From contig JAHEDK010000014.1 in NCBI GenBank assembly GCA_024641245.1, positions 1-64,000 on the forward strand: 64,000 bases of DNA, given 5' to 3'. The notes beneath the pieces are model-generated. The model did not search any database. It saw nothing but the letters and a program-made list of their open reading frames with translations, and was not told where the DNA came from. Shown here piece by piece: positions 1 to 64,000 of this stretch (the stretch's first letter is position 1; each line of letters begins with the position of its first letter). Made by a program: the position numbers and the translations under genes. This stretch comes from Actinomycetes bacterium (GTDB lineage Bacteria; Actinomycetota; Acidimicrobiia; Spongiisociales; JAHEDJ01).

Positions 1-260
1 CCGAAGATGAGCGGTATCTCACTCATCGAGAAGGAATGAGCGTCGCGCCGACCTCGGAAGTGAACCACGGTGATTTCCGACAGGTACACGGCCGGAACCA
101 GCAGCCACCAGTGCAGATTCATCCCATCCGGCAGAGGTTCCCAGTCAGCGACGATGAGATGGACGAGCAGCGCCGCCATTGCGACGGAAAGGGTCAGCAA
201 CAACACGCGCATCGAACCGGGCATCCGGCTCGACTCCCGACTCGGCGTGTTCGTCGTCAT
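1..260 (-). CDS. N-terminal fragment of a membrane protein, truncated by window edge
   Basis: Minus strand reads MTTNTPSRESSRMPGSMRVLLLTLSVAMAALLVHLIVADWEPLPDGMNLHWWLLVPAVYLSEITVVHF... open to the window edge, with hydrophobic segments. Confidence 0.6.
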   Translation of the reverse strand, partial: MTTNTPSRESSRMPGSMRVLLLTLSVAMAALLVHLIVADWEPLPDGMNLHWWLLVPAVYLSEITVVHFRGRRDAHSFSMSEIPLIF

Positions 261-470
261 CGGTTCCTTCCGCTCATAATGAACTCCCGGTGTTCCTCGT
301 TCCTTGGGGGAGGTATCGGCCGGAATGCCCGAGAACTTGGTGACCCTTCCGCACTCGCCCGAGGTGACTAGTTACCCGCCCTGCGCGAGTGTGACGTCGG
401 GATATTTGCCCAGGGGATCAAGCGGGAATCGCACGACAACTGTGACAGGGCGTCCCGGACAACCGTCAAA

Positions 471-504
471 CACCTTCGGGCCGGATTGCTCCGGCCCGAA
501 GGTG
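471..504. other. Perfect 14-bp inverted repeat with 6-nt loop (hairpin)
   Basis: CACCTTCGGGCCGG-ATTGCT-CCGGCCCGAAGGTG; no clear T-tract. Confidence 0.75.
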
Positions 505-583
505 AATAGGCTCGTATCTTGATATCGGGGATTCGCCGTCTCGATTCGAATCGTGCCTTTCGGCGACCGGGTTCTTTAGGTTG

Positions 584-844
584 CTACGACCATGAGACTC
601 CGCGCATGGATGAGGTGCCGGACAGATTCCACGGGTAGGGAGCAATCGGATTGTCGACACCTTTGGCAACGATCGTTGACTCGAATGTGGACGTCGCCAA
701 GGAATCCGCGGAGTCGGCTGCGTGAGCGGCCGGCGCCATTGCCGCGATGAGCAGAACAGCCACACAGAGCGCAATCAACAAGACGGCGATGCGTCTCGTT
801 CTCCCACCATCCCAGGTGAGACCGCCACCGATCATTTGTCCCAT
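584..844 (-). CDS. Small secreted or membrane protein, unknown function
   Basis: 86 aa ORF with a signal-peptide-like segment (RRIAVLLIALCVAVLLIAAMAPAAHAAD); GGGAGG-like RBS upstream. Confidence 0.5.
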   Translation of the reverse strand: MGQMIGGGLTWDGGRTRRIAVLLIALCVAVLLIAAMAPAAHAADSADSLATSTFESTIVAKGVDNPIAPYPWNLSGTSSMRGVSWS

Positions 845-980
845 TAGACCTCCCAGTCCTTGGTTGTTCCATCTTCATCGGAGTCTGCTGGCGAAACTTG
901 GGGACTCTTGTCCCGGCGCCCATTGGAACTAGTCCCGGGGCGGGGAATGTGGACCACGCTACGGCGGCTACGCTGAACCC

Positions 981-2045
981 ATGGCACCCGAAGAAGAACG
1001 CATTGCCCTTTTCCTCGACTACGAGAACCTGGCGATCGGAGCACGAGACAACCTCGGCGTCACTTTCGACCTCAAACCCATCGCCGACGCGCTCGCCGAA
1101 CGGGGCCGGGTGGTCGTTCGTCGCGCCTACGGCGACTGGTCGATGTTCGACGAGGATCGCCGGATGCTCACTCGCAACCATGTGGAGCTGATCGACATCC
1201 CGCAGCGGATGGGTGCCTCACGAAAGAACTCGGCGGACATCAAGATGGCCGTCGATGCTCTCGAGCTCGCCTTCGAGCGCAATTATCTCACGACGTTTGT
1301 CATCGGCACCGGCGACAGCGATTTCACCCCTCTTGTCCACAAGCTGCGCGAGCTGAACCGGCGGGTGATCGGGGTCGGCGTCAAGGACTCGACGAGCGCG
1401 CTGTTGCCCCCTGCCTGTGATGAGTTCCTCTTCTATGAGCGGCTCGAGGGCGTCGAGGTACCCGCCGGGGCGAGGGGCAGTTCGCAGAGGCCGGGTCGCC
1501 GGACGAGCGATCGCCAGGAAGAACCGAAAGTCGAGTTGGAATCCAAGGGCCTCGACGACCTCGACCAACTGGTCACGCAGACCCTCTCCGGCCTCCAGCG
1601 CACGGCGCAGGGCGCCGTCCTCGCCTCCTCCCTCAAGCGGGCTCTCATCCGCAAGGACCCCACTTTCAACGAGGCGGACTTCGGGTTCCGCGCCTTTGGT
1701 GAGCTCTTGCGGCACATGGAGCAGCGCAAAGTGCTCGACCTGAGCGAAGGCACAGCCAAGGGTGACCCCGTGGTTGACTTCCGCTCCGAGGACAGCGGAG
1801 AAGACGAGGCGTTCTCGCTCTTGCTATCCGTTGTTGCGCGTCTCGAGACAGCCGAAGGCCCACCGGTTCTGTCCGGCTTGAAGAACCAACTGCGGAAGCA
1901 GAATCCGAAATTCACCGAGAAGCGCTACGGATTCGGCGGATTCCTCCAGTTCTGCAAAGCCGCCCAGGCCCGCGGTCTCATCGAGCTCAGCTGGAGCGAT
2001 GACGCCGATGACTATCTCGTGAGCGTTGCGCTTCCTGACCGGTAA
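981..2045 (+). CDS. NYN domain (PIN-like, LabA/DUF88) protein with C-terminal OST-HTH/LOTUS-like repeats
   Basis: N-term ALFLDYENLAIGAR...SADIKMAVDALELAF...TFVIGTGDSDFTPLVHKLRELNRRVIGVG is typical of NYN; two C-terminal repeats ending YGFGGFLQFCKAAQ / FGFRAFGELLRHMEQ. Confidence 0.85.
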   Translation: MAPEEERIALFLDYENLAIGARDNLGVTFDLKPIADALAERGRVVVRRAYGDWSMFDEDRRMLTRNHVELIDIPQRMGASRKNSADIKMAVDALELAFERNYLTTFVIGTGDSDFTPLVHKLRELNRRVIGVGVKDSTSALLPPACDEFLFYERLEGVEVPAGARGSSQRPGRRTSDRQEEPKVELESKGLDDLDQLVTQTLSGLQRTAQGAVLASSLKRALIRKDPTFNEADFGFRAFGELLRHMEQRKVLDLSEGTAKGDPVVDFRSEDSGEDEAFSLLLSVVARLETAEGPPVLSGLKNQLRKQNPKFTEKRYGFGGFLQFCKAAQARGLIELSWSDDADDYLVSVALPDR

Positions 2046-2136
2046 TCGTCAAGGGTCCGGCATCCTGAGTCGATAAAGCCATGGGCCCGCGCGTCGCGCG
2101 GACGGTTGGCCCGCAACGAAGTCAGGGAGTTGTTGG

Positions 2137-4992
2137 ATGTCGGAGCGCACTGCGGACCTTGCCGAGCCCACGAAATGGCGCCAGGCCGGCCTGGCAGGTT
2201 TCATGGGGTCTTCGGCCGGGTTTACGATGCTGTATCGCCGCTGGCTCTCATTGCGTGGCCCGATCGCGGTCGCCGCGGTCTCTCTCGGTCTCGTCCTCGG
2301 GGCGGTGCTGGATTGGCCGGCAGCTTTCGGAGTTTCGATCCTGGGGCTGGCCCTGGCAGTCGATGTCGTGCTCCGACACAGAAACGTCATGGAATCGGTT
2401 GTCGGCTCCGTGATATTCGATACGACCTTGATCGGTTTGACTCTCTGGTTGCTGCGCGCACCATCGGCAGTCATCGCGATGCCGTTCGCCTATCTGATCG
2501 CCACCGCGTTCCTGCTGTTGGAGCCACGCCGCGCCGCACTCCCCGTCGGATACGCGGTTGGGTGGCTGAGCTTCCTGCTCATCGGATCCGGCCGCTGGTG
2601 GGAGCCGGAGGACGGCCTCAGAGCCGAGGTCGTCTCGCTGATCATGGCCGGCTTGTTCGTAGCCAGTCTCATCGTGATGTTCGCCCTCACGAGCCGAGCC
2701 ATGGGCACGATCAGCGTGTCCCTGGAACGGAAGCTCCGATTCGAGGAGGCCATCTCGGCCTGTTCCCGAGCTTTCGCCACCGGCGATGCGGACACCGCCC
2801 TCGATCGTGCGCTCGGCGCTCTGCTATTCGGCACTGAGGCCACGGCCGTATTCGTCGAGCGGAACGTCGACGATCCTGAGCTGGGGTTGTGCTCCAAGTT
2901 GGTTGCTGAGGCACTTATTGAGGAGACGGAACCCGATCCGGGGGAGCGGCGCACGATGGTGCCGTGGAGTGAGATGCCGGTGTCGTATGCCGGCCTGTCA
3001 AACGGTCAGCCGGTTGCCTTCCAGGTTGCCGATCTGCCGCTTGTTCAACGTACCCGTTATGAGGGGACGAGGCACACGACCGAGCTGAGCATTCCGATCC
3101 TCGTCCGGGGTGCGTGGGTCGGGTTGATCGGGTTCAACGACATCGGTGCCGACAACCTCTGGGACCCCCATGACATCGAGTTGCTGCGAACTGCTGCCGA
3201 ACTCGTCGCCGCCTATTGGGAACGCATCGAGGCGCAGGAGCAGCTGAAGGAGGCGATAGCGAATCTCGAGTACCGCCACAGGCTCGAGCACGCGCTCGCC
3301 CAAAGCTCCGCCGCCCTGCTGGCCTCCAGTGGTTCGGCCATCGACGATGCCCTCGAGGCGTTGCTAGAGGCGACGGAAGCAGACATCGTGTTTGTCGAGG
3401 AGAATTACCAGGACGACGAGCTAGGGCCTTGCGCCCGCATCACTCACTGGGCGGCAGATGATGTCGCCCCCGGTATCGACCCGACCGCCCAGCCCTGGAG
3501 TGGGCCCTTCAGCGCACTTCCATCGTTATATGCAAAGTTGCAGCGCGGCGAGCCATCTGCGATTTCAACGACTGATTTGCAAGATCCAGAGAGGGCGTTG
3601 TATCTGGCCGACGGCGTGTTGAGTGAGCTCTGCCTGCCGATATTTGTCCGCGGTGAGTGGCGGGGGACCATCGGCTTCAGCGACTCCCAAGACGAGCGGC
3701 GGTGGACCGAACAGGACATCCGGTTCCTTCGCACGGCCGGGGAGATGGTTGGAGCGTTTTGGGATCGGCAGGAAACGGTGGAGTCGTTGAACATCCGTCT
3801 CGCATACGAGGAAGCCCTGGCGAAGGTATCGCGCGAACTCATCTCAGGGCGAGAGGATGCGCTGGAAGCTGCCTTCGAGCATCTGGCCGCGGTAACCGGC
3901 GCCGACTATATGTGGCTGGAAGAGGTGTTCGACGACCCGGACGCAGGCCTGTCGTCCCGGGTTGTGCACGCACTACAGCCACCAAACCTGGAGGGCGTGC
4001 ACATAGCGAACCTGTGGATGGGTGGGCCGCACCGCGATACGCCAACGACCCCCGGGCGCCTGGCTCGAGGTGAAGCATCCATCCTTCATACGGAAGATCT
4101 GGACGAGGGTCTCGAACGCTCCATCTATGAAGCTGATGGTCTGAAGAGCGAGTTGGTGATTCCCGTCTTTGTATTCGGAGAGTGGACGGGGGCGATCGGG
4201 TTCGCCGACTATCTCCAGCGGCGGGAGTGGCACGAGAACGACATCGGCGTGTTGCGTACCGCCGGAGGATTGGTTGGGTCGTATTTGGAGCGGGAGCAGA
4301 CGAGCAGGCGCCTTGAACAGTTGGTGGCCTCGAAGGACGAGTTCATCGCTTCGATCAGCCATGAGATTCGCACGCCGTTGACTGCGGTACTCGGGTTCAC
4401 GAACGTCATCCGCGATGGATTCGACGATCTAGCGGATTCTGAGCGTCTCGAAATGCTAGACCTGATCAATCGTGAGGCCCAGGACGTCGCATGGATTGTC
4501 GAGGACCTTCTCGTGTACGCCCGGGCGGATATCGGCACGCTGGCCGCGGTGGCGATCGATCTCAATCTGGGGGAGCAGATTGCGGCGGTGCTCGCCGGAC
4601 AACCGGCAGACGTGGAATCTCGGGTGAGCGTTCGAAGCAACGGCGAGTGGGCGGCGGCCGACCCCGCCAGGGTCCGCCAGATCATTCGCAATCTGGTGAC
4701 CAACGCGATGAAGTACGGAGGTCCCACCGTCGAGGTTGAGACCACTTTGCGCGACTCGGTCGTTGTCATGCGGGTAACAGACGATGGAGTGGGTATCGAT
4801 GAGGGCCATCGTGACAGAATCTTCGCGGCCTACTACCGGGCCCATGACTCCCTCGGGCAGCCCGGGTCGATCGGGCTTGGTCTGCATGTTTCGCGGAAGC
4901 TGGCTCGTCTCATGGGCGGTGACCTCTCGTATGACCGCGTGGATGGCAGGAGCTGCTTCACGCTGACGTTGCCCGCCGCCCGGCGGAGTTGA
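2137..4992 (+). CDS. Membrane-anchored sensor histidine kinase with three tandem GAF-like domains
   Basis: N-terminal TM helices; three repeats ending LRTAxxxVxxxxER; HisKA SHEIRTPLTAVLGF; HATPase DPARVRQIIRNLVTNAMKYG. Confidence 0.88.
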   Translation: MSERTADLAEPTKWRQAGLAGFMGSSAGFTMLYRRWLSLRGPIAVAAVSLGLVLGAVLDWPAAFGVSILGLALAVDVVLRHRNVMESVVGSVIFDTTLIGLTLWLLRAPSAVIAMPFAYLIATAFLLLEPRRAALPVGYAVGWLSFLLIGSGRWWEPEDGLRAEVVSLIMAGLFVASLIVMFALTSRAMGTISVSLERKLRFEEAISACSRAFATGDADTALDRALGALLFGTEATAVFVERNVDDPELGLCSKLVAEALIEETEPDPGERRTMVPWSEMPVSYAGLSNGQPVAFQVADLPLVQRTRYEGTRHTTELSIPILVRGAWVGLIGFNDIGADNLWDPHDIELLRTAAELVAAYWERIEAQEQLKEAIANLEYRHRLEHALAQSSAALLASSGSAIDDALEALLEATEADIVFVEENYQDDELGPCARITHWAADDVAPGIDPTAQPWSGPFSALPSLYAKLQRGEPSAISTTDLQDPERALYLADGVLSELCLPIFVRGEWRGTIGFSDSQDERRWTEQDIRFLRTAGEMVGAFWDRQETVESLNIRLAYEEALAKVSRELISGREDALEAAFEHLAAVTGADYMWLEEVFDDPDAGLSSRVVHALQPPNLEGVHIANLWMGGPHRDTPTTPGRLARGEASILHTEDLDEGLERSIYEADGLKSELVIPVFVFGEWTGAIGFADYLQRREWHENDIGVLRTAGGLVGSYLEREQTSRRLEQLVASKDEFIASISHEIRTPLTAVLGFTNVIRDGFDDLADSERLEMLDLINREAQDVAWIVEDLLVYARADIGTLAAVAIDLNLGEQIAAVLAGQPADVESRVSVRSNGEWAAADPARVRQIIRNLVTNAMKYGGPTVEVETTLRDSVVVMRVTDDGVGIDEGHRDRIFAAYYRAHDSLGQPGSIGLGLHVSRKLARLMGGDLSYDRVDGRSCFTLTLPAARRS

Positions 4993-5047
4993 TGATCTCC
5001 GGAGCGTAGACTGAGGTTTCCTCACCTCGAAGCCGCAGGAGGCCCTC

Positions 5048-6433
5048 ATGGAACCGCACCGTCGCAGCTGGGCAGAGCCCTACAAGATCAAGGTAGTCGA
5101 GCCCATCACCATGACCACGCCCGAGCATCGCCGGCAGGCCATTCGCGCCGCAGGGTTCAACAGCTTCCTTCTGCGCTCAGACGACGTGTACATCGACCTG
5201 CTCACCGATTCCGGCACGTCGGCCATGTCGGACTACCAGTGGGCGGGCCTCATGGTCGGGGACGAAGCGTACGCCGGATCCAAGAGCTTCTACCACCTCG
5301 TTGAAGCGGTACAGGAGGTGTATGGATATCCCGAGCTGATACCAACGCATCAGGGTCGCGGCGCCGAGCACATCCTCAGCCAGTTGCTGATCTCGCCCGG
5401 TGACTACGTCCCGGGCAACATGTACTTCACGACGACGCGCTTTCACCAGGAGTTTGCCGGGGGAGTCTTTGTCGACGTAATCATCGACGAGGCGCACATG
5501 CCATCCGTCGAGCACCCTTTCAAGGGCAACATCGACCTGGTCAAGCTCCAGAAGCTGATCGACGACGTGGGCGCCGACAAGATTCCCTACATCTCAGTCG
5601 AAACCAACGTAAACATGGCCGGTGGCCAGCCGATGTCGATGGCCAACCTCAAGGCGACCTACGAGTTGTGTCACGCGCACGGCATTCCGGTGATGCTCGA
5701 TGCCACCCGGGCGCTGGAGAACGCATACTTCATTCAGCAGCGTGAAGGCGGCTACGAGAACAAGTCCGTCAAGGAGATCGTGCTGGAGATCTGCTCCCAC
5801 TCGGACGGCGCCACCGTGTCATCCAAGAAGGACAACCTCGTCAATATCGGCGGGTTCCTGGCGGTACGCGATCCCGAACTCGCCCGGCGGGCTCGCGCCA
5901 TGCTCGTTCAGTTCGAGGGACTGCATACGTACGGCGGCATGTCCGGGCGTGACATGGAGGCGCTGGCGCGCGGCATCCACGAGATGGTCGATACCGATGA
6001 CCACGTGAGGGCACGGGTCGGGCAGGTCGAATACCTCGGCAATGCCTTGCTCAAGGCCGGCATCCCATTAGTGCGGCCGATCGGTGGTCATGGGATCTTC
6101 CTGGACGCGGCGGCCATCTTGCCCCACCTTGCACAGGACCAGTTTCCCGCGCAGGCACTGACGGCAGCCCTATACGTGGACTCCGGAGTGCGAGGTATGG
6201 AACGTGGGATCGTATCCGCCGGACGCGATCCCAAGACCGGCGATCACCGTTATCCAAAGCTCGAACTCGTGCGTATGGCGATTCCACGGCGGGTGTACAC
6301 CCAGGCGCACATGGATGTGACGGCCGAGTCGGTGGTTGAGGTCTATGAGCATCGTGAGAGCGTCGGTGGTCTGAAGTTCACCTACGAGCCGGAGGAACTC
6401 CGGTTCTTCCAGGCCCGCTTCGAGGAGATCTAG
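5048..6433 (+). CDS. tpl: Beta-eliminating lyase, tyrosine phenol-lyase-like (tryptophanase family)
   Basis: LLTDSGTSAMSDYQWAGLMVGDEAYAG...THQGRGAEHILSQL...GNMYFTTTRFHQE...GVRGMERGIVSAGRD; TTTR and GVRxMERG resemble TPL more than TnaA. Confidence 0.8.
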   Translation: MEPHRRSWAEPYKIKVVEPITMTTPEHRRQAIRAAGFNSFLLRSDDVYIDLLTDSGTSAMSDYQWAGLMVGDEAYAGSKSFYHLVEAVQEVYGYPELIPTHQGRGAEHILSQLLISPGDYVPGNMYFTTTRFHQEFAGGVFVDVIIDEAHMPSVEHPFKGNIDLVKLQKLIDDVGADKIPYISVETNVNMAGGQPMSMANLKATYELCHAHGIPVMLDATRALENAYFIQQREGGYENKSVKEIVLEICSHSDGATVSSKKDNLVNIGGFLAVRDPELARRARAMLVQFEGLHTYGGMSGRDMEALARGIHEMVDTDDHVRARVGQVEYLGNALLKAGIPLVRPIGGHGIFLDAAAILPHLAQDQFPAQALTAALYVDSGVRGMERGIVSAGRDPKTGDHRYPKLELVRMAIPRRVYTQAHMDVTAESVVEVYEHRESVGGLKFTYEPEELRFFQARFEEI

Positions 6434-6443
6434 ATTTGTCGCA

Positions 6444-6471
6444 CGCGACTCGATACTCGCGACTCGCGACT
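6444..6471. repeat. Heptanucleotide tandem repeat (CGCGACT family, 4 units)
   Basis: CGCGACT CGATACT CGCGACT CGCGACT in the convergent gap between tpl and gdh. Confidence 0.85.
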
Positions 6472-6473
6472 CC

Positions 6474-7829
6474 CTAAGGCCAGATACCTCGCTCCAGAAG
6501 GGTGTTGGCGCACCGGCCGACTGCTACGACGTAGGCGGCGGTGCGAAGCGTCGGCGTGTCGACGCGTGGATCATCCGGGTGGAGTCCAGCCCACGTCGAC
6601 CGATGGTGTTCGATCGCATCCAGCAGGCCGGCCCGGATAGTCACGACCTGGTTCGTCGCTCGATACATCTTCTTGCGCAGCTTCTCCTGAACCTCGTGCT
6701 CCTCCCATTGCTGGTTCTGGAGATTCTGGACCCACTCGTAGTAGCTGACCACAACGCCCCCGGCGTTGGCCAGGATGTCGGGAAGGACGATGATGCCACG
6801 CTCCTGGAGGGTGGCATCGGCTTCCGGGGTGGTCGGACCATTGGCCGCTTCAACGATCAAGCGAGCCTGGATCCGTCCGGCGTTGCTCGCCAGGATCTGA
6901 TTCTCCATGGCGGCAGGCACGAGGATGTCGCACAGCACTTCGAGCACTTCCTTGGTCGCTAGTGGCTTCGTGCCCGGAAAATCGACGACGCTGCCGGTGG
7001 CATCCTTGTGATCCTCGATCCGCGAAACGTCGAGGCCGTTCGGGTCGTAGATTCCGCCCCGGGAGTCGCTGACCGCCACGATACGGGCGCCTGCGCCGTC
7101 GTATAGTTTGGCTGCCCACCGCCCGGCGTTCCCGAATCCCTGAATTGCGACGTCAGCACCATCGAGCGAAGTCAAACCGGGCAATCCGCCCAATTCGAGG
7201 AAATGCTCCGTCACGTACATGCTGCCCATGGCGGTTGCGCTATCCCTTCCGAGCGATCCGCCTAGGTCGAGAGGTTTGCCGGTAACAACCGGAAAACAGT
7301 TCTCGCCCGGGTGCATCATCGAGTAGGTATCGAATACCCACGCCATGGTCTGCTGGTCGGTGTAGAGGTCGGGCGCCGGGATGTCGGTGTGTGGTCCGAT
7401 GTTGTCGCCCAATGCCGAGATGTAACGCCGGGTCACTCGCGCCTTCTCGCCTTCGGACAGCATCCGGGCGTCGCAAGCTACGCCGCCCTTGGCCCCGCCA
7501 AACGGTATGTCGAGCAGTGCGCATTTCCAGGTCATCCAGGCTGCCAGAGCGCGTACCTCTTCTTCGTTGACGCTCGGGTGGAATCGGAATCCTCCCTTGC
7601 CTGGGCCCCGGGCATTCGAGTGGAGAACCCGGTAGCCGCGGAAGACCTCGACGTGGCCATCATCCATTCGCACGGGGAGTGAAACCCGGACGACTTGCTC
7701 AGGTTCGAATAGCCATTCGCGCAGGCCGGCGCCGTCGTGGAACTGTTCGAGGAACGGAACCGCCTGGTTGAACTGATGATTCGCTACCCGCAGCGGATTC
7801 AATTCACCTTCAGTGATCACCCCAGCCAT
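6474..7829 (-). CDS. gdh: Glu/Leu/Phe/Val dehydrogenase (glutamate dehydrogenase)
   Basis: GYRVLHSNARGPGKGGFRFHP...KCALLDIPFGGAKGG...AIQGFGNAGRWAA...VVSYYEWVQNLQ; start set to ATG at 7829 (MAGVITEGELNPL), not the longer ORF start. Confidence 0.92.
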   Translation of the reverse strand: MAGVITEGELNPLRVANHQFNQAVPFLEQFHDGAGLREWLFEPEQVVRVSLPVRMDDGHVEVFRGYRVLHSNARGPGKGGFRFHPSVNEEEVRALAAWMTWKCALLDIPFGGAKGGVACDARMLSEGEKARVTRRYISALGDNIGPHTDIPAPDLYTDQQTMAWVFDTYSMMHPGENCFPVVTGKPLDLGGSLGRDSATAMGSMYVTEHFLELGGLPGLTSLDGADVAIQGFGNAGRWAAKLYDGAGARIVAVSDSRGGIYDPNGLDVSRIEDHKDATGSVVDFPGTKPLATKEVLEVLCDILVPAAMENQILASNAGRIQARLIVEAANGPTTPEADATLQERGIIVLPDILANAGGVVVSYYEWVQNLQNQQWEEHEVQEKLRKKMYRATNQVVTIRAGLLDAIEHHRSTWAGLHPDDPRVDTPTLRTAAYVVAVGRCANTLLERGIWP

Positions 7830-7955
7830 CCTTTCGGCATGTGGACGCCGATCACCGGCCCCCACCTGAATCCATGGTCCTACCGCGCGCAGCGTGACCC
7901 AAGGGGCCAAACGGCACTCGCCATGGGACACCCGGCCCTCCGCCATACTGTGCTC

Positions 7956-8369
7956 ATGCAGAAGATCATCACAGCCGTTCACGATCAAGGAATCGCGTTC
8001 GACGTCCACACTCGCTCCGGCCACGACCTGCGTGTCGAAGGTGCCTCGGCCGAACACCAGTCGGGACCGGGTCCGATGGAACTACTCCTGGTCGGCCTGG
8101 CTACATGCAGTAGTACAAATGTCGTAGAGATGCTCGAGAAGATGCGGCAGTCGTTCTCATCGCTGGAGGTCGACGTTTCCGGGGAACGGGCTCCTGAGCC
8201 TCCTCGGATTTGGACCGATATCGCACTGCACTACCGCGTCGTTGGCGACGTCGACCCGCGGCGCCTCGCGCGGGCGATCTGGCTGAGCGACAACAAGATT
8301 TGCTCGGCCTACACGATGCTGGCGGCGACGGCCAACATCGAAAGCACCTTTGAGATCAGTCGCGAGTGA
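7956..8369 (+). CDS. OsmC family protein
   Basis: DQGIAFDVHTRSGHDLRVEGA...GPMELLLVGLATCSSTNVVEMLEKMRQ; start moved to ATG 7956, preceded by CATACT (leaderless-like). Confidence 0.85.
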   Translation: MQKIITAVHDQGIAFDVHTRSGHDLRVEGASAEHQSGPGPMELLLVGLATCSSTNVVEMLEKMRQSFSSLEVDVSGERAPEPPRIWTDIALHYRVVGDVDPRRLARAIWLSDNKICSAYTMLAATANIESTFEISRE

Positions 8370-8385
8370 CTGGTCGCCGTTGTCC

Positions 8386-9216
8386 CTAGGTTGTTCTGTC
8401 GGGGTACGACACCTGATCGGGTCCGATTCGATCCCATGCCGCGACGCCGACAATGGCCGCCCACAGCGGGATGAGCGCCGCAATACCGGCACCTCCGCCT
8501 GCCGCGGCCGCCAGGAGGCCTACCCCGATGCCGCCGACCCGGGCGCTCTGGAGGCGCCGGGCGATGAGCAGGTCTCCCGTATGGTCGGCAGCCGAGCGCG
8601 GTTCATAGATCCGCAAACTGAGGCCGGCCAAAATACCAACGGCGAGCACGATCCCCTGGCCGACCGCGGGAGCCGTCCAGTCGCCCGGCGAACCACTGAT
8701 GAGGGTGCCGGCGGTGGCAGCCGATGCGATGAGGAAAGCAGCGGCGAGTTGGCGGCGGGGTGCGGGGTCGGGGAGGCGGTGATCTCTCGCCACCGCGAAT
8801 GCCAGTGCCAGACCGGCCGTCCAGCCGATGGTCGAACTCGCGCCGGCGTATGCGGCTCCCGGCAGCGCGATCAAATCGAACAGGGTCGGAGGCAGACCAG
8901 TTGACCGGTGAAGGACCCTGACCACCAGCAGGGCCAGCAGAGTTGGAAAGAGCATCGCCTCGCCCACGGTGATGATCATGATTCCGGCCAGCACTGCGGC
9001 CACCGCCGCCGCATTGGGCCGATCCGGGTCGAGTTCACGACCGATCGCCCAGGCGAGGAACGATCCGACGCCTGCATTCAACGCCAATCGGCCGCCGTCA
9101 CCGTCGGGTGCCAGCCCCCAGGCGGCCGCCGCCGAGATCCCGGAAATGAGCAGCATGACCCGGTGCGACGGGAGGCGAGGGTCGACGGCTCTGGCAAGTG
9201 TGGTGAGGCGAGTCAC
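8386..9216 (-). CDS. Multi-pass membrane protein, unknown function
   Basis: 276 aa ORF with many hydrophobic Ala/Leu/Gly-rich segments. Confidence 0.6.
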   Translation of the reverse strand: MTRLTTLARAVDPRLPSHRVMLLISGISAAAAWGLAPDGDGGRLALNAGVGSFLAWAIGRELDPDRPNAAAVAAVLAGIMIITVGEAMLFPTLLALLVVRVLHRSTGLPPTLFDLIALPGAAYAGASSTIGWTAGLALAFAVARDHRLPDPAPRRQLAAAFLIASAATAGTLISGSPGDWTAPAVGQGIVLAVGILAGLSLRIYEPRSAADHTGDLLIARRLQSARVGGIGVGLLAAAAGGGAGIAALIPLWAAIVGVAAWDRIGPDQVSYPDRTT

Positions 9217-9252
9217 GGGTGAAACGTAGTGGGATCTGCCGGCAATCGTGAT

Positions 9253-9528
9253 TCAGCGTGAGGTCGAACGACGGCGCGGCGTTCTGATCGGGAGCACCGC
9301 CACGAACTCGTCATGGCGACCCGGGACCGGCTCCCGCCCGTAATCCCGGCGGGCCGTGTCGTGATCCCACTTGGCGTAACTCTCCGCGCATGCCTCTGAG
9401 CAGAACTCCGGGTTGTCACCGGTATACCCGCCGTCCCACAGGCAGCGCGCGTATGAGGCCCGTAACCAGGGCGGGTCCCACACCGCGTGGTGAATCCGAT
9501 CGTGGCCGTGTTCCTCTGCCATCGACAT
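9253..9528 (-). CDS. Small Cys-containing hypothetical protein
   Basis: 91 aa; RCLWDGGYTGDNPEFCSEACAESYAKWDHD suggests a possible metal-binding motif. Confidence 0.5.
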   Translation of the reverse strand: MSMAEEHGHDRIHHAVWDPPWLRASYARCLWDGGYTGDNPEFCSEACAESYAKWDHDTARRDYGREPVPGRHDEFVAVLPIRTPRRRSTSR

Positions 9529-9610
9529 CCAGTCTGCCCAAACGCGGATCTTGCGTTGCGCTCTTCTCCGGCCGGGAGTGCGCTACGGAAGCACCATAGA
9601 TGGCAGGTGC

Positions 9611-10093
9611 TCAGCCCTCCTCGCCGACGCGGTGAAGTTCCGCCTCGAGATGGAACTGATAGGCCTCGCCGACCGCCTCCATGTCGAGGCGGTAGTGGAG
9701 CACCCGGCCGTCGACCTCCAATCGGCGTCCAACGCCGACGACCTCCTTGGCTGTGGGGGTCAGGGCAACACCGGTGGTGCGCAGGTCGATCGTGGTGCCG
9801 TTGAGCCGTCCTGTGTGGACTTCCACGATCCCGCTCGGTTGGGCGAGGACCAGTTCGACGGCTCCGTCCCCTCCGCTGCGAAAGTAGCCCGTCTCGCTGT
9901 GCAGCGGTGCTCGGTCGGGGAGCGCCCATGTTCGCTGACGGTAGACCAAGAACGGTTTGCCGACGTGGCTGAACTGGACTTCTTCTCCGTAGTCGAACGA
10001 ATCGATGGTCGGGTAGTCCCCGTGACCGGTCCCTTGCCACGTGCCCAGCAGGAAAGCTAGTGGGCTGATATCCGGGTGAACCTCGCCGGTCAC
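9611..10093 (-). CDS. Nitrobindin / FABP-like (THAP4-type heme-binding) protein
   Basis: LAFLLGTWQGTGHGDYPTIDSFDYGEEVQFSHVGKPFLVYRQRTW...SETGYFR; GxWxGxG motif; GTG start with GAAAGGA upstream chosen. Confidence 0.8.
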   Translation of the reverse strand: MTGEVHPDISPLAFLLGTWQGTGHGDYPTIDSFDYGEEVQFSHVGKPFLVYRQRTWALPDRAPLHSETGYFRSGGDGAVELVLAQPSGIVEVHTGRLNGTTIDLRTTGVALTPTAKEVVGVGRRLEVDGRVLHYRLDMEAVGEAYQFHLEAELHRVGEEG

Positions 10094-10189
10094 GATGTTT
10101 CCTTTCGCGATGTGGTTCAAGCCTAGAGGCGCCGGATCCTGGTTCTGTCGGGATTCGCGACGGCGGCCGGCGCGCCTACGCTGGTCGGG

Positions 10190-12265
10190 ATGTTCGATTC
10201 GATCGTGAAGCGGTACCGGGATTCGCGCGGAGCAAGCCAGACCGGCGACACAGCCTGGACGCTTGCGCTCGCCGCCCTCGTCGGTGTTGCGGTGGGTGCC
10301 GCCGCAGCTCTATTGATCTTCGTGGTGGACGTTGTCCGGGACCTCTTCGCAGACGGCGGGGAGAGCCTGGGAATTGGGGAGTGGATCGTGTTCCTCTCTG
10401 TTCCCATCGGGTTCCTCGGCGCCTTTTGGATCGCCACACGCTTTGCTCCTGAGGTCGAGGGTGACGGAGTGCCCGAGGCGGCGGTCGGGCTCGCCCTCCA
10501 CGGCGGGTACCTGGCCAGTCGTTCGGTTCCGTTCAAGATCCTCGCCACCGCCCTCACGCTGGGAGGCGGTGGGTCGGCCGGTCGGGAGGGGCCGGTTGTT
10601 CAGATTGGAGCAGCCATTGGGTCGTTCGTGTCGCGCAAGGCCCGGCTTGGCGAAGACCAGATCAGGGGCATGGTTGCGGCCGGCGCCGGCGCCGCAATTG
10701 GCGCCAGCTTCAACGCCCCGATTGCCGGCATGTTGTTCGCCATGGAGGTAATCCTCCGTAGCTTCGCGGCCCGGCATCTGAGTTCGGTTGTGGTCGCCTC
10801 TGTTGCGGCAGCCGTGACGGCCGAGGGACTGTCGAATGCGTTCGGATTGGATGAGGTCTTGCTCGTGGCATTCCCGTTCGGCATGGACGATTCGCGAGAG
10901 TTGTTGCTGTATCTGCTGCTCGGGCTGGTCGTGGTCGTCGTCGCCTGGGCATTCCTGCGGTCGCTCGACATCGTGGAGACATTGGCCGCCCGGATGCCGG
11001 GTCCGAAGTGGGCCAGGCCGGTGTTGTTCGGGCTGGTGGTCGCCTCCATCGGGTTCTTCGAGCCGCAGGTGCTCGGAACCGGTCAGGTGTTCACGCGTCA
11101 GACCTTGCAGTTGGTGGCGGAGAGCGACGACGTGTGGTGGGCGCTCTTGCTCCTGGTCGGGTTGAAGCTGGTCGCCACTACCACGACGCTCTCCTCGCGC
11201 GGATCGGGTGGGGCGTTTATGCCGTCCCTCTTCCTGGGTGCCGCGCTCGGTGCGGGGTTCGGCGAGTTCCTCGCTCCTCATTGGACGATCTCTGAGCTGC
11301 ATCCCGGGGCCTTTGCCATAGTCGGCATGGCCGCTATGTTCGCCGCCGTCGCCAGGGCGCCCCTCACCGCCATTCTCATCGTCTATGAGATCATCGGGAG
11401 GGACTACGCGCTGATCCTCCCGTTGATGCTGGCCGCCGCCATCGCCACGGTGCTCACCGATTTGCTGCATCCCGAGAGCGTCTACACGATGCCGCTGAAG
11501 CGACGCGGCATCGTTCTGACCACCGTCGGCGAGGTCGATCTGCTCGATACGATCTCGGTTGGCGAGGTCATGTCGACGAATGCCGCTCTCGCCAGCCCGG
11601 CGATGACCTTGCGGGAACTTCAGGGCGAGCTCGATCGTTACCGCCATCACGGCATGGCCGTCGTTCACGAGGATCGGCTCGTTGGTCTCATCACCGTCAG
11701 CGACATCATGCGAGCCGGAGGAGCACGTGATGATCTCACCGTTGCCCATGCCATGACGCCTCGCCCCGTCACCGTGCAACCATCGACCCCCGTGTCGGCG
11801 GCACTCGAGCGGATGGCCGCCCTCGGGATCGGACGAATGCCGGTCGTGGCGGATGACGATCCCGGTCGCCTGGTCGGTATGTTCCGCCGGGAGGATGCAG
11901 TCCGTTCCTACCACTATGCCCTGGCCGCCACCACCGGACGGAAACTCGACCGTCAGCGGATGGCGACCAGGACCGATCCCGGCACCCGGTTCTTCGACTT
12001 CCGGGTCCCGCCGGGTTCCTTTGCCGACGGTCGGCCGCTCAGTGAGGTGACCTGGCCGGAGGGTTGCACGCTCGTTTCCGTGCGCCGGCACACTGATGTG
12101 ATGGTGCCGACCGGCGGAACCGTCCTCGAGAGCGGCGACGTCGTTACCGCATTCGGAACGACGCGCGGGTATTACCGGTTGATCGATCGGCTCAACGCGA
12201 CGGCCGACGAACCAACCGCAGAAATCGAAATCGAAGACCTCAACGAGAAACCAGACGAACACTGA
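10190..12265 (+). CDS. ClC family chloride channel/antiporter with CBS pair and C-terminal TrkA-C-like domain
   Basis: GGSAGREGPVVQIGAAIGS, GSGGAFMPSLFLGAALG, CBS repeats VGEVMSTNA.. / VAHAMTPRPV.. Confidence 0.92.
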   Translation: MFDSIVKRYRDSRGASQTGDTAWTLALAALVGVAVGAAAALLIFVVDVVRDLFADGGESLGIGEWIVFLSVPIGFLGAFWIATRFAPEVEGDGVPEAAVGLALHGGYLASRSVPFKILATALTLGGGGSAGREGPVVQIGAAIGSFVSRKARLGEDQIRGMVAAGAGAAIGASFNAPIAGMLFAMEVILRSFAARHLSSVVVASVAAAVTAEGLSNAFGLDEVLLVAFPFGMDDSRELLLYLLLGLVVVVVAWAFLRSLDIVETLAARMPGPKWARPVLFGLVVASIGFFEPQVLGTGQVFTRQTLQLVAESDDVWWALLLLVGLKLVATTTTLSSRGSGGAFMPSLFLGAALGAGFGEFLAPHWTISELHPGAFAIVGMAAMFAAVARAPLTAILIVYEIIGRDYALILPLMLAAAIATVLTDLLHPESVYTMPLKRRGIVLTTVGEVDLLDTISVGEVMSTNAALASPAMTLRELQGELDRYRHHGMAVVHEDRLVGLITVSDIMRAGGARDDLTVAHAMTPRPVTVQPSTPVSAALERMAALGIGRMPVVADDDPGRLVGMFRREDAVRSYHYALAATTGRKLDRQRMATRTDPGTRFFDFRVPPGSFADGRPLSEVTWPEGCTLVSVRRHTDVMVPTGGTVLESGDVVTAFGTTRGYYRLIDRLNATADEPTAEIEIEDLNEKPDEH

Positions 12266-12266
12266 G

Positions 12267-12315
12267 CCGCACTCGCGACTCGCGACTAGAGACTCGCGAC
12301 TCGCGACTCGCGACT
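12267..12315. repeat. Heptanucleotide tandem repeat (CGCGACT family, about 7 units)
   Basis: CCGCACT CGCGACT CGCGACT AGAGACT CGCGACT CGCGACT CGCGACT; overlaps bpa stop codon. Confidence 0.88.
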
Positions 12316-12790
12316 AGAGGTACACCCCTGGGAACTCTTCCTTTTCCTCAACTGCGGGCAGCGCCGGCTGCTGTTGCATTTGCTGCAGTTGAGCCCGGGT
12401 GGCCAGTTGCTGACTGAACAACGAGGCCTGGATACCATGAAACAGTCCTTCGAGCCAGCCGATCAACTGTGCCTGTGCGATTCGCAGCTCCGACTCGCTC
12501 GGCGTTTCGGTGTGAATGGGAACGAAGATGTCGTTGAACTCTTCGCGAAGGTCTTCGGACAGTACGCCCTCGAGTTCGGCCAGCGTCCGCTGGTGGATGT
12601 CCAGCAGCCTGCGGCGTCCTGCTTCGTCGAGCGGCGCCTGGCGCACCTCGTCCAGCATCGCTCTCGTCATCGAGGCAAGCCGGATCAGCTTCGTCGGGTG
12701 TGTGACGAAACTCTCTTCCTTGACTTCCACGGCTGATTCCGGCGTCTCAACGACTTCCGGATGCAGCGGTTGTTCGGGTTCGGCGGTCAT
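12314..12790 (-). CDS. bpa: Bacterial proteasome activator (Bpa/PafE, DUF2587)
   Basis: HPTKLIRLASMTRAMLDEVRQAPLDEAGRRRLLDIHQRTLAELE...LREEF; C-terminal GVYL; GAGGAG RBS. Confidence 0.9.
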   Translation of the reverse strand: MTAEPEQPLHPEVVETPESAVEVKEESFVTHPTKLIRLASMTRAMLDEVRQAPLDEAGRRRLLDIHQRTLAELEGVLSEDLREEFNDIFVPIHTETPSESELRIAQAQLIGWLEGLFHGIQASLFSQQLATRAQLQQMQQQPALPAVEEKEEFPGVYL

Positions 12791-12842
12791 TCGTCTCCTC
12801 GAAGATGTCTCTCAATGAAGCCTAGCGATGGCCCGAGATTTC

Positions 12843-13589
12843 TCATCCGCGGTCTGCCTTCTCCGCAGCCAGACGCTCCAGGAAGTGTTCGGAGTCGACG
12901 CCGGCATCCGGCCCGAACACCCTGGTTCGCAGCGGGTCGGCGATCCGGGTGGCGATCCTGCGGCGGGTCTCGGCGTCGAGTTCGTCGCGCCGTTCGAGGA
13001 ACTGACGAACGATGGCGATTTCAGTTGTGCTCACTCCGCTCACGTCCCAGACCGGGCTCGTCGGTAGGACTGCCGGAAGGCCGGCGAGGAGGGTGCCGGT
13101 GCTCCTTGCAGCCCGCCGATCTCGGATCACGATCGTCGAGGCGGCGATGTCGCCAAGGCGCTGGTGCTTGCCGGTAGTGACGATGGCGATGATTCCGATG
13201 AAGTACACCCCCGGCAGGAGGTCGACGATGCGAATGATGTTCCGAATGGCACTGGCAGTGAACTGCACGGGTCCGCCTCCGGTGGTGACGACGCGGATGC
13301 CGGTTGCCCGTTTTCCGGGGGTTCGTCCCGAGTTCAGGCTTTCGAAGGCGATGTCGTATCCGAAGAACAGCACAAAGACCACGATGGAAACGAAGGCGGT
13401 CGCCAGCGCCGAGCCATCCTCCCCCAGTCCGGAGAGGAACCAGCTGAAGAGGAGAACCACCAGCAGCACAGCCCCTTTGATGATCGTGTCGAGGAGGCTG
13501 GCGGCAGCGCGGGAGCCGAGACCCGCTAGCGTCAGCTCCAGCGTGACACCCTCGGGGGTCTGGATGGTGATGCGATCGTCGAGTTCCAC
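12843..13589 (-). CDS. RDD family membrane protein
   Basis: GLGSRAAASLLDTIIKGAV...SGRTPGKRATGIRVV...QRLGDIAASTIVI; start near GTG 13589 inferred, longer ORF reading rejected. Confidence 0.8.
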   Translation of the reverse strand: MELDDRITIQTPEGVTLELTLAGLGSRAAASLLDTIIKGAVLLVVLLFSWFLSGLGEDGSALATAFVSIVVFVLFFGYDIAFESLNSGRTPGKRATGIRVVTTGGGPVQFTASAIRNIIRIVDLLPGVYFIGIIAIVTTGKHQRLGDIAASTIVIRDRRAARSTGTLLAGLPAVLPTSPVWDVSGVSTTEIAIVRQFLERRDELDAETRRRIATRIADPLRTRVFGPDAGVDSEHFLERLAAEKADRG

Positions 13590-13592
13590 GGC

Positions 13593-14552
13593 ATGAACCT
13601 TAAACGGTTCATCGATGAACGGAGCGCGCGATGGGGAGAACTCGGCAGCCTTGTTGAGCAAGCAGGGACCCGTCCGGAGAAGCTCGATCCCGGCGCACTC
13701 CTGAGGCTTGGGTCGCTCTATCGGAGTACGACGGCCGACCTTGCGCTGGCAAGGAGGAGATTCCCGCACGATCCGGTCGTCGGCCGGTTGGAGGACCTCG
13801 TCGGCAGGTCCAGACATCTCGTGTACGAGGGAGGCATTCGCCGGCAGACCGTGCGGGAGTTCTTCAACCGCACCTACTGGAGGTTGTTGACCGAGCGCTC
13901 TTCCATGTTGATGCTGGCGGGGGTTGTGTTGTTCGCCCCTGCGATTCTGGCGGCGGCCTGGGCGCTCGCCGAGCCCGAGGCGGCGCAAGCTGTGGTCCCG
14001 GCGGGTTTCCTCTGGGTTACCGAGCCGCGACCGGAAGGGACGGACATGGGTCTGTCGACGGCAGGTCTCGCCGGGTTCTCGACGTTCGTCTTCGTGAACA
14101 ATATCCAGGTGACGCTCCTCGCCTTTGCACTCGGCATCTTCTGGGGAGTCGGCACCGGTTGGGTTCTTTTCCAGAACGGTCTGATTCTTGGCGCGGTGGC
14201 CGGGTTGGGGGTCGAGGCCGGGAATGGGGATCTTCTCGTTGCCGCACTGGCAGGTCATGGCATCCTCGAGTTGAGCTGCATCGTCGTGGCGGGGACGGCG
14301 GGTCTATCGCTCGGTCGTTCGATACTCCGTCCCGGCCGTCTGACACGGCGGCAATCGCTGGTGAGTGAAGCCCGGGCGTCGGTCCAAATCGTGGTGGGTA
14401 CGGTTCCCTGGTTGATACTCGCCGGACTGTTGGAGGGGTTCCTGAGCAGGATCGGCCTCGGCCCGACCCCCGTGACCTTGGTCGGAGTGACGGTCGGAGT
14501 GGTGTTCTGGGGTCTCCTCGTGTGGCGAGGCAGGTCACCGCGTCCTGGATAG
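13593..14552 (+). CDS. Stage II sporulation protein M-like (SpoIIM/DUF95) membrane protein
   Basis: MNLKRFIDERSARWGELGSLVEQ...FVFVNNIQVTLLAFALGIFWGVGT...GILELSCIVVAG. Confidence 0.85.
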   Translation: MNLKRFIDERSARWGELGSLVEQAGTRPEKLDPGALLRLGSLYRSTTADLALARRRFPHDPVVGRLEDLVGRSRHLVYEGGIRRQTVREFFNRTYWRLLTERSSMLMLAGVVLFAPAILAAAWALAEPEAAQAVVPAGFLWVTEPRPEGTDMGLSTAGLAGFSTFVFVNNIQVTLLAFALGIFWGVGTGWVLFQNGLILGAVAGLGVEAGNGDLLVAALAGHGILELSCIVVAGTAGLSLGRSILRPGRLTRRQSLVSEARASVQIVVGTVPWLILAGLLEGFLSRIGLGPTPVTLVGVTVGVVFWGLLVWRGRSPRPG

Positions 14553-14586
14553 CCCGGCCTGCCTATTGCCACTAGCTAGCCTCGAT

Positions 14587-15831
14587 CTAGAGCCGGGCCC
14601 GCGCCTTCGCTCTGATGTAGGCGCCGACACACGCTGTACTGAGTTGCTCGATTGGCGTCTCGATCACGTCTGCCCCCACCCTGCGAATTGCGGTGACGGC
14701 ACCCGTACGGGCGTCGAGCATGTCGAGTGCGACGGTGGCACGATGGAGGTCGGTGAGGTCGGCAGGGTCGGTGCGAATCGCCGCGTCGATGTCGGGATCG
14801 CGCGGCGTCCCGACCGCGATCGCGTGCCGTCGGGCCATTATCGCAATGGCTTCCGCCAACGGTTGGGCGGCGGCCGGTTCGATCAGGTCGGTGAGCACCA
14901 GGACGAATGCCCGTTTACCCGAGTCGATGGTGCGAAAGGCAAGTTCATAGTCGGACTCGGCCGGTGATGGTTCGATGTCGTAGATGGAACGGACGACTGC
15001 CGCCCCACCGTTGCGGCGGGGTCTGAGATGGAGGCGGATCCGGTTGTCGAAGACGATGACGCCGCACCGATCGCCGATCTCATCGGCGACTGCGGCTATG
15101 GCCGCCACCACATCGACGGCCGCGTCGAGGCGGGTACGTCCGGCGATGGGGGCGCCCATCAGCCGGCCGGCATCGACGACGCACATCACTTCGCGGTCTT
15201 GTTCGACTCTCCACTGATTGCTCATCGGCCGGCCGAGCCTGGCGGAGGCCCGCCAGTTCACCTGCCTGATGTCGTCGTCGGGTTGGTAGTCCCTGATCGA
15301 CTCAAACTCGGTGCCGAGCCCGAGCGGTCCGCGCGATCGCTTTCCTTCCTCCTGGAGCCGGCCGTGACGTACGGCGATTGCGAGGCGCCGCGCCGCCGGC
15401 ATGTCGGGATAGACCTGCACCGTTCCGGTTGGCCCCGCTCGGTGGTGAACGGCTGCGAGGCCGAGAGGACCGATCATCCGGATGGCGGGCCGGGGGAGTT
15501 CGTGTTCCCCCCGGCGGGTGGCAATGATGGATGCAACCAACTGATCGTCGGCTTCGCGAGGCTCGAGCAGGAGATCGGGCGGTGCCGGCTGCCGGATCCG
15601 GATCCGGCCGGGGCCCGGATCTGCGCTGATGGTGAGCGTTTCAGGGACACCGCGCGAAAGGATGTTGGGAAGAGTGCGCCGGATCGTGGGGAGCCGGCGC
15701 AGGCGGCGGGCGTCGATCGTGACGGCAACGCCCACGGCAATGGCGGCCAGGGCGGCAATCGGGCCGGGAATCAGCAGCGCACCGGCGGCAATGATGGCGA
15801 GGAGCGTGGCTGCCCTAGGTGTCGGGCTCAC
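14587..15831 (-). CDS. DUF58 domain-containing protein
   Basis: EFESIRDYQPDDDIRQVNWRASARLGRPMSNQWRVEQDREVMCVVDAGRLM. Confidence 0.9.
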   Translation of the reverse strand: MSPTPRAATLLAIIAAGALLIPGPIAALAAIAVGVAVTIDARRLRRLPTIRRTLPNILSRGVPETLTISADPGPGRIRIRQPAPPDLLLEPREADDQLVASIIATRRGEHELPRPAIRMIGPLGLAAVHHRAGPTGTVQVYPDMPAARRLAIAVRHGRLQEEGKRSRGPLGLGTEFESIRDYQPDDDIRQVNWRASARLGRPMSNQWRVEQDREVMCVVDAGRLMGAPIAGRTRLDAAVDVVAAIAAVADEIGDRCGVIVFDNRIRLHLRPRRNGGAAVVRSIYDIEPSPAESDYELAFRTIDSGKRAFVLVLTDLIEPAAAQPLAEAIAIMARRHAIAVGTPRDPDIDAAIRTDPADLTDLHRATVALDMLDARTGAVTAIRRVGADVIETPIEQLSTACVGAYIRAKARARL

Positions 15832-16757
15832 TTCGGCACTGGTACCGCCGCCAGGGCAGCGGCGACGGCGTCGTCGGCGCGATATCGCTCGAGCTCGGCC
15901 TCCGGGCGAATGATCAACCGGTGGCGGAGCACCGACGGGGCCGTCCGATGAATGTCGTCCGGGGTGACGAAGTCGCGGTCGGCCATTCGCGCGAAGGCCC
16001 TGGCCGCAGCCAGGAGGTGGACTGCTGCGCGCGGGCTTGCGCCGAGTTCGACGGACGGCAATGTCCGGGTAGTGCGGACCAGAGTCGCAACATAGGCGAC
16101 GATCTCAGGTTCGACATGGGTTGCATCGATCGTCGCCCGCATGCCGAGAATCTCGTCGGAAGAGGTGATCGTGTTGACGTCGGCCAGCGTCGCCGGCCTC
16201 AGTCCCGCCCGACCCAGGCCGAGCAGCGCCACCTCTTCGGACTCAGACGGATAGTCGATGTCGATCTTCATCAGGAACCGGTCGAGTTGCGCTTCCGGGA
16301 GCGGGTAGGTGCCTTCGTATTCGATCGGATTCTGGGTCGCCACGACCAGGAATGGTGATGGCAGCGGGTGAGTGACACCATCTACGGTGACCTGCTGCTC
16401 TTCCATCGCCTCGAGCAGGGCGGCCTGCGTTTTGGGAGGTGTCCGGTTGATTTCATCGGCGAGGAGCACGTTGGTGAAGACCGGTCCCGGACGAAAGGCG
16501 AGATCGCCCCTGCTCAAAGTCACGGTTCCGGTGAGGTCGGAGGGGAGCATGTCCGGTGTGAACTGCACCCGGCGGAACTGCATCCCCAGCGCTCTGGATG
16601 TTGCGTTGGCGAGCAGCGTCTTTCCGGTGCCGGGCACCCCTTCGAGGAGCACGTGACCACCGACCACGGTGGCCACGAGGAGTGCGTCGATGGCCGCGTC
16701 CTGGCCGACCACCACCTTGCGGATCTCAGCTACCAGTCGATCTCGAAGTGTCTTCAC
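15828..16757 (-). CDS. MoxR family AAA+ ATPase
   Basis: GHVLLEGVPGTGKTLLANATSRALG...RVQFTPDMLPSDLTG...ADEINRTPPKTQAALLEAMEEQQVT; GTG start. Confidence 0.93.
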   Translation of the reverse strand: MKTLRDRLVAEIRKVVVGQDAAIDALLVATVVGGHVLLEGVPGTGKTLLANATSRALGMQFRRVQFTPDMLPSDLTGTVTLSRGDLAFRPGPVFTNVLLADEINRTPPKTQAALLEAMEEQQVTVDGVTHPLPSPFLVVATQNPIEYEGTYPLPEAQLDRFLMKIDIDYPSESEEVALLGLGRAGLRPATLADVNTITSSDEILGMRATIDATHVEPEIVAYVATLVRTTRTLPSVELGASPRAAVHLLAAARAFARMADRDFVTPDDIHRTAPSVLRHRLIIRPEAELERYRADDAVAAALAAVPVPK

Positions 16758-16810
16758 CCTATTGCTCCCGGCTCAATCGAAGCAGCCTAGTGAGGGGATC
16801 CCGATCGTTT

Positions 16811-16845
16811 GCCTACTGCCTATTGCCTACTGCCATTTGCCTGTT
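16811..16845. repeat. Heptanucleotide tandem repeat (GCCTAYT family, 5 units)
   Basis: GCCTACT GCCTATT GCCTACT GCCATTT GCCTGTT in the divergent moxR/ABC gap. Confidence 0.8.
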
Positions 16846-16888
16846 GATCAACTAGCTTGATGTATTCGACGAGTCGAGGGGACCTTCA

Positions 16889-19072
16889 TTGCTGCGGCGC
16901 ATCCTTGCGTTCTGGCGACCACATCGATGGCTCGGGGCGGGCCTGATCGCAACGATGTTGCTCAAGACGGTCTTCACCGTCATCCTCGCTCTGAGCATCA
17001 AGCTCATCATTGACGGTGTGGTCGGACAACCCGAGATGTCGGTCGGGCTCATCGTCGCGTTGCTGGTATCCGGGTTTCTGATCTCCGCAGCCGCCAGCGT
17101 ATTCAACGGCTACCTGGTAGCACGGGCAGGAGCCGACATCCTGGCCGACGTCAGAACGTCCTTGTTCGATCGACTCCAGGTGCTGTCGATGAGTTTCCAT
17201 CGCCGGTCGCAGGCCGGCGACCTCCTGGCCCGCTTTTCCTCTGACATCGCCCAGCTTTCCGGCGGGGTCATCAAGCAACCGATCATCGGATTGACGAGCG
17301 TTGTGGCGCTGGTCTTCTACGTTCCCGTCATGGTCACTCTTGAACCCCGCCTGGCGTTGCCCGCCATCCTGGCCATGCCCCTTGTCGTGTACCTCGTCAA
17401 CCGCTATGCACCCGACCCCGATCGGGCCCTCGATGACGAGAAACAGAAGATCGCCGGCGTGTTGAGTGAGGTTTCGGAGAATCTTCGTGCCCAACCGATC
17501 ATCCGGGCGTTCAGCCTGCACTCATGGTCGGAAGCAAGATTCCGGAGCCGAATCGAGGAGCTGCACGAGGCGTCCTCTCTTGCTGAATTCCGGATTCAGC
17601 TGGTAGCCACGCTCTCCGAGTACTCGGTGGCGCTCGTGCAGGTCATGATCGTGGGGATGGGCGCCGTTCTAGCCCTCGGGGGGACGCTCGAAGCCGGGAC
17701 GCTGGCAGCTTTTGTGGCGTTGCTCGTCGAGTTCACCTGGGAAACGCAGGTCATCGGACGGGACGTGCTTCCGGAGATCAGGAAAGCCTGGAGTGGTGTC
17801 CGTCGGATCGATTCTCTGCTGGCGACGATGCCCGCCGTCACCGGAGGCGAGGTCCGGCACGCGGTCCCGGCGCTGCAAACCGCGATCCGGTTCGAGGACG
17901 TTCGTTTCAGCTACTCGTCGGATGGCGCACCGCAACTTCACGACGTGAGTCTCACCATCGAAGCCGGAACGTATGTCGCGATTGTGGGAGCGAGCGGATC
18001 CGGAAAGAGCACGCTGCTGGCGTTGTTGTTGCGGTTCTTCGATCCGGACGCCGGTCGCACCACGATCGATTCCGTCGATGTGACCGAGATCGACCCGCCG
18101 GACCTGCGCGCAATGATGGGCATCGTATTCCAGGATACGTTCCTCTTCAATGTCACATTCGGCGAGAACATCCTGCTCGCCGATCCGAGCGCAAGCACTG
18201 ATCAGCTCGAGGCGGCGATCGCGGCCGCCGGGTTGAGTGAACTCGTCGAGCGCCTGCCGGACGGCCTCGACACCATCGTCGGGGAGAGTGGTAGGCAGCT
18301 CTCGGGCGGTCAAGCCCAGCGCATCGGATTGGCCCGCGCACTCCTTCGACGGCCGCCACTTCTGCTGCTCGACGAGGCGACCTCAGCACTCGACCCATCG
18401 ACGGAAGCCGATGTCGTGGACGCAATCGAGCGACTCCGCCACGGACGCACCGTCGTCATGGTGACCCACCGGCTGCAGACGGCCGTGAATGCCGACCTGA
18501 TCGTCGTGATGCGCGACGGCACGATCGACGAGATCGGGCGCTTCGATCAGCTGGAGCAGGCGGGTGGCACGTTCGCCGAGATGTGGAAGAAGCAGCAGGG
18601 TTTCACCATCAGCAGAGACGGCCGGTCGGCATCAGTGACCGCCGAGCGGCTGGGTGGAATGGCACTCTTCTCTGGACTCCCGCACGCCCAACTCGAAAAC
18701 CTCGCCGGCCGGTTCGCTGCTGAGCAGTACCAACAAGGGGCGATCGTGTTCGAGGAGGGCGAACCGGGCGATCGCTTCTACGTGATTGTACGGGGCGTGG
18801 TCGAGGTGCTGACCGGGGCAGGTGACGGCAGGCAGGTTGTTGCTCATCTCGAAGATGGAGACTTCTTCGGCGAGATGGCCCTGCTCGACGACGCTCCCCG
18901 CAACGCCACGGTCACGGCGGTCACGCCGACTACGGCCCTCAGTCTCGATTGCCGTCGGTTCGAAGAGTTGCTGGCGGATGCGCCAGAAATGGAGCGAGTC
19001 GTTCGCCGCGTTGCCGCCGCCCGCGCCCGTGCCAACGGACGATCTGAGCAGGAGCGCCCGGCTAACGCGTGA
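16889..19072 (+). CDS. ABC exporter (TM + ATPase) fused to a C-terminal cyclic-nucleotide-binding-like domain
   Basis: VAIVGASGSGKSTLL, LSGGQAQRIGLARALLRRPPLLLLDEATSALD; C-term GAIVFEEGEPGDRFYVIVRGVVEVL...GDFFGEMALLDDAPRNATVTA; TTG start. Confidence 0.88.
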   Translation: MLRRILAFWRPHRWLGAGLIATMLLKTVFTVILALSIKLIIDGVVGQPEMSVGLIVALLVSGFLISAAASVFNGYLVARAGADILADVRTSLFDRLQVLSMSFHRRSQAGDLLARFSSDIAQLSGGVIKQPIIGLTSVVALVFYVPVMVTLEPRLALPAILAMPLVVYLVNRYAPDPDRALDDEKQKIAGVLSEVSENLRAQPIIRAFSLHSWSEARFRSRIEELHEASSLAEFRIQLVATLSEYSVALVQVMIVGMGAVLALGGTLEAGTLAAFVALLVEFTWETQVIGRDVLPEIRKAWSGVRRIDSLLATMPAVTGGEVRHAVPALQTAIRFEDVRFSYSSDGAPQLHDVSLTIEAGTYVAIVGASGSGKSTLLALLLRFFDPDAGRTTIDSVDVTEIDPPDLRAMMGIVFQDTFLFNVTFGENILLADPSASTDQLEAAIAAAGLSELVERLPDGLDTIVGESGRQLSGGQAQRIGLARALLRRPPLLLLDEATSALDPSTEADVVDAIERLRHGRTVVMVTHRLQTAVNADLIVVMRDGTIDEIGRFDQLEQAGGTFAEMWKKQQGFTISRDGRSASVTAERLGGMALFSGLPHAQLENLAGRFAAEQYQQGAIVFEEGEPGDRFYVIVRGVVEVLTGAGDGRQVVAHLEDGDFFGEMALLDDAPRNATVTAVTPTTALSLDCRRFEELLADAPEMERVVRRVAAARARANGRSEQERPANA

Positions 19073-20231
19073 GTACCGCTCGCAGTCGCCACGTGCCGAG
19101 AGCGAAGAACACCACGGCGTACCCGGCCAGAATGGCGAGGAACCCTGCGATTTCGGCGAAGCCCCCGTTATACCCGACGAGTTCTTCGAAGGCCTCCAGC
19201 GCCCAGGCATGCGGGGTGATGTGGGCGACCCGCCAGACGGTTGTCGACAGGAATTCCAGGGCGGCCAGGGGGAACATCGCTCCGCCCAATGCCGCCAGGC
19301 CGAGTCCGAACATGGTTCCCAGGCTGCCGGCCTGCTGGTCGTTGGAGGCGACCGCACCGAGAAGCATGGCCGCTCCGCTGGACACGATCGCGAACATGGC
19401 CAGGACGAGGAGCGCCAGCAATGGATTCCCCCAATCGACCCCGAAGATCAGCCACGTGCCGACGAATACAACGATGCCCTGAACTAGGGCGATGGCCAGA
19501 CGGCTGAGTCCCTCGCCGAACAGGACCGTGCGGACGGAGGTCGGAGTGGAGATCATTCTGCGGGTGACCCCGTATCGTCTCGACTGCACGAGGGCTGCCG
19601 CTCCCTGGAGGGTGGTCAGGAAGATGAACAGCACGAGCGTCGTCTGAGACCAGATATCGAACTGCCCGAGGCCCGCCAGCGCGAACGGTTCGCCGGAACT
19701 CGTCGCAACGACCTCGACGGGCGGAAGTGAGATCTGGGCCTCGGCGGCCATCGCCAACGCATTCTCGAAGCTTCCTGCTCCTTGCTGTTCCGCGAAACGG
19801 GCCGTCCGTAGCAGCGTCGACTGCCGGGCGACGACCGACCGGATGGCCGTGTCGATGCCCTGGAGTCCGTCTTTGGCCCGGCTCACGTACCGCAGTTCGG
19901 TGTCGCCGCCTGCTTGCAGGGCCGAGGCGAAGCCGGCCGGGACGATCAAACCTGCTTCGATCTCGCCGCGTTCGACGGCGCGAATAGTTGCTGCTTCGGT
20001 GTCGTACTCGATGACCACGAACCCATCGACCGCCTCGAGGCCGTCGAGGAGTCCGGCTGAGAGGTCGTCCGGTGTCTCTGCATTGAAACCGAGCCGCGGG
20101 TTGGATGCCCCGCCCTGCATCGACCCGAGAAGTAGGACGAGGATAACCGGGAACAAGAACACGGAGAAGATGTTGGATCGGTCCCGGAAGAATCTCCGCA
20201 GACTGACCTCGGCAATCGCGACGGCCTTCAT
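19062..20231 (-). CDS. ABC-2 type transporter permease
   Basis: MKAVAIAEVSLRRFFRDRSNIFSVFLFPVILVLLLGSM...; ATG at 20231 chosen. Confidence 0.85.
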   Translation of the reverse strand: MKAVAIAEVSLRRFFRDRSNIFSVFLFPVILVLLLGSMQGGASNPRLGFNAETPDDLSAGLLDGLEAVDGFVVIEYDTEAATIRAVERGEIEAGLIVPAGFASALQAGGDTELRYVSRAKDGLQGIDTAIRSVVARQSTLLRTARFAEQQGAGSFENALAMAAEAQISLPPVEVVATSSGEPFALAGLGQFDIWSQTTLVLFIFLTTLQGAAALVQSRRYGVTRRMISTPTSVRTVLFGEGLSRLAIALVQGIVVFVGTWLIFGVDWGNPLLALLVLAMFAIVSSGAAMLLGAVASNDQQAGSLGTMFGLGLAALGGAMFPLAALEFLSTTVWRVAHITPHAWALEAFEELVGYNGGFAEIAGFLAILAGYAVVFFALGTWRLRAVLTR

Positions 20232-21421
20232 GGTCGCAACCCCTTTCCGATTCCCGCCATACCCAGGGCCCCCGTCACCAGGCCGAAGGCGAGCAGCACC
20301 AGCACCGGCACGACGACGACGCCGAGGTCGCCGGCGCTCAGATCGGCCAGTCCCTGCATGAACCACGCGTGTGGCGAGACGAACCGGAGGTCGGCGACGA
20401 TCCCACCGGCCTGGGCGACGTCGAAGAAGGTGCCTCCGAGGAATCCGAGGATGACACCTGCCACCGTCACCATCGAAGTTGCCTGTTCCGCCGTGCGCGC
20501 GAACGAACTGATGAGCGCGGTGATGCCCATCGCAGACAGCACCGCCGCTACCACCAGCAGAGCGACCCCGACCGGGTTGCCCCAGTCGGCGTCGAGCACG
20601 AGTGTGGTGGCGATCATCAGCACTGCCACGCTGACGATCCCGACCAGGAAGGCGCTGATCAGCTTGCCGGTGATGATCGATCGCTTGGAGATGGGTGCGG
20701 CTAGGAGCCTCGACAGGGTGCCGGCCTGGCGTTCTTCCAGGAGGCTGGTGACTCCGAACTGCACGGAGAAGAAGAGAAAGAATATGGCCATCCCCGCCGC
20801 GTAGAAGGTGATGCCGTCGAGTTGCTTGGTCTCGGCGGAAATATCGGTGATAGTGGTCGGGTAGGGGGTGGCGAGGACTGCCAGGCCTGTGGTGAATCGA
20901 TCGACCTCGCGCTGCAAGAGGCCTTCGACCGTCGCCACGGTGATCCGTACCGAGGTGAGCTCACTCGCATAGCCCTGGGCGAGGGCGACGGCGATGCCGG
21001 CGTTGGACTCCGCCATCGCATTGCCGACCACCTGCAGATCGACTTCGCGCTCCGATTGCACATCTGCCCCGAATCCGCGGGGGATGATGTATAGGGCGTC
21101 GGCAGTCGTTCCCTCGGTCTCGGCGAACGGGTTCCCATCGCTTTCGACCAGCGCCAGACCTTCCTCAGTCGTGGCGAGTTGGAGCACCTCGACTCCAGGA
21201 GCCTGCCGCAGGACGTCGTCGACGAACAGGCGGCTGACCTCACTGCCGTCGAGGTCGACCACGGCATAGGTGGCGCTGAATTCGTAGTTCTTCAGTGGAT
21301 TGAGGGCGAACCCGAAGATCAGGGCCAGCGCCAGCGGGGCGACAATGCCCATGATGTAGGCGGAGCGATCACGGAGCCGTTCTCTCAGATCCTTGGTGGC
21401 GATGGTCCAAGCAGTGCTCAT
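20228..21421 (-). CDS. ABC-2 type transporter permease
   Basis: MSTAWTIATKDLRERLRDRSAYIMGIVAPLALALIFGFAL...; paralogous to neighbour. Confidence 0.85.
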   Translation of the reverse strand: MSTAWTIATKDLRERLRDRSAYIMGIVAPLALALIFGFALNPLKNYEFSATYAVVDLDGSEVSRLFVDDVLRQAPGVEVLQLATTEEGLALVESDGNPFAETEGTTADALYIIPRGFGADVQSEREVDLQVVGNAMAESNAGIAVALAQGYASELTSVRITVATVEGLLQREVDRFTTGLAVLATPYPTTITDISAETKQLDGITFYAAGMAIFFLFFSVQFGVTSLLEERQAGTLSRLLAAPISKRSIITGKLISAFLVGIVSVAVLMIATTLVLDADWGNPVGVALLVVAAVLSAMGITALISSFARTAEQATSMVTVAGVILGFLGGTFFDVAQAGGIVADLRFVSPHAWFMQGLADLSAGDLGVVVVPVLVLLAFGLVTGALGMAGIGKGLRP

Positions 21422-21424
21422 GAT

Positions 21425-22381
21425 TCACTCCCGCAGCGCGCGGCCGGTGAGGTGGAGGAAGAGGGCTTCCAGATTGGCGGTATCGACATCGACTCCGGCG
21501 ACGGACACTCCCGTGCGGGTGGCTGCCGCCAGGATCTCCGGTAGCCGGTTGTGGGCTGCTTTGACGATGAGATCGATGCCGTCGGCGGTGACGGCACTCT
21601 CATCGACATCGGCGAGATTGCCAAGGGCGGCCGCGCCGGCGGTGAGATTCCCGGTCGCCACGAGGCGAACCCGGTCGCGCTGACCGACCAGTTGCACGAG
21701 TTCCTGCTGCGTCCCCTCCGCCCGAATGGTCCCTTGATCGATGATCCCGATCCGGTCGCAGAGGCGTTCTGCCTCTTCCATGTAGTGGGTCGTGTAGAGG
21801 ACGGCCATCCCTTGCTCGCCGAGTTGTTCGACACTCTCGAGGATGGCGTTGCGGCTCTGAGGATCGACACCCACCGTCGGTTCGTCGAGGATGAGGAGGG
21901 TCGGGCGGTGCAGCAACCCGATTCCGATGTTGAGGCGCCGCTTCATGCCGCCCGAGTACTCCTCGGAGCGGTCACTCGCCCGGTCGCGCAGTTCGATGAT
22001 TTCGAGTACTTCGTCAACGCGTTGGTTCAGTTCGGCTCCTCGCATCCCGTAGAGCTTGCCGAAGAAGCGAAGGTTCTCGCGGGCGTCGAGGTCGGGGTAG
22101 ATGGCGAGATCCTGGGGAACCAGGCCGACGTGCCGTTTGGCAGCCGTCGATTGCGGGTTCATGACCTCGCCGGCGATCGACACCTCGCCAGCGTCTCTTT
22201 CGAGAAGTCCGGCGATGATCGAGATCGTGGTGGTCTTGCCCGCCCCGTTGGGTCCGAGCAGTCCGTAGGTCTCCCCGGGGGCGATGTGAAATCCAACCCC
22301 ATCGACTGCCACGAGATCGCCGAATTTCTTCCGGATTCCGCTGCACTCGAGCACGAAGCCGGTCAATGTCGTCGAGTTCAT
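21425..22381 (-). CDS. ABC transporter ATP-binding protein
   Basis: GLLGPNGAGKTTTISIIAGLL...YSGGMKRRLNIGIGLLHRPTLLILDEPTVGVDPQSR. Confidence 0.9.
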   Translation of the reverse strand: MNSTTLTGFVLECSGIRKKFGDLVAVDGVGFHIAPGETYGLLGPNGAGKTTTISIIAGLLERDAGEVSIAGEVMNPQSTAAKRHVGLVPQDLAIYPDLDARENLRFFGKLYGMRGAELNQRVDEVLEIIELRDRASDRSEEYSGGMKRRLNIGIGLLHRPTLLILDEPTVGVDPQSRNAILESVEQLGEQGMAVLYTTHYMEEAERLCDRIGIIDQGTIRAEGTQQELVQLVGQRDRVRLVATGNLTAGAAALGNLADVDESAVTADGIDLIVKAAHNRLPEILAAATRTGVSVAGVDVDTANLEALFLHLTGRALRE

Positions 22382-22490
22382 CGCCACCTCCCGTTTAGTA
22401 CCCACAGGGTGGCCGCTCGGAGGGGTTTGCTATAGGGTCGTTGGTCACATTCACGTTTGGTGGGCAAGTCGCGACAGTCCGCGCCGCGGC

Positions 22491-23609
22491 CTAGTCCGGC
22501 GAAGGGTGCTCGTTTCTGGTCAGCCGGGCAAGGACCATCCCTGAGGTGATCAGTGCGGCCTCGTCATGGGAGGTACGGACGATCGAAGCGATTTCGTCGT
22601 CGTTGAGATCCAGGCGACGAGCGGCCGCGATCAGCTCATCGGTGGTGGCATCGGGCGACAGGCCACCCCGGCCGGCGATCAACCGGCGGGCCGCCATCCG
22701 GATGGGTGCGGTGGCAACGTCCGGCCGGCCGGTCCGAACCAGTGAACCCGCCAGAGCGTCGAGGTACTCGCGACGAGCCGGGGCGAATACGCGATCGGGC
22801 TCCTCTGGTGGTCCGAACCGTCGGCCGATCGCAAGGAGGTAAGTGAGGAGGGCGGCCATTCCCAGGCCCATGGCCCAGAGCCACGAGTCCGGCAGCGCGG
22901 TGAGCCCTTCTTCGTCGGAATACCCGTGGACGTACTCGGAGAACACCACCGGCCGGCCGTCCTCGCCTGCGATCCCCAATGCAAATGAGGCGTTGTCCGC
23001 TGCGCCGATCGCCGCGTTGGTGAGGGCCGTGGTGTCGGCCAGCAGAATGATCCGGCCGGCGCCCATATCCAGGGCGGCCGCGGTGACGTCGCCGTCACCA
23101 TCTGCCAGGAGCGGGATGGCTCCAGACGGCAGACCACGCCAAGCTCCGATGCTGTTGACGACGACAGAGCCGACGTACCCCGTTTCGGGGGCGGTGTCGA
23201 CGGGCCGTGCGGTGCCGGCCGGAGATGGCGACCAGGTGAGCTCGTTGCCTGCGATCTCACGCAGCCAATCCGGCAGCGCACCCCCGGCGATCAGGCGTCC
23301 ACCGGATTGGACGAACGCCGTGAGCGCTTCCAGTCCGCCGGGATCGATACGATCCGGGAAGGGTTCGATGACGACAACGGTGGTGGCGGGATCGAGGTCG
23401 GGTAGCGGAGACCTTGTGCGACTGACGGGATGACCGGTGCGGTCGAGGAGTTCGTACCAGGCGGCCACCCCCTCGCCGGTCGTCACATACGAGGAGGCCG
23501 CCGGACCTGTTATCTGCTCGGTGTCCACGAGGGCGTCGGTGAGGATGATCCCGAGATTGATCACCAGGATGATGGTCACGATGAGCGCGGCGCGGCGTTT
23601 GCCGATCAT
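22491..23609 (-). CDS. DUF4350 domain-containing protein
   Basis: N-terminal TM, EGVAAWYELLDRTGHPVSRTRSPLPDLDPATTVVVIEPFP; position in DUF4129/ABC/MoxR neighbourhood. Confidence 0.75.
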   Translation of the reverse strand: MIGKRRAALIVTIILVINLGIILTDALVDTEQITGPAASSYVTTGEGVAAWYELLDRTGHPVSRTRSPLPDLDPATTVVVIEPFPDRIDPGGLEALTAFVQSGGRLIAGGALPDWLREIAGNELTWSPSPAGTARPVDTAPETGYVGSVVVNSIGAWRGLPSGAIPLLADGDGDVTAAALDMGAGRIILLADTTALTNAAIGAADNASFALGIAGEDGRPVVFSEYVHGYSDEEGLTALPDSWLWAMGLGMAALLTYLLAIGRRFGPPEEPDRVFAPARREYLDALAGSLVRTGRPDVATAPIRMAARRLIAGRGGLSPDATTDELIAAARRLDLNDDEIASIVRTSHDEAALITSGMVLARLTRNEHPSPD

Positions 23610-24328
23610 CGGGGCTCTCCGAGCAGCTCCTGCCAACCGTTCTTTGACGCGGCCGCTTCGTCGGGACCGGCGGGACGATGCCCGTAGGCGATGGAGTCGA
23701 AACTCCCGGCGATGTGATCGAAGACGGCCAGGCGCAGCCGCTCGGCTACTTCGCCGCTGGTGAGCGATGGCCGGTACTCGATAATTCCCCGGTTGCCCAG
23801 CCGGATTAGGCCTGCCTGGTAGTACAGGCGGATGGCGTCTTCGTCGCGACCTTCGGTCAGCGCCAGCTCCGCTTTCGCTTCAAGGGTCTCGGGGGTTTCC
23901 GGTGGCTCGGTCTCGTCGTGTTGGCGGCGGGAGACGGCGGCTGCTTCCGATCGTCTCCTGGCCAGTCGTGAGGCGACGACGGCGGCGAGCACGATGATGA
24001 GCACTGTGACGATCGTCCAGAACAGGAATCTGCCTCCCGCCGAGTCCTCTCCAACACCGAGGACGACCCGGTTGAACCAGTTGATGGCCCGCTGGACGAA
24101 CCCGGTGAGGGCGCGTCCGAGTCTCGTGAAGATGGTTTCGTTCTGGCGCGGGGTGAAGCGCGGGTCGGTGAGGATGTCATTGACTATTCGGCGAGCGTCC
24201 TCAGCCGGGAGGCCGAAGCCGCCGGAGTTCTGGGCGGCCGCGCGGGTTCCTGTGGCCAGGAATCCGAGCGCGGCCAGGCCGGCGACGGCTCCCGCTCCTA
24301 TCCGGCGTCGGTAGGTCCGCGGTCCCAC
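23606..24328 (-). CDS. DUF4129 domain-containing protein
   Basis: C-term LYYQAGLIRLGNRGIIEYRPSLTSGEVAERL; single TM; GTG start overlapping upstream gene. Confidence 0.75.
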   Translation of the reverse strand: MGPRTYRRRIGAGAVAGLAALGFLATGTRAAAQNSGGFGLPAEDARRIVNDILTDPRFTPRQNETIFTRLGRALTGFVQRAINWFNRVVLGVGEDSAGGRFLFWTIVTVLIIVLAAVVASRLARRRSEAAAVSRRQHDETEPPETPETLEAKAELALTEGRDEDAIRLYYQAGLIRLGNRGIIEYRPSLTSGEVAERLRLAVFDHIAGSFDSIAYGHRPAGPDEAAASKNGWQELLGEPR

Positions 24329-25389
24329 GGGGATCCGCCCGGCGCAGGGGGCGGTGGTGATTGCGGTACTTCTGGAGAAGGGGGAATCGGCGGTTGGGCG
24401 CTCCAGCGAGACGGGTCGGCCGGTGGTGCCACCGGGGGTGGAGTCCACCCTGTTGGCGGCGTGGCTGCCGTTCCCGACCAGTCAGATCCGATCGAGCGGG
24501 CCAGAAGCTCGAGATCGAACCCTTCCTTGCGAACTCTGAGGTCGAAGTAGAGCACGGCGGTGATGGCGGCCGCGAACGGCAACAGAACGAGGTCGGTGAG
24601 GATCGACTGGAGTGTGTCGACCACCGCGGTGAGGACGACATTGTCCGGGGCGGCGAAGAAGACGATGCCCGAACCGATGCCGGTCACTGCTCCGATTACC
24701 GAGCGGATGATCGCCACCAGGATGATTACTCCGAAGACCGGCCACCAGCGGCCACGAATCAGTCGCATTGAGCGTCCGAGAGCCTCCGCCGCACCCGACC
24801 GCTCGACCATGATGGCCGGGACGGCGACGGTCCATGAGATTCCCAGCCAAACCGCGATCGCACTCCCGGCCAGGATGGCGAGGATCCCGACGAGTACAGC
24901 GATGGCTGAAACCCCTCCGTCGCTCGCAGTTCCGAATGCCAGCATGACGATCGGTAGAACGAAGATCGCGCCGATGGCGAGCACCTGGAGGAGCGTGTTT
25001 CCGATCAGGGTTCCGAGGCGTTGTATTGCCAGCGCCAGCGAGGAATTCCGATCGGGGTCGAGGCCCATGTAGCCGTCGGCGACGGCTCGCAGTGCGGCCG
25101 CGTTGACGACCAGAAGCGCCAGCAAACTGATGAGCCCCGAGAGGATGGCAACACCGATCAGGGAGAAGATGATGGTCGGGTCGAAGTCCGTGGCCAGGAA
25201 GTCGAGTTCATCCAGATTGCCGACTTGTTGTGCCGCCACGAGGGTGAGGCCGAAGGTGAGGATGTGGAGCGGGACGACGATGGTGGCCGTGATGCCCAAC
25301 AACACCCGCCAGTTTCGGCGGTAGATCTTAATCCCGGCGTCGATGATCTCGCCGATCGCCAGGGGTCGGAGCATCGGTGGTTGCGTCAT
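24298..25389 (-). CDS. Multi-pass membrane protein (glycerophosphoryl diester phosphodiesterase membrane-domain-like)
   Basis: LRPLAIGEIIDAGIKIYRRNWRVLLGITATIVVPLHIL; Pro-rich C-terminus. Confidence 0.7.
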   Translation of the reverse strand: MTQPPMLRPLAIGEIIDAGIKIYRRNWRVLLGITATIVVPLHILTFGLTLVAAQQVGNLDELDFLATDFDPTIIFSLIGVAILSGLISLLALLVVNAAALRAVADGYMGLDPDRNSSLALAIQRLGTLIGNTLLQVLAIGAIFVLPIVMLAFGTASDGGVSAIAVLVGILAILAGSAIAVWLGISWTVAVPAIMVERSGAAEALGRSMRLIRGRWWPVFGVIILVAIIRSVIGAVTGIGSGIVFFAAPDNVVLTAVVDTLQSILTDLVLLPFAAAITAVLYFDLRVRKEGFDLELLARSIGSDWSGTAATPPTGWTPPPVAPPADPSRWSAQPPIPPSPEVPQSPPPPAPGGSPWDRGPTDAG

Positions 25390-25537
25390 GGCCGCAACCA
25401 TAGTGAACGAGGGGTGGATGGCGGTCTCTCTCGAGTGCCCCGGCGAAACTTGCTCACCGTCGGGACGATCTCACTCTGGGGTTCGTTCGCTTGACCGGGT
25501 GGCAGATCCAGGAGATGATCAACGGTGAAGAGGTCGT

Positions 25538-25786
25538 GTGGTGCGCAACCCGCTCAACAAGAAGGCGTTTCGAGTTCACCTGATCGTCTTCTTCTTCGTG
25601 GCGGTGGCCATGGTGATCGCAGACTTCACTCAGAGCGAGGCTGGCGCCACGATGCTGCTCGGCCTCCACTGGGCTCCGATGATCGTCCTTCCCTGGGCCG
25701 CGGTTCTGGGTTTCCACGCGCTGTTGGCTGTCTGGGATGCAGTGGCGGCCGACACCGAGGAAGTCAGAAAGCGCTGGTGGATCTGA
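25538..25786 (+). CDS. Small 2TM-domain protein
   Basis: 82 aa with two hydrophobic helices, ending EEVRKRWWI. Confidence 0.65.
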   Translation: MVRNPLNKKAFRVHLIVFFFVAVAMVIADFTQSEAGATMLLGLHWAPMIVLPWAAVLGFHALLAVWDAVAADTEEVRKRWWI

Positions 25787-25792
25787 GGCTCG

Positions 25793-26635
25793 CTACCAGG
25801 TCAACTCGTCGGAGATGTCCCGGTACGGCTTCCAACGATTGAGCTTGGCGGCTGTGCGGCGAGCGCGGTTGGCGAGGTCGCGCCAGAGTTGCGCGCTTCC
25901 GGGGCGGCTCAGTGCCAGTTCGTCCCACCGGGTGGCGGCCGAACGGTAGGTTGATTCGAGCGCTTCTCGTACGCCCGGATACGTGTCCCACGCCCGGGGG
26001 AGGGCGCGTCCGACCACCGGTTCGTGGAAGACGTCGGTGAGGTACCCGTTCAAGAGCACGGCCCCGCTCCATACCGACAACATGACCTGCTCGAACGGGG
26101 CGTCCATGTCGAGCGGCCCGTAGCCGTCGAAGCCGGGCACGACCAAGCCTTCGGTACCCGACAACGCGGGTGCGGGGCGGTGACGTTCGGCCAGATCCAG
26201 CAATGCCTTCCTTGCGGTCATGGCATCGTCGAACGCCGTCGGATACTGGCGGGCCACCGCGTCGAGCCATGGGACGGCCCAGTGCAGGATCCGGTCGCCG
26301 AGGAGGAAGCGGCGGTCTTCGTAGGCGCGAGTCGCCAGGTGGCCGCGGTCGGTTGCCCATGCTTCAGATTCGGCCCTGGCCAGCGCCGCCCCGAACCGGG
26401 CCAGATCCGAGAGGTCGGCGCTTCCCATCTCGTACTTCCAGGAGTGGGCCTGGTCGGCGAGTTCGCCGGCGGGGTTGAAGAGCGCGACCACGGCGGCTTC
26501 GGTGGGAGGCAGATCTACGAGCGCCGGACGCTGGCGCCCGGGGTGCCAGGCCCGGGCGATCGCCATCCACTCGGCCGCTTCGGTAGCTGCGGCTGCAGAC
26601 GCGGTGGTGGTGGTCGAGGTGGGTGAAGTGGTCAT
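25793..26635 (-). CDS. Conserved-looking hypothetical protein (helical)
   Basis: 280 aa ORF; TACCGT 8 nt upstream of ATG on minus strand. Confidence 0.6.
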   Translation of the reverse strand: MTTSPTSTTTTASAAAATEAAEWMAIARAWHPGRQRPALVDLPPTEAAVVALFNPAGELADQAHSWKYEMGSADLSDLARFGAALARAESEAWATDRGHLATRAYEDRRFLLGDRILHWAVPWLDAVARQYPTAFDDAMTARKALLDLAERHRPAPALSGTEGLVVPGFDGYGPLDMDAPFEQVMLSVWSGAVLLNGYLTDVFHEPVVGRALPRAWDTYPGVREALESTYRSAATRWDELALSRPGSAQLWRDLANRARRTAAKLNRWKPYRDISDELTW

Positions 26636-26760
26636 CTCTTCATACGGTAACGGAGGCCCGCCACTGTGCGTGGCTTTGGTGTTCGGCAGTCCATGTTCGG
26701 GAGCTCCCTCTGCCTCGAGGACTCGGCATCCCCCGCCGCGCGGGGAGAAACGCAGAGGTC

Positions 26761-26822
26761 GCGCCTGGTGCCCAGTGCCTGGCGCCTGCCTATCACCTAC
26801 TACCTATTACCCATTACCTCCT
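26761..26822. repeat. Degenerate heptanucleotide-period repeat
   Basis: ...GTGCCCA GTGCCTG GCGCCTG CCTATCA CCTACTA CCTATTA CCCATTA CCTCC, abutting the stop of the Mo oxidoreductase. Confidence 0.6.
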
Positions 26823-29602
26823 CAGGCCTGATACGCCTCTGCGGTAGGTTTGATCGGGCGGTCTAGCCACATCGGTCGGCGGGTGCCGTCGGGGCCCGGG
26901 CCCGGCTTGGTCTTCGCCAGCCATTCTTTGTACACCGCGAAGCTCTTGGCGGTATCGACGACGACGTCGCCGTAGTGGTCGCCCGGTTCCGCTTTGGTGA
27001 TCCGCACTCGCTGGTGCCAGGCATGCATGCCGGAAACCGGGTCGGCGTGGGTGGGGAAGGTCAGGTTCTGGTGGACGCCGGCGTCTTTCCACCAGATGCG
27101 CTCCGAGTCGGGATCGTCCGACGCGAAAGGCTCGATGCCTCGCTTCTGGCGCATCATCCACGTGCTGTCACCAGTTTTGGTGATGTCCACCAGGGCTGAC
27201 GACCAGCGTTCGTTGCCCATGGTGTCGGAGAGTCGCCATCGCCCCAGGTGGTGGCTGGCCGCCACGACTCCCGGCCGGATGCCTTCGGTTCGCCATGCGC
27301 GGATCACGAAGTGGCCGCTGTCGGTGTTGATGCGCACCAGGTCACCGGTGTCGAGGCCGAGGGCGTCGGCGTCGACCGGGTTGACCCACAGAGGATGGCC
27401 GTGGCTTATCTCGTAGAGGTACTTGGCGTTGCCGGATCGGGTGTGGATCAAGGTCGGCAGTCTGAAGATCGGTAGGAGGATCCGCTCGTTGCCGGCCATA
27501 TCGAGATCACGCCAGTACACGTGTGTCTTGAGGTAGGTGGGAATGGCAGCATCTGGCCATCCCCACTCGTGCATGGTCTTCGACCACCACTCGAGTTTCT
27601 TGGACGGCGACTTGAACCCGGTGACCACGTCGTTCTGGACCCGCACGCCGACCACTTCACCGTCCCGGCGGGCGAGGCCGTCCATCCCGACATCGCGGGC
27701 GTCGACGGGTCGTTCATGGACCTTGTAGATGTCCTTCTCCACTTCGACGGCGCCGTACTTGCGCATGTACTCGAGCGGCGTGATGCCTTCGGCTCCCGCT
27801 TTCTCGGGAAGGCCGGGCACCGAGTTGTCGAACATCCACCCGTAGTACTCGTCCACCGATACTGGGCGGTCGGGATCGTTGGGCGACTGGAACCACTGCT
27901 TGATGCCGAGCGATCCGTCGGGATCGATGCGCCACGAGAGATCGAACCAGAACTCGTTCTCTTCCCACACCTCTCCGGGGTTGGCCTCGTAGGTGCGGGC
28001 AAAGACCTTTCCGTCCCGCTCGCCGGCGACCCGGAGCACCGGTTGCCGGAACCCGAGCCATTGGCCGGCGTGGGTCTCGTATGAGTGTGTGTCGTGGCGT
28101 TCTGCTCCGACACCCATCGGCAGGACGTAGTCGGCAAACCAGGCGGTTTCCGACCAGGTCGGCGTCAGGGCAACGTGCAGGCCCACTTTGGCTTCGTCGG
28201 TGAGCACTTCCATCCAGCTGAACCCGTCCGGGTTGGTCCAGATCGGGTTGTAGACCCGGGTGAAGTACACGTCGAGCTTGCCGCGTTCCTCTTTGAGGAA
28301 GTAGGGCAGCAAGATGCTCAGTTCGTGGTGGGCGAGAGGATATTCGGGTGGCCAGAGCAGCTCGTTCCACCGGTTGTGGGTCGGCGGCATGTTCCAGTGC
28401 TTGGGTTTGAACTTGTCCCAGGCGCTCGGCGATGTTCCGCCCTTGGTGCCCACCGAGCCCGTCAGCACATGAAGGAACCAGAGCGTTCTCGCCACCTGCC
28501 AGCCGCCCTCGTTACCGGAACCGGCCGAACGCCAGGTGTGGCTGGCGAACCGATGTCCGGCGTCTGCGATCCCCTTGGCGACCTCTTCGATTCGCCACTG
28601 GTCCACACCCGACTCCTCCGCCGCCCACTCGAGCGTATAGGAGGCATAGGTCTCCTTCAGTATGTCGACGAACTCGTCGAACGTGTTCGGCCGGTCGGGG
28701 TACTGCTCGGTCAGGGTCTGTTCCCAGTTGACCCACCGCTCCATGAACGGCCGATCGATGGCGTCCCACTCGAGTAGGAGCCGGGCGATGGCCAGCAGCA
28801 TGGCCGCCTCGGTGCCCGGATACGGTGAAAGCCAGACGTCCGACATCGATGCCGTGTTGGAGAGGCGCGGGTCGATGGTGGCGAGCTTCGCTCCTGCCTG
28901 CTTGCCTTCCATGATCCGCTGGGCGTGCGGGTTGAAGTAGTGGCCCGTTTCGAGATGGGCGGACAGAAGCAAGATGAACCGGGCGTTGGCAAAATCGGCC
29001 GATGGGCGATCGTGGCCCATCCACATGGCGTAGCCGACGCGTGCCCCGGACGAGCAGATGTTGGTATGCGAGTTGTGGCCGTCGACACCCCACGCCTTCA
29101 GCGTGCGGTCCATGAAGCCGTCCTCACCGGGCCGCCCGACGTGGTACATGATCTCGTCGTTGCGACCTTCCTGGATGGCCTTCCGCATCCGTCCGCCGAT
29201 GTCGTCGAGGGCCTCCTCCCACGTCACCCGCTCCCACTCACCTGAGCCGCGCGCTCCTTTACGGCGAAGGGGATACAGGATGCGTTCCGGGTCGTAGACC
29301 TGGTTGATTGTGGCCGGACCCTTGGCGCAGTTGCGTCCGCGGGAGCCCGGGTGGGCTGGGTTCCCCTCGAAGCGGCGGATCTCGCCGGTGTCCTTGTCGA
29401 TCACGGCCAGGAGGCCGCAGGCAGACTCGCAGTTGAAGCAGGTGGTCGGCACCATTCGCACGTTGTGCTTGACCTTGTCCGGCCAGGCCTGCGCGTCGTA
29501 CTCCTCCCAATCGTCCCAGCGCTCGGGTGGAGGGAAGTTGGTCAGTTCACTTCCAGGGAGGAGCCGGGGGATCTCGAGGTCTGGCTCTCGATGTGTCGTC
29601 AT
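26822..29602 (-). CDS. Molybdopterin-dependent oxidoreductase, catalytic subunit (DMSO reductase superfamily)
   Basis: PTTCFNCESACGLLAVIDKDTGEIRRFEGNPAHPGSRGRNCAKG; HTNICSSGARVGYAMWMGHDRPSADFANARFILLLSAH; C-term DADALGLDTGDLVRINTDSG. Confidence 0.9.
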   Translation of the reverse strand: MTTHREPDLEIPRLLPGSELTNFPPPERWDDWEEYDAQAWPDKVKHNVRMVPTTCFNCESACGLLAVIDKDTGEIRRFEGNPAHPGSRGRNCAKGPATINQVYDPERILYPLRRKGARGSGEWERVTWEEALDDIGGRMRKAIQEGRNDEIMYHVGRPGEDGFMDRTLKAWGVDGHNSHTNICSSGARVGYAMWMGHDRPSADFANARFILLLSAHLETGHYFNPHAQRIMEGKQAGAKLATIDPRLSNTASMSDVWLSPYPGTEAAMLLAIARLLLEWDAIDRPFMERWVNWEQTLTEQYPDRPNTFDEFVDILKETYASYTLEWAAEESGVDQWRIEEVAKGIADAGHRFASHTWRSAGSGNEGGWQVARTLWFLHVLTGSVGTKGGTSPSAWDKFKPKHWNMPPTHNRWNELLWPPEYPLAHHELSILLPYFLKEERGKLDVYFTRVYNPIWTNPDGFSWMEVLTDEAKVGLHVALTPTWSETAWFADYVLPMGVGAERHDTHSYETHAGQWLGFRQPVLRVAGERDGKVFARTYEANPGEVWEENEFWFDLSWRIDPDGSLGIKQWFQSPNDPDRPVSVDEYYGWMFDNSVPGLPEKAGAEGITPLEYMRKYGAVEVEKDIYKVHERPVDARDVGMDGLARRDGEVVGVRVQNDVVTGFKSPSKKLEWWSKTMHEWGWPDAAIPTYLKTHVYWRDLDMAGNERILLPIFRLPTLIHTRSGNAKYLYEISHGHPLWVNPVDADALGLDTGDLVRINTDSGHFVIRAWRTEGIRPGVVAASHHLGRWRLSDTMGNERWSSALVDITKTGDSTWMMRQKRGIEPFASDDPDSERIWWKDAGVHQNLTFPTHADPVSGMHAWHQRVRITKAEPGDHYGDVVVDTAKSFAVYKEWLAKTKPGPGPDGTRRPMWLDRPIKPTAEAYQA

Positions 29603-29614
29603 GCGATCTCTTTT

Positions 29615-31183
29615 CTAGGAGAGCGGAACGCTCTGCCCGGCTTTGACGAATGCGTTGTCTGCGAACCAGATGCCTGCCGCGGCGGCGAGGCCTCCGGTGG
29701 CTCCGATCCAGGTTGCCCCTCCGGAGAGCGTGATCACTCCCAGGATCACCGGGATGACCACACCGATGAGTTGACCGCCGATCCACCACTCGCGCGCGTA
29801 GTGGCCGCGAGTCATGTGGTGCATTGCTGCTTCGATGTTGCGGGTCGGATGTGGGGTGGCCAGTTCGGCGAGCGCGAACAATCCGAGGACCGCCGCGCCG
29901 ATGACCAGTGTCCACCCGAATGCCCGCTCTGCCGTGTCGCCGACCTCGAAGAACAGAGCCGCCACAAGGGCCATCCCTCCGCCGGCGGCGAAGGCGCCGG
30001 CGATCATGTGGTAAAGCAGTACCGGACTCTGCCACAGGTCGCGTGCCTCAGCCTGGCCGAACAGGAAAGCCGTGTAGCCGGCGGTGGCGAGACCGAGTGG
30101 CAACCCGATCCAGGCCATGACCTCGACCAGGCCGTCGACCTCGAATACGCCGGCGAGGAACCAGGCGGCCAGCACGGCCGCGTAGGCGCTCAGGATGTAG
30201 GCACCGCGCACCAACCACGATCCGGGGTTGCCCTTGAGGATCAGATAGTGGAACCGGTCCGGGCGTTTGAGGTCCCACACCAGCAGCGCCCCGGTCAGGG
30301 CCAGGAACAGGCCGGCGACCAGCGGTGTTGCCCAGCGCATCCAGGCGTTGTCCAGTGCGGCGCCGAACAGCATGGCCATCGCAACCGCGATGGCGAGTCC
30401 GGCGGCGATTCCCTTGGTGAGGAAGTAGGCGGAGACACGCCATCCCCACGGCGCCGGATGATCGGTGTTGTAGACGACCCGCGGGGGAGCAGAGGAGTGA
30501 TCCTTCAAAGCCGTGCCGCCCGATTTGCGCCCGTTTGGTCCAGGGGTGAGGTCCACCGCCATGAACGATCCGGCCTGGGCCGGTTCCCGCCAGATACCTC
30601 CGTCGTGCAACGATGTTGCGGCGAGGGGGTCGATGCTGGCACCGTCTGCTCCGAGGTAGAAGAGGTTCGGGCCGGTGCCTTGTTCGGGGGCCCGGACGGT
30701 CGTCACCCGTGTCCTGACCAGGCCGGCGATCTCGGTCTGAGGGTTGTCCAGGTCGCCTGCCACGATCGCATGTTCGGGGCACACGACGACACAGGCGGGT
30801 TCGAGGCCGATCTCGACCCGGTGCACGCAGTAGTTGCACTTCTGAGCCGTGTGTTCGTGCGGGTCGATGTAGAGAGAGTCGTATGGGCATGCCTGCATGC
30901 ACGACTTGCATCCGATGCAGCGGTCGGTGTCGAAGTCGACGATCCCATCCGTGCGCTTGTGGAGTGCGGTCGTTGGGCAGATCGCAACGCAGGGCGCGTC
31001 GGTGCAGTGGTTGCAGCGCATGACCGAGAAGAAGCGCTTGGTGTCGGGCCATGCGCCCTTCTCGACATATTTAACCCAGGTGCGGTTGACGCCGAGTGGT
31101 ACCCCGTGTTCGGTCTTGCAGGCGACCGTGCAGGCGTGACAGCCAATGCACTTTGTCTGGTCGATGACGAATCCGTACCTCAG
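29615..31183 (-). CDS. Fused 4Fe-4S ferredoxin (PsrB/SoeB-like) + NrfD/PsrC-like membrane subunit, probable CTG start
   Basis: Frame extends upstream of the 31021 ATG: (L)RYGFVIDQTKCIGCHACTVACKTEHGVPLGVNRTWVKYVEKGAWPDTKRFFSVMRCNHC...; CTG 31183 preceded by GGGAGG; in-frame TGA upstream and no ATG/GTG/TTG in between. Confidence 0.82.
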   Translation of the reverse strand: MRYGFVIDQTKCIGCHACTVACKTEHGVPLGVNRTWVKYVEKGAWPDTKRFFSVMRCNHCTDAPCVAICPTTALHKRTDGIVDFDTDRCIGCKSCMQACPYDSLYIDPHEHTAQKCNYCVHRVEIGLEPACVVVCPEHAIVAGDLDNPQTEIAGLVRTRVTTVRAPEQGTGPNLFYLGADGASIDPLAATSLHDGGIWREPAQAGSFMAVDLTPGPNGRKSGGTALKDHSSAPPRVVYNTDHPAPWGWRVSAYFLTKGIAAGLAIAVAMAMLFGAALDNAWMRWATPLVAGLFLALTGALLVWDLKRPDRFHYLILKGNPGSWLVRGAYILSAYAAVLAAWFLAGVFEVDGLVEVMAWIGLPLGLATAGYTAFLFGQAEARDLWQSPVLLYHMIAGAFAAGGGMALVAALFFEVGDTAERAFGWTLVIGAAVLGLFALAELATPHPTRNIEAAMHHMTRGHYAREWWIGGQLIGVVIPVILGVITLSGGATWIGATGGLAAAAGIWFADNAFVKAGQSVPLS

Positions 31184-31230
31184 CTTGCCCTCCCAGATTC
31201 ACTCCGGACTGCGAATGTTGAAATGTCCGG

Positions 31231-31455
31231 CTACGCCTTGACGACGACGAAATGGTATTCGTTGTCCTGCTCGAACTGCTCCTTGAGCGGGTTGCCGGTG
31301 TCTTTCGACCAGGCCGGGATATCGCTGAGGGCGCCCCGATCGGTTGCGATCAGTTCGACCGTCTGGCCGCTGTCGGCGCCGGTGACTGCCTGGCTGAGTT
31401 TCAGGACGGGCATTGGGCACTGGAGGTTGCGAGCATCGACCGTGATATCTGCCAT
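31231..31455 (-). CDS. tusA: TusA-family sulfur carrier protein
   Basis: MADITVDARNLQCPMPVLKLSQAV, CPxP motif. Confidence 0.9.
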   Translation of the reverse strand: MADITVDARNLQCPMPVLKLSQAVTGADSGQTVELIATDRGALSDIPAWSKDTGNPLKEQFEQDNEYHFVVVKA

Positions 31456-31467
31456 GTGTTCTCCTTT

Positions 31468-31995
31468 CTAGATGAACAGACTGATCGTCGCCTGCTTCAT
31501 CAGGCTGATTGCCGAACCTGCTCCTACGGGGGCAGACAAACCATCGATTAGATGCTCGTCTTTGAGGCCCATGAGATCCATGGTCATCTGGCAGGGCCAG
31601 AGGTTGACGCCCAAGTCGATCGCCATGTCGAGCAACTCCTGGACGGAGGCGACGTTGTGATCTTCGGCCAGACCGCGCATCATGGCCGGGCCCATTCCGG
31701 CGAAGTGCAACTTTGACAAGCCGAGTCCGGATGCAGAACTGTTGTGGAACATCGACAGCATCTTCTGACGCCAGTCGTCGCCGGTTAGGCCTGCATCTTC
31801 CTTCTTGAGGATGCCGAGTCCCCAGAACGTGAAGAACACCGTTACGTCCATGCCGTAGGCGGCGCCGGTGGTTGCCAGGATCAGTACGGGCCAGGCTTTG
31901 TCGAGGTCGCCCGAGGCGGCGATGATGACCATCTTCTCCTTTTCGGGAGCGGTCTCCTCGGTGGCGGGTTCGGTCTGATGATCGGTAGCCGTCAT
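31468..31995 (-). CDS. DsrE/DsrE2-like sulfurtransferase family protein
   Basis: MVIIAASGDLDKAWPVLILATTGAAYGMDVTVFFTFWGLGILKK...LGVNLWPCQMTMDLMGL; ATG 31995. Confidence 0.85.
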   Translation of the reverse strand: MTATDHQTEPATEETAPEKEKMVIIAASGDLDKAWPVLILATTGAAYGMDVTVFFTFWGLGILKKEDAGLTGDDWRQKMLSMFHNSSASGLGLSKLHFAGMGPAMMRGLAEDHNVASVQELLDMAIDLGVNLWPCQMTMDLMGLKDEHLIDGLSAPVGAGSAISLMKQATISLFI

Positions 31996-32030
31996 CGTCC
32001 CTCCTTCTGTTGGTCTCCCCAGGCGCCTAT

Positions 32031-32046
32031 ATGCGCTTCGACGCAT
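32031..32046. promoter_or_regulatory. Candidate operator palindrome, site 1 (ATGCG-N6-CGCAT)
   Basis: ATGCG cttcga CGCAT in the divergent dsrE2/arsR gap. Confidence 0.55.
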
Positions 32047-32137
32047 CCTGGTACGGCCGGTTGGGTGCGTCAACCGGTTCCAGGGTTTTTCTCCAGACGT
32101 TCCATCCCCAGCACCTAATCGGCTAGGTTTCGCCACT

Positions 32138-32470
32138 ATGCATTCCGTCACCGATGAGCTAATCGCCCTGCACGCAGGTGTCTGCAAGGGGATTGCCGAC
32201 CCCAAACGGCTTCTGATCATCAATGCGCTGCGCGATGGCGAGCGTCCGGTCATGGAACTCTGCGAAGAACTGCAACTCCCGCAGGCGAACGTGTCTCAAC
32301 ATCTGGCGGTGTTGCGCGAGCGCGGCCTGGTGCTGACCCGTCGTGACGCGCAGCGGGTGTTCTACTCGTTGACGTCGGACAAGATCACCCAGGCCATCGA
32401 CCTTTTGCGCGAGGTGATGGCAGAGCAAATGCAGGTGGATGCCGAAGAGCCGCGGGCGGCCAACTCGTAG
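32138..32470 (+). CDS. ArsR-family (wHTH) transcriptional regulator
   Basis: GICKGIADPKRLLIINAL-like region, MELCEELQLPQANVSQHLAVLRERGLVLTRRDAQRVFYSL. Confidence 0.9.
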   Translation: MHSVTDELIALHAGVCKGIADPKRLLIINALRDGERPVMELCEELQLPQANVSQHLAVLRERGLVLTRRDAQRVFYSLTSDKITQAIDLLREVMAEQMQVDAEEPRAANS

Positions 32471-32541
32471 TCTCCCGGCCGCCGGCCCCTCGGGGCACGG
32501 GAAGAACCTCTTGCCGGGTCCCGAGGTCATTCATAAACTAC

Positions 32542-32557
32542 ATGCGCCGTTTCGCAT
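32542..32557. promoter_or_regulatory. Candidate operator palindrome, site 2 (ATGCG-N6-CGCAT)
   Basis: ACATGCG ccgttt CGCATGT between arsR and rhodanese-MBL gene. Confidence 0.55.
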
Positions 32558-32595
32558 GTCAGGCCACGGATGCGCCTGTGAGGAGGGATTGCCAG

Positions 32596-33723
32596 ATGCC
32601 CGGCTCGATTACCACCGACGACCTCGCCCGGAGGATCGAAGACGCCGAGAGGCTCCCCTACATTCTCGACCTGCGCGCCGGCGATCAGTTCGAGCGCTGG
32701 CGGATCGAGGGCAAGCTCGCCCTCGATACAGTCAACATCCCATACTGGACGGCTCTCGGAGACATCGAGGGTATCGCCGCCACGCTTCCGCAGGACCAGG
32801 ACGTGATCGCCATCTGCGCCCACGGCGGTTCGTCCGGCATGGTCGTCGAGATGATGGACAGGGCGAACGTCATGAACCTCGAAGGCGGTATGGACCTGTG
32901 GGCCAACACGCTGATTCCGAGGACCCTCTTCGACGACGGAACCCATTTCGTGATCCAACTCGATCGGATGGCGAAGGCGTGTCTCTCGTATGTCGTGGGC
33001 GCTCGCGGCCATACGATGGCCGTCATCGACCCGGCCGCCGACGTCGACCGTTACCTGGCGCTGGCGTTCGATTATGAGGCGGCGATCACCGACATCTTCG
33101 ACACTCATTTGCACGCCGACCACATTTCGCTGGGGGTGGCGATGGCCGAGCGGACCGGTGGGATCTATCGCATATCGCCCGGTGACGCCGAGGACGGAGT
33201 GTTTGAGTTCACTGCCCTCGAAGATGGACAGGTTTTCACGTTCGGCGAGATGGAGATGATCGTCCGCTCGGTGGCGACCCCCGGCCACACGCCCGGTTCG
33301 ACGTCGCTCGAAGTGCACGGTCGCTATCTGATGACCGGTGACGCCGTCTTTGTCACGGGCGTCGGCCGCCCCGACCTGGGCGGCGAGACCGAGCCCTGGG
33401 CGAAAGATCTGTTCAACACGATTCACGTGAAGCTATCGCCCCTCGATCCCGCACTGGAGGTCTGCCCGGCGCACTACACGAGCCGGGCCGAGTCGCTGGA
33501 AGACGGCACGCTGCGTCGCTCGCTGGGTGATCTGCTGGAGAACGACCCGGTTGTGTCAATCGCCGATGAGGCCGAGTTCGTCGACTTCGTGGTCTCGCAC
33601 CTCGGCGAGCCGCCCGCCATCTACGCAGACATCCGCAAAGTGAACCTCGGAGTGCTGACGCCGGACGCCGAAAAGGCCAAGGAACTCGAAGTCGGCCGCA
33701 ACGAGTGTGCTCTGTCCAAGTGA
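32596..33723 (+). CDS. Rhodanese-like domain fused to MBL-fold hydrolase (persulfide dioxygenase-like)
   Basis: DLRAGDQFERWRIEGKL...AICAHGGSSG, then THLHADHISLGVAMAERTGG...VATPGHTPGSTSLEV..GDAVFVTGVGRPDL; GAGGAGGG RBS region before ATG 32596. Confidence 0.88.
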   Translation: MPGSITTDDLARRIEDAERLPYILDLRAGDQFERWRIEGKLALDTVNIPYWTALGDIEGIAATLPQDQDVIAICAHGGSSGMVVEMMDRANVMNLEGGMDLWANTLIPRTLFDDGTHFVIQLDRMAKACLSYVVGARGHTMAVIDPAADVDRYLALAFDYEAAITDIFDTHLHADHISLGVAMAERTGGIYRISPGDAEDGVFEFTALEDGQVFTFGEMEMIVRSVATPGHTPGSTSLEVHGRYLMTGDAVFVTGVGRPDLGGETEPWAKDLFNTIHVKLSPLDPALEVCPAHYTSRAESLEDGTLRRSLGDLLENDPVVSIADEAEFVDFVVSHLGEPPAIYADIRKVNLGVLTPDAEKAKELEVGRNECALSK

Positions 33724-33757
33724 GAACCCCGCCGGACGGCGGAGTACCCTCTCGGTC

Positions 33758-34105
33758 GTGAGCACGTCCCGGAATCCGATTCGCCCCAACGACGGCAGCC
33801 GCGCCCGGGATCATCTTGCCAATGAGCGGACCTTCCTGGCCTGGGTGCGTACCGCCCTCGGCATCATCGGTCTTGGTGTCCTGGTCGGAAAGCTGGTTGA
33901 GGTTCAGGGGGTTGAGGCGGAGATCGCCGGCCTCACGATGGTGGGTATGGGCGCCGCCTCGCTCATCTACGCGACGATTCGCTACGAGCGGGTTCGCGTG
34001 CAACTCGAAGAGGGCATGTTTCAGACTGCCTCCACCGGGCCGATTGTGATCACCGCCCTGGCGTTGCTCATGACGGCCGCCGCCGTCGTCTTCGTGCTGG
34101 TGTAG
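33758..34105 (+). CDS. DUF202 family small membrane protein
   Basis: RDHLANERTFLAWVRTALGIIGLGVLVGKL; GTG start 7 nt after TACCCT. Confidence 0.85.
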   Translation: MSTSRNPIRPNDGSRARDHLANERTFLAWVRTALGIIGLGVLVGKLVEVQGVEAEIAGLTMVGMGAASLIYATIRYERVRVQLEEGMFQTASTGPIVITALALLMTAAAVVFVLV

Positions 34106-34117
34106 GGGCCGATCGCC

Positions 34118-35653
34118 GTGCAGCCCTCGACCGCACGGGCAGGCCGGCCTCGGCCTGCGGATGTGATCGCCGGATTGAGTGTTGCTTTCGTCCTCATTCC
34201 ACAGTCGCTGGCCAACGCCGAGATCGCCGGAGTTCCCGTCTACGTTGGCTTGTACGCAGCCGCCCTGCCCTCGCTGGCAGCTGCCTTCTTCGTCTCCTCA
34301 CCGTACCTCCAGACCGGACCGGTGGCGTTGACGGCCTTGTTAACGTTTGGAGCATTGCAGGGTTTGGGTGCTGAGCCCGGTACCGCCGAGTACGTGGCCC
34401 TGGCCGCCTTGTTGGCTCTTGTCGTCGGAGTGGTGAGGACGCTCATCGGCGTATTCCGCGGTGGGTTCCTGGCGTACTTCATGTCCCAGCCGGTGCTGAT
34501 CGGGTTCACGTCGGCGGCCGCCATTCTCATTCTCTCTTCGCAGATCCCGACCGCGGTCGGGGTGGTGGGGCCGGATGGCCAGATCCTCGAGAAGGCGTGG
34601 TGGGCGCTGATCCATATATCCGAGTGGGAACCGGCGGCGGTTGGGTTGTCGCTGGTCACCGCTGCACTGGTGCTCGGCGGGCGCAGACTCCACCGCCTGT
34701 TTCCCGGGGTGCTGGTCGCCGTGATCCTGGGGATCGTGTTCAGCGTGGTGACCGATTACGACGGTCTCATCGTGGGAGATGTGCCGGCCGGACTGCCGCC
34801 CTTCTCTCTCGATCTGCCCTGGGGCTCGCTCCCGTCTCTGTTGGTCAGCGGAGTGGTCATCGCCCTGGTCGGGTTCGCCGAGGCGGCCGCCATTTCGCGT
34901 ACGTTTGCGGCTCAGGAGCGCCAGACCTGGAGCCCCGATCGGGAGTTCATCAGCCAGGGTGTCGCCAACCTCGCTTCGGGGATCTCCGGTGGGTTTCCCG
35001 TTGGAGGGTCGTTTGCTCGTTCGTCGGTAGCGCGACTGGCCGGTGGGAAGACCCGGTGGGTCGGTGCGATCTCCGGGCTCGTAGTGCTGGCGTTCCTGCC
35101 CGTCGCCGGAGTTCTGTCGCCCCTGCCCCGGGCCATCCTCGGCGCCATCGTGATCTCGGCGGTTGCCCAACTCATCCGGCTGTCGCCTTTGTGGACGATG
35201 TGGAAGCACTCGAAGCCACAGACTGCCGTTTTGTGGACGACGTTCTCCCTGACGCTCATCCTCAGTCCGCGGGTCGAGTTCGCCGTCATCACCGGCATCG
35301 GACTGGGAATCCTCATCCATGTGTGGAGGGAGATCAAGGTCGGCGTCGGTTCGAGCTTCGACGGGCAGACGCTGCGCCTCACTCCGACCGGGGTGCTCTT
35401 CTTCGGGTCGGCACCGCCGCTCAACGAGGCGCTTCTCCAGTTGCTCGCCGATCACCAGGATGCGAGCGCTCTCGTATTCGACCTCGGCAGCCTGGGCCGG
35501 ATCGACTACACCGGGGCGCTCGTCCTCAAGAGCGTTGCCGAACAGGCGGGGGTCGCCGGCCTCGAGGTCTCGTTTGAGAATGTGCCGCCGCAGACCAGGC
35601 GCATTCTCGGGCGTATTCTCGAGCAGAAACTCCCTGAGGTCGGAGAGCCATGA
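34118..35653 (+). CDS. SulP family anion/sulfate permease with STAS domain
   Basis: RPADVIAGLSVAFVLIPQSLANAEIAGVPVYVGLYAAALPSL; STAS VFDLGSLGRIDYTGALVLKSV. Confidence 0.92.
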   Translation: MQPSTARAGRPRPADVIAGLSVAFVLIPQSLANAEIAGVPVYVGLYAAALPSLAAAFFVSSPYLQTGPVALTALLTFGALQGLGAEPGTAEYVALAALLALVVGVVRTLIGVFRGGFLAYFMSQPVLIGFTSAAAILILSSQIPTAVGVVGPDGQILEKAWWALIHISEWEPAAVGLSLVTAALVLGGRRLHRLFPGVLVAVILGIVFSVVTDYDGLIVGDVPAGLPPFSLDLPWGSLPSLLVSGVVIALVGFAEAAAISRTFAAQERQTWSPDREFISQGVANLASGISGGFPVGGSFARSSVARLAGGKTRWVGAISGLVVLAFLPVAGVLSPLPRAILGAIVISAVAQLIRLSPLWTMWKHSKPQTAVLWTTFSLTLILSPRVEFAVITGIGLGILIHVWREIKVGVGSSFDGQTLRLTPTGVLFFGSAPPLNEALLQLLADHQDASALVFDLGSLGRIDYTGALVLKSVAEQAGVAGLEVSFENVPPQTRRILGRILEQKLPEVGEP

Positions 35654-35708
35654 CCCCTTCTTGCGTCGATTATGGGTACTGAGCGCCCCTTTCTCACGCA
35701 AGAAGGGG
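35654..35708. repeat. Dispersed palindromic repeat, family 2 copy 1
   Basis: CCCCTTCTTGCGT ... ACGCAAGAAGGGG, perfect 13-bp arms. Confidence 0.85.
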
Positions 35709-36274
35709 TGCGTCCGGGACCGCTCGGGGTGATCCTCGCCGGGGGGGCCTCGACCCGCATGGGCGTCGACAAGGCCCTAGTCGAACTGCGCGGTGAACCG
35801 CTGGTTACACATGTGGCGCGAGCGCTCGAAGCGGTGTGCGGCGAGGTGCTGGTGGTCGGCCGGGAGGGAACCCTGGCCGGCATCGAATGTGTCCCCGATG
35901 ATCGCCTCGGACCGCTCGGCCCTGCTGCCGGCGTGGCGACCGCCTTGCGGGTATCCGAAGGGCGCCCGGTGCTGGTCGTGGCTGTCGATCAGCCGTTCCT
36001 CCGGGTCGAGACCCTGGCCGGATTGGTGCAGCAGGACCGGACCACGGTGCCTCACGATGAAGTGCTCCAAATCACTTGCGCGCTCTACACGCCCGACGTG
36101 TTCGACGCGGTGACCCGGGCGGTGGTCGATGGCGTTCCGTTGTGGAAAGCGGTGAAGGCGGGCGCCGTGATAATCGACGAACCGGAATGGCGGTCGTGGG
36201 GTGAGGATGGTCGCTCGTGGTTCAGTGTCGATACACCCGCCGCTCTGGCCGATGGCCTGGCGCGGTTCGGCTGA
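35672..36274 (+). CDS. mobA: MobA-like molybdenum cofactor guanylyltransferase
   Basis: GVILAGGASTRMGVDKALVELRGEPLVTHV...PDDRLGPLGPAAGVATAL; start could be GTG 35708, as the first 12 codons lie inside the palindromic repeat. Confidence 0.85.
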   Translation: MGTERPFLTQEGVRPGPLGVILAGGASTRMGVDKALVELRGEPLVTHVARALEAVCGEVLVVGREGTLAGIECVPDDRLGPLGPAAGVATALRVSEGRPVLVVAVDQPFLRVETLAGLVQQDRTTVPHDEVLQITCALYTPDVFDAVTRAVVDGVPLWKAVKAGAVIIDEPEWRSWGEDGRSWFSVDTPAALADGLARFG

Positions 36275-36282
36275 CGTTCACC

Positions 36283-36336
36283 TCGTTTTTGCGTCGATTC
36301 CGGGCGCCCTCCGCACTTTTCTGACGCAAGAAGGGG
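36283..36336. repeat. Dispersed palindromic repeat, family 2 copy 2
   Basis: CTCGTTTTTGCGTCGATTCCGGGCGCCC...CTGACGCAAGAAGGGG, downstream of mobA. Confidence 0.75.
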
Positions 36337-36403
36337 ATTGTTTTGGCCGACAAAGCGGCGCTGCGTGTTGTAAACTATCGTCGACTACCTGAAGGAGTTG
36401 CTG

Positions 36404-36622
36404 ATGGCGGAGGACCACCCACCGATTCTCGATGCCGCCCAGGTGGCAGAACTGCTGGGGATGAACGTGCAGATGGTTCGCATGTATGCCCGCGAAGGTC
36501 GGATCCCCGCCTACCGCCTGCCGGGTGGTCGTGCGTTCAAGTTCTTCCGGGACGAGGTGTTCGAGTTCCTCAAGGCCCATCCGGCCGTTGAGATCCCCGA
36601 AGAAATCAGTGTTGAAGAGTGA
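36404..36622 (+). CDS. Helix-turn-helix DNA-binding protein (excisionase/MerR-type)
   Basis: ILDAAQVAELLGMNVQMVRMYAREGRIPAYRLPGGRAFKFFRDEVFEFL; AGGAG RBS and TAAACT upstream. Confidence 0.85.
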   Translation: MAEDHPPILDAAQVAELLGMNVQMVRMYAREGRIPAYRLPGGRAFKFFRDEVFEFLKAHPAVEIPEEISVEE

Positions 36623-37139
36623 AGGCGATGGTCGAGAGCGGGATGAACCATTCCGTCTGATTGCGGTCCAAGACCACAATGTGGTCGGCGCCGACGACGC
36701 TGATGGTTCCGGTTAGTGAGTCTGAAACGGAGGAGAAGATCTCGATGAATTCCCCAGACATTTCAAGTTCGAGCATTCGAGATCGGTACGATGGAGAGCC
36801 GTTGGCACGACCTTGTCCGCCTTCCTGATTGCGGCGTATAACCCGCAATGAGACGAGACCGGCGAGGTTGACGTTGGCGAGTGAGTGGGGAGTTTGGATG
36901 ATGGCCAGGTCACCGGCAACGTGCGTGACGGTGCCAGTGAGTGAGATGCCGGCGCCGGTGGCGCCGACCTCATCGCCGCGGTTCATGAGCTCAAACGCGA
37001 CATCCTGCAATGTTCTGCGCCGCAGCGCGTGCCTGGTGGCATCGTTCTCAACTGCTTCGGCCTCGAGTCGGAACTCGCCCCCGACCTGCTGGCGAAGCTC
37101 CGAAGCGAGGTCGTCGAAATCCGGATTGTCCCAGTCCAT
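36606..37139 (-). CDS. Hypothetical protein with two possible Sm-like beta repeats
   Basis: 177 aa; LTGTVTHVAGDLAIIQTPHSLANVNLAGLVSLRVI and LTGTISVVGADHIVVLDRNQTEWFIPLSTIAFTL. Confidence 0.7.
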   Translation of the reverse strand: MDWDNPDFDDLASELRQQVGGEFRLEAEAVENDATRHALRRRTLQDVAFELMNRGDEVGATGAGISLTGTVTHVAGDLAIIQTPHSLANVNLAGLVSLRVIRRNQEGGQGRANGSPSYRSRMLELEMSGEFIEIFSSVSDSLTGTISVVGADHIVVLDRNQTEWFIPLSTIAFTLQH

Positions 37140-37186
37140 CTTCTCGCCACCGTCGCTGGACTTGTCGGTGAAAGGCTAACGAGGAA

Positions 37187-37903
37187 ATGACGGTCGAGCA
37201 GTCGAAACCCGCCCACCGGACCCGCCCGTCGTTGACCGGTCGCCTGTCGATGGGGCATGTCATCATGATCACTGCAGGTCTGCTGGCCGTGCTCGTCAAC
37301 TTCGCCTTGCTGCGGGCGCGGGACGAGACCTCCCTGGTTGCGGTGGCGGCTACCGACCTCGTGCGCGGCACGAAGGTCAGTGCAGACGCCTTTCGGATGG
37401 CCGAAGTCCAGGTGGATCCGGATGTCTTGTCCACCCTCGTACCGGCGGAATACTTGCTCGACCTGGAGGACCGGATTGTTGCCCGAGCCGTCGCGCAGGG
37501 AGAGCTCGTCTCCGTCTCCGATTTCGTTGAGGCTGCTGCGCCGTCCGAACAACGGGCCATGAGCATCCCGGTTGATCGGGTTCATGCCACCGGCGGAATG
37601 ATCGGTGACCACGACGTTGTCGACGTTATCGGCGTTGCCGATGGAGTGGCGGAATACATCGTCCTCGCCGCACCCGTCCTTGATGTGGCTCCGTCATCCG
37701 GCACCGGACTTGGATCGAGTGGCCAGTATTACGTTACGATTGCAGTCGACTCGCTTACGGCCTTGCGAATCGCCAGCGCGCTCGATGGAGGATCGATCGA
37801 GATCATCAGGTCGACCGGCGCCAGCGAACCAACACAGATGGTTTTCCCGCAACCGGCCGCATCCGAATCAGCATCTTCAGGCGAACCCGATGCGGGAAGC
37901 TGA
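37187..37903 (+). CDS. cpaB: SAF-domain pilus assembly protein CpaB/RcpC-like
   Basis: Single TM then VAVAATDLVRGTKVSADAFRMAEVQVD..VPAEYLLDLEDRIVARAVAQGELVS; first gene of Tad operon. Confidence 0.8.
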   Translation: MTVEQSKPAHRTRPSLTGRLSMGHVIMITAGLLAVLVNFALLRARDETSLVAVAATDLVRGTKVSADAFRMAEVQVDPDVLSTLVPAEYLLDLEDRIVARAVAQGELVSVSDFVEAAAPSEQRAMSIPVDRVHATGGMIGDHDVVDVIGVADGVAEYIVLAAPVLDVAPSSGTGLGSSGQYYVTIAVDSLTALRIASALDGGSIEIIRSTGASEPTQMVFPQPAASESASSGEPDAGS

Positions 37904-39089
37904 GCTCGGTATTGCGGTGTCACCCCGAGAGTGGGGTGAGCGTCTCCACAGGTTCGTTGCCGACCACGGCGGCGCTCGCGTCCGCACCCGGGTCATGCGG
38001 CCTGAAGACGTTCTGTCCGAGCAGTTCGACGTGCTGGTCATCGACGACCTCACGTCGTACCTGACTCGCCGGTTGGTGCAGCAGGCACAGGCCACCGGGA
38101 AGTCGGTGCTGGGCGTCTTCGATCGGAACGAGTTTCGCGAGGGTGAGGGGCGGCTCTGGTCACTCGGCGTCGATGCAGTGGTCGAGGCACAAGCTCCGCC
38201 TGACGAGTTCCTAAAGGCAGTCGGCAGGGTTTACGTCGAGTCCGAACGTCAGAATCTTGGAGTGCTGGATGATTCGATCGCCCGATCGAGTAGATCACCG
38301 GACCTCGGAGCCGAGGCTGGGCGAGTCACCGTTGTGGGTGGTCCCTCGGGAGGTGTCGGCCGCACCGAGATCGCGATTGCCTTGGCCGCCGGATGGCGCT
38401 TCCGGGGTGGTTCAGTAGCTCTGGTCGATGCTGATGACCTGGCACCTTCGATAGCCCAGCGGCTGGGTGTTGCACTTCATCCGAATTTGAGATCCGCGGT
38501 CGACGCACTCAACCATCGTTCAGGCGGCCTCCATGCATCGCTCGCCTTTCCGCGTCACGTCGGGGTTGAAGTGCTCATCGGGCTGCCAAATCCAAGGGAT
38601 TGGATCGAACTTCGCTCGGGCGACGTGGTCGAGGTCGTGAGGGAGTTGGCTCATGGTCGTGACCGGGTAGTCGTCGACATCGGTGCTCGCATCGAAGATC
38701 TGTCGTATCACGGGGGACCCGATCGAAACGGACTTGCGCGCGCCCTCGTTTCTGCCGCCGATCAGGTGGTAGCGGTCGGGCAGCCAACTCCCGTCGGGGT
38801 TGCGCGCTTGATCGAGTGGCTGGCCGATGCTGCTTCGCTCGTGGATCACACATCGTTCCATTGCGTCTTCAACCGCATCGGGAAATCGAGCTTTCAGCAG
38901 CGAGAAGTCGCTCTCGAATTCACCAGGAGTTTTCAACCCGCCACGCTGTCGTTCGTCCCTGAGGATCGGCGGGTGTCCGATGCCGGTTGGGCGGGGGAAG
39001 CGGTACCAATCGGTCCCTTCTCGAAGGCGGTGATGGCACTCACGCACCGACTCGACGGTATAGAGGCAGCGGAAAGCGTCAACGCATGA
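37890..39089 (+). CDS. CpaE/TadZ-like ATPase
   Basis: VTVVGGPSGGVGRTEIAIALAAGWRFRGGSVALVDADDLAPSIAQRLG; before CpaF. Confidence 0.8.
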   Translation: MREAELGIAVSPREWGERLHRFVADHGGARVRTRVMRPEDVLSEQFDVLVIDDLTSYLTRRLVQQAQATGKSVLGVFDRNEFREGEGRLWSLGVDAVVEAQAPPDEFLKAVGRVYVESERQNLGVLDDSIARSSRSPDLGAEAGRVTVVGGPSGGVGRTEIAIALAAGWRFRGGSVALVDADDLAPSIAQRLGVALHPNLRSAVDALNHRSGGLHASLAFPRHVGVEVLIGLPNPRDWIELRSGDVVEVVRELAHGRDRVVVDIGARIEDLSYHGGPDRNGLARALVSAADQVVAVGQPTPVGVARLIEWLADAASLVDHTSFHCVFNRIGKSSFQQREVALEFTRSFQPATLSFVPEDRRVSDAGWAGEAVPIGPFSKAVMALTHRLDGIEAAESVNA

Positions 39090-40366
39090 TGGCAAACGCG
39101 TACGACATGATCCGCAGGACCGCAGTTGACCTGATTGAGAGTCGGAAGCTCGACCCCCAACGCGATCGCGAGGCAGTTGAGGCGGCCGTAGCCGGCGTGG
39201 TTGACGACTATCAGCGGAGGGCGCACCTGGGAGAGGGGCGGGCGCTGCACGATCCTGGTGAGATGATCGGACGGGTCGTCCGGTCGATTGCCGCTCACGG
39301 ACCTTTGACCGAAATCCTCACCCGGCCGGACGTGGAGGAGATCTTCATCGAGGGGCCCCGGGTGACCTATATCGACGGCTCAGGGCATTTGAGAGCGATC
39401 GCGGCCCCGACGACCGAAGCCGAGAACCGTCAGGTTGTAAATCGGCTACTCGCGGATACCGATCGTCATCTCGATACGGCCAGTCCGATCGTGCAAGCGC
39501 GGGTGTTGTCGGACTCTGCGCGGATGACTGCCGTGATTCCACCAATTTCCGATGGTCTCTCTGCCACGATCCGCCGCTATGCGCTCCGCAAAGAAACGCT
39601 TCCATCTCTAGTGGAACTTGGCGCAATGACGCCGGCCGCCGCCGGGTTCCTGTGGGCGATCATGCAGACGAATCTGTCGGCCCTGATCTCCGGACCTCCG
39701 GGAGCAGGGAAGACGTCTCTATTGAGCGCGATGATGACGGCAGCGCCTCCGACACATTGCCTTCGATGTTGCGAGGAGGTGCGTGAGCTACACGTTCCCA
39801 TCGTTCATGGTTCCTACTACGAGGCGCGACCTCCATCGCTCGACGGTCAGGGCGAGATCTCCCTTCGGGGACTGGTGAAGGTCGTCCTGGCCATGCGGCC
39901 AGACCGTATCGTTGTGGGCGAGGTTCGAGGCGCGGAAGCCTTCGAATTGACGAGGGCGGTTAATGCCGGGTGCGGATTTGCCTGCACCGTTCATGCCAAC
40001 TCGGCTCGCGAGGCTCTGCATGCGATCGTCAATGCCGCGTTGATGGCGGGTGAGAACGTCGGCGAGCCGATCGTCCGCAAGGTATTCGCCTCGTCAATCG
40101 ACTTCGTCGTCCATCTCGATCGGGATTCGTTGCCCGAACCGGGCCGCGAACGGCTCCGGCGCCAGATCATGGAGATCATTGCCGTCGTGCCGGCGATGCG
40201 GGAGGACTTCTCAACCGAACCCATCTTCGCTCGAGAGGCCATCGGCAGCCCACTCGATTGGACCGGCTCGTTCCCTCCCGAGCAATCGACGGCCATCATC
40301 GATCGTGCACTCCCTCACGGTCTGGATCTCAAGTCGATTCTCGAGGGTAGAGGGAGCCCTCTATGA
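39086..40366 (+). CDS. cpaF: CpaF/TadA type II/IV secretion ATPase
   Basis: DVEEIFIEGPRVTYIDG...LISGPPGAGKTSLLSAMM...AMRPDRIVVGEVRGAEAFELTRAVNAG. Confidence 0.92.
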   Translation: MMANAYDMIRRTAVDLIESRKLDPQRDREAVEAAVAGVVDDYQRRAHLGEGRALHDPGEMIGRVVRSIAAHGPLTEILTRPDVEEIFIEGPRVTYIDGSGHLRAIAAPTTEAENRQVVNRLLADTDRHLDTASPIVQARVLSDSARMTAVIPPISDGLSATIRRYALRKETLPSLVELGAMTPAAAGFLWAIMQTNLSALISGPPGAGKTSLLSAMMTAAPPTHCLRCCEEVRELHVPIVHGSYYEARPPSLDGQGEISLRGLVKVVLAMRPDRIVVGEVRGAEAFELTRAVNAGCGFACTVHANSAREALHAIVNAALMAGENVGEPIVRKVFASSIDFVVHLDRDSLPEPGRERLRRQIMEIIAVVPAMREDFSTEPIFAREAIGSPLDWTGSFPPEQSTAIIDRALPHGLDLKSILEGRGSPL

Positions 40367-41262
40367 CTCTGGTCGCTTCGCTGTTGTCGGGTGTGTTCCT
40401 TTACCTGCTCGTGGGCTTCGTGACGGGCAATGGCCCGCGGTTCGAAATGCGGAAAGCAATGCGACCGACGGTCTCAGAGCAGCAGACCTGGCTGATTCAG
40501 GCGGGCGTACAGCTGACGCCCCGTCAGTTCTGGATGACCTCAATGGGTGCCGGCGCCCTCGCGTTCGCCGTGTTTCTCCTCGTCTCGGGCGTCCCGCTCG
40601 TCGCGTTGATGCCGGCAATCGTGGTCGCATTGCTGCCTCGCGCGTACTTCTCGCGACGGAGAATCCAACGATTAGCGGAGGTTCAGCAGGCTTGGCCTGA
40701 TGGGATTCGCGATCTCGTCGCATCGATTTCCTCCGGGATGTCACTTCCGAAGGCGGTTGAAGCTCTGGCGCAGAGCGGACCGATCCCTCTCCGGCAGGCC
40801 TTTGCCTCATATGCACTCCTGACCCGGACGCTGGGAGTTGTGCCGGCACTCGAAGTGATCAAGGAAGAGTTGGCGGATCCAACGTCGGATCGCGTCATCG
40901 AGGTGTTGATCCTCGCGTATGAACGTGGTGGTGCGCTCGTGCCGCGCATTCTCCATGATCTGGGCGAGGCTACGACGCGTGATTTGTGGGCACTCGAAGA
41001 GATCAGAACGGAAGCGCTCGAGCAGAAGATCAATGCAAGGGTCGTCTTTGCATTGCCCTGGTTTGTGCTCGTGGCCCTGACCGCCAGGGCAGGGCTGTTT
41101 CGCGAGTTCTACAGGTCTCCCGGGGGAGCCGTCGTCATTGTGATCGGCGCTGCCATGAGTCTGCTCGGGATTGCAATCATTCAGCGTCTTAGCCGGGATC
41201 CAGATGAGCCGAGAGTCATGGGAGGGGCAGCGTTGAACTTCGAACGGGGGGGTGCGAGTTGA
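40363..41262 (+). CDS. tadB: TadB-like type II secretion F-domain protein
   Basis: WPDGIRDLVASISSGMSLPKAVEALAQ; ATGA overlap with cpaF. Confidence 0.85.
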   Translation: MTLVASLLSGVFLYLLVGFVTGNGPRFEMRKAMRPTVSEQQTWLIQAGVQLTPRQFWMTSMGAGALAFAVFLLVSGVPLVALMPAIVVALLPRAYFSRRRIQRLAEVQQAWPDGIRDLVASISSGMSLPKAVEALAQSGPIPLRQAFASYALLTRTLGVVPALEVIKEELADPTSDRVIEVLILAYERGGALVPRILHDLGEATTRDLWALEEIRTEALEQKINARVVFALPWFVLVALTARAGLFREFYRSPGGAVVIVIGAAMSLLGIAIIQRLSRDPDEPRVMGGAALNFERGGAS

Positions 41263-42221
41263 AGTCGGGCGGTGTTGACCTGCTGATCTCCGTCATGTCG
41301 GGAATCGCGGCGGCGGCGCTCGCATCACTCCTCGTCCGGCCGACCCGCCGCCTGGCCCCTCGGTTACGCCCATACACGGTGATCAGCAGGACGAGCCTCG
41401 GGAAGAGCCCGGATGTACTAGGCCTGTCCGATCCGGGATCGGTCAATGGGGCGGGAGTCGTCGCGCGGCTCTTCGGTCCGATGGTCAAGTCCCTTGCCGT
41501 ACGGTTCGGCAGGCTGGTGGAATCCTCAGGTGATGAGGGGATGGCGTTGAAGCTCCGCCAGGCCGGCTTGTACACATCCCTGCCTGAGGATGACCGCCTT
41601 CAGGAGTATCGGGTTCGTCAACTCGGTACCACGGTTGTCGCGTCCCTAGTTGGGGTTTTCGGCGGTGCGCTCGTCGGGGATGGGGCATCACTTGCACTCC
41701 TACTCGGCGTTCTGGGATTCGTTGTGGGCGCCACCCGGTCGCGGGCGGCAGTCGACAGGGCAATCGAGGAGCGGCGTGATCGAATGAGGATCGAGATCTA
41801 CACGATCAATCAGTTGTTGGCGATGCGGGTCCGGGTCGGGGGAGGAGTGATCCAAGCGGTGCAGCAACTCTCTCAACGCGGCTCCGGGGCCGTCGTCGAG
41901 GAATTGAAGGAGGCGTTGCGGCTCCATCGGAGCGGGATGTCCGCCTCCGACGCGTTCAGCCGGGTGGCTTCAACGACTCCGGAGGCCCATGCAGCGAGAA
42001 CCTACGCGCTCCTGGCTGCGGCCGACGAGCGGGGCGCTGATCTCGGCGAGGCGCTTCTCGCCCTGAGCGAAGATGTCAGGGAGGGTCGGCGTGAAGCGAT
42101 GAGAAGGCAGGCGACGAAGAGACGTGCGGCAATGCTGATCCCGACGATCGCAATTCTGGCGCCGGTGATGCTGCTGTTTGTCGCAGCACCTCTGCCTTCC
42201 ATCGTCTTCGGGAATCTGTGA
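41259..42221 (+). CDS. tadC: TadC-like type II secretion F-domain protein
   Basis: INQLLAMRVRVGGGVIQAVQQLSQRGSGAVVEEL...MLIPTIAILAPVMLLFVAAPLP. Confidence 0.82.
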   Translation: MKSGGVDLLISVMSGIAAAALASLLVRPTRRLAPRLRPYTVISRTSLGKSPDVLGLSDPGSVNGAGVVARLFGPMVKSLAVRFGRLVESSGDEGMALKLRQAGLYTSLPEDDRLQEYRVRQLGTTVVASLVGVFGGALVGDGASLALLLGVLGFVVGATRSRAAVDRAIEERRDRMRIEIYTINQLLAMRVRVGGGVIQAVQQLSQRGSGAVVEELKEALRLHRSGMSASDAFSRVASTTPEAHAARTYALLAAADERGADLGEALLALSEDVREGRREAMRRQATKRRAAMLIPTIAILAPVMLLFVAAPLPSIVFGNL

Positions 42222-42460
42222 TGGATATGATCTCCAGGAAGGGAAAGGAGTGGGAGTTGGTCCGAAGACTTATGGTCACGCTGCTGCGGCGCCTGCCGCG
42301 CGGTTTAGGCAGGCTTCGCCGTGAGGAAGGACTCAGCACTGCTGAACTGCTCGGGAACGCCGCGCTGGCCATCGCTGCGCTGGTCGTGATCTGGGGCCTC
42401 CTTCAGGCACTGGGCGTCGACGTCGTGGACTGGATCCGCACCAAAATCCTCGACGGCTGA
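42218..42460 (+). CDS. Flp/class IVb pilin-like small protein
   Basis: REEG^LSTAELLGNAALAIAALVVIWGLLQALG: Gly with Glu at +5 and hydrophobic helix (class III/IV prepilin site). Confidence 0.7.
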   Translation: MMDMISRKGKEWELVRRLMVTLLRRLPRGLGRLRREEGLSTAELLGNAALAIAALVVIWGLLQALGVDVVDWIRTKILDG

Positions 42461-42841
42461 GTGTCCAGCATGGATGTCGCATCGGAGCGCGGGATGGCGA
42501 CGCCACAATTCGTATTGGCGGCCGGTCTATCGCTGCTGCTATTCGTGACGTTTGCCAATCTGATCGTGTTCCAATACGGCCGCGGTGTTGTGAGAGCGGC
42601 GCTCGACGAGGGCGTTCGCGCCGGAGCTCCGCTCGGCGCTTCGCCGGATGACTGCCAGGACCGCATTGATTCGTTCGTGGGTGACCTGCTCGGAGGCGAA
42701 ATGGGTCGCGGAGTCGAAACCGGTTGTGGGCTGGATGGCCAACTCGTGGTGGCGAATGCCCGGGTCCAGTTCGAAGGTTGGGTTGTTCCCGACTGGGAGT
42801 TCAGTCTCACGGCTACGGCAGTGAAGGAATCTCTCCCATGA
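42461..42841 (+). CDS. TadE-like pseudopilin
   Basis: ERGMATPQFVLAAGLSLLLFVTFANLIVFQYGRGVVRAALDEGVRAGA; GTG start. Confidence 0.65.
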   Translation: MSSMDVASERGMATPQFVLAAGLSLLLFVTFANLIVFQYGRGVVRAALDEGVRAGAPLGASPDDCQDRIDSFVGDLLGGEMGRGVETGCGLDGQLVVANARVQFEGWVVPDWEFSLTATAVKESLP

Positions 42842-43302
42842 AGGAGCGGCTCGACGATCTCGGTGCAGCTCCGATCGAGTTGGCGCTCGCCGTCGGCTTC
42901 CTGCTCATCCCGATGGCGGTCCTAGTCATGTCGATCGCCCCGTGGGTTGAGCGACAATCGATGGCACGCGTGGCGGCGGGAGAAGCGGCTCGCGTGCTCG
43001 TATTGTCGCCCGGCACTTCGCCGGATGAGATCGCCGCGTCTGCCCTTGCGTTGCGGATCGCTTCGAATCATGGGATCGATGCCGAGGAGGTTTCCGTCTT
43101 CTTCTGCGCGCCGGCAGGGGCTACCCACGAGATGAAAGCCGAAGCGCATTGTCCGCCACTATCCCGTGGAGCGATGATGGCGGTCGAGGTTCGTGTGAGT
43201 GTGCCGGCGGCAACGATCCTCGGCATAGGGACGTTCGGAGAGGGAACCGTATCGTCTCGCGTGACGGAGCAGGTCGAGCTCTACAGGAGCTTTGCTCCGT
43301 GA
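42838..43302 (+). CDS. TadE-like protein
   Basis: DDLGAAPIELALAVGFLLIPMAVLVMSIAPWVERQSMARVAAGEAARVLVL; overlaps previous gene. Confidence 0.65.
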   Translation: MKERLDDLGAAPIELALAVGFLLIPMAVLVMSIAPWVERQSMARVAAGEAARVLVLSPGTSPDEIAASALALRIASNHGIDAEEVSVFFCAPAGATHEMKAEAHCPPLSRGAMMAVEVRVSVPAATILGIGTFGEGTVSSRVTEQVELYRSFAP

Positions 43303-43715
43303 AAGAGCGCGGGTCTATCACGTTTTGGGTTCTTGGCTTGTCGATCGCCGTGTTGTTCCTGGGGGGATTGAGCGTGGATTTGTGGAGGGTCATGTCGGAT
43401 CGACGCGAACTGGCGGCAGTGGCCGATTCTGCTGCGGCTGCGGCGGCTTCGGCCGTGGATGTAGCCCTATGGCGTGAGGCGGGCGAGATACGTCTTTTGG
43501 ATGTTGAGGCTGTCGCGCTGGCAGAGCGTGTCGTCGCTCAGCAAGGTGTGGCCCGGGAGCTGTCGGCTCCGGTCGAGGTGGCGGTCGCCGGCGATTTCGT
43601 TCAAGTCGTGTTGACGCGGGAAGTCGAGCTCACGCTCCTGCGTCTGTTGACGGTCGGCGAAGACCCGTTGTTGGTTCGAGTGGTCTCGACGGCGCGGGCG
43701 GCGCCGTCGCCGTGA
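43299..43715 (+). CDS. TadG-like protein
   Basis: KERGSITFWVLGLSIAVLFLGGLSVDLWRVMSDRRELAAVADSAAAAAASAVD; GTG start. Confidence 0.7.
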   Translation: MKERGSITFWVLGLSIAVLFLGGLSVDLWRVMSDRRELAAVADSAAAAAASAVDVALWREAGEIRLLDVEAVALAERVVAQQGVARELSAPVEVAVAGDFVQVVLTREVELTLLRLLTVGEDPLLVRVVSTARAAPSP

Positions 43716-43719
43716 GGTC

Positions 43720-44217
43720 GTGATGGGTGGGAACAGCCCCGGGCGCCTGGCCGCAGCCGTTGGCCTGATCGTGGTGCTGGCGGCGGTGCTGCTGTGGCAG
43801 TTCTTCGACTGGTCGTCGGACGAACCTGCCGGCTCGGATGTGGTGACGATCGGCACTCCTGCTCCGGTTGTCGTCTCCGATGAGGCGGCGTGGGTCGCCG
43901 CCGCGCAGGACGCCCTGGACGCATGGGCGCGGTTTGCCTCGACCGGCGACCTGGCAGCGTTGGATGGGTTTCTCGACCCAGCCGGCCCGCAATACGCTCA
44001 ACTGGTTGGAGAAGCGTCGACCATTGGTTCGGGCGAAGCGACGTACACCTTCGTTCTCGAGAATGCTGCGGCGGCCATGCGAGATGGATTCCCGGTTGTG
44101 TCGGGCACCGTGATGATCTTGCGGGACGGAGAGATCGTCGACGAGGTCGTCTGGGACCTCCACCTCATCGAGGGGGGCACCGGATGGCTCCTCTGGACCG
44201 TCGAAGACCGCGGATAG
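43720..44217 (+). CDS. Membrane-anchored hypothetical protein
   Basis: N-terminal TM then soluble domain; 4 nt after the TadG-like gene. Confidence 0.65.
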   Translation: MMGGNSPGRLAAAVGLIVVLAAVLLWQFFDWSSDEPAGSDVVTIGTPAPVVVSDEAAWVAAAQDALDAWARFASTGDLAALDGFLDPAGPQYAQLVGEASTIGSGEATYTFVLENAAAAMRDGFPVVSGTVMILRDGEIVDEVVWDLHLIEGGTGWLLWTVEDRG

Positions 44218-44223
44218 CCCGAG

Positions 44224-44334
44224 TTTCTCGGCAATACAGCGTCGTGTGGTGGTCCACAGCATTGCGGAGAAACCGGAGGGAGTTTTCTGCGCAATGCAAT
44301 GGTCGGTTAATCGTGCACAGTATTGCGGAGAAAC
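44224..44334. repeat. Tandem pair of family-1 palindromic repeats (60-bp step)
   Basis: TTTCTCGGCAATACAGC..CCACAGCATTGCGGAGAAAC and TTTCTGCGCAATGCAATGG..GCACAGTATTGCGGAGAAAC. Confidence 0.88.
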
Positions 44335-44422
44335 CTCGATCGAAGATTGCGCGTAACCGTGGCCATCCGAAATCCGTCTCTCCCAGGACAAGAACACCTT
44401 GACTAGGGAGGACGGGAGACGT

Positions 44423-44896
44423 GTGGGCACTCCAACCACAATCGAAGACTTCTATCGGGCACATGCGGACGCGGTCTACGCGTTCCTCATCTCGCTGTGC
44501 CGCGACAGAACCTACGCGGAGGATCTAATGCAGGAGACCTTCGTGAAGGCGACGCGCTCACTGGGTGGGTATCGGGGCGGCAATCCGCGGTCCTGGCTGT
44601 TCACCATCGCCCGCTCCGTGTTCATCGATGACACGCGACGCCGCCATCCGGTACCCGTTGAAGAGATTTATGAGGCGGTGGTCGAGGATGCCGACTTCGC
44701 CGAGACCGACGCCATTGAACAGGCGCTGTCCAGGATGCCGGAACGTCATCGCATGGCCCTCCTGCTATGTGATCGAGCGGGGCTCAGCTACGAGGAGGTC
44801 GCCGACGCGATGCATTGCACGCCGGCGGCCGTGAAGGTTCTCATTCACCGTGCCCGGGTTTCGTTCCGGGCCTACTACACGGAGTACCAGAGATGA
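44423..44896 (+). CDS. ECF-type RNA polymerase sigma factor
   Basis: FYRAHADAVYAFLISLCRDRTYAEDLMQETFVKATRSLG...MPERHRMALLLCDRAGLSYEEVADAMHCTPAAVKVLIHRARVSFR; GTG start chosen. Confidence 0.9.
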   Translation: MGTPTTIEDFYRAHADAVYAFLISLCRDRTYAEDLMQETFVKATRSLGGYRGGNPRSWLFTIARSVFIDDTRRRHPVPVEEIYEAVVEDADFAETDAIEQALSRMPERHRMALLLCDRAGLSYEEVADAMHCTPAAVKVLIHRARVSFRAYYTEYQR

Positions 44897-46035
44897 AGTC
44901 CCACGATGAGATTCAGGACCTGCTCGAGGGATACGTCGACGAGACCCTCGATCGGGCAACCCGCCGGGCCGTCGACGATCACCTGGCCGGCTGCACCGAG
45001 TGCCGGGCGATTCTCGACGAGGTCGCCCCCGTCGACCTCTCCGGACTCGGCGGGGGCGCCGTTGACGAGCGATCCCTTCGCCGCTCCGTCCGGCGGGCCA
45101 TGTGGAGGACGGTGACGAACACAGCCCTGTTGCTGTTGTCGCTGTGGCTGGTGGCCTGGCTCGTCTCCGCCTTGATCATCCAGCCGCTGGTGGTCAATCG
45201 CGGAGATCGGGCGGCGATCGCCGCTCGCGCCACCTTCGACATGGCGATGATGGTCAACGAGGGAGCAATCGCTACCGACTGGGATGTCACCTCCAGCGCC
45301 GTGGCACGTACAAACACAGCTCACCTCGTGCTGCAGGTCGGGGCCGGGGCGAAAGATCTGGGCGAAGTCGAAAGCCGGATCGGGATCACCAGGTTCGGTT
45401 CTCCGCTCGGTGGCTGGTTCTGGCCCTACGTGATTGGTTCCAACACGGGTACACCCGGCGAGTACCGACTGACCGAGTTGGGCTCGGGGACGGTTGCCAC
45501 GGTCGCCGCTCACTTCAACGAACCGATCTCGGTCTCTCGCGCCCAGGAGCTGGCCGATGCCACGGATCACGACGTGCGGGTCGTCTGGGCCGGGTTTCCG
45601 ACTTCGCAACGACTGGATCTGGACGAGCAACCCTTTTCGGGCTTCGGATACGGGGTATTGGGGTACCCCACCTGTCTGGACCCCGGGATGGTCGACGATT
45701 CTCATTTTGGAGGCACATCGGCCAGCGGGGGCTACGGCATCGGTATGGCTCCGGCCTCGATAACAAACGCTCTGGCCGAGGTCCGGCGGGCCGTGGGCAC
45801 TCTGACGGCCAACCCGTGGTTGATCGATCGGGTCGTGGACCCGGACACAAGTGACGTCGAACGACTCGAGCAAACGGCCGCCCAACTGGCGCAAGCCGAT
45901 CCCGGCGTGGTGACTCTTGTGGTGACCGGGCCGACGACTGAGCTGGTCGAATTCCTCGACGACGTCGAAGTCGAATATCCGGTGGTGCTGGCGGTCGACT
46001 TCTACAACTGGTCCGATTTCGTGTGCGGGAGATGA
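44893..46035 (+). CDS. Anti-sigma factor with zinc-finger (HX3CX2C) N-terminus
   Basis: HDEIQDLLEGYVDETLDRATRRAVDDHLAGCTECRAIL then TM; overlaps ECF stop. Confidence 0.85.
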   Translation: MKSHDEIQDLLEGYVDETLDRATRRAVDDHLAGCTECRAILDEVAPVDLSGLGGGAVDERSLRRSVRRAMWRTVTNTALLLLSLWLVAWLVSALIIQPLVVNRGDRAAIAARATFDMAMMVNEGAIATDWDVTSSAVARTNTAHLVLQVGAGAKDLGEVESRIGITRFGSPLGGWFWPYVIGSNTGTPGEYRLTELGSGTVATVAAHFNEPISVSRAQELADATDHDVRVVWAGFPTSQRLDLDEQPFSGFGYGVLGYPTCLDPGMVDDSHFGGTSASGGYGIGMAPASITNALAEVRRAVGTLTANPWLIDRVVDPDTSDVERLEQTAAQLAQADPGVVTLVVTGPTTELVEFLDDVEVEYPVVLAVDFYNWSDFVCGR

Positions 46036-46730
46036 AGGAAATGTCGGTGTACGGACAGATGAAACGAAACCGGCGCATCGTCGCCGGCACCGCCGGATTG
46101 GTGATCGCCCTGGCGGTTGTGCTCTCGATTCTGGGGGTCGTCTCGGAGAACGGGCTCGGCCTGTTGCAAGCCCTCGCCACCGCGGCGGCGTTCACCTTGC
46201 CCGCCTGGTTTGCCTTGATCTCGCTCGATCGCCGGCCGTCGTTACTTCCGGCGGCTGCGATGGCGGCCCTGGTGGTGGGCTTTCTGGCACTGGAGCTCAT
46301 GCCGCTGTGGCTGATCGTGGCCATCGTGTGGGGTCTAGTGGCCCGCAGCAGAATCCGCCCGGCTCCGGAGCCCAGGTGGGCACGATTTGGGCGCCCCATC
46401 CTCGCGATTGCAGCAGTGGTACCTGTGTTGGTGCTGCTCGCCCACCTGGACCCCGCCTGCACGGTGACCTACGCCGACGGGCGGACCGAACAGGTCGACC
46501 CTGCCGACAGAGGGTTGGAATCCGGGTGGCAGATCGGCCCGGTCGGCTCTTCGAGTTCGATCACCTCGGAGGGAGCCGTCAGGAGCGAGGAGTGCGCGTC
46601 CGATACAGTCGTGTGGTGGGAGGCCGCGTTCTCGCTCGGTGCCACTGCGGGGATCGTCGCGCTGGCCCTCCGCTGGCCGACCGGCGAGAGCCTGGTCGCC
46701 GACCGGCAACGTTCGAGCTTCCCCGCCTAG
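46032..46730 (+). CDS. Multi-pass membrane protein of the ECF operon
   Basis: Overlaps anti-sigma stop (ATGA); several TM segments. Confidence 0.7.
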   Translation: MKEMSVYGQMKRNRRIVAGTAGLVIALAVVLSILGVVSENGLGLLQALATAAAFTLPAWFALISLDRRPSLLPAAAMAALVVGFLALELMPLWLIVAIVWGLVARSRIRPAPEPRWARFGRPILAIAAVVPVLVLLAHLDPACTVTYADGRTEQVDPADRGLESGWQIGPVGSSSSITSEGAVRSEECASDTVVWWEAAFSLGATAGIVALALRWPTGESLVADRQRSSFPA

Positions 46731-46743
46731 CTCCGTTCAGACT

Positions 46744-46854
46744 TTTTCCGCAATGCAATGGTGCGTTTTCAGACCAGAGCATTGCGGAGAAACTGGGGGG
46801 ATCCTTCTGCGCAATGCAATGGTGCGTTTTCCGACCACTGCTTTGCGGAGAAGC
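46744..46854. repeat. Tandem pair of family-1 palindromic repeats (60-bp step)
   Basis: TTTTCCGCAATGCAATGGTGCGTTTTCAGACCAGAGCATTGCGGAGAAAC and CTTCTGCGCAATGCAATGGTGCGTTTTCCGACCACTGCTTTGCGGAGAAGC. Confidence 0.9.
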
Positions 46855-46895
46855 CAGAGGGGGTTTGCACTACGCGGATAGTGTAAAGTGGCGCC

Positions 46896-47753
46896 GTGGC
46901 TGCGTTCCTGGTGATGTTGCGTGAAGGTGTCGAGGCGGCGCTCGTCGTCGCCATCCTGCTTGCCTACCTCAACCGGCTCGGCTCGCGCAGCCATATCCGG
47001 TGGGTTTGGGTCGGGACGGTTTCGGCGGCCTTCCTCTCCCTCCTCATCGGCATCGTGATCTACAACACCGTCGGTTCCCTCGAAGGCCGTGCCGAGCAAC
47101 TCACCGAAGGAGTGGTGGCATTCGCGGCCGGCGGTCTGCTCACCTGGATGATCTTCTGGATGGGCAAGAACGCCCGTCAGTTGCGCGGAAAGCTGGAGTC
47201 GGAAGCTGCCTCGGCGGTGGCGCTCGGCGGCGTAGCCACACTGGCCGCGGTGGCGTTCGTCGCCGTCCTGAGAGAGGGCCTCGAATCTGCCCTCTTCCTG
47301 ATCTCGACGACAGTGGGGGAGTCCGCCAGCGGCAGCCAGCTGGTCGGCGGTCTGCTCGGCCTGCTGGCCGCCATCGGCATCGGCTACCTCATGTACCGGG
47401 GCGGCAGCCGGATCAACCTCCGGATCTTTTTCCGGGTCACCGGGTTCCTGATCATCCTCTTTGCGGCCGGCCTGGTATCGAAGGGCGTCCACGAGTTCCA
47501 GGAGGCCGCCGTGCTGCCGATCTTGATCGAGCCTCTCTATCAGGTGCCGTTCGGCGATCCAGACATCAGCACAATCGCCCGGTTTGCCAAAACGATGTTC
47601 GGATGGTCACCGGGTCCATCGCTACTGATGGTGATCTCCTACTGGGCCTACTTACTGCCGATTGGAGCCGCCTTTGCCCAGATGACGGCAGCTGTCCCTC
47701 CTGCCCCCGGGGTTTCGAATGACCACCTGCCGGCGGAACGGCTGAACGGCTAG
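46896..47753 (+). CDS. FTR1 family iron permease
   Basis: MLREGVEAALVVAILLAYL and LREGLESALFLIS (two REGxE motifs); GTG start after TAAAGT. Confidence 0.9.
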   Translation: MAAFLVMLREGVEAALVVAILLAYLNRLGSRSHIRWVWVGTVSAAFLSLLIGIVIYNTVGSLEGRAEQLTEGVVAFAAGGLLTWMIFWMGKNARQLRGKLESEAASAVALGGVATLAAVAFVAVLREGLESALFLISTTVGESASGSQLVGGLLGLLAAIGIGYLMYRGGSRINLRIFFRVTGFLIILFAAGLVSKGVHEFQEAAVLPILIEPLYQVPFGDPDISTIARFAKTMFGWSPGPSLLMVISYWAYLLPIGAAFAQMTAAVPPAPGVSNDHLPAERLNG

Positions 47754-47807
47754 GTCATCGCGAGAGTTGCGCTCCTCGGCGGGGACAAATCGCGCCAGGG
47801 CCAACCG

Positions 47808-48314
47808 CTATTCGTTGGGTTCTTTCTCCGGAGGCGCACTCCAGAACAGGGCGAGCTGGGTGATGCCGGCTCCGAACCCGGCCAACCCGATGATGAATCC
47901 GGGCCATCCGGAGACGTTCAGGCCGATGGCACCGTCGATCGAGTACTCCCCGGCACCGAGAGTGGCGATTGTCAGGCCGACGACGCCGAGCATCATCACG
48001 TACTCCCAGCCTTCGATCGGGCGGTTGAAGGCAAAGAACCCCGCCTTTCGGTGATTGGAGACGCCGGCCACGATCATCGTCGCCACAAGACCGGCGGCGG
48101 CGAAGGTGGTTAGAAACCCAGTAATGAGACCGGCGCCGATGGCGAGTTCGCCGGCCGCCGAGAGGATCGCCTGAACCCTGGCGCGACTGAATCCGATGGA
48201 CTCGAACCAGGCCGCGGTGCTATCGAGCTTGCGTCCGTGGTTGAGGCCGTGAGCGATCATCACGGCGCCCGCGGCCACCCGCAAGATCAGCAAGCCGAGA
48301 TCTTGTGCATCCAT
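47808..48314 (-). CDS. DoxX family membrane protein
   Basis: LGLLILRVAAGAVMIAHGLNHGRKLDSTAAWFESIGFSRARVQAILSAAGELAIGAGLITG. Confidence 0.85.
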   Translation of the reverse strand: MDAQDLGLLILRVAAGAVMIAHGLNHGRKLDSTAAWFESIGFSRARVQAILSAAGELAIGAGLITGFLTTFAAAGLVATMIVAGVSNHRKAGFFAFNRPIEGWEYVMMLGVVGLTIATLGAGEYSIDGAIGLNVSGWPGFIIGLAGFGAGITQLALFWSAPPEKEPNE

Positions 48315-48542
48315 CGCTGCTCCTTCACGTGTTCTGCCCTGCGCAACCATTCCGGCCGGCGATCTCTTCCCGACCGGTCGAGAAAACCCTACATAACCAA
48401 GTGTTATGCCGACGTATTTCATCCGCTTGGGCGGGTATGCCGGCACCTTTGAATGGGGCCAACGGCGCGTCCGAGGACCGACAGAACGCGATACATTGCC
48501 CGCAAGGGGTAGGAACCTTGACATCGCTCTGGAAGGAGTGCC

Positions 48543-49649
48543 ATGTCACCCAGCAAGAGATTGAACTTGCTGATCTTGTTCATCGTGATGGGTTTCTTTG
48601 TTTCGGCCTGCGGGTCGGACGACACCACCGAGACCACAGAGACCACCGCGGCTGCTGCCGCCGAAACAACAATTCCAATGGTCGTCACGACCATGGCCGA
48701 GATGACCACGACCACAGTGGCCGCGACCACAACGACCACAGAAGCGATCGATGAGAGTGCGGTTCTCGCCGCCCACATCACCGCCCGCCTTGCCGACTGG
48801 TCGCCGACGATCTCGGCCGAAGCGCTGTTCGAGAACCTCTCGGACGGCGACGAGTCGAACGACCCCTTCATTCTGAGCGTCCGGGCGCCGGATGCCTACG
48901 CGCTCGGTCACATCGAGGGCGCCTACAACATCCCCTGGAAAGAAATCGCCGACCCGGCGAACCTGGCGAAGTTGCCGACCGATCAACCAATCGTCGTGTA
49001 CTGCTACACCGGCCATACCGGCCAGGTGGCGGCGACGCTACTGCGGATCTTCGGTTACGACGCCACCAATCTCAAGTTCGGAATGATGGGCTGGACCGAC
49101 GACGACACGATCCTGGCCACCGCCCGGTACACGGCTGCTCCGGGATACCCCACCGAAACTGAAGCCAACGAACTGACCGTCGAATACGAACCGCCGACGC
49201 TGACCACGGGTGAGACGGTGGCGGTCGATATCGCGATTGCGTCCGCACAGAGTTTCTTGGCCGACTGGGCCCCGACGACATCCGCCGAAGCCTTGTTCGA
49301 GAACCTCTCAGACGGTGATGATGCGAACAATCCGTTCGTGCTGAGCGTCCGGGCGCCGGACGCGTACGCGCTCGGCCATGTGGAAGGTGCCTACAACATC
49401 GGTTGGAAAGCCATCGCCGATCCGGCCAGCCTGGCCATGCTCCCATCCGACGAGCAGATCGTCGTCTACTGCTACACGGGTCACACCGGCCAGGTGGCGG
49501 CAACCGCCCTCAAGCTGCTCGGCTACGACTCCGTCAACATGAAGTTCGGGATGATGGGCTGGACCGACGACGATGCGGTCCTCGCCACCGGCCGCTACAC
49601 GGGTGCGCCGGGATACCCGACCGAAACCGTGATCAACGAACTGCCCTAG
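48543..49649 (+). CDS. Lipoprotein with two near-identical rhodanese-like domains
   Basis: Lipobox VSACG; Thr-rich linker; two repeats SAEALFENLSDGD..SVRAPDAYALGHxEGAYNI..VVYCYTGHTGQVAAT.. Confidence 0.9.
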   Translation: MSPSKRLNLLILFIVMGFFVSACGSDDTTETTETTAAAAAETTIPMVVTTMAEMTTTTVAATTTTTEAIDESAVLAAHITARLADWSPTISAEALFENLSDGDESNDPFILSVRAPDAYALGHIEGAYNIPWKEIADPANLAKLPTDQPIVVYCYTGHTGQVAATLLRIFGYDATNLKFGMMGWTDDDTILATARYTAAPGYPTETEANELTVEYEPPTLTTGETVAVDIAIASAQSFLADWAPTTSAEALFENLSDGDDANNPFVLSVRAPDAYALGHVEGAYNIGWKAIADPASLAMLPSDEQIVVYCYTGHTGQVAATALKLLGYDSVNMKFGMMGWTDDDAVLATGRYTGAPGYPTETVINELP

Positions 49650-49704
49650 ACCGGACCAGCGGGAGGCGTGGGTGAGATTCCGGCGCCTCCCACCAGGAGT
49701 TGAT

Positions 49705-51102
49705 ATGAAACGATGGACTCTGGTGGTTGCCGCAGCGGCGATGATCGTGGCCGGAGGCGTACTCGCCGGTTGCAGCAGTGACGAGCCGGAAGCTCCAGAT
49801 ACCTCTGTGGCGGCTCTCGACACAACGCCGAATCCGGCGGCAACCACTTCGACACAGGCCGTCGCTCCTACGACCACCGAAGCGATGGATCCGGACGCAG
49901 CCTGCATCGATTGCCACACCAACCAGGAAACCCTGATGGCGCTCGCCGTTGAACCGGTGGACGCGGAATCGCTCAGCTCGGGTGAGGGCTGAGGCGGCTC
50001 GGTGCCTCAGTTGGAGGCATGGGAGCAAGTATTCGTCAGCGATGAGGAATTCCCGGCCAGCACGCACGGTCAGGTGGGGTGCACCACCTGTCACGGTGGA
50101 GTGCCGGGCGCAACCAACATGGAAGAGGCCCACACCGGAATAACGATCGATCCGGACCCGATCACCACCTGTGCCACCTGCCACCAAGACACCACCGACG
50201 ATCACGTCGGCAGTTTGCACGCGACGCTGGGTGGCTACGACACCATTCTGCTGGCCCGCAGTGGCGACGACGAACTCTCCCCCGGGTTGGAGGAGGCCTT
50301 CGCCAATCACTGTGCTTCCTGCCACGCCTCGTGCGGGCAATGCCATGTGAGCCGGCCGACCAGTGCCGGAGGGGGACTGCTGGCCGGTCACTCGTTCAAA
50401 GAGACGCCGCCGATGAACTTGACCTGCACAGGCTGTCACGGCAGCCGCATCGAGAACGAGTACAAGGGCAAGAACGAGATGGGCGACGGCGGGACCTATC
50501 CGGCAGACGTCCACTACAACCCGGGCGGCATGGCGTGCTTTGCGTGCCACACCGGCGACGACATGCACGGGGTCGGCCCCGAGCAGGAGTTCCGATACGA
50601 CGGAGCGCAGGATCCGGCCTGCACCGATTGTCACCCGGACCTCGAAGGCGCCAACGCCCAGCACACGGCATGGCATCTGGATGCTTTGTCCTGTCAGGTC
50701 TGCCATTCGGTGGCATACAAGAACTGCTACAGCTGCCACGTGCAGAAGTCGGATGAAGGCGTCCCTTACTTCGAGACGGATGAGTCGCAGATGCTGTTCT
50801 ACATCGGGAAGAACCCGACCCCGACCGAGGACCGTCCGTGGTCGTGGGTGACGGTTCGCCATGTGCCCGTCGATCAGGACAGCTTCTCCTTCTACGGGGA
50901 TGATCTATTGCCGGAGTTCGATGCCCGGCCGACCTGGCTGTACGCGACGCCGCACAACATCCAGCGGTCGACGCCGCAGAACGCCTCCTGCGATGCCTGC
51001 CACGGAAACGCCTCGATCTTCCTGACCGAAGACAAGGTCGATCCCGTCGAACTCGACGCCAATCAGAGCGTGATCGTCACCGAGATCCCAGGGGGTGGAT
51101 GA
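49705..51102 (+). CDS. Undeca-heme c-type cytochrome lipoprotein interrupted by one in-frame UGA (candidate selenocysteine at codon 96)
   Basis: ORF1 (ATG 49705, AGGAG RBS, lipobox VLAGC, CIDCH) ends at TGA 49990-49992; ORF2 is in the same frame with 10 CxxCH and no signal peptide. Confidence 0.7.
49997..50026 (+). promoter_or_regulatory. SECIS-like hairpin directly downstream of in-frame UGA
   Basis: GCUC-g-GUGCCUC-AGUUG-GAGGCAU-gg-GAGC; apical loop begins 17 nt after the UGA's last base. Confidence 0.5.
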
Positions 51103-51145
51103 GCGCACGTTCTTCCGGGCTGGGAGGCGGATCCGGGCTGCCCGG

Positions 51146-51952
51146 TCATGGTGACACCGGGTGGCCCGGCTTCCTTACGATCCACACCGTCCATTCGAGT
51201 ATCCGACGGTCGCGCTCGAACTCCTCCTGCCAGGCACGGGCCATCGCCCGGGCGTTGACGGCGGGGTCCGGACCCTGGTAGGTGTCTGCCGACTCGACGA
51301 CCAGGCGGTGGTAGCCGGCCCAGGCCTCTTCGGGACTGACGTAGCAGTGGATCGGGTCAAGGCCGTTTTCGCGAATGACCTCTATCTGATCTGCTTCGGT
51401 GGTCATCTTTGTGCCCGCCCCGATGACCGCCTCGACAACCTCTGTTGCCAGGCCGGTCTTCGTGCGCAGGTCGCCGATGGCGATGCGTCCGCCCGGGTGG
51501 GTGCGGCCGGCCAGAGCGCGCAGCGTCCCCGAGAAACCGTGCCAGATCCAAGAGGCGCCGAGACAGGTGGAGACGTCCCACTGCTGTCGGCGGTCGAGAG
51601 CGTTGCCGTCACCAAGCCACCACTCGACCGTTCCGCGCAGGGCGCGGTCGTGCGCTCGCCCGGAGGCGCGGGCCAGTACCCACGGTGAGAGATCGAGCCC
51701 GACTCCTTCGATCACCGATCGTTCGGCCGCCCTGAGGAGGAACTCGCCGTGGCCGCAGGCCACGTCGAGCATTCGCTCACCGTCGGCGGGAGACAGGTGG
51801 TCGAGAACCTCCTCGAGCGAAGCCGCGTCCATCGGGTTGCAGATGTCGTGGAGGTGGTGCATCGCCTCGAACGGCGCAAAGCGCTCCCACTCGCCCTCGA
51901 CGTCGGTTCCCGGCAACACGGTGACCGAGTCAGGGAGTGTCGGATGGAACAT
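51146..51952 (-). CDS. Class I SAM-dependent methyltransferase
   Basis: GERMLDVACGHGEFLLRAAERSVIEGVGLDLSPW. Confidence 0.85.
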   Translation of the reverse strand: MFHPTLPDSVTVLPGTDVEGEWERFAPFEAMHHLHDICNPMDAASLEEVLDHLSPADGERMLDVACGHGEFLLRAAERSVIEGVGLDLSPWVLARASGRAHDRALRGTVEWWLGDGNALDRRQQWDVSTCLGASWIWHGFSGTLRALAGRTHPGGRIAIGDLRTKTGLATEVVEAVIGAGTKMTTEADQIEVIRENGLDPIHCYVSPEEAWAGYHRLVVESADTYQGPDPAVNARAMARAWQEEFERDRRILEWTVWIVRKPGHPVSP

Positions 51953-51983
51953 GGGCGGAAAGATTACCGGGTAGAGCTGCCGC

Positions 51984-52033
51984 CTTCTTGCGTCAGTTCA
52001 CGGCGCAGCACGCCCCGAAGTAACGCAAGAAGC
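51984..52033. repeat. Dispersed palindromic repeat, family 2 copy 3
   Basis: CCTTCTTGCGTCAGTTC...GTAACGCAAGAAG, 10-bp perfect arms. Confidence 0.75.
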
Positions 52034-52094
52034 GTTATGGTCGCCGATCGCCTAGCCTCATACGACCGCATGCGTTCAGAAGGGGTCCATCCGC

Positions 52095-53108
52095 GTGAGC
52101 AAACCGATCGTTCGAGTCGAGAACATTGTCAAGGTCTTCAAAAAGGCAAACGTGCGAGCGCTCGACGGTGTGAGCCTCGAGTTCGGGGCAGGCATCGTCT
52201 ACGGCCTGCTCGGGCCGAACGGCGCAGGGAAGACCACGCTGATCCGTGTGCTCACGACCTTGTTGCGGGCCGACTCCGGGTACGCCGAGGTGGCCGGAGT
52301 CGACGTTGCGGCCGACCCGACCTCCGCTCGCACCCACATCGGACTGGCCGGCCAATATGCAGCCGTCGACGAGTACCTCACCGGGCGCGAGAACGTGGAG
52401 ATGGTCGGACGGTTGTACAACCTGCCGGCCAAAGAAGCGACGAAGCGGGCCGACGAAGTGCTGCACAACATCGGACTAGCGGAGGCGGCGGATCGCACCG
52501 TCCGCACGTACTCCGGCGGAATGCGGCGGCGCCTCGATCTCGCCGCTTCGCTGGTCGGCCGGCCCCAGGTGCTGTTCCTCGATGAGCCGACCACCGGCAT
52601 CGATCCCCAGAGCAGGCTGGGTTTGTGGGACATCATCAGGGATCTGGTGGCGGGCGGAACCACCGTGTTGCTGACGACGCAGTACCTCGACGAGGCCGAT
52701 CAACTCGCCAACCGGATTGCAGTCATCGACAACGGCAGGCTGATCGCCCAGGGGACCGGCGACGAACTCAAGGATCAGATGGGCGGCTCGGTGATTGAAC
52801 TCCATGTCGGCGATGAGGTGCGCGATCAGGCGATCGAGGCCCTGACCGGATTGTCGACCGAGGCAGCCGCATTTGATCAGTACCGGGGCAGTCTTCGCCT
52901 TCCTGCCCCAGATGGTTCGCAGACGTTGCTGAACGTCGTGAGGCGCCTGGACGAGCGCAGCATCGCCGTGCAGGACATCGCGCTGCACAAACCGACGCTT
53001 GACGACGTGTTCCTCACCCTCACCGGGCGCGGGGCGGCCGAAGCTGAAGCCGAGGCAGAGAAAGTCACGACATCCAAGCGACGCGGACCTAGGGGGAGGA
53101 GCAACTGA
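52095..53108 (+). CDS. ABC transporter ATPase (DrrA-like)
   Basis: GLLGPNGAGKTTLIRVLTTLLRADSGYAEVAG...YSGGMRRRLDLAASLVGRPQVLFLDEPTTGIDP. Confidence 0.9.
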   Translation: MSKPIVRVENIVKVFKKANVRALDGVSLEFGAGIVYGLLGPNGAGKTTLIRVLTTLLRADSGYAEVAGVDVAADPTSARTHIGLAGQYAAVDEYLTGRENVEMVGRLYNLPAKEATKRADEVLHNIGLAEAADRTVRTYSGGMRRRLDLAASLVGRPQVLFLDEPTTGIDPQSRLGLWDIIRDLVAGGTTVLLTTQYLDEADQLANRIAVIDNGRLIAQGTGDELKDQMGGSVIELHVGDEVRDQAIEALTGLSTEAAAFDQYRGSLRLPAPDGSQTLLNVVRRLDERSIAVQDIALHKPTLDDVFLTLTGRGAAEAEAEAEKVTTSKRRGPRGRSN

Positions 53109-53986
53109 TGGCCATCACATCCGAAAAGGTCGAGCGGGCACGCATCAGCCCGATGCATGCTGCCAAGGATATTGCCGTCATAACGCGGCGGAATCTGCTG
53201 CGAAACATCCGGCTGCCGCAACTGCTCATCTTCGCCACGGTGCAGCCGGTCATGTTCTTGTTGCTGTTCAACTACGTCTTCGGAGGGGCGATCGGACAGG
53301 CGATCCCCGCCATTGCCCAGGGCAAGTACATCAACTGGCTGCTGCCCGGTCTGCTGATTCAAGTGGCTGCCTTCGGTGCAGGCCAGACGGCGCTCGGGCT
53401 CACTGAGGATCTGTCCAAGGGTGTGATCGATCGGTTCCGCTCGTTGCCGATGGCCCGCTCGGCGGTGCTGGCCGGCCGGACGCTCTCGGACCTCATCCGG
53501 AACGGATTCGTCATCACCTTGATGGTGGTGATGGGTTTCGTGATGGGGTTCCGCTATCAGACCAGCTTCATCGGGTTCGTCGCCGGCCTGCTCGTCGCCA
53601 TGATGTTCGCTTTTGCGCTGTCGTGGATCATGGCCTCGATCGGTCTGGCGGTGAAGAATCCCGAGGCTGCCCAATCGGCGACCTTCCTGGGTGTGTTCCC
53701 GCTGGTATTCGCCAGTTCGGTGTTCGTACCGACGCAGACGATGCCGGATTGGCTCCGGACGTTCGCCGAAGTCCAACCGATCACGGTCACCACGAATGCG
53801 CTGCGCGGGCTGATGCTGGGCCAGGAAGCGCTGGCTGAGTTCGGTCCCGGCATCAACCCTGTGCAGGCGCTGGCCGACGCCCCGTCCGTCCACGGACAGG
53901 TGCTGATGTCGCTGCTCTGGTCGATCGGCATTCTGATGATCTTTGTGCCGTTGTCGGTCCGGGTCTACCGCCGCACCGTCGGGTAG
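53108..53986 (+). CDS. ABC-2 type permease (DrrB-like)
   Basis: PVMFLLLFNYVFGGAIG...VFVPTQTMPDWLRTFAEVQPITVTTNALRGLMLG. Confidence 0.88.
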   Translation: MAITSEKVERARISPMHAAKDIAVITRRNLLRNIRLPQLLIFATVQPVMFLLLFNYVFGGAIGQAIPAIAQGKYINWLLPGLLIQVAAFGAGQTALGLTEDLSKGVIDRFRSLPMARSAVLAGRTLSDLIRNGFVITLMVVMGFVMGFRYQTSFIGFVAGLLVAMMFAFALSWIMASIGLAVKNPEAAQSATFLGVFPLVFASSVFVPTQTMPDWLRTFAEVQPITVTTNALRGLMLGQEALAEFGPGINPVQALADAPSVHGQVLMSLLWSIGILMIFVPLSVRVYRRTVG

Positions 53987-54093
53987 GGCGCCGGACCTCC
54001 GGCAAACGGCGTACGTGTCTCGAAGCGCGCCCGGTTGGTTTGGAGTTGCATGCTCTTGCTAGATGGCCATCCCGGACGCGGCTGGAGAAGGCA

Positions 54094-55191
54094 TCACCCG
54101 ACCAGGAGCGGCACTTTCATCTCTTGATCGAGCGTGCCACCGTGGTAGCCGATCATCCGCTTGTCCGCGGTTGGAGGCAGGAGGACCTTGCCCTGGTCCG
54201 CCACCAGCACTCCGTCCGGCGCCCGATCACGGATGGCCGGATGGTGGGGTCCGGGGCCGAGCAGGGGTAGAACCTGGTCCCAGGGCACCCAGGTCGCCGG
54301 GTAGTCCGTTTCGAGCCGGGCAATGTCGGGCCGGGAACCCCTGACGTAGGTGGATCGAGGGTCTCCATAGAACGTGATGCGTTCGATGTTCTCGCGAATC
54401 AACACCTTGTCTTCGGGTTCGTAGTCGATGTGGCCGTGGTCCGCTGTTCCGATGGCTGCCGCGTGCTCGGGGAGCTTTGCCACGATGCGCTCCCAAATCG
54501 TCGACGCGGCCGCCAGCACTTCCGCGAATACGCTCGACCGCTGACCGCTCATGTGGGCGGCAACGTCCACGCTGGGGAAGTACGTGAAGATGAGCCGACC
54601 CGGCTCGGCGGCGAGGTCCACCGAGGCTTCGACGATCTCGTCGATGGTCCACGCAGACTCGAACCGGCAGCCCCGGTAGAGAGCGCGGGTGAGTGGTGAG
54701 CCCTCGAAACCTCCCGGCTGTACGGTGATCGGCTCCACACCCCCGGCCGTCAGCCGTTCCCAGAAGTTCGGCGCCGGCAAGAACGACGAGGTATCCATGT
54801 CGAGGAGTTGGCCCCACATAGTCGTCCACTTCAGGGTGTTCACGACGAGGGCGACTTCGGGAAGGTACAGCTGGTAGGCGATGTGCCCGTGCTTCGACGG
54901 CGGAAGCCCGGTGGCAATCGTCGCCATGTTGACGGTGGTCTGGGTCGGGAACATGGCATCGATCGCGCCAACGCGAGAAGCCGCCAGACCGGTCGCCGGT
55001 CGCCGGCGCAGCATGCTGTCACCGAGACCGTCGAAGAGGCACAACACGTACGTGTCTGCCTTCGGAATCGCCGCCGCCAGATCTGGTGCCAGCCCCGGGG
55101 CCTGAGCGGCGCCCGTCATTCGAAGCTCTAGCTCGGCAACCAGGTTGAGCAGCGATCGGCCGGAAAAGTCGGGCGCGCGAAGTGGGTTCAC
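54094..55191 (-). CDS. Type I phosphodiesterase/nucleotide pyrophosphatase (alkaline phosphatase superfamily)
   Basis: [14 protein letters not shown]...[30 protein letters not shown]...[10 protein letters not shown]...[17 protein letters not shown]. Confidence 0.85.
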
Positions 55192-55213
55192 GCTGGGGAG
55201 GGTAGTGAGGATT

Positions 55214-55233
55214 CCCTCCCGCTCGCGGGAGGG
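55214..55233. terminator. Hairpin upstream of nuo operon
   Basis: CCCTCCCGC-TC-GCGGGAGGG, perfect 9-bp stem; no clear U-tract. Confidence 0.4.
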
Positions 55234-55342
55234 GTAATGGCCAACCTGTCAGTCGCTTTGGGCCCGTCGCTCCTGTGTCTAGACTCCGAGCCGATCCGAG
55301 GGCGCGACCCGCCCTTGTTTCACGAGGGAGAGCGGAGACGGC

Positions 55343-55708
55343 GTGAGCTTGTATTTCCAGGACTACATCACCGTGGGCTCATTCGCTGCGCTCGGCGTTG
55401 TTCTCGTCATCGTCATGCTCGGTGTGGCGGCTCTCCTCCGCCCCTCCAACCCCTCGCCCGCCAAGCAGAAGACCTACGAATGCGGCGTCGATCCCGTCGG
55501 CGAAGGATGGCACCAGTCCTACGTCCGTTACTACGTCTTCGGTCTGCTGTTTGTCATCTTCGATGTCGAAGCCGTGTTTATATTCCCGTGGGCCATCAAG
55601 CTCGAGGACCTCGGTGTATTCGGTCTCGTCGAGATGCTGATCTTCATCTGGATCCTTCTGATGGGATTGATCTTCGCCATCCGCAAGGGAGTCCTTCGGT
55701 GGGAATAA
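55343..55708 (+). CDS. nuoA: NADH-quinone oxidoreductase subunit A
   Basis: [45 protein letters not shown] start. Confidence 0.95.
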
Positions 55709-56196
55709 TCGAGAAGTTCGGGATGCCGAAGCCGGCCACCTTCCTGCTGAACTGGGGACGCAAATACTCCCTGTGGCTGTTTCAGTTCGGACTGGCCTGC
55801 TGCTCGGTTGAGATGCTGGCCGCCGCCGGTCCCCGCTACGACATGATGCGCTTTGGGATCATCCCCATGCCCGCTTCGCCACGCCAGGCCGACCTCATGG
55901 TCGTGGCCGGCACATTGACCGACAAGATGGCCCCCGCGGTCAAGCGTATCTACGACCAGATGCCCGACCCCAAATACGTGATCTCTATGGGATCGTGCTC
56001 GAACAGCGGCGGCCCCTACTGGGACTCGTACTCCGTAACGAAGGGGGTCGATCAGATCATCCCGGTCGATGTATACGTTCCCGGTTGTCCGCCCCGCCCC
56101 GAAGCGCTGATGGAAGCCATCGTGTTATTGCAGAAGAAGATCCAGAACGAAAACCTCCAGGACAAATGGACACATCGTGACGAACAGCCGGCTTGA
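55699..56196 (+). CDS. nuoB: NADH-quinone oxidoreductase subunit B
   Basis: [24 protein letters not shown]...[12 protein letters not shown]...[18 protein letters not shown] start. Confidence 0.95.
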
Positions 56197-56764
56197 GTCC
56201 ATCGAGGATTTCGCCGCCTCGGTCGCCGAGGCGGTGGGAGCGACCTCGCACTCTTCAGATCTCGGTACCGTCAAGGTCAAGGTCGAGCGTGAACGCTGGG
56301 TCGAAGCGGTGACCGCCGCCCGCGATATCGCCCTCTTGCCCTTGTTCTCCTGGCTGTCGGCCGTGGACTGGACGAACGACGTCGCAGTTGGAGATCCGCC
56401 GGCAGAAGAGGTGGAGGAGCGTTACGAGGTCATGTGCGCGGTGTCCAACGTCACCGACGGCCAGATCGTGGTGCTGAGCACCGACCTTCCGAAAGACGAT
56501 GCCTCGATCGATTCGGTCGTTGGGGTCTACCCGGGAGCCAACTGGCACGAGCGCGAGGCGGCCGAGATGTTCGAGATCGACTTCATCGGTCACCCGAATC
56601 TCATCAAGCTCTATCTCACCTCCGACTTCGTCGGTCACCCTCTCAAGAAGTCCTATGCGTTGATCAGTCGCGAAGTCAAGCCGTGGCCGGGGACGGTGGA
56701 CGTAGAAGACATGCCGGAGTCGGCATCCTCGGATGCCCCCAGCTTCGAGAACCCGGACGCCTGA
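56177..56764 (+). CDS. nuoC: NADH-quinone oxidoreductase subunit C
   Basis: [34 protein letters not shown]. Confidence 0.93.
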
Positions 56765-57951
56765 TGCTCGATCCCAGCGTCCTACATCATCTCTCGGAAG
56801 CGGCTGTGGCGATCGAACTCGAAACGCCGGACATGACGCTCAACATCGGGCCGCAGCACCCGTCGACTCACGGTGTGCTCCGCCTCGTGGCCAAGGTCGA
56901 CGGCGAGCAGGTCTACGACGTTCAGCCCGTCATCGGCTACATGCATCGGGGATACGAGAAGATCAGCGAGGTCCGTACGTATCCGCAGATCATCACCTTG
57001 ATCAACAGGATCGAGTGGGTGTCCGGATACGCGAACGAAATCCCCTTCCTGGTCGCCGTCGAGCGGATCATGGGGCTCGAAGTGCCGGAGCGGGCGCAGT
57101 ACATTCGTCTGATCCTCACCGAGCTGACCAGGTTGTCGAGCCACCTCATGTTCATGGGCTCATATCCGCTCGAACTCGGAGCTTCCACCCCGCTCATGTT
57201 TGCCCTCCGGGAGCGGGAGCGGGTGCTCGATCTCATCGAAGGAGTCACCGGCGGGCGGTTTCACCCGAATTTCAACCGGATCGGAGGCGTCAAGCCTGCC
57301 GCCGGTGCGGGTCCCAGTCAGAAGAAGCTCGTCCAGGACCTGCCCAAAGGCTTTCTCGAGGACACACGCGACGCCATGGATCGGGTCCTGTCGACCTCAG
57401 ATGAGCTCGAAGACCTCATTGCCGGCAACGAGGTGTTGCTGGCCAGGACCAAGGGCGTCGGGATTCTTCCCCCCGAGGTGGCGATGGCCTACGGCGTAAC
57501 CGGCCCAAACCTCCGCGCCTCCGGTGTCGACTTCGATCTCCGCAAGAGGTCCGACTACTTGCCCTACGACCAGCTCGATTTCAAGACGGCCGTCACCGAA
57601 ACGGGGGACTGCTGGGATCGCTGGTGGGTCCGGCTCGTCGAGATTCGCGAATCGGCCAGGATGATCAAGCAAGCGGTCGATCAGATCCCCTCGGGGCCGC
57701 TGCAGGCCAAGGTTCCCCGGGTCATCAAGGTGCCGAAGGGCGAGATCTACGTGCGCGCCGAGAACCCGAAGGGGGAAATGGGCTACCACGTCATCTCCGA
57801 GGGCGGCCAGGTTCCCTACCGGGTGAAGATCCGCTCGGCCTCGTTCAACAACATCTCGATTCTCCCGCACATCCTCGAGAGGATCCTGATCCCCGACATC
57901 GTGGCGATCATGGGGAGCCTGGACTTCGTACTTGGAGATGTGGACCGTTGA
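56764..57951 (+). CDS. nuoD: NADH-quinone oxidoreductase subunit D
   Basis: NIGPQHPSTHGVLRLVAKVDGE...GYMHRGYEKISEVRTYPQ...GSLDFVLGDVDR. Confidence 0.95.
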   Translation: MLDPSVLHHLSEAAVAIELETPDMTLNIGPQHPSTHGVLRLVAKVDGEQVYDVQPVIGYMHRGYEKISEVRTYPQIITLINRIEWVSGYANEIPFLVAVERIMGLEVPERAQYIRLILTELTRLSSHLMFMGSYPLELGASTPLMFALRERERVLDLIEGVTGGRFHPNFNRIGGVKPAAGAGPSQKKLVQDLPKGFLEDTRDAMDRVLSTSDELEDLIAGNEVLLARTKGVGILPPEVAMAYGVTGPNLRASGVDFDLRKRSDYLPYDQLDFKTAVTETGDCWDRWWVRLVEIRESARMIKQAVDQIPSGPLQAKVPRVIKVPKGEIYVRAENPKGEMGYHVISEGGQVPYRVKIRSASFNNISILPHILERILIPDIVAIMGSLDFVLGDVDR

Positions 57952-57977
57952 GTGCCGTGAACGAAGTCCACGGCACG

Positions 57978-58040
57978 TTGCGAGTCGCGAGTAGCGAGTT
58001 GCCGGACTCTCGACGAGCGATCCGCGACCCGCGACCCGGC
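57978..58040. repeat. Degenerate heptamer repeats (AGTCGCG / CGCGACC)
   Basis: TTGCGAGTCGCGAGTAGCGAGTTG...CCGCGACCCGCGACCC between nuoD and nuoH. Confidence 0.65.
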
Positions 58041-58052
58041 GCCGGGAGTCTC

Positions 58053-58105
58053 GGAGTTTCGGGCTTGTGCCCGAAACTCCAACCTGACGCCCGAAAGGGG
58101 TCAGG
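58053..58105 (+). promoter_or_regulatory. Two consecutive hairpins in the nuoD-nuoH spacer
   Basis: GGAGTTTCGGGC-TTGT-GCCCGAAACTCC (12 bp perfect) and CCTGAC(G)CCC-GAAA-GGGGTCAGG, ending 2 nt before nuoH GTG. Confidence 0.7.
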
Positions 58106-58107
58106 CC

Positions 58108-59112
58108 GTGTCTGACCTCCTCTCCAACTTCTGGATCCTCCTCGCCATCAAACTCGTCGCCATCGCCGCTCTGGTTCCCGTGAGCGCGCTCGTCATCGGT
58201 ACGGCCGAGTTGAAGATCTCCGCGCACATGCAGTCACGCATCGGGCCGTACTTCGCCGGTGGCCGCTTCGGGTGGGCGCAGCTCATCGCGGACGGCATAA
58301 AGTTCTTTCAGAAGGAAGACATCATTCCCGAAGACGCCGACCGGCAGGTGTTCCGGTGGGCCCCGGCCCTGGTGTTGTTGTCAACGGTGGCCCTATTCGT
58401 CGTCATTCCCTTCTCGCCCACCCTGATCGTCCGCGACCTAGACCTGGGTGTCTTCTACGTGCTGGCCATCTCGTCGATCAGCACGATCGGCGTGCTGATG
58501 GCCGGATGGTCGTCCGCCAACAAGTACTCGCTCATGGGCGGTCTACGCGCCGCCGGTCAGCTCATCGCCTACGAGCTGCCGCTGGTGCTGGCCGTTGTCG
58601 GCGTCGTCATTCAGGCGGGAACGATGTCGATGGTGGGAATCGTCGAGGCTCAGGCCTCATTCGAAGTGTTCGGCACGATCGCGGTTCCCTATGTGGCCGT
58701 CCAGTTTGTCGGCTTCCTGGTCTTCATGACCGCCGCCCTGGCGGAGTTGAGCCGCATTCCCTTCGATCTCCCGGTTGCTGAGTCCGAACTGGTGATGGGT
58801 TTCGTCACCGAATACACCGGTTTCCGGTTCCTGTTCTTCTTCCTCGGCGAGTACGCCAGCATGTTCTCGATGTCCGCCATTGCAGCCACCTTGTTCCTGG
58901 GCGGCTATCACTTCCCCGGCCTCGATCCGGCCATCTGGGGTCCGGTAGTGCTGGTCGCGAAGATCTTCTTCCTGGCCTTCCTGATGATCTGGTTCCGCTG
59001 GACTTTCCCACGGCTACGCGAGGACCAGCTCCAGACCTTCGCCTGGAAGTGGTTGATTCCGGTGTCGCTCGCCAACATCGCGGTGACCGGCGTCTTCAAG
59101 GTGGTGTTCTGA
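58108..59112 (+). CDS. nuoH: NADH-quinone oxidoreductase subunit H
   Basis: RIGPYFAGGRFGWAQLIADGIKFFQKEDIIPEDADR...FVTEYTGFRFLFFFLGEY; GTG start. Confidence 0.95.
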   Translation: MSDLLSNFWILLAIKLVAIAALVPVSALVIGTAELKISAHMQSRIGPYFAGGRFGWAQLIADGIKFFQKEDIIPEDADRQVFRWAPALVLLSTVALFVVIPFSPTLIVRDLDLGVFYVLAISSISTIGVLMAGWSSANKYSLMGGLRAAGQLIAYELPLVLAVVGVVIQAGTMSMVGIVEAQASFEVFGTIAVPYVAVQFVGFLVFMTAALAELSRIPFDLPVAESELVMGFVTEYTGFRFLFFFLGEYASMFSMSAIAATLFLGGYHFPGLDPAIWGPVVLVAKIFFLAFLMIWFRWTFPRLREDQLQTFAWKWLIPVSLANIAVTGVFKVVF

Positions 59113-59585
59113 TGCGCCTCCGTCTTCCCAACTTCTTCGGCTCGGGCTTGCTGACCGGATTGTGGGTGACCCTCAAGACCCTGTTCACCAAGCCGGTCAC
59201 GGTGAACTATCCGGTCGTGAAAGAGACGCCCGTCCCGCGCGCCCGCGGCGTAATCGCCCTCGATCAGGATGCATGTACCGTCTGCATGCTGTGTGCCCGG
59301 CAGTGCCCGGACTGGTGTATCTACATCGAGGGGCACAAGGAAGAGCAGCCGCCCGCCCAACCGGGCGGCCGGGTCAAGAAACGCGCAACGCTCGACCGTT
59401 TCGACATCGACTATGCCCTCTGCATGTACTGCGGCATCTGCGTCGAGGTGTGCCCCTTCGATGCCCTGTTCTGGACTCCGGAGTACGAGTACTCGGAGTA
59501 CAAGATGGGGGCCATGATGCATGACAAGGACCGTCTCCAGGATTGGCTGCAGACGGTGCCGGAAGCCCCGGGACTGGAATCATGA
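59112..59585 (+). CDS. nuoI: NADH-quinone oxidoreductase subunit I (2x 4Fe-4S)
   Basis: CTVCMLCARQCPDWCIYIEG and CMYCGICVEVCPFDALFWTPEYEYSEY. Confidence 0.95.
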   Translation: MRLRLPNFFGSGLLTGLWVTLKTLFTKPVTVNYPVVKETPVPRARGVIALDQDACTVCMLCARQCPDWCIYIEGHKEEQPPAQPGGRVKKRATLDRFDIDYALCMYCGICVEVCPFDALFWTPEYEYSEYKMGAMMHDKDRLQDWLQTVPEAPGLES

Positions 59586-59614
59586 GCGCGCTTCGCTTCG
59601 CTCACAGAGTCCCG

Positions 59615-59642
59615 TGTCGCGAGTCGCGAGTCGCGAGTCGCG
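59615..59642. repeat. Heptanucleotide tandem repeat (AGTCGCG, 4 units)
   Basis: TGTCGCG AGTCGCG AGTCGCG AGTCGCG between nuoI and nuoJ. Confidence 0.85.
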
Positions 59643-59688
59643 CGATCAGCTACCAGCGACCCGCGACCACGACCGAAGGGAGGGCGCT

Positions 59689-60228
59689 GTGAGCGACTGG
59701 TTCTCCGAGCCGGCCAATTGGGTCTTCCTCGTCGTCGGCTTGGCGGTTGCCTTCTCGGCGTTGCGGGTCGTGACGTCGCGCAACGTGGTGCACGCCGCGC
59801 TCTACCTGGTCGCCACCCTGGCGGGAACCGCGGTGCTGTTTCTGCTGCTCTCGGCCGAGTTCGTCGCCTGGGTGCTGGTGCTGGTGTACATCGGGGCGGT
59901 CATCGTTCTCTTCCTGTTCGGCATCATGATCACCAGGGCGCCGATCGGCTACGACGCCACCCTCGACAACGACCACCGCGGCGTTGCCGCAGTCGTATCG
60001 GGTGCGCTCTTCTTGCTGTTGTCCTGGGTATCGATCGACTTCTTCGGCTCGACTGCCCTCAAGGACGTCGGCGATCCGACTGCCACCGACCTGCTCGGTG
60101 AGTCGATTCTCGGCCGGTTCGTGCTGCCGTTCGAGATCGTCTCATTCGTGCTGCTGGCGGCCCTGATCGGCGGCATCACCGTGGCCCGCAAGGACGCCAC
60201 CCCGCTCGAGGCGGAGGAGCGGGTATGA
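59689..60228 (+). CDS. nuoJ: NADH-quinone oxidoreductase subunit J
   Basis: [55 protein letters not shown] start. Confidence 0.93.
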
Positions 60229-60253
60229 GGACGCCTCGCTTTGCTTTGACGCC

Positions 60254-60281
60254 GTACAACCTACAACCTACAACCTACGAC
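60254..60281. repeat. Heptanucleotide tandem repeat (CTACAAC, 4 units)
   Basis: GTACAAC CTACAAC CTACAAC CTACGAC between nuoJ and nuoK. Confidence 0.8.
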
Positions 60282-60346
60282 GATTCAAGTACGACGCACG
60301 TTTTGCGCAGTTCGGGGCATGTCGTTTCGACGCCGGAGGCGGCGAC

Positions 60347-60652
60347 ATGACCCTCGTTCCCGTTCTCGTTCTAGCCGCCCTGCTGTTCTCGCTCGGGGTC
60401 TACGGCCTGCTGGCCCGTCGCAATGCCGTCCTCGTGTTGCTGGCCATCGAACTGATGCTCAACGCCGTGAACATAAACCTGATCGCCTTCGAAGCGATGA
60501 TTCGTGACAGCCTGGCGACCGGCCAGGTGTTCGCCATCTTCGTAATCACCGTGGCTGCCGCTGAGGTCGGCATCGGCCTGGCGATCGTGCTGCTCATCTT
60601 CCGCAACCGGGCAACAGCCAATGTCGACGAGTTCAACCTGATGAAGTGGTGA
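60347..60652 (+). CDS. nuoK: NADH-quinone oxidoreductase subunit K
   Basis: [32 protein letters not shown]...[22 protein letters not shown]. Confidence 0.95.
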
Positions 60653-60653
60653 C

Positions 60654-62687
60654 ATGACGAACTTCCTGCTTGCTGCTGCAGAAGAAGAAGTCCATGAGAT
60701 CGTCGCCGGGACGGGCGGCTTCTTCGGCGAGTACGCCTGGATCATGCTGGTGCTGCCGTGGATCGCGGTGCTCGGCATCATCTTCTTCGGCAAGCGGATG
60801 AAGTACCTCGGGGCAGAGATTGCCATCGCCATGCTGGCGTTCAATACGATCTGGTCGACAATCCTCTTCGTACTCAACATCACCAAAGGGGTCGTCTACG
60901 AGGGCGCCGTGGTGATCGCCGAGATCGGCAGCGACCTGGTCTTTGAACTCGGCTGGGTGGTCGACGGGTTGTCGATCATGATGTACTTCGTCGTCTCGTT
61001 CGTCGGCCTAGTGATCTTCATCTACGCGGTCGGCTACATGGAGGGAGACGTCCGGGTCACCTGGTTCTTCGCAGCCTTCACGATCTTCGCCGGCTCGATG
61101 CTCGTGCTCGTCGGGGCGCCGAACCTGGTGCAACTGATCATCGGATGGGAGGGGGTCGGCCTGGCCTCCTACTTGCTGATCGGCCACTACTGGGAGAAGA
61201 AGGAGAACTCATCTGCCGGCATGAAGGCCTTCTATACCAACAAGGTGGCAGACGTCGGGTTGATCATCGGCGCCATCATGGTCGGCGCCACACTCGGCAC
61301 CTTCCGGTTCAGTGAACTCTCCCGGGCGGCCGTTGAGCACGCAGACGATCTTGCCCTCGTGGCGGGCATGATCGGCGCCCTGCTGTTCTTCGGAGCGATG
61401 GGAAAGAGCGCGCAGTTCCCCTTCCACATATGGCTGCCGGACGCAATGGCCGGCCCGACTCCTGTGTCGGCACTCATGCATGCCGCCACCATGGTGACGG
61501 CAGGTGTGTATCTCATGGCACGGACGTTCCCGCTCTATCAGAACCTCGCCGAAGACATCCGGCCGTGGATGGTGGCGATCGGGGCGATCACGCTGTTCGC
61601 CATGGGATTGCTGGCACTCGTCGCAAACGACATCAAGAAGGTGCTCGCCTACTCGACCGTGTCCCAACTCGGCTACATGATGACCGCCGTCGCCGCAGGT
61701 GGATACACCGCCGGTGTGTTCCACCTCTTTACTCATGCGTTCTTCAAGGCGCTGCTCTTCCTCGGCGCCGGATCGGTCATCCACGCCGTCCACTCGAACA
61801 ACATGTCCGACATGGGTGGATTGCGCAAGGTGATGCCGCGCACCTACTGGACGTTCCTGATCGGATCGCTCGCCCTGGCCGGCATCCTCCCGTTCGCCGG
61901 TTTCTGGTCGAAGGACGAAATCCTCGTCACCCTCGGCCATGAGGGGTACACCGCCGTCATGTGGATCGCCATCGCCGGAGCGTTCGTGACTGCCTTCTAC
62001 ATGACCAGGGCCGTCACGCTCACGTTCTGGGGCACCTACAAGGGTCACGGACATCCCCACGAGTCGAAGCCGATCATGACCGTCCCCTTGATCACGCTCG
62101 CCGTCCCGGCCGCCATCATCGGCCTCCTCAACATCCCCGGAGTGGAGTTCGGAAACACCGGCAACTTCACCACCTGGCTCGGTATGCGTGAGGTTGTGAT
62201 GGGCGATCACCACGCCTCCGCCCCGGACTGGGGGATGGCTGCCATCGGCCTGGGCGCCGCTGTGCTCGGAATCCTCGCCGGTCTGGCTCTGTACGCACGG
62301 GACAGGGCAACCCAACAGGAACGAGACGAGTTCGAGATTCCCGTTCTCTATCCCTTGCTGCGTCGCAAGTACTACATGGACGACGCTGCGCTCGGTTTGG
62401 TCTGGTTGATCAAGGCTCCATTCGCCAACGCGATCAACTGGATCAACGACTACATCATCGACGGCATGGTCAACACGGTGGGGTTCGTGACGTCCGGTCT
62501 CGCCCACCTCGTCTACGGTGGGCTCGACCAGCGCGGCATAGACCTGGGATTCAATGCTATGGCGTACGGTTCCGGGGGTAGCGGTGAACGGTTGCGCCGC
62601 CTGCAAACGGGCCAGCTTCAGCAGTACGCGTCGGTGTTTGTCGGTGCAGCAGTGATGTTCGTAATCGGTTTCGTGCTATTCAGGTAA
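60654..62687 (+). CDS. nuoL: NADH-quinone oxidoreductase subunit L
   Basis: GWEGVGLASYLLIGHYW...AGPTPVSALMHAATMVTAGVYLMAR...STVSQLGYMMTAV. Confidence 0.95.
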   Translation: MTNFLLAAAEEEVHEIVAGTGGFFGEYAWIMLVLPWIAVLGIIFFGKRMKYLGAEIAIAMLAFNTIWSTILFVLNITKGVVYEGAVVIAEIGSDLVFELGWVVDGLSIMMYFVVSFVGLVIFIYAVGYMEGDVRVTWFFAAFTIFAGSMLVLVGAPNLVQLIIGWEGVGLASYLLIGHYWEKKENSSAGMKAFYTNKVADVGLIIGAIMVGATLGTFRFSELSRAAVEHADDLALVAGMIGALLFFGAMGKSAQFPFHIWLPDAMAGPTPVSALMHAATMVTAGVYLMARTFPLYQNLAEDIRPWMVAIGAITLFAMGLLALVANDIKKVLAYSTVSQLGYMMTAVAAGGYTAGVFHLFTHAFFKALLFLGAGSVIHAVHSNNMSDMGGLRKVMPRTYWTFLIGSLALAGILPFAGFWSKDEILVTLGHEGYTAVMWIAIAGAFVTAFYMTRAVTLTFWGTYKGHGHPHESKPIMTVPLITLAVPAAIIGLLNIPGVEFGNTGNFTTWLGMREVVMGDHHASAPDWGMAAIGLGAAVLGILAGLALYARDRATQQERDEFEIPVLYPLLRRKYYMDDAALGLVWLIKAPFANAINWINDYIIDGMVNTVGFVTSGLAHLVYGGLDQRGIDLGFNAMAYGSGGSGERLRRLQTGQLQQYASVFVGAAVMFVIGFVLFR

Positions 62688-62702
62688 GAGGAGGAAGAGT
62701 CA

Positions 62703-64000
62703 ATGGAGTGGTTTGACACCTGGGGCTTGAGCCTCATCGTGTTCCTTCCGCTGGTGGGGGCTTTGCTCTTGATGCTCCTCCCGCGGGAGCAAGAAGAGAG
62801 CCATAAGTGGGTATCGTTGATCACCACGGCCATCGTGCTGGTTCTAAGCGTCGTGGCAGCCGCCAATTTCGACTTTGGCGCCGCCAAGTCGTTCCAGTAT
62901 GAGGTAAATGAGTCGTGGATCTCGGCGATCGGAGCGAACTACCACGTTGGGATCGACGGCATCAGCCTTCCGTTGCTCGTGCTGTCGGGGTTCGTGACCC
63001 TGTTGTCGGTCATCTACTCCTGGAATCATTGGGAGGAACCGCGCAATCCCAGAGCCTTCCTGGCCCTGATGCTCGTTCTCCTGACCGGAATGAACGGAAC
63101 GTTCGTAGCGCTCGATCTGGTGCTGTTCTTCATCTTCTTCGAGCTCGTGCTGTTGCCGATGTACTTCATGATCGGCATCTGGGGTGACAAGTCCGAGCGG
63201 GAACTCCCGGTGTTCGGCAAGACCGTGTCTGTGCGCCTCTACGCGGCGATCAAGTTCTTCCTGTTCACACTGTTTGGCTCTGCGTTCATGCTGCTGGGTT
63301 TCCTGGCGCTCTACTTCAACTCGGCGGACTCGGTTGCCGGTCGGACGTTCGACATTCCTGCCCTCATCGCTCGTGCTCCTGAGCTGACGATGCTGCCGGT
63401 GGCCGGGTGGATCTTCGCCGGCTTGTTCCTCGGCTTCGCGGTGAAGGTTCCGATGTTCCCGTTCCACACCTGGCTGCCCGACGCTCACACCGCGGCGCCG
63501 ACCGTGGGCTCTGTGTTGCTGGCGGCCATTCTGCTGAAGCTGGGCTCGTACGGGTTCATCAGGATCGCTCTCCCGATCCTGCCCGAGCAGGCCAAGCAGT
63601 GGGCGCCGATCATCGCGATTCTGGCGGTCATCGGGATCATCTACGGCGCGCTGGCGTGCCTTGCCCAATCCGACATGAAGCGCCTCATTGCCTTTTCCTC
63701 GGTCGGGCACATGGGTTTCGTGATGCTCGGCATCGCCACCCTCACCGACGTCGGCATCAACGCCGCCATCATCGGCATGGTTGCCCACGGCGTGATCACC
63801 GGCCTGTTGTTTTTCCTGGCCGGATCGATGAGCCATCGTTATCACACCCGCGACATGGCCCGTCTCGGTGGCAACCAGTCGCTGATGCCGATGCTGGGGG
63901 GCATCCTTGCGTTCACGGCGATGGCCTCCCTCGGTCTGCCGGGACTGGCCGGGTTCTGGGGTGAGTTCATGTCGCTGCTCGGCTCGTATAACCCGCTCGA
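62703..64000 (+). CDS. nuoM: NADH-quinone oxidoreductase subunit M, truncated by window end
   Basis: GIDGISLPLLVLSGFVTLLSV...KVPMFPFHTWLPDAHTAAPTVGSVLLAAILLKLGSYGFIR. Confidence 0.94.
   Translation, partial: MEWFDTWGLSLIVFLPLVGALLLMLLPREQEESHKWVSLITTAIVLVLSVVAAANFDFGAAKSFQYEVNESWISAIGANYHVGIDGISLPLLVLSGFVTLLSVIYSWNHWEEPRNPRAFLALMLVLLTGMNGTFVALDLVLFFIFFELVLLPMYFMIGIWGDKSERELPVFGKTVSVRLYAAIKFFLFTLFGSAFMLLGFLALYFNSADSVAGRTFDIPALIARAPELTMLPVAGWIFAGLFLGFAVKVPMFPFHTWLPDAHTAAPTVGSVLLAAILLKLGSYGFIRIALPILPEQAKQWAPIIAILAVIGIIYGALACLAQSDMKRLIAFSSVGHMGFVMLGIATLTDVGINAAIIGMVAHGVITGLLFFLAGSMSHRYHTRDMARLGGNQSLMPMLGGILAFTAMASLGLPGLAGFWGEFMSLLGSYNPL

Follow-up and report, generated by a model that had tools for sequence, protein, structure and literature searches.

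A candidate selenocysteine-containing undecaheme cytochrome c family associated with rhodanese

Selenocysteine (Sec) has been proposed to occur in a multiheme cytochrome of Geobacter sulfurreducens, ExtKL (GSU2937+GSU2936), on the basis of an in-frame UGA (PMC5877670, PMC1914089). The entries of a 2026 inventory of prokaryotic selenoproteins include ExtKL and the GSU2204 family, together with a Sec member of the octaheme family that is annotated in GenBank (PMC13188914). The GSU2204 family is set apart from the proteins considered here by its description as an outer-membrane beta-barrel (PMC13188914). The family considered here is not described in the inventory (PMC13188914), and we found no description of it in openly licensed full texts, although an earlier mention elsewhere is possible.

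In the present work, we examine a gene of an acidimicrobial genome, located in a stretch of 64,000 nucleotides that is called the window below. The first-pass annotation of this DNA had joined two successive open reading frames into one 465-residue protein, with the UGA between them decoded as Sec. We will show that this proposal is strongly supported by the conservation of the UGA, by the Sel genes of the genome and by a hairpin following the codon.

The frame opens with the ATG at 49705, runs through the TGA at 49990-49992 and terminates at the TGA at 51100-51102, as read directly from the DNA; the coding frame without the final stop is thus 49705-51099. The frame, ribosome-binding site, LAGC motif, linker, heme motifs (one plus ten CxxCH) and TGA position given in the annotation all hold on re-reading. 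The features of the gene are the following:

49693-49704, plus strand: Shine-Dalgarno region (AGGAG) 5′ of the ATG, read directly
49705-51102, plus strand: predicted Sec-containing undecaheme c-type cytochrome lipoprotein of 465 amino acids, a single gene through the UGA
49705-49773, plus strand: lipoprotein signal peptide ending in LAG-C23, from the translation; many homologues have lipobox-like signals
49903-49917, plus strand: first heme site, CIDCH, residues 67-71, the only CxxCH 5′ of the UGA by motif count
49990-49992, plus strand: UGA codon 96 in the context SGEG-U-GG, read as Sec from the homologue alignment
50080-51003, plus strand: ten more CxxCH heme sites, starting at residues 126, 156, 203, 210, 241, 278, 306, 330, 341 and 429

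A Thr/Ala-rich linker comes after the lipobox LAGC (Cys 23). With 11 CxxCH motifs in total, one before codon 96 and ten after it, an export signal and a PF14522 match above the cut-off, the product has the characteristics of a multiheme c-type cytochrome. AlphaFold models computed without hemes had pLDDT values of 65.7 and 69.3, which is a low confidence, and gave no fold matches.

To collect homologues, contigs were scanned with six peptide patterns, none of which lies over the UGA site. Of the loci obtained, 44 are true members (L023-L066); a single weak Bacteroidetes match (L067), whose translated frame is not open, was excluded. According to the record titles, the members come from Acidimicrobiia, Anaerolineae, Dehalococcoidia, deltaproteobacteria/Desulfobacterota, Phycisphaerae, KSB1 and Calditrichota. 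As delimited by sequence, the family spans Actinomycetota, Chloroflexota, Desulfobacterota, Phycisphaerae, KSB1 and Calditrichota. Two sister genomes carry the cytochrome with 94% (same genus) and 78% identity, and the UGA is present in both. Profile searches covered two phyla: in the one that includes the deltaproteobacterial member L038, 49 of 395 genomes were positive, and in that of the window, 5 of 397. Plasmid records contained no homologue, and PHROGs gave no match.

The Sec column could be read in 71 trimmed homologue frames, four of which are duplicates of other loci (L073, L074, L077 and L080). It holds UGA in 68 frames, and Cys, Tyr and Trp in one each. The surrounding motif is GEGUGG in the main group, and AGUGV and GEGUAG in two divergent groups. 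The annotation had looked to homologues for a conserved UGA or a Cys at this position, and the UGA is indeed conserved in its context across phyla. An in-frame UGA inside a conserved frame, by which a bacterial selenoprotein is recognized, is thus present. Another such mark, Cys in the Sec column of some homologues, is seen in a single partial homologue, L072 (GGCGG), the assembly of which lies outside the selA-positive set and the contig of which may be misplaced in that assembly. Cys homologues are accordingly very rare, and judging from the alignment this is a nearly Sec-only family. The Tyr form (L093) is fused to two rhodanese domains. At another locus (L028, 142-2760), a paralogue with 21 CxxCH motifs and without the GEG-U-GG block adjoins the Sec cytochrome.

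The protein reading past the UGA is conserved in those homologues that cover the site, to a degree far beyond chance. Compared with its near relative L020, the present gene shows 60 synonymous and 16 non-synonymous codon changes 3′ of the UGA, which indicates purifying selection on this part. These observations bear on the possibility that the UGA is a sequencing error or that the gene has decayed. The source assembly is a draft of 71 contigs (2.70 Mb, 87.6% complete), and an error would not be out of place there. However, the identical UGA occurs in independent assemblies from several phyla, and the region behind it is under purifying selection, so that we give this explanation a negligible chance.

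Another explanation is that two proteins are made: a short lipoprotein with one heme, and a separate cytochrome that is restarted by translational coupling at GTG 50002, the first possible start 3′ of the UGA. In the window, this GTG is indeed accompanied by a GAGGCGG stretch just 3′ of the UGA. However, in 12 of 41 homologues the position is occupied by GTC, GCG, TTA or GTT, and a restart at GTG 50002 was ruled out because the start codon is not conserved. Furthermore, c-type heme attachment takes place outside the cytoplasm, yet no signal peptide follows from this start. The Cys and Tyr homologues continue across the site, and neither UAA nor UAG was observed at the position of the UGA. The two-protein explanation is therefore very improbable.

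We now turn to the RNA that follows the UGA, where one element was identified:

50002-50020, plus strand: predicted SECIS hairpin, GUGCCUC-AGUUG-GAGGCAU, from the fold, covariation and a covariance-model match

A bacterial SECIS element is a hairpin just 3′ of the UGA with a small apical loop containing a G. Here, the apical loop begins 16-17 nucleotides 3′ of the UGA and contains G and U. In an alignment of 41 homologous segments 3′ of the UGA, the common stem pairs columns 13-20 with columns 24-31 around a loop of 3-5 nucleotides. Double-sided changes are seen in six of the eight stem pairs, and 88.8% of the cells are paired. The covariation score of the stem is 0.363, as compared to a mean of 0.140 for shuffled alignments, none of which (0/500) reaches this value, and to at most 0.142 for slid versions. 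The commonest exchange, from C-G to G-C at columns 16/28, alters two amino acids together, the protein variants over the stem being VPPLEAW, VAPLEPW and VEPLAPH. These coupled swaps are accounted for by RNA pairing, and a protein constraint alone is not sufficient to explain them. Taken singly, the hairpins exceed synonymous shuffles in stability by only a modest margin (mean z -1.15), and the support for a SECIS comes from the covariation.

A covariance model matches the window hairpin with 2.1e-12, a value that has to be read with the window in the training set. The model also matches loci outside that set (L069, L070, L071, L088 and L089) as well as the Trp form L029, but L072 (Cys) and L093 (Tyr) give no match. 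It misses the divergent groups represented by L091 and L100, in which a hairpin still folds at this place. Rfam gives no match at the hairpin site. On the basis of fold and covariation, we assign the hairpin at 50002-50020 as a SECIS element.

The genome should also encode the insertion machinery, and the selA, selB, selD and tRNA-Sec genes that the annotation had suggested looking for are all there. The tRNA-Sec lies at C70:131236-131326 (71.9 bits, above the cut-off, anticodon TCA by ARAGORN), and selA (434 bits) and selB (318 bits) adjoin each other on contig C29. The selD gene (399 bits; locus L019, G000:C70:172097-173026) has an in-frame UGA of its own, in the context HGSG-U-ACK and with a hairpin 3′ of it. 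Among the contrary observations that the annotation had named, such as a genome without these genes or homologues that end at the UGA, none of those examined was made.

Of the 39 long ORFs in the window, 23 end with UGA, more than with any other stop. The recoding is therefore local, and a genome-wide recoding of UGA was ruled out on this ground. It could also be argued that this particular UGA is read as an ordinary amino acid, for example as Trp by suppression, since homologue L029 has TGG at the Sec column. However, a single base in this codon (UGG versus UGA) separates L029 from its sister L030, the hairpin of L029 is entire and its genome has selA, so that the Trp codon either arose recently or reflects a sequence error. 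Suppression would, in addition, leave no role for the hairpin or the Sel genes, and we regard it as most unlikely.

Across the family, 41 of 44 genomes with a homologue score above the cut-off for selA, and the gene was not found in the other 3; it was likewise not found in 4 of the 49 positive assemblies in the phylum of L038 by profile search. The genomes are mostly MAGs, and incompleteness is the likely reason for the missing genes. It is important to note that 355 of 395 Desulfobacterota genomes carry selA, which makes its co-occurrence uninformative there, and we dropped it as proof for that phylum. In the phylum of the window, 226 of 397 genomes have selA above the cut-off, including all four UGA-bearing ones, which is consistent with Sec but weak as evidence.

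Taken on the sequence evidence, the UGA at 49990-49992 is almost certainly recoded as Sec, and it is very probable that this recoding and the translation of 49705-51102 as one protein both hold. In the proposed mechanism, SelA, SelB and tRNA-Sec would insert Sec at codon 96, directed by the downstream hairpin.

The gene preceding the cytochrome has the following assignment:

48543-49649, plus strand: double-rhodanese lipoprotein with two CYTGHTG active-site loops; Pfam PF00581 in two stretches, 101 bits

It ends 55 nucleotides upstream of the cytochrome ATG, on the same strand, and a similar rhodanese gene is found on the same strand, up- or downstream, at 37 of the 44 homologous loci. At L034, L070 and L097, rhodanese and cytochrome form single frames with the UGA inside, while L093 and L096 are reverse fusions, with the cytochrome followed in frame by two rhodanese domains. 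Rhodanese is thus likely to be a functional partner of the Sec cytochrome. Several Chloroflexota loci also contain a HmcB/HybA-like Fe-S protein, a NrfD-like membrane protein (a label given from the sequence, by eye) and an octaheme cytochrome.

Some further features of these loci can be mentioned. The rhodanese domains of L070 and L097 stand ahead of the Sec cytochrome, and the start of L070 resembles, by eye, S-layer-homology repeats. Just upstream of the rhodanese gene, the window encodes a FTR1-family iron permease (46896-47753) and, on the opposite strand, a DoxX-family protein (47808-48524). A REP-like repeat is present as two tandem pairs of an intergenic element of about 57 nucleotides, at 44224-44341 and 46744-46861; the element is partly palindromic (GCAATGCAATGG ... 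GCATTGCGGAGAAA), with a spacing of 61 nucleotides, and the pairs are 2.5 kb apart.

Concerning the Sec site itself, the main family has, besides the 11 CxxCH motifs, ten other conserved His residues (121, 143, 172, 229, 270, 288, 320, 324, 386 and 417). Apart from the Sec column, no Cys outside CxxCH is conserved in the main family, and Sec thus has no partner thiol of the CxxU type. With 11 heme sites and ten additional His, one heme may be without a distal His partner, for which Sec is a candidate. However, His386 is absent in one divergent group, and the His count is for this reason a lead and not a proof. That Sec96 is an axial ligand or a direct neighbour of one heme is on the present alignments doubtful. 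If it were the case, the protein would have a natural selenolate-ligated or selenium-gated catalytic heme, with the sulfur possibly coming from the rhodanese, and a contact between Sec and a heme would represent a novel type of metal site.

The pairing is most simply explained, as we infer, by a transfer of sulfur from a rhodanese persulfide to Sec, in which the hemes would supply or take up electrons. A cysteine persulfide of the rhodanese would hold the sulfane sulfur (or selenium/tellurium), and Sec, in a glycine-rich loop between heme sites one and two, would take over the atom as a selenosulfide. The heme chain would then deliver two electrons and free sulfide, or the process would run in reverse as an oxidation. 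In Chloroflexota, the electrons could come from quinol via the adjoining NrfD / HmcB-like Fe-S / octaheme module. That sulfane-sulfur redox is the actual reaction is a tentative proposal from gene content, with somewhat less than an even chance.

The main alternative to sulfane-sulfur turnover is that the Sec protein acts at the cell surface in the reduction of selenite, tellurite or metals, a role put forward for the Geobacter Ext operon. ExtKL, the proposed Sec cytochrome, shares its gene cluster with the rhodanese ExtH, and selenite/tellurite reduction is impaired when ExtI is lost (PMC5877670). There is also a weak similarity of the family and its locus to ExtM, ExtN and ExtH. However, with ExtN and ExtM (NF040967 and NF040943; predicted to have 10 and 12 hemes and not described as selenoproteins) only part of the heme-motif spacing is common, and the scores of the window protein, 30 and 22 bits, fall well short of the respective cut-offs, 200 and 800 bits. 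Moreover, no ExtI, ExtO or ExtP gene was recognized beside the cytochrome in the window. An Ext-like function is therefore possible but rather unlikely.

Whichever reaction takes place, a large selenoprotein family from several phyla is added to a catalogue that lacks it, and selenium chemistry would be located within an exported electron wire. The pairing of rhodanese with a Sec cytochrome, in places beside a quinol-type electron module, has been little noticed. Pipelines that treat UGA as a stop split such genes into a short fragment and a cytochrome without signal, and in uncultured bacteria a pathway of respiration or detoxification is thus probably misread. Since Cys forms are almost absent, methods based on Cys homologues would miss the family, and the authors of deep-Sep themselves acknowledge the limit of relying on such homologues (PMC12013277).

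Finally, we compare the protein with the known systems. Octaheme tetrathionate reductase (PDB 1sp3) gives a profile match over one region (1.4e-7), but the score for TIGR04315 is about 23 bits against a cut-off of 375, and there are 11 heme sites instead of 8. To NrfA and the octaheme nitrite reductases, only short heme-region stretches are similar in the profile search (E ~1e-3). TsoB (NF045694) also links Sec with rhodanese, and the partner rhodaneses match it in part; TsoB is, however, named as a rhodanese/DsbD-like fusion, while here Sec sits in a multiheme cytochrome. Pfam and NCBIfam have no family-specific model, the best NCBIfam score of the window protein being 30 bits, where the cut-off is 200, and Pfam recognizing general heme families. 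ExtKL (NF040886) shares the multiheme cytochrome, the in-frame UGA and the clustering with a rhodanese-like gene, ExtH. It has, however, five N-terminal hemes followed by an unrelated C-terminal part, and no SECIS was found for it (PMC1914089). The window protein, with 11 heme sites of which ten come after Sec, does not have this arrangement, and its gene has a clear SECIS. The NF040886 model (curated cut-off 250 bits) gave no match at E<=0.001 among 34 homologues. We therefore rate the protein as belonging to a new selenoprotein family, near ExtKL in kind but not a member of ExtKL.
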